From an uncultured Synechococcaceae cyanobacterium (GTDB taxonomy: Bacteria; Cyanobacteriota; Cyanobacteriia; PCC-6307; Cyanobiaceae): a stretch of 64,000 nt of DNA. The stretch covers positions 62,001 through 126,000 of the forward strand of contig CACPJY010000001.1 of NCBI GenBank assembly GCA_902634405.1, in the 5' to 3' direction. The first letter of the stretch is position 1. The number at the start of each line of letters is the position of its first letter. The notes under the pieces were generated by a model. That model did no database searches. It was not told the DNA's origin and saw only the letters and a list, made by a program, of their open reading frames with translations. Below, one piece after another: positions 1-64,000 of this stretch. The translations under genes were made by a program, and so were the position numbers.

Positions 1-32
1 CACTTGGTAATTAAATCGAGATGGGACATTTG

Positions 33-49
33 AGTCGCAAAGAGCGACT
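33..49. repeat. Short hairpin in the rpmJ-rpsM spacer
   Basis: A perfect 6-bp inverted repeat (AGTCGC, 5-nt loop, GCGACT) lies in the 116-nt stretch left of rpmJ. In picocyanobacteria rpsM normally follows rpmJ on this strand, but no rpsM start (a protein beginning MARI) is visible, so it would lie beyond the left edge. There is no U-run after the stem on either strand, so a terminator is not supported. Nothing else was recognised in bases 1-116. Confidence 0.3.
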
Positions 50-116
50 TGAAAATGGAATTAGGAAGAGCTAAAAGCTTAGGACTTTCCTGCCATTGAT
101 AGATTGGCAGACAGGG

Positions 117-230
117 TCAACCCTGTCTCTGCTTGTGCTTAGGGATAGTGCAAATCACCATCACCCGGCCATGGCGGCGAATCACCCGGCACTTTTCACA
201 CATTTTTTTAACTGAAGCGCGCACCTTCAT
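117..230 (-). CDS. rpmJ: 50S ribosomal protein L36
   Basis: A 37-aa ORF, too short for the ORF track, reads [20 protein letters not shown] and ends PKHKQRQG. This is the zinc-ribbon form of L36, with Cys11, Cys14, Cys27 and His32 as the expected metal ligands. L36 is the smallest large-subunit protein and binds 23S rRNA. The ATG is at 230 and the TGA at 117-119. It follows adk by 47 nt on the same strand, the usual cyanobacterial order secY-adk-rpmJ-rpsM. The sequence is unmistakable. Confidence 0.97.
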
Positions 231-277
231 TTGGTGATAACACTCCTTATTTGCAAACCCAAATCCTACAACATCAC

Positions 278-826
278 TTACTTCAAAGCTGCTTCAATCC
301 TAGTTGTAATTTCATCAATGCTGCCAATTGCCTGTATTTCAAGAACTAATCCTCGTTTTCTGTAGTATTCAATCAGCGGCTGAGTTTTCTGACGATAGAC
401 CTCAAGACGGTTCTTGATAACAGATTCCTCATCATCTGGCCTCCCTCTCATAAGCAATCTTTCTAATAAAACAGAATCATCTAACTCCAATAAAATCACT
501 CCTTCTATAACTTGATTTAATTTGTTTAGTAATGCTTCGAGGGATTCAGCCTGGTTAACGGTCCTAGGAAATCCATCTAAAATCCAGCCAGAGACACCGT
601 TTAATAGTTGATTTTCAACGATTCCCAAAACAATTTGATCACTAACTAATTCTCCCTTATTCATAAGGTCTGCAGCTGACTTACCTAAATCAGTTTCGGC
701 AGCAACCTCAGCCCTCAAAAGATCACCGGTAGACAAATGCTTTAAGTCGCAAGCAGTGCAGATCCTTTCAGCCTGTGTACCCTTACCAGCTCCTGGTGGT
801 CCAAGGAATAGAAGTCTTTGCTTCAT
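278..826 (-). CDS. adk: Adenylate kinase (short form)
   Basis: Adenylate kinase interconverts ATP + AMP and 2 ADP in the cytoplasm. The 182-aa protein opens with the P-loop GPPGAGKGT (residues 9-17). It also has the AMP-binding DGFPR motif (about residues 84-88) and a short LID region around [10 protein letters not shown] in place of the long zinc-finger LID of about 214-aa enzymes. The ATG start at 826 is 34 nt after secY, so it is cotranscribed at the distal end of the spc operon, as in many bacteria. Confidence 0.97.
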
Positions 827-860
827 AGAACTAAAGAACTTTTAGAAAGTTACTAATAAA

Positions 861-2180
861 TTACTCTCGTACAAGTCCTTCATATCGTTGAGAAATGACA
901 TAAGTCTGTACCTGCTTAGCAGTGTCAATTGCCACTCCTACAAGGATTAACAATGATGTGGCTCCTAAACCCTGAAATGTCTGGACGTTGGTAGCCCTCT
1001 CTACGGCAGCTGGGACAATTGCTACAGAGCCCAGGAATAGCCCGCCCAAAAGAGTTAAGCGATTTTGAACACCTGAAAGATAATCAGTTGTAGCCCGTCC
1101 AGGCCTAACACCTGGTATAGCGACTCCTCCCCTTTTCAGATTTGAAGCAATATCAATAGGGTTAACTGTTAGTGATGCGTAGAAATATGCAAAACCGAGA
1201 ATCAACGTGAAAAAGACAATCGCATATGGCCAAGGATTAGATGAGCCAGGATTAAGTGCACTAGCTGCTCTTATTAGCAATGGGTTTTTAGAAAAATTAG
1301 CAATCGTAATAGGAAGAAAGATTAATGCCGACGCAAAGATTATTGGCATCACTCCGCCAGCATTCAATTTTAAAGGCAAATAACTCTGTCGAGTTGGCAA
1401 CAAACCAGAAGAGCCGATCTGTCGTTTTGCGCTAACGATAGGTAAACGACGTGCACCCTCCTGAACAAAAATAATTCCAACAATAGTAACTAAAAAAACA
1501 AAGAGTAAAACAATAATTCCAACAACGTCGTTTCTATCTCCAGTTTGAGCCTTCTCAATAGTCGATCCAAGAGCCTTCGGCAAAGTAGCTACTATATTCA
1601 AAAAGATAACCAATGAAGCACCTTGTCCAATTCCTTTTTCAGTAATAATTTCACTTAACCACATTACAATCATCGATCCAGTTACTAGTCCTAAAGCTGT
1701 TTGACATACAAAAGCTGTTTCACTTAAACCTTCAACTGAATACTGACGAAGTATCAATGCAAAAATCACACTCTGTACAAGACCCCAGCCAAGAGCAACA
1801 TATCTAGTAATTTGTGCAATCTTTCTCCGTCCTGCTTCACCTTCATTCTTTTGCAAATCTTCTAGCTGAGGCAAAGAAGCTGTTAATAACTGAAGAATAA
1901 TTGAGGCATTAATAAAAGGAAGTATCCCAAGTGCAAAAACACCTAATGTAGAAATTCCTCCACCAGTAAAGATGTCCAAAAAACCAATAAGTTGTCCACC
2001 TTGTTGCAGAAATGACTGAAATGCTTCTCTATCAATCCCAGGAAGAGGTATATAAATTCCAAGTCGAATCAGAAGCAATAGTCCCAAAGTTGTAAGCACT
2101 CTACTTCGTAACTCAGGGTTACTAATTAATTGAGTTACAACCTCACCAGCACTTGGATTACGGCCTCTTCTTACGTACAT
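861..2180 (-). CDS. secY: Preprotein translocase subunit SecY
   Basis: SecY forms the protein-conducting channel of the Sec translocon, and in cyanobacteria serves both plasma and thylakoid membranes. The 439-aa protein has about ten hydrophobic segments, the plug/TM2 region (FLDIFTGGGISTLGVFALGI), the cytoplasmic-loop signature PGVRPGRAT and a C-terminal RYEGLVRE tail. Length is normal for the family. Its ATG overlaps the rplO stop codon by one base (TAATG), indicating translational coupling inside the spc operon. Confidence 0.98.
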   Translation of the reverse strand: MYVRRGRNPSAGEVVTQLISNPELRSRVLTTLGLLLLIRLGIYIPLPGIDREAFQSFLQQGGQLIGFLDIFTGGGISTLGVFALGILPFINASIILQLLTASLPQLEDLQKNEGEAGRRKIAQITRYVALGWGLVQSVIFALILRQYSVEGLSETAFVCQTALGLVTGSMIVMWLSEIITEKGIGQGASLVIFLNIVATLPKALGSTIEKAQTGDRNDVVGIIVLLFVFLVTIVGIIFVQEGARRLPIVSAKRQIGSSGLLPTRQSYLPLKLNAGGVMPIIFASALIFLPITIANFSKNPLLIRAASALNPGSSNPWPYAIVFFTLILGFAYFYASLTVNPIDIASNLKRGGVAIPGVRPGRATTDYLSGVQNRLTLLGGLFLGSVAIVPAAVERATNVQTFQGLGATSLLILVGVAIDTAKQVQTYVISQRYEGLVRE

Positions 2181-2635
2181 TATTTATCAAGTATTTCACA
2201 TTTACCGCCAGCTGCTTCAATCTTAGTTCGAGCAGAAGAAGTAAAAGCAGAAGCCTGAATAGTCAACTTAATCTTCAAATTGCCATTACCCAAAATCTTT
2301 AAAGGATGCTTTGGGCTGGTAATCAAACCTTCTTTGACTAAAGAGTCCAAATTCACAACTGAATCTGCTTTGAGTTCATTTAATGCAGAAACATTGATAA
2401 CAGTAAAAAGCTTTGAATTAACAGTTGTGAAGTGCTTTAGTTTAGGGACACGTCTATAGAGAGGCATTTGCCCACCTTCAAAGCCTGGTCGAGTGGGTCG
2501 TCCTGATCGGGATTTTTGGCCCCTCATACCAAATCCACAACTAGCTCCTTGCCCAGCAGCTATACCACGGCCTTTGCGTAGCTTGCGGCGTCTGGCACCA
2601 GAGTTAGCCTTTAATGAGTCAAGTCGAAATGTCAT
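2180..2635 (-). CDS. rplO: 50S ribosomal protein L15
   Basis: L15 is a late-assembling 23S rRNA-binding protein. The 151-aa sequence has the glycine- and arginine-rich N-terminal extension ([20 protein letters not shown]) followed by [15 protein letters not shown], both diagnostic, then a globular C-terminal half. It lies 13 nt after rpsE and its stop codon overlaps the secY start. No rpmD (L30) gene separates it from rpsE, which is usual in cyanobacteria. Confidence 0.97.
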
Positions 2636-2648
2636 GAGAAAAATAAAA

Positions 2649-3281
2649 TCAAGAATAAATCTGTTCTAGAGGGATACCTCTTTCCCTGGCTGTTGCCTTA
2701 TGAGTCCGCAGTCCTGCCAAGGCAACCATTGCAGCTCTAGCATTATTAAGGGGGGTTTTGCTCCCTAACCTCTTAGCTAAAACATTTTTAATCCCAGCAA
2801 GCTCTAGAACCGTCCTAATAGAACCACCGGCAATAACCCCAGTTCCTGGAGCAGCAGGACGGATAAGAACACTCGCCGCACCATCTCTACCATTAGAAAG
2901 AGTTGGAATAGAACTATGTCTTGTTAGAGGAACTCTAACTAAATGCTTTTTACCATCTGCAACTCCCTTACGAACAGCACCGATGACATCACTAGCTTTG
3001 CCAACCCCAACTCCTACTTGACCTCTCTCATTACCAACAACCACAATCGCACGAAAACTCATCTTCTTACCGCCTTTAACAGTCTTAGAAACTCTTCGAA
3101 TCTGAACCACTCTTTCTTGCCATTCTGAATCACGCTCTTGCGAGCGTCGATCTCCTCTTCTTCCGCCACGACGCTCGCGGTCTCCCTTCCCACTTCGTTG
3201 CTGTTGCTCTTTACCTTCAGCTGCAGCAGGTACACCAGCCTTGGAATTGTTTTCTTGAGAGTTAGTTTGAGATTGGGTCAT
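2649..3281 (-). CDS. rpsE: 30S ribosomal protein S5
   Basis: S5 acts in translational fidelity and 30S assembly. The chosen ATG (MTQSQTNSQ) gives 210 aa; the track's longer ORF would overlap the end of rplR by 30 nt. Residues 1-55 are a low-complexity Gln/Arg/Gly-rich extension typical of picocyanobacteria. The conserved core follows: [21 protein letters not shown], then VGVGKASDV and the GTGVIAGG motif. It is 13 nt downstream of rplR in the same operon. Confidence 0.96.
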
Positions 3282-3294
3282 TTGGAAACAAGAT

Positions 3295-3666
3295 TCAGAA
3301 TTTAAGGCCAGCTTCACGAGCAGCATCAGCTAAGGCTTGAACACGGCCGTGATAGAGGTTTCCGCCTCTGTCAAAAACGACCTGTTTTATTCCTTTAGCA
3401 AGAGCTCGCTTAGCAACTAATGCCCCAACTGCTGTAGATGCATCACAACTACTACCTTGAGACTTAAGACTTGAGCGGAGATCTTTGTCAAGTGTTGATG
3501 CAGCACAAAGAGTGTTCTGCGCTTCATCATCAATAACTTGAGCATAAATATGATTATTAGAGCGAAATACAGCAAGTCTAGGTCTGCCAACTGTGCCACT
3601 AATATTCTTTCTTAAGCGTTTATGACGCTTTTGAGTCTGCTGTTTTCGAGATAAAGAGGAGGACAT
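3295..3666 (-). CDS. rplR: 50S ribosomal protein L18
   Basis: L18 binds 5S rRNA and attaches it to the large subunit. The start is set at [19 protein letters not shown] (123 aa). The track's longer version would run back over the end of rplF with a hydrophobic leader that does not belong to the family. Diagnostic segments are [20 protein letters not shown] and the C-terminal [24 protein letters not shown]. Spacing is 34 nt from rplF and 13 nt to rpsE. Confidence 0.96.
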
Positions 3667-3700
3667 GATTAAGAAGCAATTAAAAAAGATAAGAAAGAAA

Positions 3701-4240
3701 CTATTTCTTGCCAGATTTACCGGCTTTTCTAAGAATTCGTTCCCCTTCATACTTGATGCCTTTGCCCTTATAAGGCTCAGGAGGTCGAATAGCTCTGATT
3801 TTGGCAGCCTCGTTTCCTACAAGCTCTTTATCTGGTCCGGAAACGGTGACGTTCGTATTGTTCTCCACCGTAAAGCTAATGCCTGCTGGGGGAACAACTT
3901 CAACTGGATGACTATATCCAGCACTCACAACTAAGTTTTTTCCCCTTATCTGAGCCCTTGAACCAACACCAACAATTTCCAGCTTCCTAGAGAAACCTTT
4001 ACTTACTCCTTCAATCATATTTGCTACTAGAGAACGGCAAAGGCCATGCCTCTCTCTCGACTTACGCTTTTGACTAGATGGTGAAACCACAATGGTGTTT
4101 TCAACTTGGCTAATGCTGACACCTTCAGGAAGAGTGCGGCTCAGTTCACCCTTTGGTCCTTTTACAGTGACTGAGAGACCATCTAGTTTGATGGCTACTT
4201 TCTCAGGGATCGAAATAGGGCTTTTACCAATACGAGACAT
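3701..4240 (-). CDS. rplF: 50S ribosomal protein L6
   Basis: L6 binds 23S rRNA near the elongation-factor site. The 179-aa protein begins [15 protein letters not shown] and carries the two repeated L6 domains. Near the C-terminus is the family signature [14 protein letters not shown] with the basic tail RKAGKSGKK. The ATG is 15 nt after rpsH, and length and motifs are fully normal. Confidence 0.97.
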
Positions 4241-4255
4241 GATTCAGGCTCCAGA

Positions 4256-4657
4256 TCAATACACGTAGCAGAGAACTTCTCCGCCAACGCCTTGTTTACG
4301 TGCATCGCGATCACTCATAACTCCTTTCGAAGTCGAAATGATCGCCACTCCAAGACCTCCTAAAACTTTCGGCAGGCCTCTTGTATTTTTATAAATCCTT
4401 AGCCCTGGTTTACTTACTCGCTGCATAGAGCGAATAGTGGGAGCGCGATGCTTGCCGCTGTACTTCAATTGAAGGACGAGGTTAGTCCTTACACCTTCAC
4501 CTTCTTCACTAATATCGGCAATAAAACCCTCCTGTTGCAAAACCTTGGCAATACTGCGGGACATCCTTGAAGCAGGAATGCGTGTTGACTGATGTCGTTT
4601 CTCACTCGCATTTCGAATGCGGGTGAGCATGTCTGAAATTGGGTCGTGATTAGCCAT
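4256..4657 (-). CDS. rpsH: 30S ribosomal protein S8
   Basis: S8 binds the central domain of 16S rRNA and is the classical translational repressor of the spc operon in E. coli. Whether it regulates this operon is not visible here. The 133-aa sequence begins [17 protein letters not shown] and ends with the signature [26 protein letters not shown], the rRNA-binding C-terminal domain. It sits between rplE and rplF with 15-nt gaps. Confidence 0.97.
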
Positions 4658-4672
4658 AATCTCAAAAAATAC

Positions 4673-5212
4673 TCAATTACTACGGAAAGGCATTCCCATT
4701 TCCTTCAAGAGGGCAAGGCCCTCTTGATCGGTTCGGGCAGTGGTAACTATGGTTATATCCATACCTCTAATTGCATCGATTTTGTCAAAGGAAATTTCTG
4801 GAAAGATAAGCTGCTCTTTAACTCCAAGAGTGTAATTACCTCTACCATCAAAGCTCTTAGGACTAACTCCTCGAAAATCCCTAATCCTTGGTAAAGCAAG
4901 ATTAATTAATCGTTCTAAAAAGGCATACATCCTCTCCCCTCTTAGGGTTACAGCACATCCAATAGGCATCCCTTGTCTGATTTTAAATCCTGCTATTGCC
5001 TTCTTCGCTCTTGTAACCAAAACCTTTTGACCAGTAATTGTGGCAAGCTCACTAATAGAAGCTTCCAATGACTTGGAATTGGTAGCTGCTTCGCCAAGTC
5101 CCCTATTAACAGTGACCTTTGTCACTTTAGGAACTTGGTGAATATTGGAGAGATTTAATTCTTTCAGCAATTTCGGCTGAATTGTCTCTCGATAGCGCTT
5201 TTTGAGTGACAT
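4673..5212 (-). CDS. rplE: 50S ribosomal protein L5
   Basis: L5 binds 5S rRNA and contacts the P-site tRNA. The 179-aa protein contains [13 protein letters not shown], the segment [19 protein letters not shown], and the conserved [17 protein letters not shown] loop. It is preceded by an 85-nt gap, by far the widest in the cluster. That gap follows a strong terminator-like hairpin at the end of rplX, so rplE may head a separately controlled segment. A second, weaker hairpin (CTTCTG/CAGAAG, 5230-5249) lies just upstream of its ATG. Confidence 0.97.
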
Positions 5213-5280
5213 GAGTGGAAGGGAATTTGCTTCTGGTCTTTGTCAGAAGGGATGAAAATAATTAAAGGAGATTGAACAAT

Positions 5281-5319
5281 TAATAAAAACTGGCGTATTA
5301 ATCAATTAATTCGCCAGTT
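5281..5319 (-). terminator. Terminator-like hairpin overlapping the rplX stop
   Basis: On the coding (minus) strand AACTGGCGAATTAAT is followed after only two bases by ATTAATACGCCAGTT. That is a 15-bp stem with one mismatch, followed directly by TTTATTA, which gives five consecutive U residues at the stem end. The rplX stop codon lies inside the structure. This is a textbook intrinsic terminator shape in the middle of the ribosomal operon, between rplX and rplE. It could terminate fully, attenuate, or mark a processing site. Confidence 0.65.
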
Positions 5320-5654
5320 CGTTTAAGTCTTCGCTTTTTAGTGCCATCTTTCTGAACCACTAACTCAACTCGACTAGGAACCTTCTTCTCTTTTGAATAA
5401 ATCATCACGTTTGAAGCATGTACTGATGCTTCTTCAGTAACAATTCTGCCTGTTTCCCCCTCCTGAGTTGGCTTGACATGTCGCGTGCGAAGGTTAATCC
5501 CCTCAACAACCACACGATTCTCTATTGGCAACGTTCGAATTACTTCGCCGGTTTTCCCCTTATCTTTACCAGTAATAATTTGAACAGTATCTCCTTTCCT
5601 GATGCGCATCTTTATGCGATTGGTCAATTTCTGTTTTTTAATTGCTGCTGACAT
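5298..5654 (-). CDS. rplX: 50S ribosomal protein L24
   Basis: L24 is an assembly-initiator protein of the large subunit. The KOW motif [21 protein letters not shown] begins near residue 17, preceded by a short basic extension. The C-terminal part has [19 protein letters not shown], typical of the family. The protein is 118 aa from an ATG at 5654 that directly abuts the rplN stop; the internal Met at residue 17 is a less likely alternative start. Its last codons form one arm of the terminator-like hairpin. Confidence 0.96.
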
Positions 5655-6020
5655 TTAAATAACCTCCGGAGCTAATGAAACAATCTTGGTGAAATTCCTT
5701 TCTCGAAGCTCACGCGCAACTGGGCCAAAAACCCTTGTTCCCCTAGGGTTTTTATCATCATTTATCAGAACAGCCGCATTGTCATCAAAACGAATGGAGT
5801 TGCCAGTAGGTCTTCTCATGGTTGCTTTGGTACGAACCACTACTGCCTTAACAACATCTGATTTTTTTACCCCCATATTTGGCATTGCATCCTTCACAGC
5901 GGCAACAATTACATCGCCAACATGTGCATACCTTCGATTAGAACCAAGTACACGAATACATTGAATTCGCTTAGCACCACTATTGTCAGCGACGGTAAGA
6001 AAACTTTCTTGTTGAATCAT
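5655..6020 (-). CDS. rplN: 50S ribosomal protein L14
   Basis: L14 binds 23S rRNA and forms an intersubunit bridge. The 121-aa sequence begins [21 protein letters not shown] and contains [13 protein letters not shown] and the C-terminal [27 protein letters not shown], all canonical. Its ATG overlaps the rpsQ stop by four bases (ATGA) and its stop directly abuts the rplX start, so translation of all three is probably coupled. Confidence 0.97.
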
Positions 6021-6283
6021 TGTGAGACCTCCTTGGCTTTGATGTGGTGACTAAGAACTTCGACCACAGCCCATCGTTTTGACCTACTAAGCGGTCTTGT
6101 CTCAGTTATGCGAACTCGATCACCTTTTGAACAGGCATTGTCCTCATCATGAGCTTTATATCGAGTGGTTCGGCTTACAATTTTTTGATAGATGGAGTGT
6201 GGGAAGCGGTTTTCAACAGCAACAACAACTGTTTTATCCATCTTGTCGCTTACGACAGTACCGATTCTTTCCTTTAAGGCCAT
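6017..6283 (-). CDS. rpsQ: 30S ribosomal protein S17
   Basis: S17 binds 16S rRNA helix 11. The 88-aa protein begins [21 protein letters not shown] and has the OB-fold signature [19 protein letters not shown]. It is preceded by rpmC with a 19-nt gap and overlaps rplN by 4 nt. Confidence 0.97.
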
Positions 6284-6302
6284 TGGTTCTAAGGGTAGGG
6301 AA

Positions 6303-6515
6303 TCAAGAGGTGGCTATGGAGCGACTTCGCTCCTTCTGAACCGTTAAAAGTTGAGCAAGTTTGATACGTGCCTCTTTAAAACGGTGAGTGTTATTCAACT
6401 GCCTAGTGGCTTGCTGAAAACGCAGATCAAACAATTCACGACGTAGGTCACTGATCTGTTGATCAATCTCATTGTCTGCAAGCTTGCGGACGTCGGCAGG
6501 GTTTGGTCGGGCCAT
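6303..6515 (-). CDS. rpmC: 50S ribosomal protein L29
   Basis: L29 lies near the polypeptide exit tunnel. This is a 70-aa, mostly helical protein with the family segment [23 protein letters not shown] and a basic C-terminal tail. The gene lies 2 nt after rplP, the standard order rplP-rpmC-rpsQ. Confidence 0.96.
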
Positions 6516-6517
6516 AA

Positions 6518-6991
6518 TCAGGACTCCACTTGGGCTGAGGAAAGGCTGGAGGGGGTAGCAGTACCAATTTGTTCCTGGTCTTCCAAAGCCAGAAACTTAG
6601 TCTTAACAGGAAGCTTGTATTGCGCTAATCGCATGGCTTCCCGAGCAATGGATTCGGTGATCTCCTCACCACCCATCTCAAAGAGGATTCGACCTGGTTT
6701 GATAACAGCAACCCAAAATTCAGGATTACCCTTACCGGAACCCATGCGTGTTTCAGCAGGGCGCATTGTGACTGGCTTGTCAGGAAAAATCCTTATCCAG
6801 ATCTTGCCTCCACGTTTTACATATCGGGTCATGGCCCTACGACTGGCCTCGATCTGGCGAGAAGTAATCCAGCCGCATTCCTGAGCTTGTAAAGCGAACT
6901 CACCAAAGGCAATTGTGTTGCCTCTAGTAGCTACACCGCGCATGCGGCCTCTTTGTTGCTTCCGGAATTTGACTCGTTTTGGACTAAGCAT
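6518..6991 (-). CDS. rplP: 50S ribosomal protein L16
   Basis: L16 organises the A-site region of the peptidyl transferase centre. The 157-aa protein begins [19 protein letters not shown], with the conserved [20 protein letters not shown] and [17 protein letters not shown]. The C-terminus extends about 15 residues beyond the usual bacterial length as a Ser/Thr-rich tail. It lies 16 nt after rpsC. Confidence 0.97.
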
Positions 6992-7007
6992 GATTCAGAT
7001 CTCCTTA

Positions 7008-7736
7008 TCAACCCTCGTTGGAACGGTCTTCAAATTGTTGGGGGCGGCGATTCCCCCTGCGTCGAGGACTTGCCCCAACTGGGACTTGCTGGTCTTCATT
7101 TGACAAGACCTCACCTTTGAATACCCAGACTTTAATTCCCAAGACTCCATAGGTAGTAGTAGCGACTTTGGTGGCATAATCGATCTCAGCACGAAGTGTA
7201 TGAAGAGGTACGCGGCCTTCTCTCGTCCATTCTGTGCGAGCAATCTCAGCTCCATTTAGACGACCACCAACCTGAATTTTCAGACCCAGAACTCCCGCTC
7301 GCTGAGCACGCTGAACAGCCATTCGAATCGTGCGTCGAAAGGCAACGCGCTTTTCTAACTGCTGAGCAATGTATTCAGCCAATAAATAGGCATCGGCATC
7401 AACCCTTTCAACTTCAACAACATTTATCCGAACTTGCCTATTTTTATCGCGAATGGTTTTCTGAATACCTGAACGAAGTTCCTCAATACCACTACCTTGA
7501 CGTCCAACCAAAACACCTGGACGAGCAGTTTTGAGCTCTACTTCTAGTTGGTCTGCTTTACGAGCAATCAAAACATCACTAATACCTGCAGCTCCATATT
7601 TCTTATGAATAAAGCTACGGATCCTATCGTCCTCTTGAAGAAGAAGTGGATAAGTTTTACTTGGTGCATACCAACGAGAACGGTGTTCCTGGGTGATTCC
7701 CAGCCTTAAACCAGTTGGATGAATTTTGTGTCCCAT
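7008..7736 (-). CDS. rpsC: 30S ribosomal protein S3
   Basis: S3 lines the mRNA entry channel. The true ATG is at [13 protein letters not shown], giving 242 aa. The track's longer ORF reads back into rplV with a non-homologous leader. The KH type-2 domain is visible around [14 protein letters not shown], followed by the C-terminal domain with [25 protein letters not shown]. The tail beyond about residue 215 is Arg/Gln/Gly-rich. The rplV stop is 19 nt upstream. Confidence 0.97.
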
Positions 7737-7755
7737 CAGTCTGAGTCGTAGAGGT

Positions 7756-8118
7756 TCAAGATTCGGTCTGGGCCATAACAGCAATGCTGATATGGCAGGT
7801 TTGCTTTTTAATCGCATAAGCCCGGCCTTGGGCACGAGGCCTAAAGCGTTTCATTGAAGGGCCCATATCAGCGCTGGCTTGAGAAATGACCAAGGAAGCA
7901 GGGTCTAATCCAAGATTATGCTCAGCATTAGCTACAGCTGACCTTAAAACCTTTGTAATAGGGCCAGTAGAGCGATAAGGCATGAACTCAAGCATGATTA
8001 GAGCATCGCGATATGTGCGACCGCGAATTTGGTCAAGTACACGACGTACTTTCGAAGCTGAGCCTCTCAAAAAACGTCCATGAGCCTTTGCAATTGGCAA
8101 TGATGTTGAAGTTGTCAT
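7756..8118 (-). CDS. rplV: 50S ribosomal protein L22
   Basis: L22 lines the nascent-chain exit tunnel with its long beta hairpin. The start at [19 protein letters not shown] gives 120 aa and leaves a 4-nt gap after rpsS; the longer track ORF would overlap rpsS. Family segments [21 protein letters not shown] and the hairpin region [19 protein letters not shown] are present. Confidence 0.96.
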
Positions 8119-8122
8119 TAAC

Positions 8123-8398
8123 TCAACGGCCTCCTTTTTTGTCTTTGATGTGACCTTTGAAGGTTCTTGTAGGAGCAAACTCTCCTAATTTGTGACCAAC
8201 CATTTGTTCAGTAATAAAAACAGGGATATGAGTCCTGCCGTTATGAACAGCAATGGTATGACCGATCATCATTGGAAGAATCGTGGAAGCTCTAGACCAA
8301 GTTTTGATAACAGACTTGTCATCATCTGCATTTTGCTTTTCAACCTTTTTTAGAAGGCTGTCAGCAATAAAAGGCCCTTTTTTTAGAGAACGTCCCAT
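8123..8398 (-). CDS. rpsS: 30S ribosomal protein S19
   Basis: S19 sits in the head of the small subunit near the decoding site. The 91-aa protein begins [20 protein letters not shown] and contains the signature [29 protein letters not shown]. It is 35 nt after rplB and 4 nt before rplV. Confidence 0.98.
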
Positions 8399-8433
8399 GG
8401 TGAATTAAGAAGAAATTAAAAGGAAAATTTTCA

Positions 8434-9297
8434 TCATGAATCGCGTCCTCCTCGACTGCGCTTGGAAACACGACGTCGTTTACGAAGCACCAACTTATTG
8501 CTTGGTTTGTTCCTTTTGCGAGTTTTAAGCCCTAAAGCAGGCTTACCCCAGGGGGTAACGGGACCAGAACGTCCTATTGGTGCTCTACCCTCGCCACCAC
8601 CATGAGGGTGATCGCAAGGGTTCATAACACTTCCGCGTACTTGTGGGCGACGACCTAACCATCTACGTCGTCCTGCTTTCCCTAGGCTGGTATTGCGGAC
8701 CTCTGAATTACCCACCTCGCCAAGTGTCGCGTAACACTCACGACGGACGAGGCGCACTTCAGTAGAAGGCAACTTCAAAGCAACATAGTCCCCTTCCTTA
8801 GCCATAACCTGAGCACTAGCTCCTGCAGTACGAGCCAATTGGCCACCTCGACCTGCATATAACTCAACGTTATGAACGTTCGACCCCAAAGGAATAGAAG
8901 AGAGGGGCAAAGCATTGCCTGGTTCCAATGGAGAGTCTGGCCCTGACCAAATCTCCTGACCTATTGATACACCTGCTGGGGCAAGGATGTACCTTTTTTC
9001 GCCATCGGAATAAAAAAGAAGCGCTAATCGAGCATTGCGATGAGGGTCATAGTGGATTGCTGCAACTTTTGCGGAAACACCATGCTTATTCCGACGAAAA
9101 TCAACAACTCTATAAAGACGCTTATGTCCTCCTCCACGGTGTCGACAGGTTATAACCCCCCTGTTATTACGACCCTTTCGGCGATGTTTAGCGACCAAAA
9201 GGGAACGTTCTGGCTTGCCACCAGTAATCTCACTGAAATCAGTGACCACCCTGGTTCGGGTTCCTGGAGTGTATGGACGGAAAGTTCGAATTGCCAT
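8434..9297 (-). CDS. rplB: 50S ribosomal protein L2
   Basis: L2 is required for subunit association and peptidyl transferase activity. The start at [14 protein letters not shown] gives the normal 287 aa; the track adds 17 residues that overlap rplW. Diagnostic elements are [19 protein letters not shown] near the N-terminus and the C-terminal [21 protein letters not shown], which includes the functional histidine. It follows rplW by 10 nt. Confidence 0.98.
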
Positions 9298-9307
9298 GAT
9301 AATACCC

Positions 9308-9610
9308 TCAGGACTCAGGGAAAAGTTGAATTGAATTGCCCTCGGCAAGCCTTACCACAGCTTTCTTAACCTGAGAACGTTTTCCAGCAAAACGTCCGAT
9401 TCGCCGTGAACGTCTAGGTGGATTCATGGTACTGATGCCAACTACGCGGACATCGAAAAGCTTTTCAATAGCAGCTTTGATATCAGGCTTGGCAGCCCTG
9501 TGGTCAACTTCAAAGGTGTACTGATTTAGCTCCAATGCACTGGTAGCTTTTTCTGTAATCAAAGGACGACGAATGACATCCTCTAATCGATTCGTAAAAC
9601 GTTTAGTCAT
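9308..9610 (-). CDS. rplW: 50S ribosomal protein L23
   Basis: L23 forms the docking site for trigger factor and SRP at the tunnel exit. The start at [21 protein letters not shown] gives 100 aa and an 8-nt overlap with rplD, typical of coupled S10-operon genes. The track's longer ORF extends 42 nt further into rplD. The core contains [19 protein letters not shown] and the [12 protein letters not shown] loop. Confidence 0.96.
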
Positions 9611-10238
9611 CTCCATAAACCTCCTTAATCTTGACCAAGGCCTTCTCACCAAGAACTAAAGAATCAGCATGGAGCAAATCAAAGACATTTAATTGATCTG
9701 CAGAAATCAACTTGACTCTTTCTAGATTGCTAACTGAGCGGCGAATAATTTCAGAAGGGTTAGAAAGAATGATCAAAACTTTTGAATCAGCTTGAAGACC
9801 AAGACGTTCAAAAGCCTCTTTAATCTCTCTTGTTTTAGGAGCCTTAAGGCTATTCCCAAAATCTTTAACTACCACCAAATCATCAAGCCTAGACATTAAA
9901 GCAGTTCTAAGAGCCAGGCGCCTTTCCTTCTTATTCATGGAAAGGTTGTAAGAGCGTGGCTTAGGACCAAAAATAATTCCTCCTCCTGGACGCAGTGGAG
10001 TTCGAATGGATCCCTGCCGCGCACGTCCTGTACCTTTTTGCTTGTAAGGCTTCCTACCTCCACCACGAACTTCTGAGCGGGTCAAGGTACTTGCTGTCCC
10101 CTGCCGGCTATTAGCTTGCTGACGTAAAACAGCACGGTGCATGAGATCTAAGGCTGTTGTTTCTTTAGCAACCTTCAGTTTGAGGTCAACTTTTCCAGCC
10201 TCTTTCCCCTGCCAATCTCGAAGAACACATTCAGCCAT
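9603..10238 (-). CDS. rplD: 50S ribosomal protein L4
   Basis: L4 reaches into the exit tunnel and in E. coli also represses the S10 operon; no such control element is demonstrated here. The 211-aa protein contains the tunnel-loop signature [21 protein letters not shown] and [12 protein letters not shown]. Its ATG overlaps the rplC stop by one base (TAATG), and it overlaps rplW by 8 nt. Confidence 0.97.
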
Positions 10239-10897
10239 TAGTTTCCTCCTGCTTGAGTGGCGGTTCCACCAAATCTTTGAGTAGGCCGAATATTCAGTAA
10301 AGCTCCTGGCTTTCCTGGAACCGAACCTTTTACAACCAAAAGGTTCAGATCATTATCTACTTGAAGAACAGTCAAACCACGGGTAGTGATTTGCTTGCCT
10401 CCATAACGACCAGCCATCCGTTTCCCTGGGTATATGCGCCCAGGGGTTGTACCTGCACCTGTGGATCCTGGTTGACGATGATTCTTGGAACCATGACTCA
10501 TAGGGCCTCGGCTAAACCCATGTCTTTTCTGATAGCCAGAAAAGCCTCGACCAATAGTGTCCCCACTAACATCTACCTTCTGGCCAGCTTTAAAACTAGC
10601 AACAGTTACTGCTGCCCCTAACTCCACTTCATCCAAGGTTTCAACTCGATACTCCTTCAAATACCTAAGTGAATCTTTGCCAGATTTTGCAAGGTGGCCT
10701 TTTTGAGGTTTGTTAATAAGCTTTTCACGGATGTCTCCAAAGCCAATCTGCACAGCGGTATAACCATCTGTGGAGACATTTTTCAATTGGGTAATCCGGC
10801 AAGGTCCTGCCTCTATCAAAGTGACAGGTACAGCTTTGCCTTGATCATCAAAAAACTGAGACATGCCCAGCTTCTTTCCAAGGATTCCTATAGACAT
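10238..10897 (-). CDS. rplC: 50S ribosomal protein L3
   Basis: L3 initiates 50S assembly. The start at [16 protein letters not shown] gives 219 aa; the track's 12 extra residues are not part of the family. The family core [34 protein letters not shown] is present. It is the first gene of the S10 cluster here. rpsJ (S10) is not upstream, consistent with cyanobacteria, where rpsJ goes with the tuf/fus genes. The operon promoter should lie in 10898-11290. Confidence 0.97.
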
Positions 10898-11290
10898 AAA
10901 AGGAAAATGGCGCCAGCAGGTGAAAATCTCCATTAATGGAGATTTAGATATGGAGCTGAAGGAACAGTCGCGATTTTCACTGAAAGATTGCCAAAGCCTT
11001 CTTTTATAAGGCGTTGAAAATTCAGTAAGAACTAGCGGAAAATCAGCTGGCTGGGACTTGGCCGAATCTTATGAATCGGTTAGTTTCCCGACAAACAAGG
11101 GTGAATTAGACCTTATTTGTTGTGGCCTGAGAATCCAGCGCTACCGCTGAATCTGCAATGACTTTTGGAGGCCCAGCTAGCGTAAGGGCACAAAATCAAT
11201 GCAAACTAAAACATTACACTACCGAGGGGCAGTTAAACTAATTAGAGGGAATTAATCTCCTGCCGTACTTAAAACACTTGATTTGAATCA
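10898..11290. promoter_or_regulatory. Divergent control region, S10 operon / ndhN
   Basis: This 393-nt non-coding stretch separates the divergently transcribed ribosomal operon (left) and ndhN (right), so it must carry promoters for both directions. No convincing ORF was found on either strand. The only clear structure is the 22-bp palindrome near rplC. I could not place -10/-35 boxes reliably. Confidence 0.6.
10924..10945. repeat. Perfect 22-bp palindrome in the rplC leader
   Basis: The half-site AAATCTCCATT is followed at once by its exact reverse complement, giving a 22-bp perfect palindrome that ends 27 bases upstream of the rplC ATG. It could be a dimeric-protein operator, or a hairpin in the 5' leader RNA of the ribosomal operon. 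There is no U-run typical of a terminator. Confidence 0.5.
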
Positions 11291-11752
11291 ATGCCGCTGT
11301 TGCTCTCTGGGAAGGGGTTTCGCAGTGCCCTGGAAAAATCGGGGTGCCTTGCTATACATGTCCCCCTTGAGGGTGGTGCAGAAACTCGTCTTTTAAGAAG
11401 ATTGCGTTCATTCGGCTACCAAACCCATATCACTACAGCTAGAGGGTTAGGAGATCCAGAAGTATTTCTGCTTCAACTTCATGGAATACGCCCACCACAC
11501 TTAGGTCATCAAAATGTAGGAAAGAATGCAGCAATTGGCGAAGTTCAACAAGTTATTCCTCAGTTAAAAGAATTTTTAGAAACAAATAAACCACTAGCAC
11601 TTTGGTTATTAGAAGGACAAGTCTTATCAAAATCTGAGCTCTTGTCCTTATGTGAAATTTCTAAAAGAGAACCCCGTTTAAAAATTGTTGTTGAGATGGG
11701 GGGTGCTCGTAGTTTGAAATGGCAACCTCTGCAAATCCTTTTGAATAATTAA
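11291..11752 (+). CDS. ndhN: NDH-1 complex subunit N
   Basis: NdhN is a cyanobacterium- and chloroplast-specific peripheral-arm subunit of the thylakoid NDH-1 complex, which runs cyclic electron flow, respiration and CO2 uptake. The 153-aa protein begins [18 protein letters not shown] and contains [16 protein letters not shown] and [19 protein letters not shown], which are characteristic. It is soluble, with no membrane segment. It starts a plus-strand run with ldpA 27 nt downstream. Confidence 0.93.
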
Positions 11753-11779
11753 AGAGCCATTCACTGCAAAAGTTCACTA

Positions 11780-12805
11780 ATGCAAAGACCTGACCATGGT
11801 GACTTGGCGATGTCTAGGGGAACTTGGGTAAAATTAATCTGCGGGGCAAGCAATGAAGACCTTCCTGCGATTTCTGATCTATGTGCTTTATATGCCGCCG
11901 CCGGAGTTCACTGTATAGATGTCGCTGCCAATACTGCAGTTGTATTTGCAGCAAGAAAAGGGCTCGATTGGGTTGAAGCTATTTATGGGAAACGTCCCTG
12001 GCTAATGATCAGCATCAATGATGGCCAAGACGTTCATTTTCGCAAAGCATCATTTAACCAAAAACTTTGCCCTAAAGATTGCCATCGTCCATGTGAAAAA
12101 GTCTGCCCTACAAATGCAATATCGCAAAACAATGGCGTTCTCTCAAGCCTTTGTTATGGATGTGGGAGATGCTTAACAGCCTGTCCTATAGGAATCATTA
12201 ACGAAAAGAATCAACTCCTCAGCCTTCCAGATTTACCTAAACTGCTGAGCGAAATTAATCCTGACGCTATAGAAATCCATACTGGTCCAGGTCGAAGAGA
12301 AGCTTTCGAAGCAACAGTAGCAGCTATAACTCGCGCAAATATCCCTTTAAAACGTCTTGCAATTAGTTGCGGATTAGACAAACATATTGATGCGCAAGAT
12401 CTATCTAAAGAGCTTTGGGAGCGTCACGACTGCGTCAGAAATTATGGGCTAAAGCCTATCTGGCAGCTTGATGGTCGACCTATGAGTGGTGATTTAGGGA
12501 TTAGTACTTCAAAATTTGCAGTATCACTATGGCAAGAAATCCGCCCTCTTTCTCCTCCTGGACCTCTTCAACTAGCAGGCGGGACAAATGAAAACACCAT
12601 TCATCAACTGCCTCACACAAATGGACCGGCAGGGATTGCTTTTGGTGGGATGGCTAGAAAGATAGTGTCACCTTGGCTTCAGGAGGCAGCGCGTAAAAAA
12701 GTCAACCTTCGTGATTGGCCTAATGGTTGGTATGCAGCCTTAGAAAAAGCAACTGAACTGATTGAGCCATGGCTTACACGTAAACCAACTAAAAGCTTTT
12801 TATAA
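11780..12805 (+). CDS. ldpA: LdpA-like iron-sulfur protein (circadian input)
   Basis: LdpA (light-dependent period) is an iron-sulfur protein that passes redox information to the circadian clock in Synechococcus. The 341-aa protein has one cysteine cluster at CPKDCHRPCEKVCP (about residues 96-109) and a second, ferredoxin-like CYGCGRCLTACPIG (about 125-138). A C-terminal TIM-barrel-like part follows. The ATG is 27 nt after ndhN, suggesting cotranscription. Many Prochlorococcus have a reduced clock (no kaiA), so the clock link is inference. Confidence 0.85.
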   Translation: MQRPDHGDLAMSRGTWVKLICGASNEDLPAISDLCALYAAAGVHCIDVAANTAVVFAARKGLDWVEAIYGKRPWLMISINDGQDVHFRKASFNQKLCPKDCHRPCEKVCPTNAISQNNGVLSSLCYGCGRCLTACPIGIINEKNQLLSLPDLPKLLSEINPDAIEIHTGPGRREAFEATVAAITRANIPLKRLAISCGLDKHIDAQDLSKELWERHDCVRNYGLKPIWQLDGRPMSGDLGISTSKFAVSLWQEIRPLSPPGPLQLAGGTNENTIHQLPHTNGPAGIAFGGMARKIVSPWLQEAARKKVNLRDWPNGWYAALEKATELIEPWLTRKPTKSFL

Positions 12806-12845
12806 CTTTATCTACCCATAACAATTTTAACCATAATTAACATAA

Positions 12846-14471
12846 ATGGACACCAAAAATATAACTGATGATTTAAATCACTTACTGGATATTTTACCAG
12901 TAAGTGTTCAAGAAGCCCTAGAGTTAGACAAGAATAAAAAAGATCTCATAGAAATTGTATTAGATCTAGGTCGAATTCCTGAAGCTCGTTATTCAAACAA
13001 AGTTGTTGAGTTGAAACATATAACTATTAGTAATAATGACCTTAAAGAAGTTATTACAAAGTTAGGTCAATTTGGTCAAGATAATCGTGCAGGTATTGAA
13101 CGAACCCTTCATAGAATAAGCGCAATAAGAAATCGAAAAGGTGACATCATCGGTCTTACCTGTCGTGTAGGGAGAGCAGTTTTTGGGACAGTCGCCTTAG
13201 TGCGAGATCTTCTTGACAGTGGACAATCACTACTTTTAATGGGGCGGCCAGGAATAGGAAAAACTACTGCCCTTAGAGAGATTGCAAGAGTTCTGGCTGA
13301 TGAACTAAACAAAAGAGTTGTCATTATCGACACAAGTAATGAAATTGCTGGCGATGGAGATATTCCTCACCCTGCAATTGGCCGGGCTCGAAGGATGCAG
13401 GTCGAACGTCCTGAAAATCAACACCAAGTAATGATCGAAGCAGTTGAAAATCATATGCCAGAAGTAATTATCATTGATGAGATAGGAACAGAACTAGAAG
13501 CTCTTGCAGCTAGGACAATTGCCGAGAGAGGCGTACAACTAATTGCCACAGCACATGGCAATAATCTTTTTAATTTAATAAAAAATCCAACCCTAAGTGA
13601 CCTTATTGGAGGTATTCAATCGGTAACACTTAGTGACGAAGAGGCAAGGAGAAGACGAACACAAAAAACAGTTCTAGAAAGAGCTGCAGACCCAACTTTT
13701 CCAACTGCAGTGGAAATGGAAAATCGTTATTTATGGTTAATCCACAAAGATGTTGCAAAAACAATAGATTTAATCCTTCGTGGACAAGCAACAAAGGCTC
13801 AAAAACGATCTTTAACTGAAGATGGTTCAGTCAAGCTGGTAGAAATATCTCCTACAAAAGAAAACACGGCAAAGGAAGATCGGCAAAAGCCTAAATTTTT
13901 GAAATTATCTAATTACGAAGCTAACAACAACTCAAGTGTCGTTAACGAATCAAAAATAACTGTCCCCACTAAATCTATAAGCATCGTTAGCTGTGGAATT
14001 ACGGAGCAACTTCTTGATGAAGCTATACGAAGGATCTCTTTTCCTGTTTTACGAGTTACTGAGCTCTATCAAGCTGATGTATTGATAGCTATGCGACAAA
14101 GCCTTAGTCATGAACCTGATTTAAGGAAAAAAGCTCATGAATCACAGATACCAATCCTCGTCATCAAATCAAACACCTTGCACCAGTTAGAACGAGCACT
14201 TCAAAGACTGATTACTAGAACTCACAAGCCATCTTTAGAAGCTCAAACTTCCAATTACATTCCTGACAACAAAGAAGACGCCATCGCGGCTCTAGAAGAA
14301 TGCAGATTGGCTGTTGAAAAAGTTGTAATACCTCACGGTCGTCCTGTAGAGCTTCTCCCTCGTGCCCCTAGAATCATTGAAATGCAGATTGATCTGGTCA
14401 ATAGATACCAGCTGAGGAGTGACATCTTTGGACATGCAGAGCAACAACGCCTACGTGTCTATCCCCCTTAA
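12846..14471 (+). CDS. ycf45: Ycf45-family AAA ATPase with R3H-like C-terminus
   Basis: A P-loop NTPase related to SpoIIIAA and conserved in cyanobacteria and red-lineage plastids; its function is not established. In the 541-aa protein, residues about 100-260 form the ATPase: Walker A GRPGIGKTT, Walker B VIIIDEIG, then ATAHG. A low-complexity linker at about 325-370 leads to a C-terminal region ending ELLPRAPRIIEMQI and LRSDIFGHAEQQRLRV. That resembles an R3H single-stranded nucleic acid binding module, but the usual His is not evident. It follows ldpA by 40 nt. Confidence 0.8.
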   Translation: MDTKNITDDLNHLLDILPVSVQEALELDKNKKDLIEIVLDLGRIPEARYSNKVVELKHITISNNDLKEVITKLGQFGQDNRAGIERTLHRISAIRNRKGDIIGLTCRVGRAVFGTVALVRDLLDSGQSLLLMGRPGIGKTTALREIARVLADELNKRVVIIDTSNEIAGDGDIPHPAIGRARRMQVERPENQHQVMIEAVENHMPEVIIIDEIGTELEALAARTIAERGVQLIATAHGNNLFNLIKNPTLSDLIGGIQSVTLSDEEARRRRTQKTVLERAADPTFPTAVEMENRYLWLIHKDVAKTIDLILRGQATKAQKRSLTEDGSVKLVEISPTKENTAKEDRQKPKFLKLSNYEANNNSSVVNESKITVPTKSISIVSCGITEQLLDEAIRRISFPVLRVTELYQADVLIAMRQSLSHEPDLRKKAHESQIPILVIKSNTLHQLERALQRLITRTHKPSLEAQTSNYIPDNKEDAIAALEECRLAVEKVVIPHGRPVELLPRAPRIIEMQIDLVNRYQLRSDIFGHAEQQRLRVYPP

Positions 14472-14574
14472 ACATGGCAAAACCTCTTAATGAGGCATTG
14501 ACTAAAATCACTCCAATATGTGTAACTATTTGAGAGGCATAGAAAACTCATTCTTTGGGTAATTTATGCATCAA

Positions 14575-14646
14575 TGGGCCGTCGCCAAGTGGTAAGGCAG
14601 CGGGTTTTGGTCTCGCCATTCCTAGGTTCGAATCCTAGCGGCCCAG
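14575..14646 (+). tRNA. tRNA-Gln (anticodon TTG)
   Basis: The acceptor stem TGGGCCG pairs perfectly with CGGCCCA. The D arm (GCCAAGTGGTAAGGC), anticodon loop TTTTGGT with anticodon TTG, and T loop GGTTCGAATCC are all present. The discriminator base is G14646. The 3' CCA is not encoded. The gene is 72 nt and lies 103 nt after the Ycf45 gene. Confidence 0.97.
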
Positions 14647-14662
14647 TTCTTACAAGCTTTTA

Positions 14663-15439
14663 GTGCCATCTAATCCCTTATTGGTCTTTGATTGTGATGG
14701 AGTCATTGTTGATGGGATGTACGAGTATTGGTCAAGCTCTCGCCAAGCCTGTATCGATCTCCTTGGGGCTGAAATCACAATTCCAACCTTGCCAAAAGAT
14801 GTTCCACAAGCCTTTCAAAAGCTAAGGCCCTGGGTTCATCAAGGCTGGGAAATGGTTGTTATAGCAGCAGAATTACTGCGTCATAAAAGTCCTCTTCTCT
14901 CAAAACATCCAAAGAATTTTTCAAGTAATTATTCAATCTATTGCCAACTCGCACTCCAAGCATGGAGCTGGGATTCAAATTCTGTACAAAAGGCTCTTGA
15001 TAACGTGCGTCGACAAGCTTTATTACAAGATAAAGCTGGCTGGCTGGCATTGCACCAACCGTTTCCTGAGGTGCTCCAACTTATCCAAAGCTTGAAGGGA
15101 CAAGGAATTGATTTTGCTGTTCTAACAACAAAATCAGCAGAATTCACGCAAGAGATTCTTGAGTCCTTACAAATCAAACCAAACCATCTTTTTGGCCATG
15201 AGTCAGGGAGTAAAGCCAAAATCCTTCTGGAATTAGCTCAAGAAAGGTCAATCCTGGGACTCATAGAAGACCGTAGGAAAACACTTGAAGAAATCAATTC
15301 CATTGCAGAACTCTCTGCTTTGCCATGCTATTTAGCTAGCTGGGGCTATCTCAAACCTGAAGACAAGAAAAATCTTCCACAAAAGATTTCCTTACTCAGA
15401 CCAGAAGAATTGTCCACCCCCTTGGCGAGCTGGCATTAA
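14663..15439 (+). CDS. HAD-superfamily hydrolase
   Basis: A 258-aa putative phosphatase of the haloacid dehalogenase superfamily. Motif I is FDCDGVIVDG (residues 8-17) with both catalytic Asp residues, motif II is the Thr in AVLTTKS, a Lys follows in GSKAKIL, and motif IV is the acidic pair in LIEDRRKT. The helical insertion between motifs I and II is a C1-type cap. The substrate cannot be read from sequence. The start is GTG, 16 nt after tRNA-Gln, so it may share the tRNA transcript. Confidence 0.85.
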   Translation: MPSNPLLVFDCDGVIVDGMYEYWSSSRQACIDLLGAEITIPTLPKDVPQAFQKLRPWVHQGWEMVVIAAELLRHKSPLLSKHPKNFSSNYSIYCQLALQAWSWDSNSVQKALDNVRRQALLQDKAGWLALHQPFPEVLQLIQSLKGQGIDFAVLTTKSAEFTQEILESLQIKPNHLFGHESGSKAKILLELAQERSILGLIEDRRKTLEEINSIAELSALPCYLASWGYLKPEDKKNLPQKISLLRPEELSTPLASWH

Positions 15440-15447
15440 TTCGTTAG

Positions 15448-15461
15448 CGTACGTCTGTACT
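15448..15461. promoter_or_regulatory. Candidate LexA (SOS) box upstream of recA
   Basis: CGTACGTCTGTACT reads AGTACAGACGTACG on the other strand. It differs by one position from the RGTAC-N3-DGTWCB LexA consensus described for cyanobacteria. It lies 115 nt upstream of the recA ATG and just after the HAD gene. The match and position are observed; regulation by LexA is inferred. Confidence 0.4.
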
Positions 15462-15576
15462 ATTTACCAAGCCTTGGGTGACGATAAATCCTCATCGAAT
15501 TTATCAATACTCCTTAGTGCATGAGATGCCACCAAAGGCACTAAAAGTCATCTTTTGATCTCTATTACCAATTGCC

Positions 15577-16713
15577 ATGTCAGTTGACGTCAAAACATCA
15601 GGAACAATCAATCCTCAAGCCCGCAACAGCGATGAAAAACCAGGAGAAAAAGATAAAGCCCTGAACTTAGTATTGGGCCAGATCGAAAGGAATTTCGGCA
15701 AAGGGTCGATTATGCGTCTCGGAGACGCGTCAAGGATGCGTGTGGAAACAATATCTACAGGGGCCCTCACTCTTGATCTAGCGCTCGGCGGAGGCTATCC
15801 GAAAGGTCGAGTAGTTGAAGTGTATGGTCCGGAAAGCTCTGGCAAAACAACTCTGACCCTACATGCCATAGCAGAAGTACAACGACGTGGTGGAGTTGCT
15901 GCTTTTGTTGATGCAGAGCACGCTCTCGATCCTGTCTACGCAGCATCCTTAGGTGTTGATATTGAAAACCTGTTGGTCTCCCAACCAGACACAGGAGAAA
16001 TGGCACTAGAAATTGTCGACCAACTAGTGAGGTCTGCAGCAGTAGACATAGTCGTAGTGGACTCAGTAGCTGCGCTAACTCCCAGATCTGAGATCGAAGG
16101 CGAAATGGGAGATCACGCAGTAGGAAGTCAAGCTCGACTAATGAGTCAAGCTATGAGAAAAATCACAGGGAACATAGGTAAATCAGGATGCACAGTGATT
16201 TTCCTCAACCAGTTACGTCTCAAAATAGGGATCACTTATGGCAATCCAGAAACAACTACAGGAGGGAATGCTCTGAAATTCTATGCATCTGTAAGGCTAG
16301 ACATTCGTCGTATTCAAACACTAAAACGAGGTACAGAAGAATACGGAATACGAGCGAAAGTAAAAGTGGCAAAAAACAAAATTGCTCCACCATTTCGTAT
16401 TGCGGAATTCGACATTCTGTTTGGCCGCGGAATAAGCACACTTGGCTGTTTACTGGATTTAGCTGAGGAAACTGGTGTAGTTACTCGTAAAGGTGCTTGG
16501 TATAGCTACGAAGGAGACAATATTGGTCAAGGACGTGACAATACAATTTCTTGGCTAGAACAGAATCCCAAAGCAGAAGAACAGATAGAAAGTCTGGTAC
16601 GAAAAAAACTAACGGAAGGTTCTGAAGTGACAGCTAATTCAATGAAACCACTAGCAGCAGCAGCTAGAACTGCTGCGAAAAGCAAAGCAACCGAAATTGC
16701 GGAAGCAGCTTAA
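15577..16713 (+). CDS. recA: Recombinase RecA
   Basis: RecA forms the ATP-dependent strand-exchange filament and triggers LexA cleavage. In the 378-aa protein, Walker A is GPESSGKTT (about residues 85-93). The catalytic-Glu region is [10 protein letters not shown], loop L1 is [13 protein letters not shown], and loop L2 is [22 protein letters not shown]. The C-terminal tail is Ala/Lys-rich rather than strongly acidic. It starts at ATG 15577 with a 137-nt upstream region containing the LexA-like box. Confidence 0.98.
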
Positions 16714-16739
16714 TAGATAAGGCAGCAGGTAAAAATCAC

Positions 16740-16982
16740 TTATATGGCATCAGCAGGAGTCCACCATCCTGCTGATGGGCCAACAAAGCGAACAACAATC
16801 CAAACTAGTAATAGAACAGCAATGCCAATCCAAGTGGCACGAGTTGTTATCGCATAAAACTGATTCTTTTGATTAACAGTGATTGGCAACCAAGAGACAA
16901 TACGTGGAGAGGTGTCTTGTGAAGACTTGCTCTTCTTCTTAGGGGGTAATCCTTGACTAGCGCGACGACGAGCTTCTCCCAT
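16740..16982 (-). CDS. DUF2839-type small membrane protein
   Basis: An 80-aa protein beginning MGEARRRASQGLPPKKK, the signature of the cyanobacterial DUF2839 family of unknown function. One membrane segment (about residues 49-67, WIGIAVLLLVWIVVRFV) follows a basic cytoplasmic N-terminus. The ATG at 16982 is preferred over the TTG-started longer track ORF. The last codons form one side of an 11-bp perfect hairpin (16748-16777). It ends 26 nt from recA, convergently. Confidence 0.8.
   Translation of the reverse strand: MGEARRRASQGLPPKKKSKSSQDTSPRIVSWLPITVNQKNQFYAITTRATWIGIAVLLLVWIVVRFVGPSAGWWTPADAI
16748..16777 (-). terminator. Hairpin at the recA / DUF2839 junction
   Basis: CATCAGCAGGA and TCCTGCTGATG form a perfect 11-bp stem with an 8-nt loop, inside the 3' coding end of the DUF2839 gene. 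On the minus strand a T5 run follows about ten bases later. It may act as terminator for the DUF2839 transcript, and possibly for convergent recA, although no U-run follows on the plus side. Confidence 0.35.
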
Positions 16983-17014
16983 GGGCTTAAGAAGGATTGG
17001 TACCTTGTTCAAGA

Positions 17015-18470
17015 TTAGTACTCTTCATAAGGTAAAAGGTGATGCAACGGAGTCCAAGGTTCCAAAATCTGCAAAATATCCTGACCCCAACTCCGTTTAT
17101 GCAACCTTCCATCCAAAATTGCCAGCCGGCTCTTGCTATCTCTAATGGGTTGAATGGCTAATACTAGAAATAACAATGCCTCTGGTAGTAAAAAATCGCG
17201 AAACCAATCACGACCCTGGGTTTTAATTGCAGATACCCTGGCAGCCGTCAAAGGGGATTGAAGGCTGGGGATCGGAATTAGGCCTATTAACAATTGATCA
17301 GGAATAGGTAATTGGTAATGATTTTTGATCCACCAAGAAAATGAACAACTAAGAACTCCATTCACTTCTGGCGCAGTAGTCTGAAAAGTAACTCGGCGAC
17401 CAAACTCTGCGGCTAACTCAGCAGTCAAAGTACGAAGCAATTGCTCATCATCCAAAAGCAAAACAGTTAATCCAGGGCGGCCAAGAATTAATCGACGAGA
17501 TTGCTGCAAAAGATGAGTGGAAAAATTTTCGGTATTAGGGAGTGGTTGCTTTGGGGGGGGCAAACAATTCGATTGGTTCAAAAAAGTTTGGTTCAGTCAA
17601 AGAAACCTCAACATCAGCAATAAAAGATGCCGATTCAAGCTCAGATCTCAACAAACGATTATTGCCAGCAGATGATATAAACAGGATGGAATAATCTCGG
17701 AGACAAGTATTTAGCAATTGCAAAGGTTCAAGAGGACTAAATTTCCATTTCCAGTTCAACAGTTTGTGATCTAAATGGGCCCAACTAATCCATTGATCAG
17801 GTTGAATTAAATTTAATCCAGACCAAGGTTGAGGTGAATTAGATAATGCCCCAACCAATCTTTGTAAAAAAATTATCTCTTCACAATTGACCTTCACTAT
17901 TCCATCAGTACTAGTAGCTTTAGAAAATAACTGAAGATTAAGCTTTTCGTAGAAACTTATTAAAGATGACTCTAAAGAAGGATGGGCTCTTCTTAAGACT
18001 TCCCAATCTGAAGAAGTTATCTCAATGGACATTGAACTTCTTACTCGCCTACTAAAAACCTCTGCTTCAGGAACAATCAACTGCTTTGAATTTAGATACC
18101 CTTGTTGATGAGCCTGTATAAGCTCAGAAGTATCCATCAGCCAAACCTGTCCCATGGGAGGGGGTGTGCTTCCTTCCCAAAAAGGGAGATCAAAGCCTGC
18201 ATACTTAAGTCTTGGTAATTCCTTTTGAAAAAGGCGACTTCGCTGAGCCTTTGAAAGTATTAATACCGCAGAACTTGTATCTAAACAAAGCGGAATCAAC
18301 AAGCCAGGCCACCAAACATTTGGGCTCCAAGGCTCTAAATGAATCAGAGTATTATCTTTGCGTCGCAAGCTACGAGCAATTAGCCGGCTTAATGTCAGGT
18401 GATGAGGCCATGGGCAAGTTACCCCCTGCAAGAAAGTCTTAAGGTGATTGTGGGATTGAGCTTCCAACAT
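17015..18470 (-). pseudogene. DinG-like helicase split by frameshift
   Basis: Two overlapping reading frames (17535-18470, 311 aa; 17015-17581, entered only by a TTG) form one protein of about 480 aa. They join at a run of eight C on the coding strand. The first frame ends FAPPKATTP*, while the other frame continues PPKQPLPNTENF without a stop. Removing one C makes the frames continuous. The second half resembles DinG-type helicase C-terminal domains (LIPIPSLQSPLTAAR, GRDWFRDFLLPEALL, LAILDGRL). The usual motif VI GR-x-IR is degraded to QPIR, and no Walker A is seen in the first half. So even the intact form would be a degenerate helicase. It could be a pseudogene, a slippage-expressed gene or a sequencing error. 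Confidence 0.7.
17553..17560. repeat. Homopolymer G8 tract at the frameshift
   Basis: Eight consecutive G (plus strand) sit exactly where the helicase-like reading frame breaks. Tracts of this length are prone to replication or transcription slippage and to sequencing error. One base fewer would restore the frame. Confidence 0.8.
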
Positions 18471-18529
18471 GCAAAGAGCCTATCTAGGACTCACCCATCC
18501 ATCTTGCTCAAGATGTTACCTAGGTTCAA

Positions 18530-19414
18530 ATGAATCAAAACAAACAACCTCCCAAACTAGTAGGAATTGTCGGATTGGGATTAATCGGTGGTTCCTTAGC
18601 ACTTGATCTACAGGACCGAGGTTGGAAAGTGCATGGACTAGTCCATCAACCAAAAACAGCTCAACGGGCTCTAGAAAGAGGAGTATCAAAAGTCATAAGC
18701 ACTAATCCAAATATCCTTTCTAAATGTGATCTAATTATCCTCGCTATTCCACTCGAGGAGATCCTCAATCCAGATCCAGAACTTATCAAAGCTTTACCTA
18801 AGAATGCTGTAATCACTGATGTTGGATCCGTAAAACAACCTGTGATGGAAGTTTGGCGTGAACTACACCCAAAATTTGTAGGGAGTCATCCAATGGCAGG
18901 AAACTCTTCATCAGGTGTTGAAGCCAGTATCAAAGGCCTGTTTAAAAACCGCCAATGGGTCTCAACTCCTGAGGAGAAAACAGATAAAAAAGCCTTGCAA
19001 TTAATCCGCGAGATGGCAATTTCATTAGGAAGTCACTGGCTAACAACAGATTCCAAAACACATGATCAAACCGTAGCTCTCATATCACATTTACCTGTAT
19101 TTGTAAGTGCAGCGTTATTGAAAACATTAAACATTGAAGAGGACGAAATTATCCAAGATTTAGCAAAACAAATTGCCTCCAGTGGATTTGAAGACACCTC
19201 TAGGGTGGGCGGAGGCAACCCTATTCTTGGCGCTTCCTTAGCATCAAACAACACAGAAAACATATTATTAGCATTAGCCCACTATCGATCTAACTTAGAA
19301 GAATTCGAAAAAACAATACGAGAAAGAAATTGGAGCAAATTAAAAGTCGAATTAGAGAAAACGAAAGAGCTGAAAGAAGATATAGCAGGTCTTAATAACA
19401 AACTAGTCAGCTAA
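18530..19414 (+). CDS. tyrA: Prephenate/arogenate dehydrogenase
   Basis: TyrA performs the NAD(P)-dependent oxidative decarboxylation of prephenate or arogenate in tyrosine synthesis; cyanobacterial enzymes usually prefer arogenate with NADP. The 294-aa protein has the Rossmann motif [13 protein letters not shown] (residues 15-27). It also has the catalytic-region [16 protein letters not shown] and the conserved [14 protein letters not shown]. It is monofunctional, with no fused chorismate mutase. It ends overlapping the convergent carotenoid gene by 12 nt. Confidence 0.93.
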
Positions 19415-20914
19415 ATCAAGAGGGCAGCCTCTTTGTCCTAACAATTGTCTACAAGCAATTAGAGCGGAATTGCTTACACCAGCAGTTCCCTCCCCTGGAT
19501 AGACAGAATCTCCACATAGCCATAATCCCCTAATCGGACTCCTACTAGCAAGCCCAAATGGTCCAAATCCTAAGGGTGTCTGACCTAATCCTCCTACGAT
19601 TCCCTGGGGGCGTCCGGTCCATTTAGCAAAACTCCTTGGCGTAGCAAATTCTTGATGAATCCAATTATCAACTGAACAATTCAACCAGTTTTCTAAAGCA
19701 CTCCTAATAGAAAACCAAGCAGACTTTTTTCGTTTTAAATAATCCTCTTCAGATAAATAACACCAATCTCCGGTCGGCGTAAATACACTGGCAATAACTG
19801 TTGCATCACCCTTCGGAGCCCTCCCATCACCTTCCTTACTAATTGAGACAAACAATGGGCCTGGATCTTCCAGGAATAATTGAAAATGAAGCGGGCAATT
19901 AGTAGGAAGACAACTTCTATTAAGGGCACCATAAAAAACAAATGCGCCAGTGGGTTGTTTCAAATGCTTTATTCTTTCGAAATAGGGTCTTGCAACACTC
20001 AACCCTGAAGGCATCAATGTTGGCAGTAATTGAGGTGGCAGTGTAAATATGACATCTTTAGCACTGAACTTCAAAAGCATCTTGTTTGAATTAAGTGCAT
20101 TCACCTCCCACAACTTAATGCTCTCATTAGTTGTTAACTTAATAACTCTATGACCCAAAAGAACTTTGCCTCCATACTTCCTAACAACCGAAAGCAAAAC
20201 ATTACTAAGTGTTTGCATAGAGCCATATAGATGCCATAACCCAAGTGGTTCCTGAGCCATTTGGAGAACAGTAGCTCCATATAAAGCAGACGTTCGTTCT
20301 GCTGGTTCTTGGGAATAAAGCTTTAGCTGAAGGTCAAGAAAACTCTTTAAGCGCAAGTCGTGATGGCAACCACATATTTTTAATACATCTGCTATCGAGA
20401 AAGGAATGAAAAGGGAAGAAGCAAAATTAGGTAGCCGTAAAGCCTTAAAAAGTTGCAATAAATCGGAAAGATTCCTGGGAGAAATTACAGGAAATCTATT
20501 AGAAAAAGCCCAATTAATTTTATGTAATCGAGAACAAAGTTGCCAAAACTTCCCAGTACCTGGAAATTGAAGTTGAATTTCTTCCTTCCATCTCTTGGGA
20601 TCATGCCACAAACTTATTGGAGAGGAACCATCTGCAAGATCTACTAAACAACCTGGATCTAAAAGTTCTGCAGTGGGTCTAGGAATACCTAAATGCCTAA
20701 ATAATCTTGAATGTATGCCATTTACTTCAAAACCCGCCACTTGTGTTGCCCCCACATCAAAAATATATTTACCCCGCTTAAAAGTCCCTGCACATCCTCC
20801 AGCTTGGTAATGCGCTTCCAAAAGAGTTACAGAAACCCCTTCTTTGGCAAGCAAAGCTGCTGCAGTAAGACCTGCAATGCCTCCACCTACAACTATTACA
20901 GATTCATCTGACAT
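19403..20914 (-). CDS. crtD: CrtD-like carotenoid desaturase/isomerase
   Basis: A FAD-dependent enzyme of the phytoene-desaturase/CrtISO/CrtD superfamily, 503 aa. The N-terminal dinucleotide-binding motif is [19 protein letters not shown], followed by [11 protein letters not shown] and [12 protein letters not shown]. The C-terminal FAD motif is [22 protein letters not shown]. The N-terminal segment matches my recollection of cyanobacterial CrtD (Synechocystis slr1293 type) better than CrtISO. Prochlorococcus is not known for myxoxanthophyll, so the actual reaction is uncertain. The ATG is at 20914. Confidence 0.75.
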
Positions 20915-20951
20915 AACCTAAAAAAGGCTCAACGGCAATATAAAAGAATTT

Positions 20952-21848
20952 ATGAACCCACTAATTGATGAAGCCCTTAAAGATTTAGAACAGCCACTAA
21001 GAGATCGCAAGGTAAACAATATCATTCCTTTATCAGTAAGCTCGAGTAGCCAATGTTGGGAAATTGAATTAGAAGCGGGAAAAAAATTATTTGGGAAAAC
21101 TGGTGAAGGCAATTCTATTCAAATGTTGGAATTTGAATGGAATGGGCTTTTAGCTCTAAGGAATTATATGAACTCAAAGTTTATTGATATCCCGAAACCG
21201 CTGGCATTCAAAAAAAACATATACGGAGCTGCATTATTAATGCCTTGGTTTGAATTTGGGAATGGATGTCAATCATTACTTGGGAAAGGACTGGCTGAGT
21301 TACATAAAGCATCAGCAGAACAAAGTCCTGACTGTTTTGGCTGGGAGGAAGAAGGATTTATCGGAGCAGGAGAGCAAAAAGGAGGATGGGAAACATCTTG
21401 GGGAGAATATTTTGTAAAGCTCCGTTTACTTCCCCAAATGCAGATTGCACAGAAGAAATGGAGGCTTGAGGTTCCTAATCAAGAATCTTTATTGTCTGCA
21501 TTGATTTGTTATTTAAGTAATCATAACCCTTCCCCTAGCTTGGTTCATGGGGACCTTTGGAGTGGAAATGCCTTTGTCAAAAAAGATGGCCGAGGACTAA
21601 TTTTAGATCCTGCAACATATTGGGCGGATAGAGAAGTAGACCTTGCAATGACAAAGCTTTTTGGAGGATTCTCAAAAGATTTCTACCAGTCATATCAAAA
21701 AACCTGGCCTACGCAGAGTTCTGCTAAAGAAAGGGAAGAGATATACAATCTCTATCACTTGCTAAATCATGCAAACCTCTTTGGAGGAGGGTATAAAAAC
21801 CAATGTATTAAAAGTATTATTAATATTTGGGGATTCCTCAAAAGCTAG
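20952..21848 (+). CDS. Fructosamine/ketosamine-3-kinase family protein
   Basis: A 298-aa aminoglycoside-phosphotransferase-fold kinase. Family members phosphorylate fructosamine or ribulosamine adducts on proteins, which then break down (deglycation). The catalytic loop VHGDLWSGNAFV (about residues 198-209) and the metal-binding segment LILDPATYWADREVDLAM are intact. The family lead-in SSSQCWEIELEAGKKLFGKTG is at the N-terminus. It is divergent from crtD with a 37-nt gap. Substrate is inferred from family only. Confidence 0.85.
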   Translation: MNPLIDEALKDLEQPLRDRKVNNIIPLSVSSSSQCWEIELEAGKKLFGKTGEGNSIQMLEFEWNGLLALRNYMNSKFIDIPKPLAFKKNIYGAALLMPWFEFGNGCQSLLGKGLAELHKASAEQSPDCFGWEEEGFIGAGEQKGGWETSWGEYFVKLRLLPQMQIAQKKWRLEVPNQESLLSALICYLSNHNPSPSLVHGDLWSGNAFVKKDGRGLILDPATYWADREVDLAMTKLFGGFSKDFYQSYQKTWPTQSSAKEREEIYNLYHLLNHANLFGGGYKNQCIKSIINIWGFLKS

Positions 21849-21864
21849 CCAACAACAAAAGAAT

Positions 21865-22239
21865 TTAACCTAAATATTCTTTTCTCAAATTCTGAACTCT
21901 CTCAAATACTGCTCCTCTCTTTTCACTAGTGGATAAATTCTCCCAGCTCCACTGACCAACCACAACAACACCCAACAGCTCTAGCAAACCTGGTAAGACT
22001 GGAAGTAAATTAATGGTATCAATTACTCCTTTAATAATTACTTGAGCGACTATTACCACTGTAATAATCCCTGCAGCCTTCCCATATTTACCCATCTGGC
22101 TCCAATCAACCTTGCCCAGGGTATCGTTTACGCTCGCCATTATTTGACTATAACGATCAGAAAAATTAATCCCATCGCCTTCCGGACTAGCTTTAGCAGC
22201 GGGATTTTCAAATTCTTCCTGAGGACTTACATCGCTCAT
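21865..22239 (-). CDS. curT: CAAD-domain thylakoid protein (CURT1/CurT-like)
   Basis: A 124-aa protein with two adjacent membrane helices (about residues 57-75 and 83-99). They are flanked by an amphipathic stretch and a C-terminal amphipathic helix (STSEKRGAVFERVQNLRKEYL), the layout of CURT1/CurT proteins that bend thylakoid margins. The N-terminus is acidic and disordered. I chose the ATG (MSDVSPQEEF) over the GTG two codons upstream. It is convergent to the kinase gene and divergent from the JAMM gene. Confidence 0.8.
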   Translation of the reverse strand: MSDVSPQEEFENPAAKASPEGDGINFSDRYSQIMASVNDTLGKVDWSQMGKYGKAAGIITVVIVAQVIIKGVIDTINLLPVLPGLLELLGVVVVGQWSWENLSTSEKRGAVFERVQNLRKEYLG

Positions 22240-22292
22240 GGACACAACTTTAATTGCAATTATGACGGGATCTTATCGAATGAGGCTAAATA

Positions 22293-22793
22293 ATGCTAGG
22301 GCAAATCAAAATCAATCATGATTGCCTGATAGTTCTCAATCGCACGTTGCCTGCAGTAGCGCCTGAAGAAGGATGTGCATTAATCCTAGGTGAGCAAATG
22401 GATTGCCCTGGAAATAGCGGACATTTTTCCCAACATATTCACCATATCTGGCCATGCTGCAATGTCTGGGGAAACGAAGAATTAAATCTTTGGGGAGGAA
22501 GAAGAAGGCAACAAAAGTTTTTGAACCAAATTTCAAAAAAGAATCGTTTTCTAATAGACCCACGTGAACAGATCCACGCCCAGCGGTGGGGCAGAAAACA
22601 TGATTGGGATGTATTAGGCACTTGCCATTCTCATCCGAAAGGGAAGCCAGTTCCATCAAAAACAGATATTGAATTCGCAAATTCTGCTAGATTAATGCTA
22701 ATTCTATCTGATAAAAAAGAACTCCGAGCTTGGTGGATATGTAAAAAAGGCTCCTATACAGAAATCCAATTAGCAATCGTTAAAACCCATTAA
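22293..22793 (+). CDS. JAMM/Mov34-type metalloprotease
   Basis: A 166-aa MPN/JAB1 protein. The JAMM zinc signature is complete: an upstream Glu in EEGCALILGE (about residue 27), then CHSHPKGKPVPSKTD (about 111-125), with the HxH, Ser and Asp ligands. Bacterial members remove C-terminal adducts from ubiquitin-like sulfur carriers (for example Mec of Mycobacterium). Only 16 nt separate it from the downstream E1-like/rhodanese gene, so the pair probably works in one sulfur-carrier pathway. No ThiS/MoaD-like carrier gene is visible in the window. Confidence 0.85.
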   Translation: MLGQIKINHDCLIVLNRTLPAVAPEEGCALILGEQMDCPGNSGHFSQHIHHIWPCCNVWGNEELNLWGGRRRQQKFLNQISKKNRFLIDPREQIHAQRWGRKHDWDVLGTCHSHPKGKPVPSKTDIEFANSARLMLILSDKKELRAWWICKKGSYTEIQLAIVKTH

Positions 22794-22809
22794 ATGGCTT
22801 TATAAAATA

Positions 22810-23943
22810 ATGAATATTCCTACTATTGATGATCATTTAAGTGAAGATTATACTAACAGGTTTAGTCGTCAAATATGCTTACCAGAAATTGGAATAGATG
22901 GTCAAAACCGTCTCAGATCGTCATCAGTGCTATGCATTGGAGGTGGAGGCCTTGGATCTCCTCTTTTGCTTTATCTTGCAGCAGCCGGGATTGGAAATAT
23001 AGGAATTGTTGATTTCGACCTAGTTGAAGAGTCGAATCTTCACAGACAAGTAATTCATGGATCTGGATCAATTGGAAAGTCAAAAACACTATCTATTAAA
23101 TCTCGGATCAATGATCTTAACCCTCATTGCAAGGTAGATATATACAACACAATTCTTACATCACAAAATGCACTTGACATATTTGAGTCTTATGACTTGA
23201 TTTGTGATTGCACAGATAACTTCCCTAGTCGCTATTTAATTAATGATGCCTGTGTACTATTAGGTAAGCCTAATATCTATGGTTCTATTCAGCGTTTTGA
23301 AGGTCAGGCATCAGTCTTCAACTTGACTCCCGATAGTCCTAATTATCGAGACCTCATTCCTAAACCTCCTTCTCCTGAAATAGTACCTTCATGTGCAATT
23401 GCTGGAGTGATAGGTGTTCTTCCAGGAATAATAGGTTTAATTCAGGCTACAGAAGCAATCAAGATTATTACAGGAATAGGTAAAGTTCTAGATGGCAGAT
23501 TATTGGTTTTCAATGCACTAGATATGCGTTTCAAAGAACTATCTCTACATCCAAGTAAACAACGGGCCATAATAAAAGAATTGATTAATTATGAAGAATT
23601 TTGTGGTTGCACGGCCGCAAATCAAAAAGCATCTAAAGAAAAAAGATTAGAAAGTATATCTATGTCTGAACTTAAAAATATACTAAGAGAAGATGAAAAG
23701 GATTGTGTTATATTAGATGTTAGAACTAAAGAGGAAGCCGATATCTTTTCACTACCGCAAGCTATTTTAATTCCCCTAGATGAAATTAAGGGCGAAGAAA
23801 ATATTGAAAAAATAAAAAAGCTATGTCAAGGGAAAAAGCTTTTTGTACATTGTGAAAGTGGGAGAAGGTCTGAAAAGGCCCTTAACTATTTAAACAAAAA
23901 AAATATCAAAGGTGTAAATGTAATTGGTGGACCAATGAAATAG
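22810..23943 (+). CDS. moeB: MoeB/ThiF-like E1 enzyme with C-terminal rhodanese
   Basis: A 377-aa adenylyltransferase of the MoeB/ThiF/MoeZ group. The ATP-binding motif GGGGLGSPLLLYLAAAGIG is at residues 38-56, followed by VDFDLVEESNLHRQVIH. A short rhodanese domain (about residues 295-377) carries the catalytic loop VHCESGRRS with its sulfur-accepting Cys. Such proteins adenylate the C-terminal Gly of a carrier and form a thiocarboxylate. The final rhodanese helix is short and ends at GGPMK. It is paired with the JAMM gene. The molybdopterin role is the default annotation; a cysteine or thiamin sulfur role is equally possible. Confidence 0.85.
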   Translation: MNIPTIDDHLSEDYTNRFSRQICLPEIGIDGQNRLRSSSVLCIGGGGLGSPLLLYLAAAGIGNIGIVDFDLVEESNLHRQVIHGSGSIGKSKTLSIKSRINDLNPHCKVDIYNTILTSQNALDIFESYDLICDCTDNFPSRYLINDACVLLGKPNIYGSIQRFEGQASVFNLTPDSPNYRDLIPKPPSPEIVPSCAIAGVIGVLPGIIGLIQATEAIKIITGIGKVLDGRLLVFNALDMRFKELSLHPSKQRAIIKELINYEEFCGCTAANQKASKEKRLESISMSELKNILREDEKDCVILDVRTKEEADIFSLPQAILIPLDEIKGEENIEKIKKLCQGKKLFVHCESGRRSEKALNYLNKKNIKGVNVIGGPMK

Positions 23944-23947
23944 AAAA

Positions 23948-25159
23948 TTAATAGTCAACACCTCTTTTCAGATCAACTCCTTGCTCAGCATAATGCTTAT
24001 GACAAACCATTTCTGAATGTACACTTGCTAAGTCAAAATAAGAAGGAGGGTTCTTACAGCGGCCAGTAATAATTACTTCCGTTTCTATAGGCTTACGAAG
24101 TAAAGTTTGAACAATTGGCTCTATTGGAATTAATTCCAAGTCAACACTAGGATTCAATTCATCAAGGATAACAGTCTTATAAAGGCCGCTTGAAATTGCA
24201 GCCCTTGCAATTTCCCAAGCTCTTTCAGCTTCTACATAGTCGATGGGTTGCTGCTGACCTCTCCAAACAATCGCATCTCTACCAGAGCGAAGATGATCAA
24301 CTAAATGTGGATAACTTTCTTGTAAAGCAGCTATTGCAGCATCCTCAGTGTATCCAGTACCTCCTTTCAGCCATTGAAGAATTAACACCCTATGACTTTT
24401 ATCTTGGCTAATACCCCTTCCTATTGCTTGCAAAGCTTTACCAAGGGCACTAGTTGATTTTCCTTTTCCTTCGCCTGTATAAATCTCAATAGCCCCTACT
24501 GAATTACTTGCTGTTTGATTTTGGTTCTCTAATGGAGGACGACGATGCGCGCGCATTTCAGAATGCAAATCAGCAATCCGAACCAAAGAAGCAGGAGCTG
24601 CTCTTCCGGTAACAATGATTTCCATACCTTTAGGCCGATGCCTCAAAGTCTCCACAACTTCTTTTTCATCAAGCAACCCAAGCTCCAAAACTGGATTCAG
24701 TTCATCAAGAACAACCACTGAATACAACTCACTTGCTATTGCCCCCTTGGCAATATCCCATCCACGCGCAGCTTCAGAGCGATCAAAATGGGTAGCTTCT
24801 GGGGCAGTAAAAAAATCCGCTCTTCCAGTTCTTACTTGGTCAATTAAATGAGGGAAACCCTGCTGAAGAGCTTCAATCGCTGCGTCCTCGTCATAGGCTC
24901 GACCAGGTCCCTTGAGAAAACGCAGCAAAAGAACACGCGTACGACGCTGCTCACAGATACCTAAACCAATAGTTCTAAGTACTACACCTAAAGCGGCCTG
25001 ACTTTTGCCTTTACCTTCACCGTCATAAACATGCAACTGTCCATTACTGCGTTCTTTGCTATCAAAAGCAGTAACAATACCAACTCCTCGCCTAACCCTT
25101 CCGCTGCTGGGAGAGTTGGTTTTTACAGATTTATTTACTGTTGCCCCCTCTGACTCCAT
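23948..25159 (-). CDS. cobO: Tandem CobO-like corrinoid adenosyltransferase
   Basis: A 403-aa protein with two head-to-tail copies of the CobO/BtuR P-loop fold. Copy 1 has YDGEGKGKSQAALG and copy 2 YTGEGKGKSTSALG. Each is followed by RVLLLRFLKG or RVLILQWLKG, then VVLDELNP or VILDELNP, then IVTGRAAP or IITGRCKN. CobO transfers the adenosyl group from ATP to cob(I)yrinate diamide in cobalamin synthesis. Only copy 2 ends in the usual KHYAEQGVDLKRGVDY tail. The ATG at 25159 is used; the longer track ORF begins at TTG. It is divergent from larE. Confidence 0.85.
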   Translation of the reverse strand: MESEGATVNKSVKTNSPSSGRVRRGVGIVTAFDSKERSNGQLHVYDGEGKGKSQAALGVVLRTIGLGICEQRRTRVLLLRFLKGPGRAYDEDAAIEALQQGFPHLIDQVRTGRADFFTAPEATHFDRSEAARGWDIAKGAIASELYSVVVLDELNPVLELGLLDEKEVVETLRHRPKGMEIIVTGRAAPASLVRIADLHSEMRAHRRPPLENQNQTASNSVGAIEIYTGEGKGKSTSALGKALQAIGRGISQDKSHRVLILQWLKGGTGYTEDAAIAALQESYPHLVDHLRSGRDAIVWRGQQQPIDYVEAERAWEIARAAISSGLYKTVILDELNPSVDLELIPIEPIVQTLLRKPIETEVIITGRCKNPPSYFDLASVHSEMVCHKHYAEQGVDLKRGVDY

Positions 25160-25204
25160 GCAATTATCACTATAGGTTTGGAGCTTAACGGGATAACTCA
25201 AAAG

Positions 25205-26071
25205 ATGGTATTAGGAAGTTCATCTGAAATGCATTATTTTCAACAATTGGAACCTTTACCGCCATTAGTACTCAACAAACTCAATGGTTTGAGAGAATTC
25301 ATTAAGAACCTAAAAAAAGTTTGCGTAGCCTATTCCGGAGGAGTGGATAGTGCCCTCGTAGCAGCAATTGCTAAAGAACAACTTGGTACATCTTCCATTG
25401 CAATAACTGGAGTATCTTCTGCATTAGCACCATACCTACTGAATGAAGCACGTGAACAAGCCAAATGGATGGGCATAACCCACAAGGAATGTGAAACGTT
25501 TGAATTAAAAGATCCTCAATACAACAAGAATCCAGCAGATCGATGTTTCGCCTGCAAACAAGAATTACATCATCAACTTAAATCAATAGCAAAACAAGCA
25601 GGCTCTGCCTTTGTTATTGATGGGGTGAACCATGATGATCTGAAAGATTATCGTCCTGGAATCAAGGCAGCACGAAAAGCCAATGTAATTTCTCCACTGG
25701 CCGAGCTAAAAATTAGCAAGGCTGAAGTACGTCAGATTTCCAATGCTCTTGGATTTCCCTGGTGGAATAAACCTGCTCAACCTTGTCTGGCATCAAGGTT
25801 TCCATACGGCGAAAGTATTACCAGTCAAGATCTCAATTTAGTCAGCCAGGCAGAAGATTATCTAAGGCAATGTGGCCTACAAGAAGTAAGGGTTCGAATC
25901 CAAAAACAAGCTGCAAAAATAGAAATCCCACCCAAGCAAATCAAGGGATTTCTCTTAATGATTGATAGGAAAGAGCTAGTAAAAAAATTTCTTCAACTTG
26001 GCTTCACAACCGTAAGCCTTGATCTAGAAGGATTAATTAGTGGAAAGATGAATAGGGATATTCAGGAATAA
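25205..26071 (+). CDS. larE: LarE-like ATP-dependent sulfur transferase
   Basis: A PP-loop ATPase of the LarE/COG1606 family, which in Lactobacillus donates sulfur from its own Cys to the nickel-pincer cofactor of lactate racemase. The PP-loop is CVAYSGGVDSALV. The family motif QPCLASRFPYG, holding the key Cys, and DRCFACKQELH are present. No larA, larB or larC is visible nearby, so the cofactor target is unknown. The ATG at 25205 is preferred over the track's TTG at 25178; a second ATG lies at 25229. About 288 aa. Confidence 0.8.
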   Translation: MVLGSSSEMHYFQQLEPLPPLVLNKLNGLREFIKNLKKVCVAYSGGVDSALVAAIAKEQLGTSSIAITGVSSALAPYLLNEAREQAKWMGITHKECETFELKDPQYNKNPADRCFACKQELHHQLKSIAKQAGSAFVIDGVNHDDLKDYRPGIKAARKANVISPLAELKISKAEVRQISNALGFPWWNKPAQPCLASRFPYGESITSQDLNLVSQAEDYLRQCGLQEVRVRIQKQAAKIEIPPKQIKGFLLMIDRKELVKKFLQLGFTTVSLDLEGLISGKMNRDIQE

Positions 26072-26109
26072 TTAGCCAAGTTCAAGTCAAACTAGAAAGC
26101 TCTCTGATA

Positions 26110-26598
26110 TCACTCTAATTTTTGAAAAAGAATAGGGGATCGGATTGAATTTGCAATAGTTTCTGGGGTTTTCCTCTCAAAGCTTTTTAGCAAATGTTTT
26201 TTTGCAAAAAACTCTGCTCTTATTACCTCGCAGGCTATTTCAGGCATAGTGTGGTCCCCACAAGTAAAAACATCAACTGCCGCATAACCATTTTCAGGCC
26301 ATGTATGAATCGAAATGTGAGACTCAGCTAAAAGTGCCAAGCCTGTAACCCCCTGAGGTTCAAACCTATGAGTGATCATATTTAAAAGTGTTGCCCCAGC
26401 TTGTTTGGCTGCAGAAGTAATCGTTGTTCTTATAAACGCCTCATCATTGAGCTTGCTCTGATCACATTCATAAAGCTCAAGAATGCAATGTTTACCAACC
26501 ATATCTTGGGTTACTGATGGAACAGTTCCTGCCCCATCAACAGAACAACTATCGTCCCATCCAGGATTGGGATGGGCCCATGCCAATAGTTTCTCCAT
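26110..26598 (-). CDS. speD: S-adenosylmethionine decarboxylase proenzyme
   Basis: This enzyme makes decarboxylated SAM for spermidine synthesis and is activated by autocleavage that generates a pyruvoyl group. The 162-aa proenzyme contains the cleavage site motif [20 protein letters not shown]; Ser of ESH becomes the pyruvoyl group. The downstream [12 protein letters not shown] segment has the catalytic Cys. The ATG at 26598 ([10 protein letters not shown]) is chosen over the preceding TTG. The N-terminus is about 35 residues longer than minimal SpeH enzymes. It lies 26 nt after recF on the same strand. Confidence 0.93.
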
Positions 26599-26624
26599 CA
26601 AAACAATAAAAATAGCTGGCTACA

Positions 26625-27746
26625 TTAACTGAAATCGGCAATTTCTTTAAATGAGTCAATCCCTAATATTTGAGAGTGTCGATGCCATTCGCCCTCAAAC
26701 GCTCCTAAATGAGTAGCGGTTACAAGGCATTGGTGATCTTCTCCAACCGCTTCTAATAAAAGTAATTGTCTCGTTGGATCTAATTCTGCGAGTACATCAT
26801 CAAGGAGTAGTACGGGAGGCTGTCCATAAATCTGGCCAACCAATTCAAGTTCAGCCAACTTCAAAGCCAAAACAACAGTCCTCTGCTGTCCTGCTGATCC
26901 AAAACGACGCGCTTCAACATCATTCAACAACAAACCAACCTCATCTCGATGAGGACCTATTTTGCAAATTCCAAGTCTTTCTTCCTGGGGTCGCTCCAAC
27001 TTAAGTTGTTTCTCAATTCCTAATCTCCATGGCTCCTCTGCCTCTTCACCCTCTAATTGACAGCCAGGGCAATAAGAAAGTCTCAATTTCTCAACACCCT
27101 TACTTAAATGAGTTTGCCAACGAGCTGCCAATGGTTCTAAATGCCTTAAAGCCCTTTGCCTTCTGCGATGAATTCTTGTACTGACTAGTGCCATTTGCAC
27201 ATCAAAGGCATCTAATAAAGACTCGCGTTCCTTGCTAGAGAAATTTTCAGCTCTTTTCCATAATTGACTTCTCTGCCGAAGTAACTTGCTATATCTGCTT
27301 ATTAAATCTGAATATATTGGTTCAAGTTGTTGAACAACCCGATCAAGCCAATTACGCCTTATAGAAGGCTCACCTCTTAACAGTTCCAAATCAATTGCAC
27401 TAAAACTTACACATCGCAATGGTCCAAGAAGATCCAACTGCCTTACTAATAATTTGTCATTCCTCTTAGCCTGCCTACCACCCTTTCGGCGCAATTCCAA
27501 TTCAATGGTCTCATCGGTGGTAACTGCTCGTAAACAAGCCCTAGGCTTTTCCCAATGAATCAAGTCTTGATCTCTACTACTCCGATGGGACCGGAGGCTC
27601 CCTAAAAGCTCTATAGCCTCTAGAAGATTGGACTTACCAATCCCATTTGGCCCAACAATTAGCAATCGCTTTTCAGAAATCTCAAGCTGAAGCCGAATGT
27701 AATTCCGGAATCCTTGAATTTCTAAATGGTGAAACCGAATTTTCAT
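26625..27746 (-). CDS. recF: DNA repair protein RecF
   Basis: RecF is the SMC-like ATPase that loads RecA at gaps. The 373-aa protein begins [16 protein letters not shown], with Walker [15 protein letters not shown] (residues 33-46). The ABC signature region is [17 protein letters not shown] and Walker B is [12 protein letters not shown]. Length is normal. It probably forms a two-gene unit with speD downstream. Confidence 0.95.
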
Positions 27747-27824
27747 CTAGCGGCTTATGGCTAAGGTAGCTTGATTGAGGTAACTAGAAAGGAGATCTAA
27801 TACAGCGACACCAAGTCCACTTAT

Positions 27825-27898
27825 GGGCATGTAGCTCAGTTGGATAGAGCATCAGATTCCGGTTCTGAGGGTCGGGGGTTCGAGTCCCTCCATGCTCG
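27825..27898 (+). tRNA. tRNA-Arg (anticodon CCG)
   Basis: The acceptor stem GGGCATG pairs with CATGCTC (one G-T wobble). The D arm (GCTCAGTTGGATAGAGC), anticodon stem TCAGA/TCTGA around TTCCGGT with anticodon CCG, and T arm GGGGGTTCGAGTCCCTC are present. The discriminator is G. It is 74 nt with no encoded CCA. It lies alone between divergently oriented recF and convergently placed minus-strand genes. Confidence 0.97.
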
Positions 27899-27924
27899 CT
27901 GTTTCTTTTAAAAAATTCTCCTTT

Positions 27925-28380
27925 TTATCTCAACCTCAAACCCATTGCACGTATACCTCCAGGATCAATTAAAAAACCCTGTTCCTTTAAGGAATTAATT
28001 GTAAAAGATGATGCAGCAATTGAAATGCTGCAACCTGGTACATCTCTTTTCAAAAAGACTAAAGCTTTATGAACCAAAACAGAAAGAAAGATGCCTTGAA
28101 GTTCACAAGGCTCTGCAACCAGATTCCAAAGATTAGCATTAAGGCCAAGATCACTTGTTGCTCGAACAAATGCAACAAGATCTCCCGTTGATTCTTCTAC
28201 AATACTTAAACAAAAAATACTACGTTCTAAAGCAAAGAATAATTTCTTTCTTGAAAAAGTTTCTTCACCACACCTTGATAGAAGCCTATTCAAAACTAAA
28301 GGTTGTGGTTTTTTTTGAGTCTCCAAAATGTACCCTGCAGGTAATCCTGGTTTAGATCTACTCTCAAGAAAAGAAATCAC
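27925..28380 (-). CDS. GNAT-like acetyltransferase (hypothetical)
   Basis: A 151-aa protein that resembles the GNAT fold: GDLVAFVRATSD as the central strand pair, LQGIFLSVLVHKALVFLK in the acetyl-CoA loop/helix position, and the final NSLKEQGFLI typical of the last GNAT helix and strand. The R/Q-x-x-G-x-G/A loop is weak, so assignment is tentative. The start must be GTG at 28380 because no internal ATG exists near the N-terminus. It is 6 nt downstream of ppc and probably cotranscribed. Confidence 0.6.
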   Translation of the reverse strand: MISFLESRSKPGLPAGYILETQKKPQPLVLNRLLSRCGEETFSRKKLFFALERSIFCLSIVEESTGDLVAFVRATSDLGLNANLWNLVAEPCELQGIFLSVLVHKALVFLKRDVPGCSISIAASSFTINSLKEQGFLIDPGGIRAMGLRLR

Positions 28381-28386
28381 AACAAA

Positions 28387-31300
28387 CTATCCGGTATTAC
28401 GCATCCCCGCTGCAATTCCATTAATGGTTAAAAGAGCTCCTCTAAGTAATTCACTGCGGCTATAAGTTCGACTATCTCCATCAGCACCTGGAGCTTCACT
28501 CATTGGTGGCTGGCGATTCTGATCTCGAAGACGACGCAACAAAGCTACTTGTAAAAATCCTAAAGGAACAATAGTTCTATTACGCAAATCAACTGATAGC
28601 TGCAATGCAGGGTCTGCTGCTAAAAGCCTTGACTGTCCAGTAATTTCCATAACCAATGATCTAGTTCTAGTGTATTCCGTAGAAATTATTTGAAAGATTT
28701 TGTTAAACGCGTCCCGATGGTCAGCACCACCCAAGCTATTCACATAATGATGGGCTAAATCAAGATCAACCTTTGAAAGTGTCATTTCTACTTTAGAAAT
28801 CAACATACGGAAAAAAGGCCATCTTTGATGCAACATGCGCAACAATTCAATTTGAGCTGGATCAGCTTCAAGTTCGGCTTCTAAAGCCGTACCTACTCCA
28901 AACCAACTTGGCAAAAGAAACCTACTTTGAGTCCAACCAAACACCCATGGAATAGCGCGCAAACTGGAGAGGTCCTTTGAGCCACTTTTCCTTCGGGCAG
29001 GTCTACTAGAAATCTGCAACTTACTAATTTCTTCAATAGGAGTAACTTGCTGAAAAAAAGCTACTAAATCAGGGTTGTCATGAACCAAAGCTCTGTAATG
29101 CTCCCTTGAACGGGCGGCTAAGCGAGTCATTAATTGATTCCAGTTCTCTGTAGCATCTAATTGGTTTGTGACAAGGCTATTCTGCAAGACAGCTGTTGTA
29201 ACCGTTTCGAGGTTATATAGTGCCAGCTCAGGAAGGCTGTACTTGGAAGCCAAGACTTCTCCTTGCTCTGTAATTTTAATTCTTCCCTGAAGTGTTCCAC
29301 TTGGTTGAGCAAGAATTGCTTGATAAGCAGGTCCGCCACCCCTCCCTACGGAACCACCTCGTCCATGGAATAGACGTAATGCAACTCCTTGTCGACTAGC
29401 GAGATTCTGCAAAGCTATCTGAGCTTGATGAATCTCCCAATTACTAGAAAGGAATCCAGAATCCTTATTACTATCCGAATATCCCAGCATTAACTCCTGT
29501 AATTGATTCGAATGCTCACCAACACGTGGCAACAAGTCTCGATAAATAGGGTTCTGAAAAAGCTCATCCATCACTGATGGAGCACGTTGCAAGTCTTCAA
29601 CAGTCTCAAACAAAGGAACTACAAGCAAATCTGACTTGCCTGTGCTGGGATCAACAACACCAGCCTCTTTAGCTAATAATAAAACTTCCAATAAATCAGA
29701 AGCAGTATGACTCATTGAAATCACATAAGTCCGACAAATTCGACTGCCAAATTCTTCCTGTAGACGATGGAGCATTCTAAAAACTGAAAAAGTTTCTGCC
29801 GTATTTGATGACCAAGTAACTTCAGAAGGGATCAAAGGTCTTCGAGTATTTAATTCCGCTTGCAACCAATTAAATCTCTCAATTTCGTCCATTTCATCAT
29901 ATGGCTTTGGAAGTTTTAAATATCTGGTTAATTCATCTATAGCATCACTATGCCGAGTACTCTCTTGACGAATATCTAAACTCGCTAAAGAAAACCCAAA
30001 AATTCTAACTTGGGTTAACAAAGTATCGAGTGGTTCACAACTAAGATCTGTACTTACTAGACTATTTCTTATCAGTTCAAGATCACTTCTGAATTCAGCT
30101 ACTGAGCCATAATGGAGAGCCTCTCCTGAATTCGGAATTTTAGTAATTGGATTAATTAGCTCAGGGATGGTCTGCCAACCTGAATCAGCAAGTTGTTGAT
30201 TTCTAAGCTTGGTAAGTCGAAGGCGTTCAAGGGTATAACTCAACTTCAATCGATAAGGCTCTAGTCGATAACGAGCTGCTCTCTCCTCATAAACCTCCGG
30301 GAAATGAAGCCTATCCATTTCAAGCGACTCTAAAAGAGGAGCACTGACCTGACTCCATTGCATCGAAATACTCAATTGATCTCGAAGATCTTGAACTGCA
30401 CTGATATAACGCTCAAGCATCAATTTTCTTTGATAACAAGCTGTTCTCCAAGTGATTTCAGAAGTAACAGAAGGGTTGCCATCTCGATCAGAACCTACCC
30501 AAGAACCGAAGGTGCAAAAAGCCGCTTGAGGGATATGAACATCTGGATAACTTGATGCTAATGCTGCTGTAATTCGTCGACGCAATTGGGGCATTGCATC
30601 AAACAAAACCTGCTGAAAATAATGAAGCGCATAATCCACCTCATCAAGCACTGAGGGTTTGAATTGATGTAGTTCATCCGTTCTCCACCAAAGGCGAATC
30701 TCTTCTTCAAGCTCTAATCTGAGGCTTTCCTTCTCTGTAGGAGAAACAACTGATTCAGATTGCAATTGTTGTAGCAAAGTTGCAACTCTCCTCTGCTTAT
30801 GACGAACAGTGTGACGTACAATTTCAGTAGGATGTGCAGTAAAAACGAGGCGAATATCAAGCTCTTGAAGAAGAGTCTCTAATTGAGCAGGAGGAACATT
30901 TAATCGCCTTAATCTTTCAAATAATTCTCTAAAAGTAGCTGGATCAGTCTGACTCGCCAAAGGCGGGGCAAATGGATCCAATGACTCATCAGAAATAATA
31001 TCTTTAGATCTATTAATGCTTTCAAGATAACTATCCTCCTCAATCCGTTGTTCTAGAATATTAACTAATTGGAAATAAAGAGAGAAAGCTCTTGCTGCAG
31101 AAATTGCCTCTGCTAAATCCATTTCTCGAATTAATAAAACAATCGCAACACTGGTACTATTCTGATCAGATCCTTCCAAAGTCATTGGATCACTTAGCTG
31201 TTTTAACCTCAATAATCTTTCAGCCTGTTCAGGGGGGCATTCACTCCGTAAAACTGTTTCCCAAAGATCTTCTACTAATTCAAGTCTTTGCTCTAATAAT

Positions 31301-31416
31301 CGAGCAGTGTTCCTTGAAGCATGGTTTTCAACAAGCTGATCATTCTCATTTCCCATAAAAATAGAGTGCGTATTCGAATCGCCACCTGATCGAATTTTGG
31401 AATTAGGTTTTATCAT
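28387..31416 (-). CDS. ppc: Phosphoenolpyruvate carboxylase
   Basis: PEPC adds bicarbonate to phosphoenolpyruvate to form oxaloacetate, the main anaplerotic route feeding amino-acid synthesis in cyanobacteria. The 1009-aa protein has the catalytic His in [13 protein letters not shown], the loop [16 protein letters not shown], the glycine-rich [17 protein letters not shown], and ends in the conserved GMRNTG. Its ATG overlaps the gshA stop by one base (TAATG), indicating a shared transcript. Confidence 0.97.
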
Positions 31417-32555
31417 TACAAAAGTACCTCTTCTTGTTTTATTGGAAGCTCTTCAGCAACCATTTTTCTTATACCTGCTTGAATAACTTCTTGAAGAGTT
31501 TTCCCATTAGATAAGTCTTTTATCCAATACATAGCTTGATTCCCTTTTTCTAACAGTCCATGCAATGGGACGAGATGCTGTTGCAAATCAAATTCAATCG
31601 CTATAGGAGTAACCTCATCAATAATTTGCTCTAGCCAGTTTCTACAGGTTAAAGCGGTGCCATCTCTCCAATGATTCAATCTCGCATCAAAACTTTTAAT
31701 AGCAACTGCTGCATCATTCTGATCACTTAAGGTAGCCAATTCTTTCGGAGTGAGGCTACTAACAAATAAAGGGTCAAGTTTCTCTGGATATTTCAGGATA
31801 CCAAGTACTCTTAACTCTAATAATGCAGTAACTGCCAAAAGAGTTGCAGGGTCTGAAATTAGATCACATATTCTTAACTCCAACCTATTTAATTCATAAG
31901 GCCTTCTCGGTCCGTTAGGCCTCACAGAGGTCCAAAGATGCCGCTCATTGTGCATTGTACGATTTTCCAATTGCTCCTCAATCCATTCGACATAATGTCC
32001 ATAACTTAAGAACAGTGGGACGTTCTCAGGAGTCAAAGGGAATTGACTCCATCGCTGGGAATGGTTTGCAGTTCTAACCCCATCAAGAAAAGGCGAGCTG
32101 GCACTTAAAGCAAGAAATAAAGCCGCCTCACACCTTACGAGTCGCAATGCAGAAAAAAGACTTTTAAGATCATTAATCCCTAAGTTAATATGAACACTTG
32201 CAGTTACTACTCTTGTCCCATAAGTCTTCTCAATAAAATCATGATATGGGTTGTCAAGATCTGAACGTTCAAAACAATTACTATTCCCCAAACTAAGAGT
32301 ACTACCTGGTAGAAGAGTTAATTTTCTAGGAGCCAACCACTTCCTAAGTTTTCTCCTTGGGGCTATTAAAGCTTCTGTCAATAATGAATAATCTGATAAA
32401 GGTTGTGTAATAAATTCAAGATTTCTCAGGTCTGGCTCTTTTACAAAATCAGAAAGATCTCTTGCAACATTTGCAGAGACCCCAACATGCTCCCCGCTCG
32501 GAGTGCCAGTAAAAAGCTCTACTTCAAAACCTTTAAGTAAAAGCTGATTAATCAT
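31416..32555 (-). CDS. gshA: Glutamate-cysteine ligase, cyanobacterial type
   Basis: This enzyme makes gamma-glutamylcysteine, the first step of glutathione synthesis. The 379-aa sequence matches the cyanobacterial GCS family: early [19 protein letters not shown], then [12 protein letters not shown] and [14 protein letters not shown]. It is translationally coupled at both ends, overlapping trpE by 4 nt upstream and ppc by 1 nt downstream. Confidence 0.9.
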
Positions 32556-34078
32556 GACTCAAAAGATTTTGATTCCAAACAGGCAAGAGCGGTAAGCATC
32601 GCCCTTGCCTTATTAAGAGTCTCCTGATACTCAGAAGAAGGGACAGAGTCTGCAACAATCCCAGCTCCTGCTTGAACCTGAACAACAAAACCACCTTTAT
32701 CATGAGGCCTTACAACCATAGTTCGAATAGTTATTGCAGTATTAAGTGCTCCTGATAAATCCACTGATCCATAAACACCGGAATAAGGGCCCCTCGATTG
32801 ACTTTCGAGTTCGTTAATCAACTGCATTGCCCTTATTTTTGGAGCACCGCTAACTGTTCCTGCAGGGAATGAAGCCATTAATAAATCCCAAACGTCTTTA
32901 TCTTTTGCCAGCACTCCTTCTACTTCGCTAACTATATGCATTACATGGGAATATTTTTCAATCACCATTAATTCCTTTACTGAGACACTGCCAGGTTCAC
33001 AGACGCGTCCTAGATCATTACGGCCTAAATCAACCAACATCACATGCTCAGCTCTTTCTTTTGGATCAGATAAAAGTTCTGATTCCATTTTCCCATCATG
33101 AAATTGAGTCTGACCTCGTTTTCTAGTACCTGCAATAGGACGCAAGCTGGCACGAATCCTCCCATCTAACGGTTCAGCCTTAACCATTACTTCTGGACTA
33201 GATCCAATTAATTGCCAATCGCCAAAATCAAAAAAGGCCATATATGGAGAAGGATTGACCATACGAAGACTTCTGTACATATCTAGTGGTTGTTTTGTGC
33301 TATGTGCCTCTAAACACTGACTAAGAACCAACTGAAACACATCGCCTGCTGCGATATGTTCTTTGGCAATTTCAACAGCTTTCTCAAATTGGGGCTTAGT
33401 GCAACTACTCCTAGTTGAAGGCTGGACATCTACATCAGGATTCCATTTAAAAGGAGGCGTATTAGGAAGTTGTCCTGTCATCTTCCCTTTTAGCTCTTCC
33501 ACCTTGGAGATAGCTTCCTCCCATGCAAAATCCACTGATTGATCCTTTGTTAAATCTGCATAAGAAACTGCAGTGATTAACCTTTTAACTTGATCAATAA
33601 TGAGTGTGCTATCCATTAACATCCAAATTCCATCAGGAAGAGCATTCTTTTCCGCTAAATGAACAGGAACAGTTTTTTCAATCCACCTAATCAATTCATA
33701 ACCCCACATGCCATAAAGTTGGCCTAAGGGAGGCAAATCTGGTCTTGGAGCCGTTCGATAGGGGGCGAGCCAGTTACGAAGACAATCAAAAGGATTGCCA
33801 ACAACTTCTTCCACTTCTCCACTTCTATACCGTCTTTTAATTTGATCACCATGTGCAGTAGCTAACCACAGTGGATTAGTTGCTACAACGCTCCACCTCC
33901 CAAGGTTTTCGCCACCCTCAACAGACTCAAGCAACACTCCAGGTGAATTATTCAACCCCACTTTCAACCAGGTTGAAAGTGGGGTCTCAAGGTCTGCAGG
34001 CCAACTAGAAGCTACTGGCACAAAAGTGTACCCACTAGCAATTGCCTTGTTAAATTTTTCTCGTTCTAAATTTCTCAT
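32552..34078 (-). CDS. trpE: Anthranilate synthase component I
   Basis: TrpE converts chorismate to anthranilate in tryptophan synthesis. The ATG at 34078 (MRNLEREKF) gives 508 aa; the track start is TTG. The N-terminal regulatory part is followed by the chorismate-binding domain: DVFQLVLSQ, IAGTRKRG, DLGRNDLGRVC, FPAGTVSGAPKIRAMQ and VQAGAGIVADSVP. The typical N-terminal Trp-feedback motif could not be confirmed. It lies 67 nt after psaD. A 9-bp stem overlaps its start codon. Confidence 0.94.
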   Translation of the reverse strand: MRNLEREKFNKAIASGYTFVPVASSWPADLETPLSTWLKVGLNNSPGVLLESVEGGENLGRWSVVATNPLWLATAHGDQIKRRYRSGEVEEVVGNPFDCLRNWLAPYRTAPRPDLPPLGQLYGMWGYELIRWIEKTVPVHLAEKNALPDGIWMLMDSTLIIDQVKRLITAVSYADLTKDQSVDFAWEEAISKVEELKGKMTGQLPNTPPFKWNPDVDVQPSTRSSCTKPQFEKAVEIAKEHIAAGDVFQLVLSQCLEAHSTKQPLDMYRSLRMVNPSPYMAFFDFGDWQLIGSSPEVMVKAEPLDGRIRASLRPIAGTRKRGQTQFHDGKMESELLSDPKERAEHVMLVDLGRNDLGRVCEPGSVSVKELMVIEKYSHVMHIVSEVEGVLAKDKDVWDLLMASFPAGTVSGAPKIRAMQLINELESQSRGPYSGVYGSVDLSGALNTAITIRTMVVRPHDKGGFVVQVQAGAGIVADSVPSSEYQETLNKARAMLTALACLESKSFES

Positions 34079-34123
34079 TAAGGGATCCTCGCAGCCCAAG
34101 GAGTGCAGCTAAGAATCCCTTAA
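34078..34123 (-). promoter_or_regulatory. Stem-loop abutting the trpE start codon
   Basis: On the minus strand TTAAGGGAT and ATCCCTTAA form a 9-bp stem with a 28-nt loop, in the psaD-trpE spacer. The right arm includes the A of the trpE ATG. No U-run follows, so simple termination after psaD is not well supported. It could hide the trpE initiation region. No Trp-rich leader peptide was recognised. Confidence 0.35.
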
Positions 34124-34145
34124 CGTAAACAACGAAATTAAAAAA

Positions 34146-34577
34146 TTAATTGTCGTGTGTTTGCTTGCCAGTGAATTTCAGGCTAGCAGGGTTTGGATTC
34201 TGGCCAATACGACGTGGATTGTGGTTGACCATTGAACGACCTTCGTTCACTTTTTCTGGGAACACTCCATCCTTGGGATGAAGGTATTCAGTATCTCCTC
34301 CGGGGAAAATACGATAAATCTTGTAATCCTCAATACGTGGCTTGAAACTACTACGTAACTGAGTTCCAAGTGCTAAGCACTGCTCTTTTCGGGCGAAATA
34401 CATAATGTTATCGCCCTCATTCATGATTGCCGCACCTCCAGTTGGCAGCTCAAAAGCTTGCGATTTACCACTAGACCAAGTGATAGCGTACTTTTCTTCG
34501 GTCTCTGCGGAATTAAGAAGTCCCCCAGTACTACCTATGGACTGTGGAAGGTTCCCTTTAAGGGCCGGATCTGTCAT
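34146..34577 (-). CDS. psaD: Photosystem I subunit II
   Basis: PsaD is the stromal-side PSI subunit that docks ferredoxin. The 143-aa protein begins [20 protein letters not shown] and contains EEKYAITW, the [11 protein letters not shown] segment, [21 protein letters not shown], and ends in [12 protein letters not shown]. Length is typical. The 130-nt region upstream (34578-34707) should hold its strong promoter. trpE follows on the same strand. Confidence 0.97.
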
Positions 34578-34707
34578 GGCTGTCCTCGGAAAATCGGAAT
34601 GCCGTTACTAGTACCAAGTATCACTGAGTTTTGTGCCATATGGGATTTCATGTTGACAACCTTCACACCCGTCAACAATCCAACAGGTTGTTGCATTAGA
34701 AAAAACA

Positions 34708-36039
34708 TCAAGCAATTGGGAAAAAAACTGTTAAGCCACTATTCCTTCTATGGGTTAAGCGACCGCCAAGACTGGCAAAAAGCTGTCTTGTGGCAGCTTG
34801 ACTCAACTCAAGACTTCCCGTCTCAGGGTTCCAACTCAAAACAGCTCCCACTTCAGATTTCTCCATTTGCGGAAATTCATCTGAGTCATCAACGTTTGAT
34901 GTTTGACTGAAAATATCTAGCTTGAGACGCTGACCAGCCACTGCAAGCTTCAATAAAACTCTTGCTCCAGAAGGTAAACCTCTACAAATTCTGTCCAGTA
35001 ATCCTCCTAACATTGGCTCCAACCGTTCTGAATTACTTAGTACTTCAGGTAAATCAGGAGTTATTTCTAGAAGGAGGCTGATCCCTCTCCGCTCCAACTG
35101 TTGATTCCATGCTGGATACAAAAGCTTCAACATGGCCCCTAGGTCTGTTCTTGCAAGTTGCGATTCTTCTAATGGCTGCCTATGAAGTTCAGCCGCATTA
35201 AAAATCAACCCAAAACGATCTATCTGCTCTGTACACTCACCATCAATATCTTGCAGATGATTAATCACTTCATTTGGAAGATCATTTCTTCTTAGCAATA
35301 AGCGAATTAAAGTCCTAATAGTGGCCAAAGGAGTCCTGACCTCGTGAGTGAGAGCCTCAAGCAAAATAAGTTCTGAACTGGGGTCTTTACTCGTTTTATT
35401 TTCTTTGGTCGATCCCTCTGACAAAGTCTGAACAGTCAAACTAGGAGCCATTGAGGCAAGGCGCTCAGAAAGACGCAACCAAAATATCTGCTCAATACTT
35501 TCCGAGCTTCTTAATTGCCCTAAATCCGCCAAAGCGTTTCTTAGTTCAGTTGCTTGGGAAGGATCTTCTATGTCCAATCGATTATCAAGGATCCGCAAAA
35601 GATCCGACAGCGTTTCAGGATCACTGCGCATGATCAAATTACGCTTTGCTGATTGCCCGTTTAAAGCAAGCGCAATTTGGATCTGAGGAGTTAATAGCAA
35701 TAACAAAGGGTCCTGGCCATCATCCTTCCTTAGAGGGAAACGTTTATAGGGCAAATCAATATTCCTATTTGCTTCTTGAACTGAAAGGGCTTGTTCAGGG
35801 GGTAAAAGACTTGCTTGAGGTGAATGAATATGGAGAAGCTCTTCAGGCGCCCAAACCCATCCCTGCAGACGTTCTAACAATCTTGGTTCATAAAGTGCTG
35901 GCAGAGGGGCTGCAAGCCAAAGTCCTCGATCTGGTTCCATAGGAAGCAAGATGTCCTCTTGCAAAGTGGCCAAAGCAGCCCACCAAAGCCTTCGCACTGT
36001 TGGTTCATCAACCCTCCCTGACGGAAAACCTTCTGCCAT
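34708..36039 (-). CDS. Sensor histidine kinase with degenerate ATPase
   Basis: A two-component sensor protein of 443 aa from the ATG at 36039 (MAEGFPSGRVDEP). The track's longer form starts at TTG and overlaps rodA. The H-box is LTHEVRTPLATI (about residue 235) in a normal dimerisation domain. The N-terminal 200 residues contain no recognisable PAS or membrane segment. In the C-terminal part I find no N-box Asn and no DxGxG G1 box; GGLLDRICRGLPSG sits where the N-box is expected. It may be a pseudokinase or phosphatase. It is conserved next to psaD by recollection only. Confidence 0.7.
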   Translation of the reverse strand: MAEGFPSGRVDEPTVRRLWWAALATLQEDILLPMEPDRGLWLAAPLPALYEPRLLERLQGWVWAPEELLHIHSPQASLLPPEQALSVQEANRNIDLPYKRFPLRKDDGQDPLLLLLTPQIQIALALNGQSAKRNLIMRSDPETLSDLLRILDNRLDIEDPSQATELRNALADLGQLRSSESIEQIFWLRLSERLASMAPSLTVQTLSEGSTKENKTSKDPSSELILLEALTHEVRTPLATIRTLIRLLLRRNDLPNEVINHLQDIDGECTEQIDRFGLIFNAAELHRQPLEESQLARTDLGAMLKLLYPAWNQQLERRGISLLLEITPDLPEVLSNSERLEPMLGGLLDRICRGLPSGARVLLKLAVAGQRLKLDIFSQTSNVDDSDEFPQMEKSEVGAVLSWNPETGSLELSQAATRQLFASLGGRLTHRRNSGLTVFFPIA

Positions 36040-36074
36040 CCTTTCTTGAAGAGCAGCATGCGAGAACTGAAAAG

Positions 36075-37352
36075 TCAAAATATTTTGCTCGTCGGATGGC
36101 CTCTTCGCGCAACAGAAAGGCAAAGACCGAGAGACATGAAATTAACCAATAATGCAGATCTTCCATAACTCATAAAAGGAAGAGGAATGCCAGTGACCGG
36201 ACCTAATCCAATCGTCATAAAAATATTCACCACAACCTGAAACATCAACATAGTTCCAATACCAACAACAATTAACGATTCGAAGTCACTACTTGCTCTC
36301 CGAGCAACTTTTAGTAAATAAATCATTATCAATGCAAATCCAATAACCGCGAAGACAGTTCCTAAGAAACCCATCTCTTCTCCCAAAGCACTAAAGATAA
36401 AGTCTGTATGTTGCTCAGGGATAAAACGAAGTTTGGTCAATTTCCCTTGCAGCAAACCTGTTCCAAACAGGCCTCCTGAACCGATGCCAACAGTACTTTG
36501 AAGCAAATGGTAACCACCACCCAATGGATCCTTGGATGGATCTAAGAAAAGAACAAGACGATCTTTTTGATAATCCTTTAGCCCATGCAGCCATAGCCAT
36601 GGGGTAATTGAAGCGACGAGAACTTGCAAACCTATTGTCAAAGATGCGGCCCATCGTCGAAATGGGAGTGAACGGTAAGCGAAAACACCCATTAGAGGCA
36701 TCCATATAAATAGGGTCAATTTCGACACGCCAACCAAAATTGCAGTTATCAATCCAGATAGAAGGAGCACAACCCATTCCAAGGGCATTCCTGACCAATA
36801 AAGCATTGTCAACAAAACTGCACCGAATACTATTGAAGTCCCCAAATCAGGCTGAACAAATACTAAAAACCAAGGCAAAGAGATGAGAGTTAATGGTCGA
36901 ATCAGATCGACAGGACGTTCTACAGGATGCTTAGAAAGTACTGAAGCTAAAAGCAAAATTGCTGCCAATTTTGCAAATTCAGATGGTTGCAAGTTAAACC
37001 CCCCAATGCTTATCCAACGCTGAGCACCCAAAGCAGAAGTTCCTATTAAACGAACTGCTATAAGGCTTAAAACAGTTAGAAAATAAATTGGGATTAATAG
37101 TGGCTGCAATCTTCTGATAGGAAGTCTTGCCAAACCAATTGCAAGCAATACTCCAATACCAGCTGTTATCCAGTGGTTATACCAATCTGCATAATTAGCT
37201 TGTCGTTGAGTACTAGCAATCAAAATTCCAGCAATCATGACCATAATCAATGGAACAATCCAAAGAAGAAGGTTTTTCTCTTTACTTGATTTATTTGATG
37301 GGTAAGGAATGTATTGTTTTGCGTTTCTTCGCCGTAAAAACCCAAATGTCAT
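36075..37352 (-). CDS. rodA: RodA/FtsW-family peptidoglycan polymerase
   Basis: A SEDS-family lipid II polymerase/flippase. The 425-aa protein has about ten membrane helices. The family motif LQPSEFAKLAAIL is near residue 120, followed by the conserved PDLGTSIVFGA and the C-terminal MTIGLGPVTGIPLPFMSYGRSALLVN. The N-terminus has a basic cytoplasmic tail of about 30 residues. RodA is favoured over FtsW from the GLGPVTGIPLP region, not proven. It is 7 nt after mrp, so cotranscribed. Confidence 0.9.
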   Translation of the reverse strand: MTFGFLRRRNAKQYIPYPSNKSSKEKNLLLWIVPLIMVMIAGILIASTQRQANYADWYNHWITAGIGVLLAIGLARLPIRRLQPLLIPIYFLTVLSLIAVRLIGTSALGAQRWISIGGFNLQPSEFAKLAAILLLASVLSKHPVERPVDLIRPLTLISLPWFLVFVQPDLGTSIVFGAVLLTMLYWSGMPLEWVVLLLSGLITAILVGVSKLTLFIWMPLMGVFAYRSLPFRRWAASLTIGLQVLVASITPWLWLHGLKDYQKDRLVLFLDPSKDPLGGGYHLLQSTVGIGSGGLFGTGLLQGKLTKLRFIPEQHTDFIFSALGEEMGFLGTVFAVIGFALIMIYLLKVARRASSDFESLIVVGIGTMLMFQVVVNIFMTIGLGPVTGIPLPFMSYGRSALLVNFMSLGLCLSVARRGHPTSKIF

Positions 37353-37359
37353 TTTTGAA

Positions 37360-38430
37360 TTAATTAAAAACCTGCTCTATCAGCTTTTGAGCTAACTCAT
37401 TAAAAACCTTTGCTGTGAAGGATTCAGGATTCTTCTGAATGATAGGTCTTCCTTGATTTCCTGCTTCTTGAACAGGCATCTCCATAGGAACTTTCGCTAA
37501 AAGCGGAACATCATATTCATTAGCCAATTGCTCACCACCACCAGAACCAAAAATTGGATAATTGTGCTCTGGTTGATCAGGAGGAATAAAAAAACTCATA
37601 TTTTCTACAACGCCTAAAACTGGTACTGCCATTTGCTTAAACATTGCCAACCCTCTTCGAGAGTCTTCTAAAGAAACTTTCTGAGGAGTAGTCACAATTA
37701 CGACTCCAACCATGGGAACTGCCTGAGCGAGAGAGAGTTGAGCATCTCCTGTACCTGGGGGCAGATCAACTACCAAAACATCCAATTCTCCCCAAGAAAC
37801 TTGATAAAGAAACTGCCTAATAATTCCATTAAGCATCGGCCCTCTCCAAATAACAGGCTGATTTTCATCAATAAGAAGTCCCATCGAAACCATTGCCAGC
37901 CCACAAGTCTTAATTGGTTCCATACGCTGCTCGGAGCCATTACCAGTCACTTCTGGGGTTCGATCTCCAACCCCAAGCATTGTTGGGGTATTGGGTCCAT
38001 AAATATCAGCATCCAACAAACCAACCTTCAATCCTGATTGAGAAAAGGCACAAGCAAGGTTGACGGCAACTGTGCTCTTGCCTACGCCTCCCTTACCGCT
38101 GCTTACTGCAAGAACACGCTTCACGCCAGGCACAGCTTGAAGAGGGGCAGATTGCCCATGACCTGCCTGGCCTATACCTCCAGCTCCAGATGATGCACCT
38201 AACTCGATTTGAACTTCCTTAATACCATCTAATGACTGCAATAAATCACGTGCCTCTTTCGCCAAACGATCCCTTTGAGCTTGGGCATAATCTGGCAAAG
38301 TCAAACGAAAAATTATTTTAGGATCGATTACTCTTATCTGATCCACCCATCCAAGTTCTACAACTGAGCGGCCTGACCCAGAATCTTTCACCCGATTAAG
38401 AACTATCTTGACCTGGTCTGGAGTTGTCAT
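37360..38430 (-). CDS. mrp: Mrp/ApbC iron-sulfur carrier ATPase
   Basis: A Fe-S cluster scaffold/carrier of the Mrp/NBP35 family, 356 aa. Residues 1-95 form a MIP18/DUF59 domain. The deviant Walker A is SSGKGGVGKSTVAVNLA (about 110-126), followed by GLLDADIYGPN and VVDLPPGTGDAQL. The CxxC pair of some Mrp proteins is not visible. It is the first gene of a minus-strand run with rodA and the histidine kinase, and is divergent from hemF. Confidence 0.93.
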   Translation of the reverse strand: MTTPDQVKIVLNRVKDSGSGRSVVELGWVDQIRVIDPKIIFRLTLPDYAQAQRDRLAKEARDLLQSLDGIKEVQIELGASSGAGGIGQAGHGQSAPLQAVPGVKRVLAVSSGKGGVGKSTVAVNLACAFSQSGLKVGLLDADIYGPNTPTMLGVGDRTPEVTGNGSEQRMEPIKTCGLAMVSMGLLIDENQPVIWRGPMLNGIIRQFLYQVSWGELDVLVVDLPPGTGDAQLSLAQAVPMVGVVIVTTPQKVSLEDSRRGLAMFKQMAVPVLGVVENMSFFIPPDQPEHNYPIFGSGGGEQLANEYDVPLLAKVPMEMPVQEAGNQGRPIIQKNPESFTAKVFNELAQKLIEQVFN

Positions 38431-38548
38431 CCCTTCTATTTAGATAAGTAAGATCCTAGTTCTTGGATCATTTTACTAACGCATAATTTCATTATGTAGG
38501 AACTAATTTTAAAACCTCAGACAAAACACAATTTTTTGAAAGATTTCA

Positions 38549-39670
38549 ATGCTCCGCTCTCTACTTCGTAAAGCTTTTACAAACCCAAATAATTCCAAAA
38601 CTAAACTGCATGGAATCCAAAAAGCTAATAATTCATCTTCCTCATTGTCATTGCCTCCTAGCGACTCCCGTATTAGCGCTAAAAATCTAGTGCTGGAACT
38701 ACAAGATGAAATTTGCAGTGGGTTAGAAGAGCTTGATGGGACTGGCACATTCCAAGAAGAATCATGGGACCGTCCAGAAGGAGGGGGTGGGCGTTCTCGA
38801 GTGATGCGAGAAGGCAAAATTTTTGAGCAGGCTGGAGTTAATTTCTCAGAAGTCCACGGAAAAGAACTACCACCCTCAATCCTTAATCAAAGGCCCGAAG
38901 CAAAAGGCCATCCGTGGTTTGCAACAGGTACCTCAATGGTCCTACACCCTAAAAATCCTTTCGTTCCTACTGTTCATCTAAATTATAGATATTTTGAAGC
39001 AGGTCCTGTTTGGTGGTTTGGTGGAGGGGCAGATCTCACCCCGTTTTACCCCTTTCTGAACGACGCTCGTCATTTCCACACAATTCATAAACAAGCTTGT
39101 GATTCAATAAGCCCCAACCTTCATAAAGTGTTCAAGCCTTGGTGTGATGAATATTTTTATCTCAAACACAGAGCTGAAACCAGAGGTATCGGTGGCATTT
39201 TCTATGACTATCAGGATGGATCAGGAAAGCTATATAAAGGTCAACAGCCGAATGGAGCTGCAGCAAGTATCGATAAAGAAATAGGTTCTCAAGTAATGAG
39301 CTGGGATCAACTATTTAATTTGGCAAAAGCGTGTGGGAAAGCATTTATTCCTGCATATATACCAATTGTTCAAAAAAGAAAAGATCTTGAATACAATTCA
39401 GAGCAAAGGGAATTTCAACTTTACCGAAGAGGTCGTTACGTAGAATTCAATTTAGTGTGGGATAGAGGAACAATATTTGGCTTGCAAACTAATGGAAGAA
39501 CAGAATCAATATTAATGTCACTACCACCAATGGCCCGATGGGAGTATGGCTTTAAGCCTAAATCAGGAACAAGAGAGGCCCTTTTAACAGAGGTTTTTAC
39601 ACGTCCCCAAAATTGGCTAGGTGATAACAGTCTGGAAGCAAAATGCGAGCCACATCAAGCCATTGATTAG
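38549..39670 (+). CDS. hemF: Coproporphyrinogen III oxidase, aerobic
   Basis: HemF makes protoporphyrinogen IX with O2 in heme and chlorophyll synthesis. The 373-aa protein has a 40-residue polar N-terminal extension before the conserved core. Signatures are [42 protein letters not shown] and [13 protein letters not shown], with [21 protein letters not shown] near the end. It is divergent from mrp with a 118-nt spacer. Confidence 0.97.
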
Positions 39671-39686
39671 ATAAAATCAATCAACT

Positions 39687-40727
39687 TTAATCATATAAAC
39701 CTTTCAATATTGCATCCACAATTCTCTGTGATATTTGAGTCAAAATTGCGTCTCTAGATGAAGGATCCCTCAATTTCTTCTCAAGTTCTCCACCTAGCTT
39801 TCCAACCTCAAGAATCCTAATCTGTCTCCTAGAAGCTCCCAGCCCACCCCGAAATAGCAACGGATATCGACCAAAACTTCTCGCCAGGCTCTCATCAACC
39901 ATATTTAAATTTACTGATACTGGAGGAATCAAACCAGATCCAAAGCCATATTTGCCATATGCATCAAAATGGATTTCTAATGCATAACCTCCATTTCGGG
40001 CATGGTTGTATCCAACTGACCAGTTAGTGCGCGGGTCATTCTCATCAACAATCGTCCTAATCCCAGGATCATAAGAAGAAATTTGCAACCCCTTCTCCCT
40101 TCCAAGCTTTACTACAAATTCAAGTACTTTGAGATTCCAATACAACTCATCACTAATTTGGGGATCCATCGGGTTTTCACCCTTCAGATCAACCAATTCC
40201 CCTGCTGTACCCGCACCAGCAATCCCCTGAGAATCTGCATGCCCTGCCATTATCAAAATAGACATGGATCTGGGAACTTTCTGCTCACCTATCCAATTAG
40301 CAGGCAATTGAACACGTGGGCCTGTTAAAAAATCAATATCTCCTAAAGTTATAGAATCATGAGGAAGCCTTAAAACCTGACCAACATTCAAAATTTTTGA
40401 TTCCGTGAGGTTATTAATGATAATTAAATCACGTTCTCTAATGTTATAAATATTAGCTATCTTCCGCAAGTTGTCTCCATCAACAACAATATGGGTATTG
40501 TAATGCTTTACTTTTTTGTGCCTCCGTTGCTTGTACTTCTTATCATATTTTCTTTGAGATAAGAATAACTGATTGAAGTTATTTATCGGCCAAAAATCAT
40601 TTAAGTAAGTCTGACTATTGTTATCATTGAGGAATAAAATATCTTTAATAGTTAGTTTATCTTCTAAAAAAGTGAGCAAGGTCGTTAAGGATAGAATGAC
40701 AGGAAAAAGATAAAATTTATAAATCAT
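39687..40727 (-). CDS. LysM protein with amidase-like domain
   Basis: A 346-aa predicted envelope protein. The N-terminal hydrophobic stretch FYLFPVILSLTTLLTFL is a signal peptide or anchor. A LysM peptidoglycan-binding repeat follows at about residues 75-120 (VDGDNLRKIANIYNIR, NVGQVLRLP). The C-terminal 190 residues contain IMAGHADS, ALEIHFDA and ILEVGKLGGE, whose spacing of H, E/H and E fits an N-acetylmuramoyl-L-alanine amidase (Amidase_3) fold. Catalysis is inferred from motif order. It is convergent with hemF. Confidence 0.65.
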   Translation of the reverse strand: MIYKFYLFPVILSLTTLLTFLEDKLTIKDILFLNDNNSQTYLNDFWPINNFNQLFLSQRKYDKKYKQRRHKKVKHYNTHIVVDGDNLRKIANIYNIRERDLIIINNLTESKILNVGQVLRLPHDSITLGDIDFLTGPRVQLPANWIGEQKVPRSMSILIMAGHADSQGIAGAGTAGELVDLKGENPMDPQISDELYWNLKVLEFVVKLGREKGLQISSYDPGIRTIVDENDPRTNWSVGYNHARNGGYALEIHFDAYGKYGFGSGLIPPVSVNLNMVDESLARSFGRYPLLFRGGLGASRRQIRILEVGKLGGELEKKLRDPSSRDAILTQISQRIVDAILKGLYD

Positions 40728-40757
40728 TTGAGACCTCTGAACTGAAAGTTTTAAAAG

Positions 40758-41312
40758 TCAAATTGGAGAGGAAAGCAAAGCACCATCACTAGCCAGTTCA
40801 AGACTTTTAGCTAGTTGCACCTCCATGGCTATCAGCTCATCTCGATGTGCTCGAATTCGCAATGTACTACCTTTTCCTTCTCCTTTATCCATAAGCCTTA
40901 CTTCTAAGGATTCACTTCTATTTGCTCGTTTTTGATAAACCAAACCTGCAATAGGGCCCAAACAAGCCAATAATAAAGGCCACCATCCGAGAGATGGGTA
41001 TAGCTGTATAAGAACCAAGCCCAAACATCCTGAACCTGCTATGCCAAATACAGACAATAAAATGGCAAGCATCTGACTTGAAGCAACGTTTCCAGTAAAA
41101 CAAAGCAATTGCCTTTCGACATCGCCGCCATCAGGTCTCCAACCTCGCTCTTCAAGCCATTGACTAATGCCGTTTAATACCTCAAGAGGTGGTCTAGGAG
41201 AATAGACCTCAACCACTGTAGTTCGATCTTTGCTAGCGGCTCTCAAAAAGAAAATTAATCCTATTGCCAATAAAATCGTTAATAGCAAGGTTGAGGTAAA
41301 AACAGTTTTCAT
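40758..41312 (-). CDS. CCB-family (DUF3529) membrane protein
   Basis: A 184-aa protein with an N-terminal membrane helix (residues 4-24) and a pair of helices at about 78-126. A soluble C-terminal part follows. It resembles the cyanobacterial/plastid 'cofactor assembly of complex C' subunit B family (DUF3529/CCB1-type), needed for covalent heme c_i attachment to cytochrome b6; this is from recollection. It lies 30 nt before the LysM gene on the same strand. A 14-bp palindrome lies 12 nt upstream of its ATG. Confidence 0.55.
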   Translation of the reverse strand: MKTVFTSTLLLTILLAIGLIFFLRAASKDRTTVVEVYSPRPPLEVLNGISQWLEERGWRPDGGDVERQLLCFTGNVASSQMLAILLSVFGIAGSGCLGLVLIQLYPSLGWWPLLLACLGPIAGLVYQKRANRSESLEVRLMDKGEGKGSTLRIRAHRDELIAMEVQLAKSLELASDGALLSSPI

Positions 41313-41324
41313 TGCAGCAAATTA

Positions 41325-41338
41325 GGCACATATGTGCC
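41325..41338. repeat. 14-bp perfect palindrome GGCACATATGTGCC
   Basis: A perfect GC-flanked palindrome in the 268-nt spacer between the divergent CCB-like gene and the exonuclease gene, ending 12 nt from the CCB-like start. Its position suits a repressor operator on the leftward promoter. No known regulator was matched. Confidence 0.4.
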
Positions 41339-41580
41339 CTCCTGTTCTAAACCTTTATTGTGAAAAGGTACCAATGAAATTCACTATTTTCTTAAAACGC
41401 TGAATTTCAAAAGCCTCTAATCAGGACAAAATACCTTCAAAACCTAAAGAAACCTGTCACAATTAACATCCCATAGAAGACCTAGCACTGGAAAAAGATT
41501 TTCAATTAAAAGCATTTACTTCCGTTAAAGATCTATCAGAGTGGGTTATATAGCTATACAAACCAAAATTTCCTTAATTA

Positions 41581-42225
41581 ATGGAGCAATTCAATCAAAC
41601 TCCCTCCGATTTTGCTGTATTTGATGGGGATCTTGATGCAAGTTGGACAAAACAATTTGCAGAAGCAGATGCCTTGGCAATTGATACGGAAGCGATGGGG
41701 CTAATACATGGCAGAGATAGGTTATGCCTAGTACAAATTTGCGACCCTTTTGACAATGTAGCTTGCATCAGAATCAACTTTGGTCAAAGCTCAGCACCCA
41801 ATCTTCAATCTCTTTTAGAGGAAGCGTCTATCGAAAAGGTTTTTCACTTTGCTCGATTTGATGTCGCGGCATTAGCAAATGGTCTTGGAATTGAAGTGAG
41901 GCCAATCTTTTGCACAAAAATCGCCAGTCGACTTGCTAGAACATATAGTCCCAGACATGGACTGAAAGAGGTTGTTTTCGAATTAGTTGGCGTTGAGCTA
42001 GACAAGCAAGCACAAAGTAGTGATTGGGGTCGAATAGAAGAACTCGATTCAAAGCAGCTTGCTTACGCAGCGAACGACGCAAGATACCTTTTAGCTGTGA
42101 AAGAAAAACTAGAACAGATGTTACGTCGTGAAAAAAGATGGGAGTTAGCAAGAGAATGCTTTGAATGTATTCCAGTCATGGCAAAGCTCGATAGATTCCA
42201 TTTTAAACAAATATTCGAGCACTAA
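41581..42225 (+). CDS. rnd: RNase D-like 3'-5' exonuclease
   Basis: A 214-aa DEDDy-family exonuclease domain protein. Motif Exo I is AIDTEAMGL (Asp and Glu), Exo II is VFHFARFDVAAL, and Exo III is YAANDARYLLAV (Tyr and Asp). It lacks the C-terminal HRDC domain of E. coli RNase D, as is common in cyanobacteria. It probably trims tRNA or other RNA 3' ends. The upstream 268 nt hold its promoter. Confidence 0.88.
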   Translation: MEQFNQTPSDFAVFDGDLDASWTKQFAEADALAIDTEAMGLIHGRDRLCLVQICDPFDNVACIRINFGQSSAPNLQSLLEEASIEKVFHFARFDVAALANGLGIEVRPIFCTKIASRLARTYSPRHGLKEVVFELVGVELDKQAQSSDWGRIEELDSKQLAYAANDARYLLAVKEKLEQMLRREKRWELARECFECIPVMAKLDRFHFKQIFEH

Positions 42226-42239
42226 GTAATTGTTTACAA

Positions 42240-42509
42240 CTAATCTTCTATCATAAAATTATCTTCTTCAGCTAAAGCTTCTAATAATCGATCAAGTTCT
42301 TGCACCGTTTTGTTCTTATCCTTTCCATCTGTTGTCTTAGCTAATTGAAGCATCCGCAGAGCTATTAACTTTCTAGCAGCTATGTCTCTTGTACCTTCTT
42401 TTACAGCTTCCAGTTCAACTTTCCTACGGGCAGCAGCGAGACTAATACTCCAACAACTTGCGAGCTCAGCGCAAAGCTTTAGATAAGCATGGTCCTCAAT
42501 ACCGGGCAT
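42240..42509 (-). CDS. Conserved small hypothetical protein
   Basis: An 89-aa helical, charged protein with no membrane segment and no recognised domain. It has a stretch rich in Ala/Arg/Lys (ISLAAARRKVELEAVKEG) and an acidic C-terminus (LLEALAEEDNFMIED). It has an ATG start and normal codon usage. It lies between the convergent rnd gene and the LpxB-like gene. I do not recognise a function; coding status rests on length, start and lack of a competing frame. Confidence 0.6.
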   Translation of the reverse strand: MPGIEDHAYLKLCAELASCWSISLAAARRKVELEAVKEGTRDIAARKLIALRMLQLAKTTDGKDKNKTVQELDRLLEALAEEDNFMIED

Positions 42510-42567
42510 AACAAAACATCTTCATAAATTAAGTATCCAGCGTAGAGATTCAGAAAATAACCATGGG

Positions 42568-43827
42568 TCAACTTTCATAGTCTCTCAATAAAACTCTTAA
42601 CGCAATATTAGCTAATTTAATACTCCCACCTATAGAACCCATCCTTTGAAAACCTATGTTTCCAAGTCTTTCCCTCAACTGAGGATCTCTCAAAAGCAAA
42701 TTCAAGCGACTAGAAAATTGCTCATTGCTAAAGCAAGGCATCACAACTCCACCCAAAAGCCTGCTCTGACGAATTGCAAATCCGCGCTTGAACTGAGGCC
42801 CTGGGCCTGGGAGAGAAATACAAGGTATTCCCAACCCAACTAATTGCTCTGTAGCCGTTCCAGCAGTTGCGAGGCCAACCTCAGCCCACTGGGCCCAACG
42901 AGAGAATTGTCCTGAACCCACAAAAATCATCCAATCAGCTTTGAAAAAACATGCTGAAGCCCCAATTCCGTTCAGAGAAACAGAACTTTCAACGAATCCA
43001 TCTTCCTGAAGAATATCTTTGATCGTTGGAATCGAAGGATTGCTCCCAAGTGCAACAAATACAGCCATTCGGTCAATAGTGGGGTGATTATTCAACGCTG
43101 CAAGCAACCTTTTAAAGTTGCTTGCAGCTTCTGGCATGCGACTCCCACAAAGCAATATCAATCTTCTATATGGCTTCAGGGAATCGGGTAACAGACACCG
43201 AGCGAATCCATCCATCATCGGATTTCCCAAACAATGGGCCTTCACTTGATGTCCCTTAAGGCCCCGAGCAGTCAAATGATCCCTTACAGCAACAAATTGG
43301 CATCTAGATGAGCGCATAAGAGCCCACTCCCAAGGATCCCATTCACTTCCTTTAAAACGATGATAAACATCACTAAGTGCAGACCCAGGACCACTCCTCC
43401 ATGTGTAATCGCTTTTGGGTGTTCCTAAAAAAGCAAACCGAGCTCGAGCTGACCAAACCAACGCCAAAGGCAATAAATCCCCAACTACTAAAACAGAATG
43501 ACCTTTTTGGACTTCAGATCGAATACAGCACCATTGCTTAAGGGTTATCACAAACAGCCCTGCAAAAAAATCAGCTAATAAAGCATGAAAACTTTGATTA
43601 CTAAATCCTCCACTAGGAAGCCTTGCTAATGGACCTAGTTTTTTTAACCATCCAGAGGATATAGCTGGTAGAAAAATCTGCCCTTCTCCAACCAGCGGCA
43701 AAATTGATAGAGAAAGGTTGGGCCTTAAATTATGCAACGCCTCTAAAAGACGCAAGGAAATCAAGTCCTCTCCGTGGCCATTGGAGACAACCAAGAGGGC
43801 TGGATATGGCTTACTGATACTATCCAA
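42568..43827 (-). CDS. LpxB-related glycosyltransferase-like protein
   Basis: A protein of the lipid-A-disaccharide-synthase-related family conserved in cyanobacteria. It has the N-terminal VVSNGHGEDLISLRLLEAL, a middle VLVVGDLLPLALVWSARARFAFLGT, and the GT-B donor-site region VGLATAGTATEQLVGLGIPCISLPGPGPQF. The track ORF is 470 aa, but its first 43 residues are the antisense of tRNA-Cys and its flank (including KAAPRFELG). In-frame options after the tRNA are limited. The TTG at 43827, preceded by GAAGAGGGTG, gives 419 aa and is my best start. The acceptor is unknown. Confidence 0.7.
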   Translation of the reverse strand: MDSISKPYPALLVVSNGHGEDLISLRLLEALHNLRPNLSLSILPLVGEGQIFLPAISSGWLKKLGPLARLPSGGFSNQSFHALLADFFAGLFVITLKQWCCIRSEVQKGHSVLVVGDLLPLALVWSARARFAFLGTPKSDYTWRSGPGSALSDVYHRFKGSEWDPWEWALMRSSRCQFVAVRDHLTARGLKGHQVKAHCLGNPMMDGFARCLLPDSLKPYRRLILLCGSRMPEAASNFKRLLAALNNHPTIDRMAVFVALGSNPSIPTIKDILQEDGFVESSVSLNGIGASACFFKADWMIFVGSGQFSRWAQWAEVGLATAGTATEQLVGLGIPCISLPGPGPQFKRGFAIRQSRLLGGVVMPCFSNEQFSSRLNLLLRDPQLRERLGNIGFQRMGSIGGSIKLANIALRVLLRDYES

Positions 43828-43851
43828 AAGAGAGAGGTCACCCTCTTCAAT

Positions 43852-43922
43852 GGCGGCATGGCCAAGTGGTAAGGCAGAGGATTGCAAATCCTTTATCCCC
43901 AGTTCGAATCTGGGTGCCGCCT
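43852..43922 (+). tRNA. tRNA-Cys (anticodon GCA)
   Basis: The acceptor stem GGCGGCA pairs with TGCCGCC. The D arm GCCAAGTGGTAAGGC, anticodon stem AGGAT/ATCCT around TGCAA with anticodon GCA, and T arm CCCAGTTCGAATCTGGG are present. The discriminator is T. It is 71 nt without CCA. It lies head-to-head with the LpxB-like gene, 24 nt from that gene's likely start, and borders the sparse region to the right. Confidence 0.97.
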
Positions 43923-44110
43923 TCTTACCTTTCCAGCAGATCAACTGCAGGAAGTCAATTATTAGGTCTCTCTTCCTCATTCAGTGCGGCAGGTGAATGG
44001 TAAGTGAATGGCTGATTAGCATTCTTCTTTGCATTATCTCAAGAATTCACCTACTAGGACAGAGGAGTAAAGACTGAAAAGCACGTATATTCATCAAAGA
44101 TTGCATTAAG

Positions 44111-44138
44111 AAGGGCGGGGTATTTTGATCCCGCCCTT
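44111..44138 (+). terminator. GC-rich terminator-like hairpin
   Basis: AAGGGCGGG and CCCGCCCTT form a 9-bp GC-rich stem with a 10-nt loop, followed by only one further T before GAG. It is the most GC-rich structure in this AT-rich spacer. It could terminate the transcript running from tRNA-Cys or a small RNA. The short T tract keeps confidence moderate. Confidence 0.45.
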
Positions 44139-44354
44139 TGAGTCAAGCACTAATTTTTTATACCGTTCGTGCTCTGACTCCTAGTCCATTTCTAATCATG
44201 TTGAAAACATATGTCAGTAGGCAAAAGCTCTCAACTTACATATCTTTCAAAATCCTAACTAGCTAAAATCTATCCTGATTACCTCCTTGATCTGATTAGA
44301 AGCCTTTACCTCATTATTTTTGAGCTATAGACAAAGGAAATCGAAGCAAGAGTC

Positions 44355-44371
44355 AGGCCTTCTTAAGGCCT
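44355..44371. repeat. 7-bp hairpin AGGCCTT/AAGGCCT
   Basis: AGGCCTT, 3-nt loop CTT, AAGGCCT: a perfect compact hairpin in the spacer. There is no T-run on either side. Role unknown. Confidence 0.4.
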
Positions 44372-44409
44372 TGGTATTAGTCTCAGCTTTGATTAGAAGG
44401 CAGACCATC

Positions 44410-44440
44410 AAACTTCTTTTCCTACTGTTAAAAGAAGTTT
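44410..44440. terminator. 11-bp hairpin downstream of the resolvase-like gene
   Basis: AAACTTCTTTT, 9-nt loop, AAAAGAAGTTT: a perfect 11-bp stem 37 nt beyond the stop of the minus-strand resolvase-like gene. The arms end in T/A runs, so it could serve as a terminator for that gene. Confidence 0.4.
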
Positions 44441-44476
44441 ATTAAAGCAAGACATGAACTTAGTAATTGGCATAAT

Positions 44477-45106
44477 TTATATATTATTAGATTCTAATAA
44501 TATCCTCCTAATTGTAGATAGCGAGACTCCAGTTTGTTCTCTAATAGCTCGATAAGAATATCCTTCTGATCTTAATCTAATGACTAACAGTTCCTTCAGT
44601 TTATTAATTCTAGGACGTCCACTGGCGCTGTTTACCCTTTCTCTTTTTATCTGAAATTGCAAAGATTTATTTGCAAATGAGCCTTGAGATCTTAAGGAAT
44701 AAAATGATTCTATAAAGCCAATTATTGATAGTGCAGCCTTTCCTAGCTCTCTTGTATTAATTAGTTCATCTAAAGTTAAAAGATAGGCTCCTTTATAGAT
44801 TACCTTTCTTACTAAGAGCAAGACCTCAGATATATCATTACCCAAGTACTCAAGGCTCGGTACAAAAAACTGATCCCCAGAATTCAGATTTTCCATAGCC
44901 GCATTTAACTCAGATCTTTCTATGCAAGATTTAACTGTCGCTTGTAATTCCTCATAGACAACTGAACACCCTTTTCTCTTCATCTCAATGATCTGAGGGT
45001 TTTCCAACTCATATGAGGTGCAAGAAAAACAATATCCAATTGACTTTTGCGAATAAGACCGCAAAAAAACTGGTCTAGTAAATCTCCGTTGCCGAAATTC
45101 ATACAT
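44477..45106 (-). CDS. Serine-recombinase-like protein, active site lost
   Basis: A 209-aa protein with the layout of small resolvases/invertases. An N-terminal catalytic-fold region (IGYCFSCTSYE ... SGDQFFVPSLEYLGNDISEVLLLV ... ELINT) leads to a C-terminal helix-turn-helix (GRPRINKLKELL, then GYSYRAIREQTGVSLSTIRRIL). Aligned by eye to the usual IGYARVST and LDRLGRS motifs, the nucleophile Ser becomes Cys. The Arg of YAR becomes Phe, and the two Arg of DRLGR become Tyr and Asn. It is therefore probably unable to recombine, but has an intact DNA-binding domain. It may be a domesticated regulator or a remnant of a mobile element beside tRNA-Cys. Confidence 0.75.
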   Translation of the reverse strand: MYEFRQRRFTRPVFLRSYSQKSIGYCFSCTSYELENPQIIEMKRKGCSVVYEELQATVKSCIERSELNAAMENLNSGDQFFVPSLEYLGNDISEVLLLVRKVIYKGAYLLTLDELINTRELGKAALSIIGFIESFYSLRSQGSFANKSLQFQIKRERVNSASGRPRINKLKELLVIRLRSEGYSYRAIREQTGVSLSTIRRILLESNNI

Positions 45107-45424
45107 GTTTCAAACCATGTAACTTATTACTAAGTATTCTAAAGTGTTTTTTAATTACAGACAATATTCTCTAATAATAAGATAAAAAAAGGATTTATAG
45201 CAAATTAGAGGTGTTTGATTAACTGTTTTATTTCCTACACTTAATAAAATAGAGGAGATCCTGACAAATGAGGCCTTAACGAAAAGAGCTTAAGGGCACC
45301 AGCAAAAGATTTTCCCAGGACGCTCTGACAATCTCTTTTAAAGGAATAACGCTGCGTAGAGTTAATGCTTAAGAGAGCAAGAGTCATCAAAATGATTTAT
45401 AAGAGTAAAAACCTACAATTCCCT
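45107..45424. other. AT-rich spacer without recognised gene
   Basis: About 318 nt between the divergent resolvase-like gene and the small secreted protein, very AT-rich on its left half. A short CCTTAA/TTAAGG inverted repeat with a 10-nt loop lies around 45284-45305. Promoters for both flanking genes should be here. No ORF was recognised. The upstream in-frame ATG at 45365 could extend the next gene. Confidence 0.4.
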
Positions 45425-45709
45425 ATGAGTAAAAATATGGAAAAAATATCTGGACTGAAATCAGGAATATTTTTGCTATTAAGAATTGCTATATTAGTTA
45501 ATCTTTTTCCAACAGGAGTGTCTGCAGAAGTGCAAATTTGCGAAATCAAATATGGTCAAAAAAATCTTGAAAGATCTAAGTCTTTGGAAAGACTCACTCA
45601 GCTGCTTAACAACAAAAAAGAGAGTTGCTATCAGATAGGTAATGAGTTTAATAAAGAAGGGAAAGCTATTCCTGAAAAACCGATCTATGCCTGCTGCCAT
45701 CCAGAATAA
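45425..45709 (+). CDS. Small secreted cysteine-containing protein
   Basis: The tracked ORF (114 aa from 45365) contains a typical signal peptide only after its internal Met residues: MEKISGLKSGIFLLLRIAILVNLFPTGVSA, with a Lys-containing n-region, a hydrophobic core and a VSA cleavage site. I therefore start at 45425 (94 aa), with 45437 nearly as likely. The mature part of about 60 residues is Lys-rich and has four Cys (QICE, SCYQ, ACCH), possibly two disulfides. No family was recognised. It is a lone gene in a sparse region. Confidence 0.55.
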   Translation: MSKNMEKISGLKSGIFLLLRIAILVNLFPTGVSAEVQICEIKYGQKNLERSKSLERLTQLLNNKKESCYQIGNEFNKEGKAIPEKPIYACCHPE

Positions 45710-45864
45710 TATATTGATAAATTTTCAATTATTCCAAAGACGAATGCAAAATAATTTAGAAATCTATTTCTAGCAACCCTTTTAAATCTTTACAAGCCCA
45801 GTTCTCGGAAACTAATTCATGATAGGGTAAGAAAAATTTACTCTCACTATTACCCTAAAATCCT

Positions 45865-45978
45865 ATGTATAATTATCGCTGGAGGCAATTCTTTGGTGTT
45901 CAGGTGGCTGCTGTAATTATTGCAACACTTGGCGTTATTGTTGGGTATGAAAAGCTTTTCTTTCCCTTCGCTGGCTAA
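45865..45978 (+). CDS. 37-aa single-helix membrane peptide
   Basis: An ORF missing from the track reads MYNYRWRQFFGVQVAAVIIA and ends VGYEKLFFPFAG. A basic/aromatic N-terminus leads to one hydrophobic helix (about residues 10-27) and a short aromatic tail. The design resembles the one-helix subunits of photosystems, cytochrome b6f or NDH-1, but I cannot name it. The ATG is at 45865 and the TAA at 45976. No clear Shine-Dalgarno is seen. An inverted repeat follows (45997-46052). Confidence 0.55.
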   Translation: MYNYRWRQFFGVQVAAVIIATLGVIVGYEKLFFPFAG

Positions 45979-45996
45979 AGCTAATCTGGATTTAAT

Positions 45997-46052
45997 CAAT
46001 CAAAAAGCGTAGTGATTAACACTATAAAGTTAGTTACTGCCCTTTTTGATTG
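45997..46052. repeat. 11-bp inverted repeat with 34-nt loop
   Basis: CAATCAAAAAG and CTTTTTGATTG lie between the small membrane-peptide gene and the convergent hypothetical gene. The A-run/T-run arms suit a bidirectional terminator, though the loop is long. Confidence 0.4.
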
Positions 46053-46097
46053 CAGTATTTAATTAAGAGTTTTTAGAGAATTGAAATCAATTATCTG

Positions 46098-46751
46098 TCA
46101 AATCTTAGGGTCAGGGCTAACTACAACTGGCATAGTTGAATCACTAGATGGTAATTGCACAACCTTTTTTGAGGGTTTAGAAGGCTCTTGAGGCTTGGAT
46201 GTTTGTTTTGTTTGGGTAGAGTCAGATTCAGAAGATTCACCCTCTTTAGAGCAGGCAGCCAAAGCCTCCTTAAGTAAAGAATCAAAAGTAGCGCCTGGTA
46301 AGCGGTGACGAGCAACCTCTAAAAAAGTTCTAGGAAGTGATTCAGCTGCTGCATTTTGTAATGCAGGATTATTTCGACGATGTTCCTGCTCATCATGAAT
46401 TGCACGAATAAATCTTTGGGTAACCTCTCTTTTGGTAGATGCTTTGATAAAGGTGTCGTTGTTATCTCCAAGAGAGTTTCCAGTAGCTCTCTCTAAATCT
46501 TGTATTCGCCGCTCAAGGCTTTCAAGCACTTCTGCTGCTTCATTAGAGATATGGGCAAGTTGGCCATCAGAAAGGTTAGGCAAATCAGCAACATAAACTT
46601 TTCCATGGTCTCGCAAACTTAGGAAAGTAGGTCTTGCGGTTTGTCTAAGACCTCCATTCCCCTCGTAATCACTATAAAGTGGACGTCTCGGTGGGACTGG
46701 CCCAGCTGATGTACGCCGACGAGTTAAACGATTAGGGCTATCAAAAGGCAT
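46098..46751 (-). CDS. Conserved picocyanobacterial hypothetical protein
   Basis: A 217-aa soluble protein. The N-terminus is basic and Pro-rich (NRLTRRRTSAGPVPPRRPLY). A helical middle part has a coiled-coil-like stretch (ISNEAAEVLESLERRIQDLERATG, about residues 67-90). Residues about 175-217 are a Ser/Lys/Pro-rich tail of low complexity. No membrane segment or known domain was recognised. It lies downstream of purM with a hairpin (46780-46796) just before its start. Function unknown. Confidence 0.65.
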   Translation of the reverse strand: MPFDSPNRLTRRRTSAGPVPPRRPLYSDYEGNGGLRQTARPTFLSLRDHGKVYVADLPNLSDGQLAHISNEAAEVLESLERRIQDLERATGNSLGDNNDTFIKASTKREVTQRFIRAIHDEQEHRRNNPALQNAAAESLPRTFLEVARHRLPGATFDSLLKEALAACSKEGESSESDSTQTKQTSKPQEPSKPSKKVVQLPSSDSTMPVVVSPDPKI

Positions 46752-46779
46752 TGAAATTAAGAATGTAACTACGCTGCTT

Positions 46780-46796
46780 CCGAATAAAATATTCGG
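46780..46796 (-). terminator. Hairpin between purM and the next gene
   Basis: CCGAATA, 3-nt loop, TATTCGG: a perfect 7-bp hairpin between the purM stop and the next minus-strand start. It may be the purM terminator or a leader element of the hypothetical gene. No U-run follows. Confidence 0.35.
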
Positions 46797-46898
46797 TCTG
46801 CCTCGTTTGATTTTACTGAATTCGTTAAAGAATATTCTATAAAGATATAGCTCGTAGAACTCCGAAGTAATACGGAAAGCTAACCAAGCCTGGATAAC

Positions 46899-47936
46899 TT
46901 AGAAAGGCAAGCCTAAAAGTCTGGACTCATTAGGCTCCGAGGAAGTCTCTATAGAGCCAAGAATCCATGCAGGAAAACCTCTCTTTTGACATACATCGAG
47001 GGTTTCATCAGCTCTCTCCTGCTTCACGACCAAGCAGTAACCAACACCTAAATTAAAGGTATTCCAAAGATCCCTCTCTGGTATCTTCCCCTGCTCTTGC
47101 AGCCATTCAAAAATATAAGGTTTTTCCCAGCTACTTTTTTCGATATGAGCACTTAATCCTGCAGGCAAGCATCTAGGCAGGTTCTCAGGAAGACCTCCTC
47201 CAGTGATATGTGCCATTCCTTGAATAGGTATCTGACTCTCAAAAAGAGCTTTCACTAACTCAAAATAAATAGTTGTTGGAGCCAAAAGAGCTTCTAAAAG
47301 TGACCTTTGACTATTACCCATTAGAGAATGAAGGTCAATTGCATTAGTGCTCAAAATCTTTCGAACTAAACTGAAACCATTGCTATGTAAACCACTACTT
47401 TCAATAGCTATCAAAAGATCTCCTGGTTTTATAAAACGCCCATCGATTAAGTGGTTCTCCTCAACAATTCCAACACAAAACCCAGCAAGATCGTATTGAT
47501 TTTTCGAATAAAATCCTGGCATTTCAGCTGTCTCTCCCCCAAGCAAGGCACATCCACTTAAACGACAACCCTCTGCTATCCCTTGCACAACTTCAACCAT
47601 GGCTGAAGGTTTTAATTTTCCTGTAGCAATGTAATCCAAGAAAAAAAGCGGTTTTGCCCCAGAAGTAATTACATCATTTACACACATAGCCACTAAATCA
47701 ATTCCAACTCCGTAATGGAGATTATTTTCTTGCGCCAATTCAAGCTTGGTCCCTACGCCATCTGTACCTGAGACCAAAACAGGATTTATCAGGCCCTTGG
47801 GAAGCCGCATCAATCCTCCAAAGCCCCCGATACCGCCTATTACATCTCTGGTATGAGTGGCCTCAACACTCGAGCGAATTTCATCTACAAAAGACCTTCC
47901 GGCCTCTACATCAACCCCTGCTGCCTTGTAATCCAT
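46899..47936 (-). CDS. purM: Phosphoribosylformylglycinamidine cyclo-ligase
   Basis: AIR synthetase closes the imidazole ring in purine synthesis using ATP. The 345-aa protein begins [17 protein letters not shown], with [27 protein letters not shown], the metal/ATP loop [15 protein letters not shown] and [16 protein letters not shown]. Length is normal. It is divergent from panC-cmk with a 225-nt spacer. Confidence 0.97.
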
Positions 47937-48147
47937 AAATTCACAGATGGGATGAAATCAAACGTTAATGAGTTCAAAAATCAAGCGAGTTGTAGCTTTA
48001 AGTCAATTTCTCAAAACATTACCTCGTCTTGAGGAGTTTGAGGTTAAAAAAAAGCAATCCAATGAAAAAAGAGACTTGTTTTTTATAGTTCAACACAAAA
48101 GCTCTTATGCTTTTTAGTGAACAAAGGAAATTAGTCACTTCTCTTTT

Positions 48148-48164
48148 AAGGAGGTTTTCAACTG
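48148..48164 (+). promoter_or_regulatory. Strong Shine-Dalgarno before a CTG start (panC)
   Basis: AAGGAGGT is followed after 6 nt by CTG at 48162, in frame with the panC core. An in-frame TAA five codons upstream (48147) rules out any earlier start. The next in-frame near-cognate, GTG 48240, would cut into the conserved VPTMGALH motif. Such a full Shine-Dalgarno is unusual for this window, which supports CTG as the initiation codon. Confidence 0.6.
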
Positions 48165-49715
48165 AGCTTTTCTCTTCTCCATACCCAATCCGAACTCAAA
48201 GAATGGCTGCAATTCCACCAGGACAAAGAAATCACCTTTGTGCCAACCATGGGGGCTCTACACCGTGGCCATGAAGCACTCATCAAAAAAGCAAGTGAAT
48301 ATCAATCAGCTATAAAGTCAAACCTTACATTAGTCAGTATTTTTGTAAACCCTCTTCAATTTGGACCTAATGAAGATTTTAATAATTACCCACGAGATAT
48401 AAAGCAAGACACACTTATAGCTAAAAGATGCGGCGCAAAAGCCTTATGGGCCCCATCATTGGAAGAAATTTTTCCAGGAGGGCCTCACTCAAATTTTACA
48501 ATTAAAGCTCCAGATTTTCTTCAAACACACCTTTGTGGAGCTAGCAGACCAGGTCACTTTGATGGAGTGGCAACAGTAATTCTTCGTCTGTTAAATATTG
48601 TTCGCCCTGAAATACTTATATTAGGAGAAAAAGATTGGCAGCAATTTGTAATTATAAGAAAGCTCTTGAAAGATCTAAATATGCCTATAAAACTTATTGG
48701 AGTACCTACCATACGTGATCAAGATGGTCTGGCATATAGTTCACGCAATCTAAAATTAAATCTTGAAGAAAGAAAAAAAGCAATCCATCTCCCGAAATTC
48801 CTCAGTCAATCAGTTGAAGAATATCTCAAGTTTGGGGAATTAGATATTGAAAATCTCTATTTGAATCTCAAACAAAAAGGGTTAGAGATTGAATATTTAG
48901 AGCAAGTAGACCCATTTCTTCTGAAACCAGTCAAAACATATAAAAATATATCATTAGTTGCCGCATCTGTAAGATTTGGTTCAACCAGACTCATAGACCA
49001 CAAGTTCCTAATGAAACGCAAACCAATTGTCGCGATAGACGGGCCTGCAGGCGCAGGCAAAAGTACTGTAACCAAAGAACTAGCTAAAAAGCTAAATCTC
49101 ATTTATCTCGATACAGGAGCCATGTATCGAGCAGTAACTTGGCTGATAAAAGAAATGAATGTCGATATCAAGAATGAAGACGAAGTGAAAAATTCACTTG
49201 CAAATCTAAAGATTGAATTCAGTTCAAATCAGTTAGAAGTGCAACAAGTGCATATCAATAGTAAGGATGTAACTGAAGAAATTCGTTCTCCGAATATCAC
49301 TGCTTTAGTTTCTGAAATTGCTGCCCATCCATCCGTACGAGAAATCCTAACAAAGCAACAAAAGGAAATGGGTGATCAAGGTGGTTTAGTAGCAGAAGGA
49401 AGAGATATAGGCACTACAGTTTTTCCAGGGGCTGAATTAAAAGTATTTCTGACTGCCACCGCAAGCGAGCGTGCCAGAAGAAGAGCTTTAGATATGAAAC
49501 GAAGAGGCTTTTCAATAACTAGTTTATCTGACTTAGAAAATGAAATAATTAAGAGAGATGAATTAGATTCATCCAGAGATATATCTCCATTAATCAAGGC
49601 CGACGATGCAATAGAGGTGATTACAGATGGGATGGAGATTGACCAAGTTGTAGAAAAACTAATTGACCTATTCCGACGCAAGGTACCCTATGAGGCTTGG
49701 CCTAACCCGAATTAG
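48162..49715 (+). CDS. panC/cmk: Bifunctional pantothenate synthetase/cytidylate kinase
   Basis: A fused protein of 517 aa, as known in cyanobacteria. Residues 1 to about 284 are pantothenate synthetase (ATP-dependent joining of pantoate and beta-alanine), with VPTMGALHRGHEALI, VSIFVNPLQFGPNEDF, CGASRPGHFDGVATVI and LGEKDWQQF. From MKRKPIVAIDGPAGAGKSTVTK onward it is CMP/dCMP kinase, with YLDTGAMYRAVTW and VAEGRDIGTTVFPGA. The track start (GTG 48240) removes the first strand. Reading back to the CTG at 48162 adds 26 residues (LSFSLLHTQSELKEW), the normal panC N-terminal length. It overlaps the phosphatase gene by 14 nt, tail to tail. Confidence 0.92.
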   Translation: MSFSLLHTQSELKEWLQFHQDKEITFVPTMGALHRGHEALIKKASEYQSAIKSNLTLVSIFVNPLQFGPNEDFNNYPRDIKQDTLIAKRCGAKALWAPSLEEIFPGGPHSNFTIKAPDFLQTHLCGASRPGHFDGVATVILRLLNIVRPEILILGEKDWQQFVIIRKLLKDLNMPIKLIGVPTIRDQDGLAYSSRNLKLNLEERKKAIHLPKFLSQSVEEYLKFGELDIENLYLNLKQKGLEIEYLEQVDPFLLKPVKTYKNISLVAASVRFGSTRLIDHKFLMKRKPIVAIDGPAGAGKSTVTKELAKKLNLIYLDTGAMYRAVTWLIKEMNVDIKNEDEVKNSLANLKIEFSSNQLEVQQVHINSKDVTEEIRSPNITALVSEIAAHPSVREILTKQQKEMGDQGGLVAEGRDIGTTVFPGAELKVFLTATASERARRRALDMKRRGFSITSLSDLENEIIKRDELDSSRDISPLIKADDAIEVITDGMEIDQVVEKLIDLFRRKVPYEAWPNPN

Positions 49716-50181
49716 AAATACTATCTAAAAGACCTAAGCAAGCATCTTCAAGAAGATCTAAAACCTCATCAAACCCTTTATCTCCTCCATAATATGGATC
49801 TGGCACCTCAAGGGTCTTTGAATTCTTTGCAAAGCTCAGTATTGGTTTAATAAGAGAGTTATTTTCTTGTTTTGATTCCTTCGCAAGAGCTCTCACTGCT
49901 TGATAGTTATCATTATCCATCGTCAAAATTAAATCAAACTTCTTGAAGTCATCTACATTAATTTGCCTAGCCTTACTCACAAGGGAAATTCCTCTGCGTT
50001 GAGCAGCTGATTTCATGCGATGATCTGGTGACCTGCCTACATGCCAGCTTCCTGTGCCAGCTGAATCAACTAGATAACTTGATTCAAGATCCTTGGCGGA
50101 AATCAAGTGCAAAAAAACCCCCTCAGCAGCAGGAGACCTGCAAATATTCCCAAGACATACAAACAATAATTTTGTCTGCAT
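49702..50181 (-). CDS. Low-molecular-weight protein-tyrosine phosphatase
   Basis: A 159-aa LMW-PTP. The N-terminal catalytic loop VCLGNICRSPAAEG holds the nucleophile Cys and the Arg, and the general-acid segment VPDPYYGGDKGFDEV is near residue 125. The start at MQTKLLFVCLGN is family-typical; the tracked extension is not. Cyanobacterial homologues can act on tyrosine-phosphorylated exopolysaccharide or photosystem proteins, but no partner kinase is visible here. Confidence 0.92.
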   Translation of the reverse strand: MQTKLLFVCLGNICRSPAAEGVFLHLISAKDLESSYLVDSAGTGSWHVGRSPDHRMKSAAQRRGISLVSKARQINVDDFKKFDLILTMDNDNYQAVRALAKESKQENNSLIKPILSFAKNSKTLEVPDPYYGGDKGFDEVLDLLEDACLGLLDSISNSG

Positions 50182-50285
50182 CGAAAAACCCTCAATACAA
50201 AAAAGAAGAAGCATCTATGCTTCGCAAAAATAGTTTAATAAAGAAAAACACACAAAGATTGAGTCATTCATAAAATGGTAAACCA

Positions 50286-51056
50286 CTAACTCTTCAAATC
50301 AAATAACACATCATGAATATAGGCCTCAGTCCATTCTCTGCCATAAAATCGAGTTAGCATAGCTCTTGCAGGATCTTTATATGCTCTGTATTTGATATAA
50401 AGACTTTGGCCTGAAAGTAATTCAAAGGCACGATCATGATTGACTGCATTCGCATGATTAACTAAATCCAAATAAAGCTCTAAGTAATCTCTGAAAGCAG
50501 GTCTAATTACGTCCTCAATTAATTGATCTCCTTCCACACCTAATGGAATTCTCGTCCAAAGAAAGCATGGTGAAAAGAATTTCCTAGCTTCTTCTGGAAT
50601 ATCACCACCATGGGGCAGAAAAGATTTCCACTTTTCATAAAACTCTCTTAACCTTTCCCAAACAAGCTGCGTATGATGAGTATCTAATTGCAATACTGGT
50701 TGCAAATCTAATGCGATAAGGTGTCCCGAAGGAAGAGTTACAAAATCAGCCCCAAAAAAAGGCAAATCATAATAATGGAATGGACTAATTAAAAAATTAA
50801 ACACTGAAGCAGAGGTTCCTGCTTCAACACAAGCAGCACGTACTTGTCTTAATTTTGTAGTTCTACAAGCCCAAGTATGAGTTGTTACATCAACAGGTTT
50901 TGACTTAGATCCTATAACAGCAGTTTTTGATAAGAAAGCAATAGGTATCTTATACTCAATCGGATTTAAAGGCGATAAAAAAGAGATTGCATCATCTAAA
51001 AATAGAGACCATCTCCATTTAGAAATATCAACTGGATCAAGACTAGAATTTCTCAA
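50286..51056 (-). CDS. pebB: Phycoerythrobilin:ferredoxin oxidoreductase
   Basis: PebB reduces 15,16-dihydrobiliverdin to phycoerythrobilin with ferredoxin, the second of two reductions after heme oxygenase. The 256-aa protein of the ferredoxin-dependent bilin reductase family has [46 protein letters not shown] and [24 protein letters not shown]. The start is TTG at 51056: no early ATG exists and an in-frame TGA lies three codons upstream. It follows pebA by 33 nt. The product colours the small phycoerythrin of low-light Prochlorococcus. Confidence 0.93.
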
Positions 51057-51089
51057 GGCAATTCAGAATCCTTCCTATATTAAACTATT

Positions 51090-51866
<777 letters not shown>

Positions 51867-51990
51867 CTAAGGCGCAAGGTAGAAGCAGATTAAGCAAGGT
51901 TCACTGCCTAGAACTAGTTAATCATTCAAAAACGCCCTAAAAGTTTGTAAATACATTAAAACCCCATTCTAAATTAGTGGTTTTTTGAAC

Positions 51991-52704
51991 TTAGAGAGAT
52001 TCTGTACTCCCTCTCCGAATAGATCTTGTTAATAGTTGAAAAAGTATTTTACCAATCGTCGCAATTAAATTACCTTCTAACTCCTTGAAAATATCCATAT
52101 TAAATTTAAAAGCAAGGTTAGCCTCTTCGACAATCTGATCAGCCATTAATTGATCAATGGGTAGACTATTAAGAACCTGACTATAATGTTCTTTAAATGA
52201 TTTTTCATTCGCAATTAAGTCAAATTCATAGAACCTTAATCCATCATGATCTCCAAGCTGCATTGCCTTCTGAGCAATTTTCTTAAGAATTTGGCCACCA
52301 GAAAGATCACCTAAGTATCTTGTATAATGATGCCCAATTAATAATTCTGGAAATTCTTTAGATACCTTTTTGATGCGCTCAACATAAGCCATTGCCGAAA
52401 CAGTGGGCTTGACTTCGCTTGTCCAATTCTCCCCAAAATAAAAGAACAAATCATTTTCTAAGGACTGGCATCTTTTTAATTCTGGAAACGAGATCGAACT
52501 TACAATAGGGTGACTCTTTAGAGCTAATTGCTCAATCTCATCTTCCATCGCTTTGTAAACGAAATAAAGATCTGCCAATAGTTTCCTATAACTGGACCTG
52601 TCGACAACACCTTTTAAAAAGCAACTTACAAAACCAGTATTTTCAGCCATTGTGTGGGCTTTTTTAGTGCCTTCTCTAAGCTGCCTAGCTAAAGCTACAG
52701 ACAT
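51991..52704 (-). CDS. ho1: Heme oxygenase
   Basis: Heme oxygenase opens heme to biliverdin IX-alpha, CO and Fe(II), supplying PebA. The 237-aa protein begins MSVALARQLREGTKKAHTMAENTGFV; His in KKAHTMAE is the proximal heme ligand. The distal-helix signature YLGDLSGGQILKKIAQKAM is present. It is the first of ho1-pebA-pebB, giving a complete heme-to-phycoerythrobilin path in one strand-consistent cluster. Confidence 0.95.
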   Translation of the reverse strand: MSVALARQLREGTKKAHTMAENTGFVSCFLKGVVDRSSYRKLLADLYFVYKAMEDEIEQLALKSHPIVSSISFPELKRCQSLENDLFFYFGENWTSEVKPTVSAMAYVERIKKVSKEFPELLIGHHYTRYLGDLSGGQILKKIAQKAMQLGDHDGLRFYEFDLIANEKSFKEHYSQVLNSLPIDQLMADQIVEEANLAFKFNMDIFKELEGNLIATIGKILFQLLTRSIRRGSTESL

Positions 52705-52805
52705 TGGTTGGATAAATTAAATTGGTTGTCCACTGCGAAGCAACCCTTGACCTTGATAGTAATTGGAATTTGAAAATTTACAGGGAAATCGTTTGCGAGG
52801 TCTGA

Positions 52806-53222
52806 TCAAGGGAATAGTAAAAAAAGATCATGACAAATCGCATGTAATTTGGCCGTCTGATCTTTCATTGGTAAAAAATCACCGCTAGGAGTCCAATCAC
52901 CAACAGTCACAATCCGCCATCGTTCGCCCTCATAAGTCATTCCCCGAATAATCACCCCTAAAAGCTGGGGGAAGGAATGATCTCCTCCTAAGGTGAGATT
53001 GAGTTGTAGGAACAGACTCCTACATTCCAGCCTAGGGCTCCAACCAGGAAAGTGAAATGCCAAATCAAGAGTGTCTCTCTCAAACCATCTCCGCGTTTCC
53101 GGATCATCTCTCCAGGGTGTGAGGTTTTCACTAGCCTCTGGGAAATGCTGTCTTACAAGCCTTACCACTGAAGCAAGAACATGCGCAAAATAGACACTAT
53201 CCACTTGATCGGCTGCGTTCAC
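52806..53222 (-). CDS. Conserved hypothetical protein upstream of ho1
   Basis: A 138-aa soluble protein with no membrane segment or known motif. It is rich in aromatic residues (FHFPGWSPRLECRS, GDWTPSGDFLPM). It starts at GTG 53222, the only reasonable in-frame start. It lies 101 nt before ho1 on the same strand, so it may share a promoter with the bilin genes. Function not recognised. Confidence 0.6.
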   Translation of the reverse strand: MNAADQVDSVYFAHVLASVVRLVRQHFPEASENLTPWRDDPETRRWFERDTLDLAFHFPGWSPRLECRSLFLQLNLTLGGDHSFPQLLGVIIRGMTYEGERWRIVTVGDWTPSGDFLPMKDQTAKLHAICHDLFLLFP

Positions 53223-53370
53223 CTAAGCCTCCAGAGGTTAAACATAAAATAAAAGATTCCATGCAATTAGATTTAACGCAAGTTGGAGTAAGCCAAAAAT
53301 TAATTTAGTTCTATGAAACAAAGCAAAACATCATGAGCAGAGATTCCCTAGCAAACCAGTTCGACTGACA

Positions 53371-54657
53371 ATGAAAAAATCCAAAAAAACAACACGAGTA
53401 GGCTTTTATTTTGTAGTAGGTATTACTGCTGCTGCAACACATTCTGTAGTTTTGATAGTGCTAAATGTTTTTCTTTCTCTCTGGATAAGCAATCTATTAG
53501 GATTTTTGTCAGCCTCATTAGTGAGTTATATTGGTCATTCTAAATACACCTTCAACCCTGAAACAAAGGGTAATAACTTTGCACGTAGATGGTTAATTTA
53601 TCAATTTACAATAAACCTATGCCTAAGCATCTTATTGCCTTTAGTATTAATTACATGGGGTAATTGGATTATAACTAAAATCCTTTTAATACTTTCACCA
53701 ACAATTATGAATGCGCTTATTTGGTCTCAGGCAGCAAAGTTTAGTGCTCGTCGACACCAAAAAAGTTTAACAAAACCTATTCTACATGCTGACGACCTGG
53801 GCCTAACATCACAGACCAACATTGCGATACTAGATCTAGTAAAAAATGGAAATCTTGATAGTGCAAGCTTGCTTATCAATGGTAACGCTGTTGAGTCAGC
53901 AATAAAGGATTGGAAGAAAGAGAAAAGAGTTTCTTTATATCTACATTTCTGTCTTACAGAAGGTCCAGCATTATCACAAAATAATACTCTAGAACATATT
54001 GTTAATAAGAAAGGGGTTCTTCATTATTCTTTTGCTAGATTAGTCTTAGTTTCGTTAATCCCAAGATTATTTGAATATCGGAGAATAATAGAGCATGAAA
54101 TTCAAACTGAATTAATAGCTCAAATCAAACATTATAAATTACTAACTGGAGAAAACAGAATTGCCTTAGATGGACATCAGCATGTTCATCTAATTCCAAT
54201 AGTCCTGTCTAGCATACTTAAAGTTGCAAAAGAAGAAAATATTAATTGGATTCGTACAGCATCAGAACCCTTGCTAGCAAATCTTCCTATGAAATCTTGG
54301 GTAAGATCTTTCTCAAAAGGTGGCTTGTTAAAATGGTTGGTTCTTCTAGCTTTAAGTTTCATCGGAAAACAAGAGATTTTAAAAGAAGGTATACAAACCA
54401 ATTCAGCATTTGCAGGGGTCCTATTCACTGGGCAAATGGATAGAAAAGTAATTTCCTCTGCATGGAAGGAGCTCAGTCTGCTAAAACCTGGCCTAGGAGA
54501 GACAGATCCAATGATTCTATGCCACCCAGCCTCTTGTCCAACATTGGAAACACAAAAAGAGCTAATTAATTTTCCATTATCTAGAAAATTTCTTTACTCT
54601 AATTGGAGAGAAAAGGAATGGATTGTTCTCAAAACTATTATACTTAATATGAATTAA
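53371..54657 (+). CDS. GtrA membrane domain fused to YdjC/ChbG deacetylase
   Basis: A 428-aa two-domain protein. Residues 1 to about 130 are a GtrA-like domain: four helices with the signature SYIGHSKYTF, a family thought to flip bactoprenol-linked sugars. Residues about 135-428 are a YdjC/ChbG-type carbohydrate deacetylase, with ILHADDLGLT (metal Asp), LYLHFCLTEG, and LDGHQHVHLIP (metal His), so the metal site looks intact. A YdjC-family relative, NaxD of Francisella, deacetylates undecaprenyl-phosphate-GalNAc. The neighbour is a GtrB-like glycosyltransferase, convergent with a 4-nt overlap. Role in a lipid-linked sugar modification is inferred. Confidence 0.85.
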   Translation: MKKSKKTTRVGFYFVVGITAAATHSVVLIVLNVFLSLWISNLLGFLSASLVSYIGHSKYTFNPETKGNNFARRWLIYQFTINLCLSILLPLVLITWGNWIITKILLILSPTIMNALIWSQAAKFSARRHQKSLTKPILHADDLGLTSQTNIAILDLVKNGNLDSASLLINGNAVESAIKDWKKEKRVSLYLHFCLTEGPALSQNNTLEHIVNKKGVLHYSFARLVLVSLIPRLFEYRRIIEHEIQTELIAQIKHYKLLTGENRIALDGHQHVHLIPIVLSSILKVAKEENINWIRTASEPLLANLPMKSWVRSFSKGGLLKWLVLLALSFIGKQEILKEGIQTNSAFAGVLFTGQMDRKVISSAWKELSLLKPGLGETDPMILCHPASCPTLETQKELINFPLSRKFLYSNWREKEWIVLKTIILNMN

Positions 54658-55628
54658 TCAAGCTTATGAATTGCCCTGATGAAGTAATGAGGCCTAGCTT
54701 TTGCATCAACATAGATTCTACCTATATAATCCCCCAATACTCCAATTCCAATAAGCTGTATTCCTCCTAAAAACAATACAGCGACAATTAAAGAAGCATA
54801 TCCAGCAACATCAATCCCAATAAAAACTGTCCTTAATATAATCCAAAAAGCATAAATCAAACTCAGAGTGGATACTGAAATACCTAAAAAAGTCCAAACC
54901 TTTAATGGTAAAACAGAGAATGAGAATATACCGTCTAACGCATAATTGCACAATTTCCAAGGGCTCCATGAAGTCTTACCTCCTGAACGAATAAAACGTC
55001 TATAACTCAATTCAACACTTCGATATCCCGTCCAAGGAAGTAACCCTTTAGAAAAGCGACTAAATTCACGCATTTTTGTCAACGCATCTACAACCGGTGC
55101 ACTCAAAAGGCGGTAATCTCCTGCCCCTTCTTTCAACTGAATGGAGTCAACTAATCTATTAAATACTTTATAAAACCAAGTTGCACTTGCAACTTTAAAA
55201 AGTGATTCCTGATCACGGTCATCTCGAACAGCTGTAACAACTTCTGCACCGTTGACCCAAGCCTTAACCATAGACGGAATCAACTCTGGAGGGTGTTGCA
55301 AATCTGAGTCAATTAAAACCACAGCATCACATCTACCAGAAACATGGTCTAACCCAGCCAACATGGCTGCTTCCTTACCAAAATTCCTAGTTAATTCAAT
55401 GAGGGTAACTTTATTAGCTATGTCTTTGGTCACTACTGAATTCTGCCAATCGCAAACTTGATCAACTGTCTTGTCATTAGACCCATCATCCACTAAAACC
55501 AGCATGCTCACCTCATCCAAAGCCAGCACTCTTTCAATAAATTGAGTAATAACTGCCTCCTCATTGAAACAAGCTGCTACTACCCACACTTTTGAGTTCA
55601 CTGGATCTGGGACAACTAAAGAACTCAT
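54654..55628 (-). CDS. GtrB-like polyprenyl-phosphate glycosyltransferase
   Basis: A 324-aa family 2 glycosyltransferase of the GtrB/DPM1 type. The catalytic domain has VVAACFNEEAVI, LVLVDDGSNDKT, ELTRNFGKEAAMLAGLDH and the DxD-type VLIDSDLQHPPELI. The C-terminal third has two membrane helices (about 230-255 and 267-290). Such enzymes load a sugar onto undecaprenyl phosphate on the cytoplasmic face. With the facing GtrA-YdjC fusion it forms a plausible transfer-deacetylate-flip set. The donor sugar is unknown. Confidence 0.88.
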   Translation of the reverse strand: MSSLVVPDPVNSKVWVVAACFNEEAVITQFIERVLALDEVSMLVLVDDGSNDKTVDQVCDWQNSVVTKDIANKVTLIELTRNFGKEAAMLAGLDHVSGRCDAVVLIDSDLQHPPELIPSMVKAWVNGAEVVTAVRDDRDQESLFKVASATWFYKVFNRLVDSIQLKEGAGDYRLLSAPVVDALTKMREFSRFSKGLLPWTGYRSVELSYRRFIRSGGKTSWSPWKLCNYALDGIFSFSVLPLKVWTFLGISVSTLSLIYAFWIILRTVFIGIDVAGYASLIVAVLFLGGIQLIGIGVLGDYIGRIYVDAKARPHYFIRAIHKLD

Positions 55629-55723
55629 TCTGAATTAATTCTCGAAAAGAAAATGCTTTATTTGATTAAGATCACTGTAAAAGATTCGATCAAGCCTACT
55701 CCCATGAAGATGAGTCTTACCAC

Positions 55724-55750
55724 GTAGTCATAAGCTCAAATAGAGACTAC
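55724..55750. repeat. Inverted repeat upstream of icd
   Basis: GTAGTC and GACTAC are separated by 15 nt, ending 22 nt before the icd ATG. It does not fit the NtcA box GTA-N8-TAC. It is a possible operator or chance repeat. Confidence 0.25.
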
Positions 55751-55772
55751 CTAAATACGCAGAAAAAAATCT

Positions 55773-57197
55773 ATGACTCAATTCAATAAACTAACAAAAC
55801 CAAGTCAAGGAAAAGCCATCCGATTTGAGAACGGTCAGCCCATCGTTCCAAATGATCCCATCATTCCCTTTATCAGAGGTGATGGTACCGGTGTAGACAT
55901 CTGGCCAGCTACTCAAAAAGTTATTGATCAAGCCGTCTTTAAAGCATATAAAGGAACCAAGTGTATTAATTGGCTAAAAATCTATGCTGGAGATGAAGCT
56001 TGTGATCTATACGGAACCTATCAATATCTTCCAGAAGATACCCTGAAAGCCATCAAAGCTTATGGGGTGGCAATAAAAGGGCCTCTCACAACCCCTATTG
56101 GTGGAGGAATACGTTCATTAAACGTCGCTCTTAGGCAGATGTTTGATCTTTATTCCTGCGTAAGACCTTGCCGATACTTCACTGGTACTCCCAGTCCTCA
56201 CAAAAGGCCAGAAGACCTTGATGTCATCGTTTACCGAGAGAATACAGAGGACATTTATATGGGAATTGAATGGGCATCTAATGACCCTATAGGCCTATCA
56301 TTAATAGAACATTTAAATGCACAAGTTATACCAGCGAATGGCAAGCTCGGGAATCGTAAGATCCCAATTGAATCGGGCCTAGGGATTAAACCAGTAAGCA
56401 AAAATGGTAGTCAAAGACATATCCGGAAAGCAATTCAACATGCATTACGTTTAAAGGGGAATAAGCGTCACGTTACCCTCGTGCACAAGGGTAACATTAT
56501 GAAGTTTACAGAAGGGGCATTTCGGGATTGGGGATATGAATTAGCTACAACTGAATTTCGCAACGAATGTATTACAGAACGAGAAAAATGGATTATAGAA
56601 AATAAAGATCAAAATCCCTCAATAACAATTGAGAAGAATGCAAAAATGATAGAGCCAGGCTTTGAATCATTGACAGAAGAAAAAAGAAATATGATTTGCA
56701 GTGAAGTCAAAAATGTAATTGATTCAATATACAAGACTCATGGAAATAATGCTTGGGTAAAAATGGTTTTAGTAGATGACAGAATTGCCGATAGTATCTT
56801 TCAACAAATTCAAACAAGGCCCCAAGAGTATTCCATTCTTGCGACAATGAATTTAAATGGGGACTACATTTCTGATGCGGCTGCTGCAATTGTAGGAGGT
56901 CTGGGTATGGCACCCGGAGCAAATATTGGAGACAATGCCGCAATATTTGAAGCGACTCATGGAACAGCTCCGAAACATGCAGGTTTAGATAGAATTAATC
57001 CAGGCTCAGTAATACTTAGTGGGGTAATGATGTTGGAGTTTTTAGGCTGGGAAGAAGCCGCAGAATTAATTACAAAGGGGGTCAGTTTGTGTATTGAAGA
57101 AAAGAAGGTCACATATGACTTAGCTAGATTAATGGAACCCCCTGTTAGCCCTGTAAGCTGCAGCGGATTTGCCAATGAAATAATAAAGCGATTCTAA
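55773..57197 (+). CDS. icd: Isocitrate dehydrogenase (NADP)
   Basis: Icd forms 2-oxoglutarate, the carbon skeleton for ammonium assimilation and the nitrogen-status signal in cyanobacteria. The 474-aa protein has the substrate loop GGGIRSLNVALRQMFDLYSCVRPCRYF, VYRENTEDIYMGIEW, and the metal/NADP region NLNGDYISDAAAAIVGGLG followed by ATHGTAPKHAG. It carries the insertion typical of cyanobacterial enzymes relative to the 416-aa E. coli form. It is divergent from the GtrB-like gene (144-nt spacer). Confidence 0.97.
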   Translation: MTQFNKLTKPSQGKAIRFENGQPIVPNDPIIPFIRGDGTGVDIWPATQKVIDQAVFKAYKGTKCINWLKIYAGDEACDLYGTYQYLPEDTLKAIKAYGVAIKGPLTTPIGGGIRSLNVALRQMFDLYSCVRPCRYFTGTPSPHKRPEDLDVIVYRENTEDIYMGIEWASNDPIGLSLIEHLNAQVIPANGKLGNRKIPIESGLGIKPVSKNGSQRHIRKAIQHALRLKGNKRHVTLVHKGNIMKFTEGAFRDWGYELATTEFRNECITEREKWIIENKDQNPSITIEKNAKMIEPGFESLTEEKRNMICSEVKNVIDSIYKTHGNNAWVKMVLVDDRIADSIFQQIQTRPQEYSILATMNLNGDYISDAAAAIVGGLGMAPGANIGDNAAIFEATHGTAPKHAGLDRINPGSVILSGVMMLEFLGWEEAAELITKGVSLCIEEKKVTYDLARLMEPPVSPVSCSGFANEIIKRF

Positions 57198-57289
57198 ATT
57201 AAAATACTATATCTAAGGTTTTTAAAATTCATAGCTCAAAGTATGCAGATTATGAAAAACAAACATTTTAAAACCCAATAAATCATTCC

Positions 57290-58645
57290 ATGACAGACTT
57301 AAACCCAGATACACAACAAAAAAACAAAGAATCGAAAGCATTTACTGAAGGGATTATCGACCCTTGCGTTCATTGTGGATTTTGCCTTCCCACTTGTGCA
57401 AGTTATAAGGTACTTGGTACTGAAATGGATTCACCAAGAGGGCGCATTCATCTTCTAAAAGCAATTAACAATGGTGAGTTAGAACTTGATGCGGATGTTG
57501 CTAAACACTTTGATACCTGCCTAGGATGCTTTGCTTGTGTTACAGCCTGCCCATCTGGAGTGCGCTATGACAAATTAATAGAATCCACTAGGCCTTTACT
57601 AAACAAGGATGGTCTTCGATCACCCTGTGCAAACATTTTTAGAAGGATTCTGCTACAAATTTTGCCCTACCCAAGAAGGCTAAGAGCTATTCTGCAAACA
57701 CTTAGAGGCTATAAAGAAAGCCCTCTCCAAAAGGTATTTAATCAATTTAATGTATTAGAAAAAATAGATCCAAGCCTTGCAGCAATGGATTCACTCCTCC
57801 CCTCGCTTTCTGAAAAAAATTTTAAGGATAAGTTCAAAGTTTTTAACCCTGCTGAAGGTACTAAAAGAGGTCGTGTTGGTTTAGTGCTTGGATGTGTTCA
57901 AAGATGCTTTGACCCAGATGTGAATCATGCCACCCTGGCAGTTCTTCAAGCCAATGGGTTTGAAGTGATTATTCCGAGAGATCAAGGTTGTTGCGGAGCT
58001 GTTGCTCACCATCAAGGAGAAATTAAAAAAACCAAAAAACTAGCAACTGATCTGATTAAAAGCTTTCAATCTGCATTAAAAGAGAGCGTAATTCAAGAAC
58101 CAAAGTCATTAGAAGCAATCCTCATTGCCGCATCTGGTTGTGGACATACTATGAAAGCTTATGGAGAAATTCTCAACGGAAAGATTGACTTTAATGTACC
58201 AGTATTAGATGTGCACGAGTTCTTATACCAGCAAGGCTTATCAGATAATTTCCTAGAAAGACTTCGCCCACTCCAAAGTAATAAATCAAACATCAATCCT
58301 AATCAAACTACTGAAGTAGTTTTTCATGATGCATGCCATATGATTCATGGGCAAGGGATCATAGAACAACCTCGTTTATTACTTAAATCGATACCAAAGT
58401 TACGCTTATTAGAAGCAATGAATTCAGGGGTTTGTTGTGGAAGCGCAGGAATTTATAACTTAGTTCAACCAGAAGAAGCAAATGAATTAGGACGAATAAA
58501 ATCAGCCGAATTAACCGATACAGGAGCAAAGATTATTGCAAGTGCCAATATTGGTTGCAGTCTTCAAATCCGTAAACATATAAATCAAAGCTTCTTAGTC
58601 AAGCATCCAATGCAACTACTTGCTGAATCCGCAGGCTTCCATTAA
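57290..58645 (+). CDS. glcF: Glycolate dehydrogenase iron-sulfur subunit
   Basis: GlcF passes electrons from glycolate oxidation in photorespiratory salvage. In the 451-aa protein, two 4Fe-4S motifs are CVHCGFCLPTCASY and CLGCFACVTACPSG (about residues 26-85). Two CCG domains follow, including DQGCCGAVAHHQG, FHDACHMIHGQG and GVCCGSAGIYN. The nearby glcE supports the assignment; no glcD is in the window. It overlaps the convergent DUF1537 gene by 30 nt. Confidence 0.93.
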   Translation: MTDLNPDTQQKNKESKAFTEGIIDPCVHCGFCLPTCASYKVLGTEMDSPRGRIHLLKAINNGELELDADVAKHFDTCLGCFACVTACPSGVRYDKLIESTRPLLNKDGLRSPCANIFRRILLQILPYPRRLRAILQTLRGYKESPLQKVFNQFNVLEKIDPSLAAMDSLLPSLSEKNFKDKFKVFNPAEGTKRGRVGLVLGCVQRCFDPDVNHATLAVLQANGFEVIIPRDQGCCGAVAHHQGEIKKTKKLATDLIKSFQSALKESVIQEPKSLEAILIAASGCGHTMKAYGEILNGKIDFNVPVLDVHEFLYQQGLSDNFLERLRPLQSNKSNINPNQTTEVVFHDACHMIHGQGIIEQPRLLLKSIPKLRLLEAMNSGVCCGSAGIYNLVQPEEANELGRIKSAELTDTGAKIIASANIGCSLQIRKHINQSFLVKHPMQLLAESAGFH

Positions 58646-59980
58646 CTCCCATACTTCAAATAATGTAGTTTCATCTCCTAAATTTCCAGGGAATGTAAGT
58701 ATTGGAATACCAGAGATCTTCTCACTCAACCTAGGCCTGACTAATGAAATACCAGGTAGAAGTTGACCTTCTAAATAAACAGACTTTAAACCTAAACCCC
58801 TTGAAAGCATTGTATTTGTCGTGATTCCACCTTTACTAATTAAATAGCCAAGATCTGACACCAAAGATCCAGTTAATATTGCAGTGAACTCAGCTAATCT
58901 TTGTCCGAACAACACACTTTCATCGAAAGAGGGGAGTCTTAACTCACCTCGAGTAGTAAACACCACTGGTGTACCACCTGTTTCCCAAATACCACGAATT
59001 ATCTCAATTAATTTACTCTCAATATCTGATATAAAGTGCTCATTATTAGATCTAAATGCGGTATATAATTTATTTACTGGTATATGAACCGATACACATT
59101 TAGGAGTTTGCAATAAATACGACAACTGTTGATCTGCCAAGGGAACATGAGAACCTACAAGTATCATTCCAGGCAAAGAGTTTCCCGCTTGATCGCGGAG
59201 TCTCATATCCACTAAATCCTCTTTAGTTAATTGCTGCGGGCTCAATTTAGCCAATGGATTTAATAAACTAGAGGCAGACCTGAAAAGGAATTGCTTAGTA
59301 TCGCCAAAATGATTTATAGCATTACTAAAAACTTTTAAATGTTCTTTTCTTTGTGCGTCTACTATTACTATCTGATTAGCTTGTAATGAATCTAAAAATT
59401 GCTTTAAAGCAATCATCCCATTGGCACTTCTTATGGCTTTATCCAGCTGAGAAATACTTAATAAACGGACACTTTCTTTCCTAATGTTTCCAGAACTTTT
59501 TTCTTCCAGCCATTCAGCAAGGTTACTTGTCGAATAACCAAATAGGGAATCTTGAGCAAAAGGAGTTTTGTGAACTGGCATCCCATTCAAAAAATGAACT
59601 CCATTCACTGTCGTTCGACCACCCTCTATAAATGCAGGAATATAAAATGTCGCAGCAAATGGTCCGAATTCCTCTTGAATGACCTCTGGTTCAATAACAG
59701 CATGACCTCTCAAAGTCGAATCACCTCGACTAACAAACAAAACATCACTCTTTAATATCCCTTCGACTCTCATAGCCTGTTTCAAAGAAACGCAAATTTG
59801 CCTATTTCTATTGACTGCTTCTTCTGGTAAAAGGGCACGTGTATTTGCCAATATGAAAAGCAAGGGGGAATCATGCCTCAAACCCGCCCTAAGAACATCT
59901 ACATCCCAACTGAGTAGTAATGGGCAGCTATGAACTGATTGAGATCCAGTTGGATCGTCATCAATAACTACAATCTTCAT
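58616..59980 (-). CDS. DUF1537 four-carbon acid sugar kinase-like
   Basis: A 454-aa protein of the DUF1537 family, whose characterised members (OtnK, DtnK, LtnK) phosphorylate erythronate or threonate. It starts MKIVVIDDDPTGSQSVHSC, the DDDPTG variant of the N-terminal motif, then FVSRGDSTLRGH. C-terminal ATP-site segments are TRGEL, GGITTNTMLSRGLG and ILTFPGNLGDETTLFEVW. The ATG at 59980 is chosen; the tracked extension overlaps glcE. It overlaps glcF by 30 nt at its 3' end and starts 14 nt from glcE, so its promoter lies inside glcE. Substrate unknown. Confidence 0.8.
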   Translation of the reverse strand: MKIVVIDDDPTGSQSVHSCPLLLSWDVDVLRAGLRHDSPLLFILANTRALLPEEAVNRNRQICVSLKQAMRVEGILKSDVLFVSRGDSTLRGHAVIEPEVIQEEFGPFAATFYIPAFIEGGRTTVNGVHFLNGMPVHKTPFAQDSLFGYSTSNLAEWLEEKSSGNIRKESVRLLSISQLDKAIRSANGMIALKQFLDSLQANQIVIVDAQRKEHLKVFSNAINHFGDTKQFLFRSASSLLNPLAKLSPQQLTKEDLVDMRLRDQAGNSLPGMILVGSHVPLADQQLSYLLQTPKCVSVHIPVNKLYTAFRSNNEHFISDIESKLIEIIRGIWETGGTPVVFTTRGELRLPSFDESVLFGQRLAEFTAILTGSLVSDLGYLISKGGITTNTMLSRGLGLKSVYLEGQLLPGISLVRPRLSEKISGIPILTFPGNLGDETTLFEVWELMEACGFSK

Positions 59981-59994
59981 GTGACCACCGTTCC

Positions 59995-61221
59995 GTGGAA
60001 ACTCCCTCCCAACACTTACCAATTAATTCCGTCACACCAGCTTCTTTAAAAGACCTACAAGAACTTTTAAAAGAAATGTATGACAAGGCTACTCCCTGCC
60101 TCCCAAGTGGTTTGGGAAGTCGAGTCGAATGGGGCCCTCCAGTGAATTCATCTCCCATAAGAGTAAGTATGAAGGATTTTTCGAACATTATTGATTACCC
60201 CAAAGATGATCTAACAATTACCGTTGAAGCTGGATTACCTTTTAATGATCTGCAGGCATTTCTGGAGAAACAAAACCAATGGATCAGCATCGATTGGCCA
60301 TGGGGGACTGAAGAAAGTTCCGAGCTATCGAACGCTGGAAGTATTGGTGGGTTAATAGCAAGAGGATTATCAGGCAGCCTAAGACAAAAGTATTTAGGCG
60401 TTCGTGATCAAATTGTTGGGATTGAGGTTGTTCGAAGTGACGGGATTGCAGCAAGAGCAGGAGGGCGTGTAGTCAAAAATGTTGCAGGCTATGATCTAAT
60501 GAGACTTCTTTGCGGTAGTTGGGGCAGTCTTGCTTTTATAAAAGAAATCACACTGAGGACTCAACCCATAAAACCTGCCCGAGCAAAGATATTAATGTCA
60601 GGGCATGTAGAGACTCTGGAGAAAATAAGGTTCAATCTTCTTGGATCTGTTTCTGATCCAGAATACTGCGACTGGGTCCAAGACAGCGAAGGGTGGCAAA
60701 TAGAAGCTGGTTTTGCAAGTATCAGTAATTTAGCGATTAATGCTCAACTAAATAGTCTTAAGAATCTTGCAAATAGCTATAAAATTAAACATGAAAAAAA
60801 AGATTGGGATAAACCCCTTCTAGATCAAATAAATCAAAGTCATTCTTTGAAAAAAACAAACTGGTTAACTAGAATTGTTTTACCACCTTCAAAAATTCAC
60901 ACTCTGCTTCTAAGCGAAGAGTTCCAATCTCTTGAACATTGGAAATGGCGCATAGGTGCTGGCACTGGAATAGGAGATGGTTGGCAAATATGTACAGGGG
61001 AGGTAGAAATGGCAAAGCATGAAAAAGTTGAACTACTCAGGAAGAAAATTCTTTCTCTAAATGGTCAATTAAATATTTTTAAACAGCCAATTAATAATAA
61101 TGGAAAACAACTTTTTCACTGGCTCAATGCTGAATCAAGTAGCCTAATAAAAGTAATTAAAGAGCAATTTGATCCAAAAATGCAACTTTCTCCTGGAAGA
61201 ATTCCTGGAATTGCTAATTAA
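59995..61221 (+). CDS. glcE: Glycolate dehydrogenase FAD-binding subunit
   Basis: A 408-aa GlcE-type flavoprotein subunit. The FAD-binding segments are PSGLGSRVEWG, ITVEAGLPFNDLQAFLEK, SIGGLIARGLSGSLRQKYLGVRD and the GlcE-specific GGRVVKNVAGYDLMRLLCGS. The C-terminus ends QLSPGRIPGI. The start is GTG at 59995, the only in-frame option after an upstream stop. It directly abuts the convergent mutarotase gene (no gap). Confidence 0.93.
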   Translation: METPSQHLPINSVTPASLKDLQELLKEMYDKATPCLPSGLGSRVEWGPPVNSSPIRVSMKDFSNIIDYPKDDLTITVEAGLPFNDLQAFLEKQNQWISIDWPWGTEESSELSNAGSIGGLIARGLSGSLRQKYLGVRDQIVGIEVVRSDGIAARAGGRVVKNVAGYDLMRLLCGSWGSLAFIKEITLRTQPIKPARAKILMSGHVETLEKIRFNLLGSVSDPEYCDWVQDSEGWQIEAGFASISNLAINAQLNSLKNLANSYKIKHEKKDWDKPLLDQINQSHSLKKTNWLTRIVLPPSKIHTLLLSEEFQSLEHWKWRIGAGTGIGDGWQICTGEVEMAKHEKVELLRKKILSLNGQLNIFKQPINNNGKQLFHWLNAESSSLIKVIKEQFDPKMQLSPGRIPGIAN

Positions 61222-62076
61222 TTAAAAACTTAAATAACGACATCCTAGTTCCATTTTTTCTCCTGCCGGCAATACTAATCTACGTTGCCCGTTAATTAAT
61301 GAGTTTCTTGGACTGGTCCAGGGTTCAAGGCAAACCATGGAGCGAGGAGGATCAGTCCAAATCACTATCAAATCCATAGGATATTCAGCCTCTAATTGTA
61401 TTCGCGAATTAGACACATCATCTATCAATATGACTTTTCCTTTTGGAGATACAAGAAAATCCACACCTTTAGTTAAATCAGATATCTGAGATGAAGTTTC
61501 TACTCTCATCATTTCTAAATGTGAAAAACAACTTTCTTCTAATCCCTGCAATCTTACAGCTGATAAATCTTCAACCTTGAAGTATGGGTGAAGACCAAAT
61601 GCAAATGGCATTTCGGACTTACTTAGATTTGAAATCTTAATTGTAATTTCTAAAGAACCTGAAAGCAATCTGACTTCCATTTCTATAAGAAAAGAGAAAG
61701 GAAATGAAGATCGGGTAAAGTTATTATCTGAACAAGTTAAACAAACACCATCTTTTGATTCCAATAAACGAATTTGCCATGGTAAATCTCTAGCAAATCC
61801 GTGCTGTTTAAGTTTTTGAAAAGTATTTGAGAATGGAATAGTGTCATCAGATAAATCACCACAGATTGGAAAGAGTATTGGAATACCTCCCCGAACACTA
61901 TTAGACACATCAGAAAAACGTTCTTGATCAAAGTAAAGAATTTCACGGCCATTACAGAGCCACTCCGTAATTAATCCACCTCGTTCAGGAACTAACCTGA
62001 TTCTGTCTCCAGAATCAGTATTTAAGAACTGCCAATGTCTATAAGGAAAATTTACTTGATTAAAAGTTATTGGCAT
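61222..62076 (-). CDS. Aldose 1-epimerase family protein
   Basis: A 284-aa mutarotase-like protein of the galactose mutarotase/hexose-6-phosphate epimerase superfamily. Signatures are SVRGGIPILFPICG, the catalytic-His region FAFGLHPYFKV, and CLEPWTSPRNSLING with the candidate catalytic Glu. It interconverts alpha and beta anomers of an aldose; whether free or phosphorylated sugar is not clear. It is convergent with glcE and 44 nt downstream of the hydrolase gene. Confidence 0.87.
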   Translation of the reverse strand: MPITFNQVNFPYRHWQFLNTDSGDRIRLVPERGGLITEWLCNGREILYFDQERFSDVSNSVRGGIPILFPICGDLSDDTIPFSNTFQKLKQHGFARDLPWQIRLLESKDGVCLTCSDNNFTRSSFPFSFLIEMEVRLLSGSLEITIKISNLSKSEMPFAFGLHPYFKVEDLSAVRLQGLEESCFSHLEMMRVETSSQISDLTKGVDFLVSPKGKVILIDDVSNSRIQLEAEYPMDLIVIWTDPPRSMVCLEPWTSPRNSLINGQRRLVLPAGEKMELGCRYLSF

Positions 62077-62120
62077 AAATACAAATCCCTAACAAGTCAG
62101 ATAATAATTTTTTTTAAAAT

Positions 62121-63044
62121 CTATTCACTGAAACTTAGATTATCCATCCAATCTAATAACGCAGAGTTCACTTGATCCGGAACCTCATCATGTGGACAAT
62201 GACCCGCCTCTAAAACCACCTCGGTAGTCAAAGGTGGTGCGAATCTTTGAAAAGCTGCTCTCTTTCCTACTGCATTCATCCAAGGGTCAAGGTTCCCCCA
62301 AAGTAAAAGTAAGGGCGCCTGTAATTTAGAGAACAACTCATCTAAAGGCTGGCCATCTGGGCCTCGTCCATCAAAAACACTTCTAAAAACGCCAAAAGCC
62401 CCTGGATCCAGAGATGGCCTTCTAATAGATTCGACCAGAAAATCATCTACATTGGTACTGTCTATATAAACTTGCTTAAGAGTTCTTCGGATATTTGAAG
62501 GATTTCTCAAATTTTCAAAGATCAATCTCTGAACCAAAGGATCTCTCAAAACACCTCCACCAATTCGTCGCCGTAATCTTGCGAACCAACTTGTTGAATT
62601 TGTTGTTTTTTTACTATCACTAAAATACCCTGCGGCATTAAGCAAAACCACACCTGCCGCTTGAGCGCCTAGATCAGTTCCTGCCGCCAAAGCTGCGTAA
62701 CCACCCAAAGAATTGCCAACAAGAACAGTAGGCCTGCCAATGCGATCTCTTACGTAAGAAGTCAACTGCTCTCTCCACAACTGTCCTCCATAATTCAGGT
62801 CACTAGGTTTGGCGCTTCGGCCAAAACCAAGCAAATCCAGAGCATGGACCTCATGTGTCTTTGCAATAACAGGTATGTTGTAACGCCAATGATCAGTAGA
62901 TGCTCCAAAACCGTGTACTAATAAAACAGCTGGCTCATTTATATTTCTTGCTGATAAAGAATCACAATATGGGCTGTTTTTTATGCAATGGACCTCATGG
63001 CCTAAATAGCTCCAAGGGTCAGCTTTAGCAACAGCGAAGGTCAT
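62121..63044 (-). CDS. Alpha/beta hydrolase
   Basis: A 307-aa alpha/beta-hydrolase fold protein. The oxyanion region is VLLVHGFGASTDHW and the nucleophile elbow is LVGNSLGGYAAL (Ser). The Asp is in LLLWGNLDPWM and the His in LEAGHCPHDEVP, so the triad is complete. Similar cyanobacterial/plastid proteins include pheophytinase- and epoxide-hydrolase-like enzymes; the substrate cannot be chosen from sequence. No signal peptide. Confidence 0.88.
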   Translation of the reverse strand: MTFAVAKADPWSYLGHEVHCIKNSPYCDSLSARNINEPAVLLVHGFGASTDHWRYNIPVIAKTHEVHALDLLGFGRSAKPSDLNYGGQLWREQLTSYVRDRIGRPTVLVGNSLGGYAALAAGTDLGAQAAGVVLLNAAGYFSDSKKTTNSTSWFARLRRRIGGGVLRDPLVQRLIFENLRNPSNIRRTLKQVYIDSTNVDDFLVESIRRPSLDPGAFGVFRSVFDGRGPDGQPLDELFSKLQAPLLLLWGNLDPWMNAVGKRAAFQRFAPPLTTEVVLEAGHCPHDEVPDQVNSALLDWMDNLSFSE

Positions 63045-63163
63045 CTAGAGGAATTGGAAAAATTAAAGGTTGAAATACTAAGCAATTTTTGGATCTTTAT
63101 CCAAATTGAAAGTTAAAAATAAATCTCTTGTACTGGTCTTAGGTTCAAGAAAAGAATCTTGGC

Positions 63164-64000
63164 CTAGATCAAGCCAACTGGATTTGCCGCTACCTCGTCA
63201 GGAATTGAATTTCCACCTCCTGGGGTTTGGTCTTTTAGTACTAAACGAAGCAATACAGGAGCTAAAAACGTTGTACCTATAACCATCAAAAGAATGGCCG
63301 CTTCAAGGGAAGGAGTAAGCAAACCAGCACTAGTACCAAGTCCTAGAAAAATCAAACCTACTTCACCCCTTGGCATCATCCCTAAACCAACAACAAGTCG
63401 ATTAGTTGGCTTATCAATAATAAAAGACCAACCAGCAGCAATTTTTCCAATAATCGCAATCACAAGTAGGAAACCAGCAACAATTAGAGCAGAGCGACTT
63501 GCTGGATCTAAAGGATTGATAACTGAAAGATCCATTCCTGCGCCAACTAAAACAAAGAAAATCGTTGCAAACAAAGAGACAAGAGGAAGAACGGATTGCT
63601 GTATTGCATGGTTGTTTTTTGAACTACTAAGAATCAATCCAGCAGCAAAAGCGCCTAAAGCAGCTTCCAAGCCAATAGCAGTTGCGATAAAACAACTCAA
63701 AACCAAGATCACGAATGAAGCAACTACAACTGCACCTGGAGCTTTTAGATGGTCCAACAACCAATCAAAAGCTGGTGCAGCACTTCTACTAAGAAAAATT
63801 GCACCAATTACAAAGACAGTGGCAGCAAAAACTAGCTTTAGGATTGGGGCAATTTCTAAAGAACCCCCTGTGGCTAAGGCCACTACAACAGCAAGAATGA
63901 CTATTCCAAGAATGTCATCAAGAACTGCTGCACCAATAACGATTTGTCCTTCTCTAGTTTTTAGATAACCTAACTCGCCAAAAACACTCGCTGTAATTCC
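63164..64000 (-). CDS. CPA2-family Na+/H+ antiporter, 5' part missing
   Basis: The 3' part of a NapA/KefB-type monovalent cation/proton antiporter. Reading back past the track's Met to the right edge continues in frame (ASVFGELGYLKTREGQIVIG, then GAAVLDDILGIVIL). The gene therefore begins beyond base 64000; about 278 residues are visible. The DD pair in VLDDILG is the cation/proton site of the family. At least six more helices follow, and the cytoplasmic tail ends at VGLI. No TrkA-N domain follows. Confidence 0.9.
   Translation of the reverse strand, partial: GITASVFGELGYLKTREGQIVIGAAVLDDILGIVILAVVVALATGGSLEIAPILKLVFAATVFVIGAIFLSRSAAPAFDWLLDHLKAPGAVVVASFVILVLSCFIATAIGLEAALGAFAAGLILSSSKNNHAIQQSVLPLVSLFATIFFVLVGAGMDLSVINPLDPASRSALIVAGFLLVIAIIGKIAAGWSFIIDKPTNRLVVGLGMMPRGEVGLIFLGLGTSAGLLTPSLEAAILLMVIGTTFLAPVLLRLVLKDQTPGGGNSIPDEVAANPVGLI

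Follow-up and report, generated by a model that had tools for sequence, protein, structure and literature searches.

The described systems closest to the locus reported here are the NaxD pathway of Francisella and Acinetobacter, the lgm cluster of Bordetella, a Brucella gene cluster, the Arn pathway and the three-component Gtr systems of phages. Bordetella lgmABCD comprises genes for a glycosyltransferase, a GT-C and a YdjC-like protein together with a fourth gene; in the Arn pathway ArnD is a deformylase of the NodB type (CE4) and not a YdjC protein, and ArnEF is an SMR flippase. NaxD deacetylates GalNAc on undecaprenyl phosphate (PMC10927774), genetic work has shown that lgmABCD attaches GlcN to the phosphates of lipid A (PMC11895810), and the Brucella genes gtrA-wcaA-chbG-arnT form one cluster, BAB2_0132-0135 (PMC10746212). 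A flippase role for GtrA has the standing of a proposal in the literature (PMC11127046). We describe here a picocyanobacterial locus in which GtrA and YdjC form a single protein; no description of such a fusion was found in the literature searched, outside which lie most subscription journals.

Organization of the locus

The window is a stretch of 64,000 nucleotides from an uncultured Synechococcaceae cyanobacterium, whose 1.56-Mb assembly is 78% complete and contains one YdjC gene. This gene is an open reading frame of 428 codons without internal stops (53371-54657, plus strand), and the preliminary description was right to see in it one polypeptide joining GtrA to YdjC. Both Pfam domains score above their cut-offs: GtrA_DPMS_TM (PF04138) at residues 13-114 (53407-53712, plus strand) with 35.7 bits against 26.1 (E=1e-8), and YdjC (PF04794) at residues 137-420 (53779-54630, plus strand) with 134.7 bits against 29.7 (E=7e-39). 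Reading the codons from the fourth transmembrane helix (TM4) to the YdjC domain reveals no in-frame ATG, GTG or TTG, so a separate deacetylase product is probably absent.

The fusion gene converges, as first described, on the gene for a 324-residue GtrB-type GT2 polyprenyl-phosphate glycosyltransferase (54654-55628, minus strand), such that the two stop codons overlap and the pair occupies exactly 53371-55628. The transferase has a GT2 domain (PF00535) with a DxD motif, and its closest characterised relative is the Synechocystis GtrB sll0501 (PDB 5ekp/9nyc; E=3e-83), to which it is similar over its full length including the C-terminal membrane part. Elsewhere in the window, a single open reading frame at 48240-49715 contains, judged by eye, both pantothenate synthetase-like and cytidylate kinase-like sequence.

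An AlphaFold2 model of the fusion, built from the window protein and 43 relatives (pLDDT 91.8, pTM 0.85), shows four long helices followed by the alpha/beta fold of YdjC. The four-helix GtrA domain of the preliminary description thus reappears in the model, with predicted transmembrane helices at residues 2-31, 37-65, 72-92 and 100-128 that are consistent with the hydropathy profile and the Pfam match. Positively charged loops lie at the N-terminus (KKSKK), between TM2 and TM3 (ETKGNNFARR) and in the linker after TM4 (SARRHQK), which by the positive-inside pattern suggests an N-in/C-in topology that would place the deacetylase in the cytoplasm.

The deacetylase domain

The YdjC domain contains the motifs HADDLG and DGHQHVH, and its active site maps readily onto that of ChbG. 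Residues D141, D142, H192, H269 and H385 align with D10, D11, H61, H125 and H206 of kpChbG, in which D10 is the base, D11, H61 and H125 bind the metal, and H206 is the acid (PMC9402603). All five are invariant in the 52 fusions aligned, so that loss of metal ligands, which in most members would have told against the preliminary interpretation, was seen in none of them. Since these proteins are only 33-48% identical to the window protein, divergence has been long without loss of catalytic residues, and this argues for a working enzyme. A helix at residues 318-338 (54322-54384, plus strand), identified from the model and alignment, contains an invariant K321 and a near-invariant W322; it is hydrophobic in the window protein, variable across members, and possibly lies at the membrane surface.

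A Foldseek search with the model finds ChbG (7vi8) as the nearest PDB fold (E=2.6e-10, TM to target 0.70), and chitin disaccharide deacetylase ChbG (NF002559) is the second NCBIfam match, so the domain might act on a soluble sugar, as ChbG does in chitooligosaccharide use. However, the NCBIfam score (80.5 bits) is below the cut-off of 227, the domain shares one chain with a membrane domain, and its association with a polyprenyl-phosphate GT2 extends to 83 genomes and has parallels in other phyla; we consider a soluble substrate very improbable. The best NCBIfam match is HpnK (TIGR03473), as would suit a part in the synthesis of amino-sugar hopanoids, but at 102.4 bits this match is far short of its cut-off of 232.6, and we give that role next to no chance. 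Squalene-hopene cyclase was found in none of 41 fusion-bearing genomes, with a cyclase model whose sensitivity is uncertain, as it matched the control genomes only weakly.

Distribution and linkage of the fusion and its partner

Among 400 sampled genomes of the same family as the window genome, 86 contain the fusion. The carriers fall in 22 counted genera, including Prochlorococcus, Synechococcus, Cyanobium and Vulcanococcus, and named examples are Prochlorococcus MIT 0701, Synechococcus WH7803, RCC307, Vulcanococcus and MAGs labelled Cyanobium. Such recurrence shows that the fusion is not a chance event, and related genomes with the two domains as unlinked genes were not seen. Beyond picocyanobacteria, the best 80 genome loci contain no GtrA-YdjC fusion, and in other phyla the two are separate genes.

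The preliminary description asked whether the architecture always co-occurs with this GT2, and took occurrence of the GT2 without the fusion in most strains as telling against its reading; the two are found side by side with few exceptions. Members of the partner GT2 clade, which score at least 370 bits and are cleanly separated from the next-best paralogues at no more than 291 bits, occur in 84 of the 400 genomes; both proteins are present in 83, the fusion only in three and the GT2 only in one, and where both occur they are nearly always adjacent and convergent. Of the fusion-only cases, one lies at the end of its contig (G286) and another has a broken GT2 remnant (G336/L154). Where the YdjC part has been lost (G130, L068) the GtrA part and GT2 remain side by side, and a few fusion copies are themselves broken, for instance by stop codons (G119) or by splitting (G302). 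In G051 a different GT2, 31% identical, adjoins the fusion. Extra genes, one of them methyltransferase-like by eye, are inserted between fusion and GT2 in two genomes (L069, L070).

In most carriers the pair is located between the genes for heme oxygenase and isocitrate dehydrogenase. In four genera (g10, g25, g45 and g52) it lies at other sites and is still convergent, which indicates that the linkage is more than shared position.

Unfused counterparts in other bacteria

Thirty non-cyanobacterial loci were chosen by likeness to the YdjC domain of the fusion; in 24 of them a co-directional gene for a GtrB-type GT2 lies immediately upstream, and a divergent GtrA adjoins that GT2 in 18 of these 24, fractions that reflect this choice and are no census. 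In Comamonas the order is GT2-GtrA-deacetylase, and the GtrA and YdjC genes overlap by 4 nt in the same order as in the fusion. The Acinetobacter baumannii locus has the order deacetylase-GT2-GtrA-GT39, and by gene content we read it as the naxD operon; near-matches to a PmrA box lie about 86-113 nt upstream of its deacetylase gene, at a pattern count not above chance. More generally, the unfused proteobacterial GT2-YdjC clusters often include GtrA or an ArnT-like GT-C. With the Brucella cluster, these loci show that the full pathway exists in unfused and partly characterised form, and such clusters, including a NaxD-type operon and associated GT39 or ArnT genes, lend support to the earlier suggestion that the picocyanobacterial set would load a sugar on a lipid, deacetylate it and flip it. 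In Azospirillum ramasamyi (L292) the YdjC gene shares an overlap with the gene for a DMT-family transporter, with no GT2 within the 4-kb flanks, and this may be another transporter-deacetylase pairing.

These arrangements bear on what the GtrA domain does. It could serve as an anchor in the membrane, or as a partner subunit, and so keep the deacetylase by the GT2 while another protein flips the lipid, given that flipping by GtrA is a proposal in the literature (PMC11127046) and that in Azospirillum the overlapping partner is not GtrA. Against this, the Comamonas and Acinetobacter clusters and classical gtrBA pairs encode GtrA on its own, where it anchors nothing, and where YdjC has been lost the GtrA part persists beside the GT2. 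We therefore regard a purely anchoring role as unlikely, while allowing it appreciable weight, and favour GtrA as the candidate flippase.

A residue proposed to determine the donor sugar

The residue following the DxDLQ metal motif in the GT2, position 112 (codon at 55293-55295, minus strand), is a proposed donor-sugar determinant from sequence comparison. It is His in all 18 fusion-linked GT2s and all 12 GT2s of YdjC operons compared, as well as in the replacement partner in G051, and Asp in sll0501 and in 15 GtrB-type GT2s without YdjC. Across 147 distinct GT2s, those with YdjC have His in 106 cases, and those without it have Asp (26), Asn (10) or His (3), the three with His being a case of insertion, the GT2 of G130, which has lost its YdjC, and a protein of DPMS-like type. 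His is also found in the YdjC-linked GT2s of Acinetobacter (NaxD-type), Comamonas, Variovorax and Methylobacterium, and Asp in the glucose-type P22 GtrB; when the rule was challenged with 48 further loci across the phylum, Asp was the residue in 46 unlinked GT2s. The exceptions are YdjC-linked GT2s of Gastranaerophilales-like genomes (a tentative group name) with Gln (three) or Asp (one), so the rule is strong and not universal. That distant family of the phylum has GT2-YdjC pairs at L283, L284, L287 and L288, one with an ArnT-like gene.

A phylogenetic tree unites the fusion-linked GT2s in a single clade (100/100), which nests within the cyanobacterial GtrB group bearing Asp, where sll0501 also falls, and stands apart from the alphaproteobacterial YdjC-linked clade; because of this placement, the pairing of His with YdjC probably arose more than once. 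The presence of His in YdjC-linked enzymes and Asp in glucose-type GtrB points to an N-acetylhexosamine donor for the window GT2. As sll0501 is its closest characterised relative, the enzyme could instead use UDP-glucose, like sll0501 and P22 GtrB, with the deacetylase acting on an unrelated lipid and the pairing reflecting linkage only. The Asp-to-His change that parallels YdjC linkage, and the fact that this linkage has outlasted moves to new places in the chromosome and, in G051, an exchange of the partner, make a glucose donor improbable, and we prefer N-acetylhexosamine. This single position may serve as a marker by which polyprenyl-phosphate synthases for N-acetylhexosamine can be told from those for glucose.

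Candidates for the final transferase and the acceptor

There is no GT-C gene at the window locus. In g10, g25 and g52 a DUF2079 membrane protein (PF09852) is encoded beside or near the pair, and in RCC307-like genomes (L176) the end of its gene and the start of the GT2 gene have 4 nt in common. Of the 86 carriers 79 have DUF2079, as do 91 of the 314 other genomes, raw counts that ignore kinship; the seven carriers lacking it comprise four genomes of g45 and three assemblies that are incomplete. DUF2079 also adjoins GtrB-type GT2s without YdjC. Its AlphaFold2 model is poor (pLDDT 51.5), and it has no PDB relative and no profile match to an ArnT-like set, for which reasons we leave its role as a GT-C as an association only; no paper on it was found in the literature searched. 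The family is widespread, and we put it forward as a candidate glycosyltransferase.

Two further arrangements involve this family. At five loci (L227, L228, L230, L234 and L236) a GtrB-type GT2 adjoins DUF2079, often with a convergent GtrA and in each case without a deacetylase; these are probably three-component glycosylation systems of cyanobacteria in which DUF2079 is the third component. The window genome (L235, G000 C4:118000-131121; L001:1489-2649) contains three tandem DUF2079 genes, and close to them a GT2-GtrA (DPMS-like) protein encoded as a single chain.

The neighbour of the fusion in g45 is not DUF2079 but an ArnT homologue (5ezm, E=1.5e-47). LpxK is absent from 40 of 41 carriers in one survey and from all non-g45 carriers in another, and was not found in the 78% complete window genome; it is present in three of the four fusion-bearing g45 genomes, nearly genus-wide in g45, and in one g31 genome. 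LpxC is present in 41 of 41 carriers. With LpxK missing from most carriers, lipid A phosphate, the NaxD and Lgm acceptor, is probably absent from them. Phosphate is lacking from the published lipid A of two marine Synechococcus strains (PMC4515613), so that by default there is no NaxD acceptor at hand. ArnT-type transfer to lipid A phosphate fits g45 only, and as the LpxK/ArnT correspondence is confined to one genus it represents a single evolutionary event and no independent support. Two g6 genomes encode an ArnT-like protein without LpxK.

A proposed pathway

From the domains, catalytic residues, pairing and conservation described above we infer a chemistry, a sugar, a flipping step and an acceptor. 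At the cytoplasmic face the GT2 would load undecaprenyl phosphate with an N-acetylhexosamine, either GlcNAc or GalNAc, taken from the UDP-sugar, and the YdjC domain, cytoplasmic after TM4, would take off the acetyl group in a Zn-dependent, NaxD-like reaction. The attached four-helix GtrA domain would then carry undecaprenyl-phosphate-hexosamine across the membrane, and a GT-C encoded elsewhere, for most carriers a DUF2079 protein and for one genus an ArnT homologue, would attach the free amino sugar to a glycan or lipid of the envelope. We assign a probability of about 0.77 to the reading of this locus as a module of two proteins and three activities in a lipid-linked amino-sugar pathway, and of the readings considered the preliminary interpretation remains the best.

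A more ambitious proposal is that the fusion is a coupled deacetylase-flippase exporting only the free amino sugar, and that DUF2079 is a new GT-C family completing this and other cyanobacterial three-component systems, with a cationic sugar placed on a phosphate-free outer membrane; we offer this combination tentatively, and would sooner bet against it than for it. The natural fusion provides a system for testing whether GtrA handles the deacetylase product directly. The module predicts an amino-sugar modification of the envelope in marine picocyanobacteria, which are abundant and in whose LPS, as published, there is no lipid A phosphate, heptose or KDO, and we speculate that the change in envelope charge could bear on interactions with phages, grazers and ions.

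Comparison with known systems

The P22 and Shigella phage systems (GtrA/GtrB/Gtr*) have GtrA and a GtrB-type GT2 in common with the window locus, and P22 GtrB shares about 43% identity with the latter, but these systems use a glucose donor, have Asp at the motif and lack a deacetylase. ArnC/ArnD/ArnEF/ArnT follows the same logic of a lipid-linked sugar, cytoplasmic deacylation, flipping and GT-C transfer, with Asn at the donor motif of ArnC in contrast to His in the window GT2. Bordetella lgmABCD, likened here by gene roles and not by sequence, differs in having lipid A phosphate as its acceptor, and the Brucella cluster contains all four functions in one place, but unfused.

The NaxD pathway has the same set of a GtrB-type GT2, a YdjC deacetylase and GtrA. 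Its GT2 shares 39% identity with that of the window over 309 aa and has His after DxD(L/F)Q, whereas the YdjC proteins are only 25% identical. The NaxD pathway acts on undecaprenyl-phosphate-GalNAc and feeds lipid A galactosamine, with an acceptor, lipid A phosphate, that is probably missing in most picocyanobacterial carriers. In Acinetobacter the genes are four, separate and co-directional, with the GT39 adjacent, whereas in picocyanobacteria GtrA and YdjC are fused, the GT2 is convergent and the GT-C is usually unlinked. To judge from its sequence, the locus has the NaxD/Lgm-type set of GT2, YdjC and candidate flippase, and the fusion is predicted to be a widely conserved fused variant of the NaxD-type amino-sugar lipid pathway.
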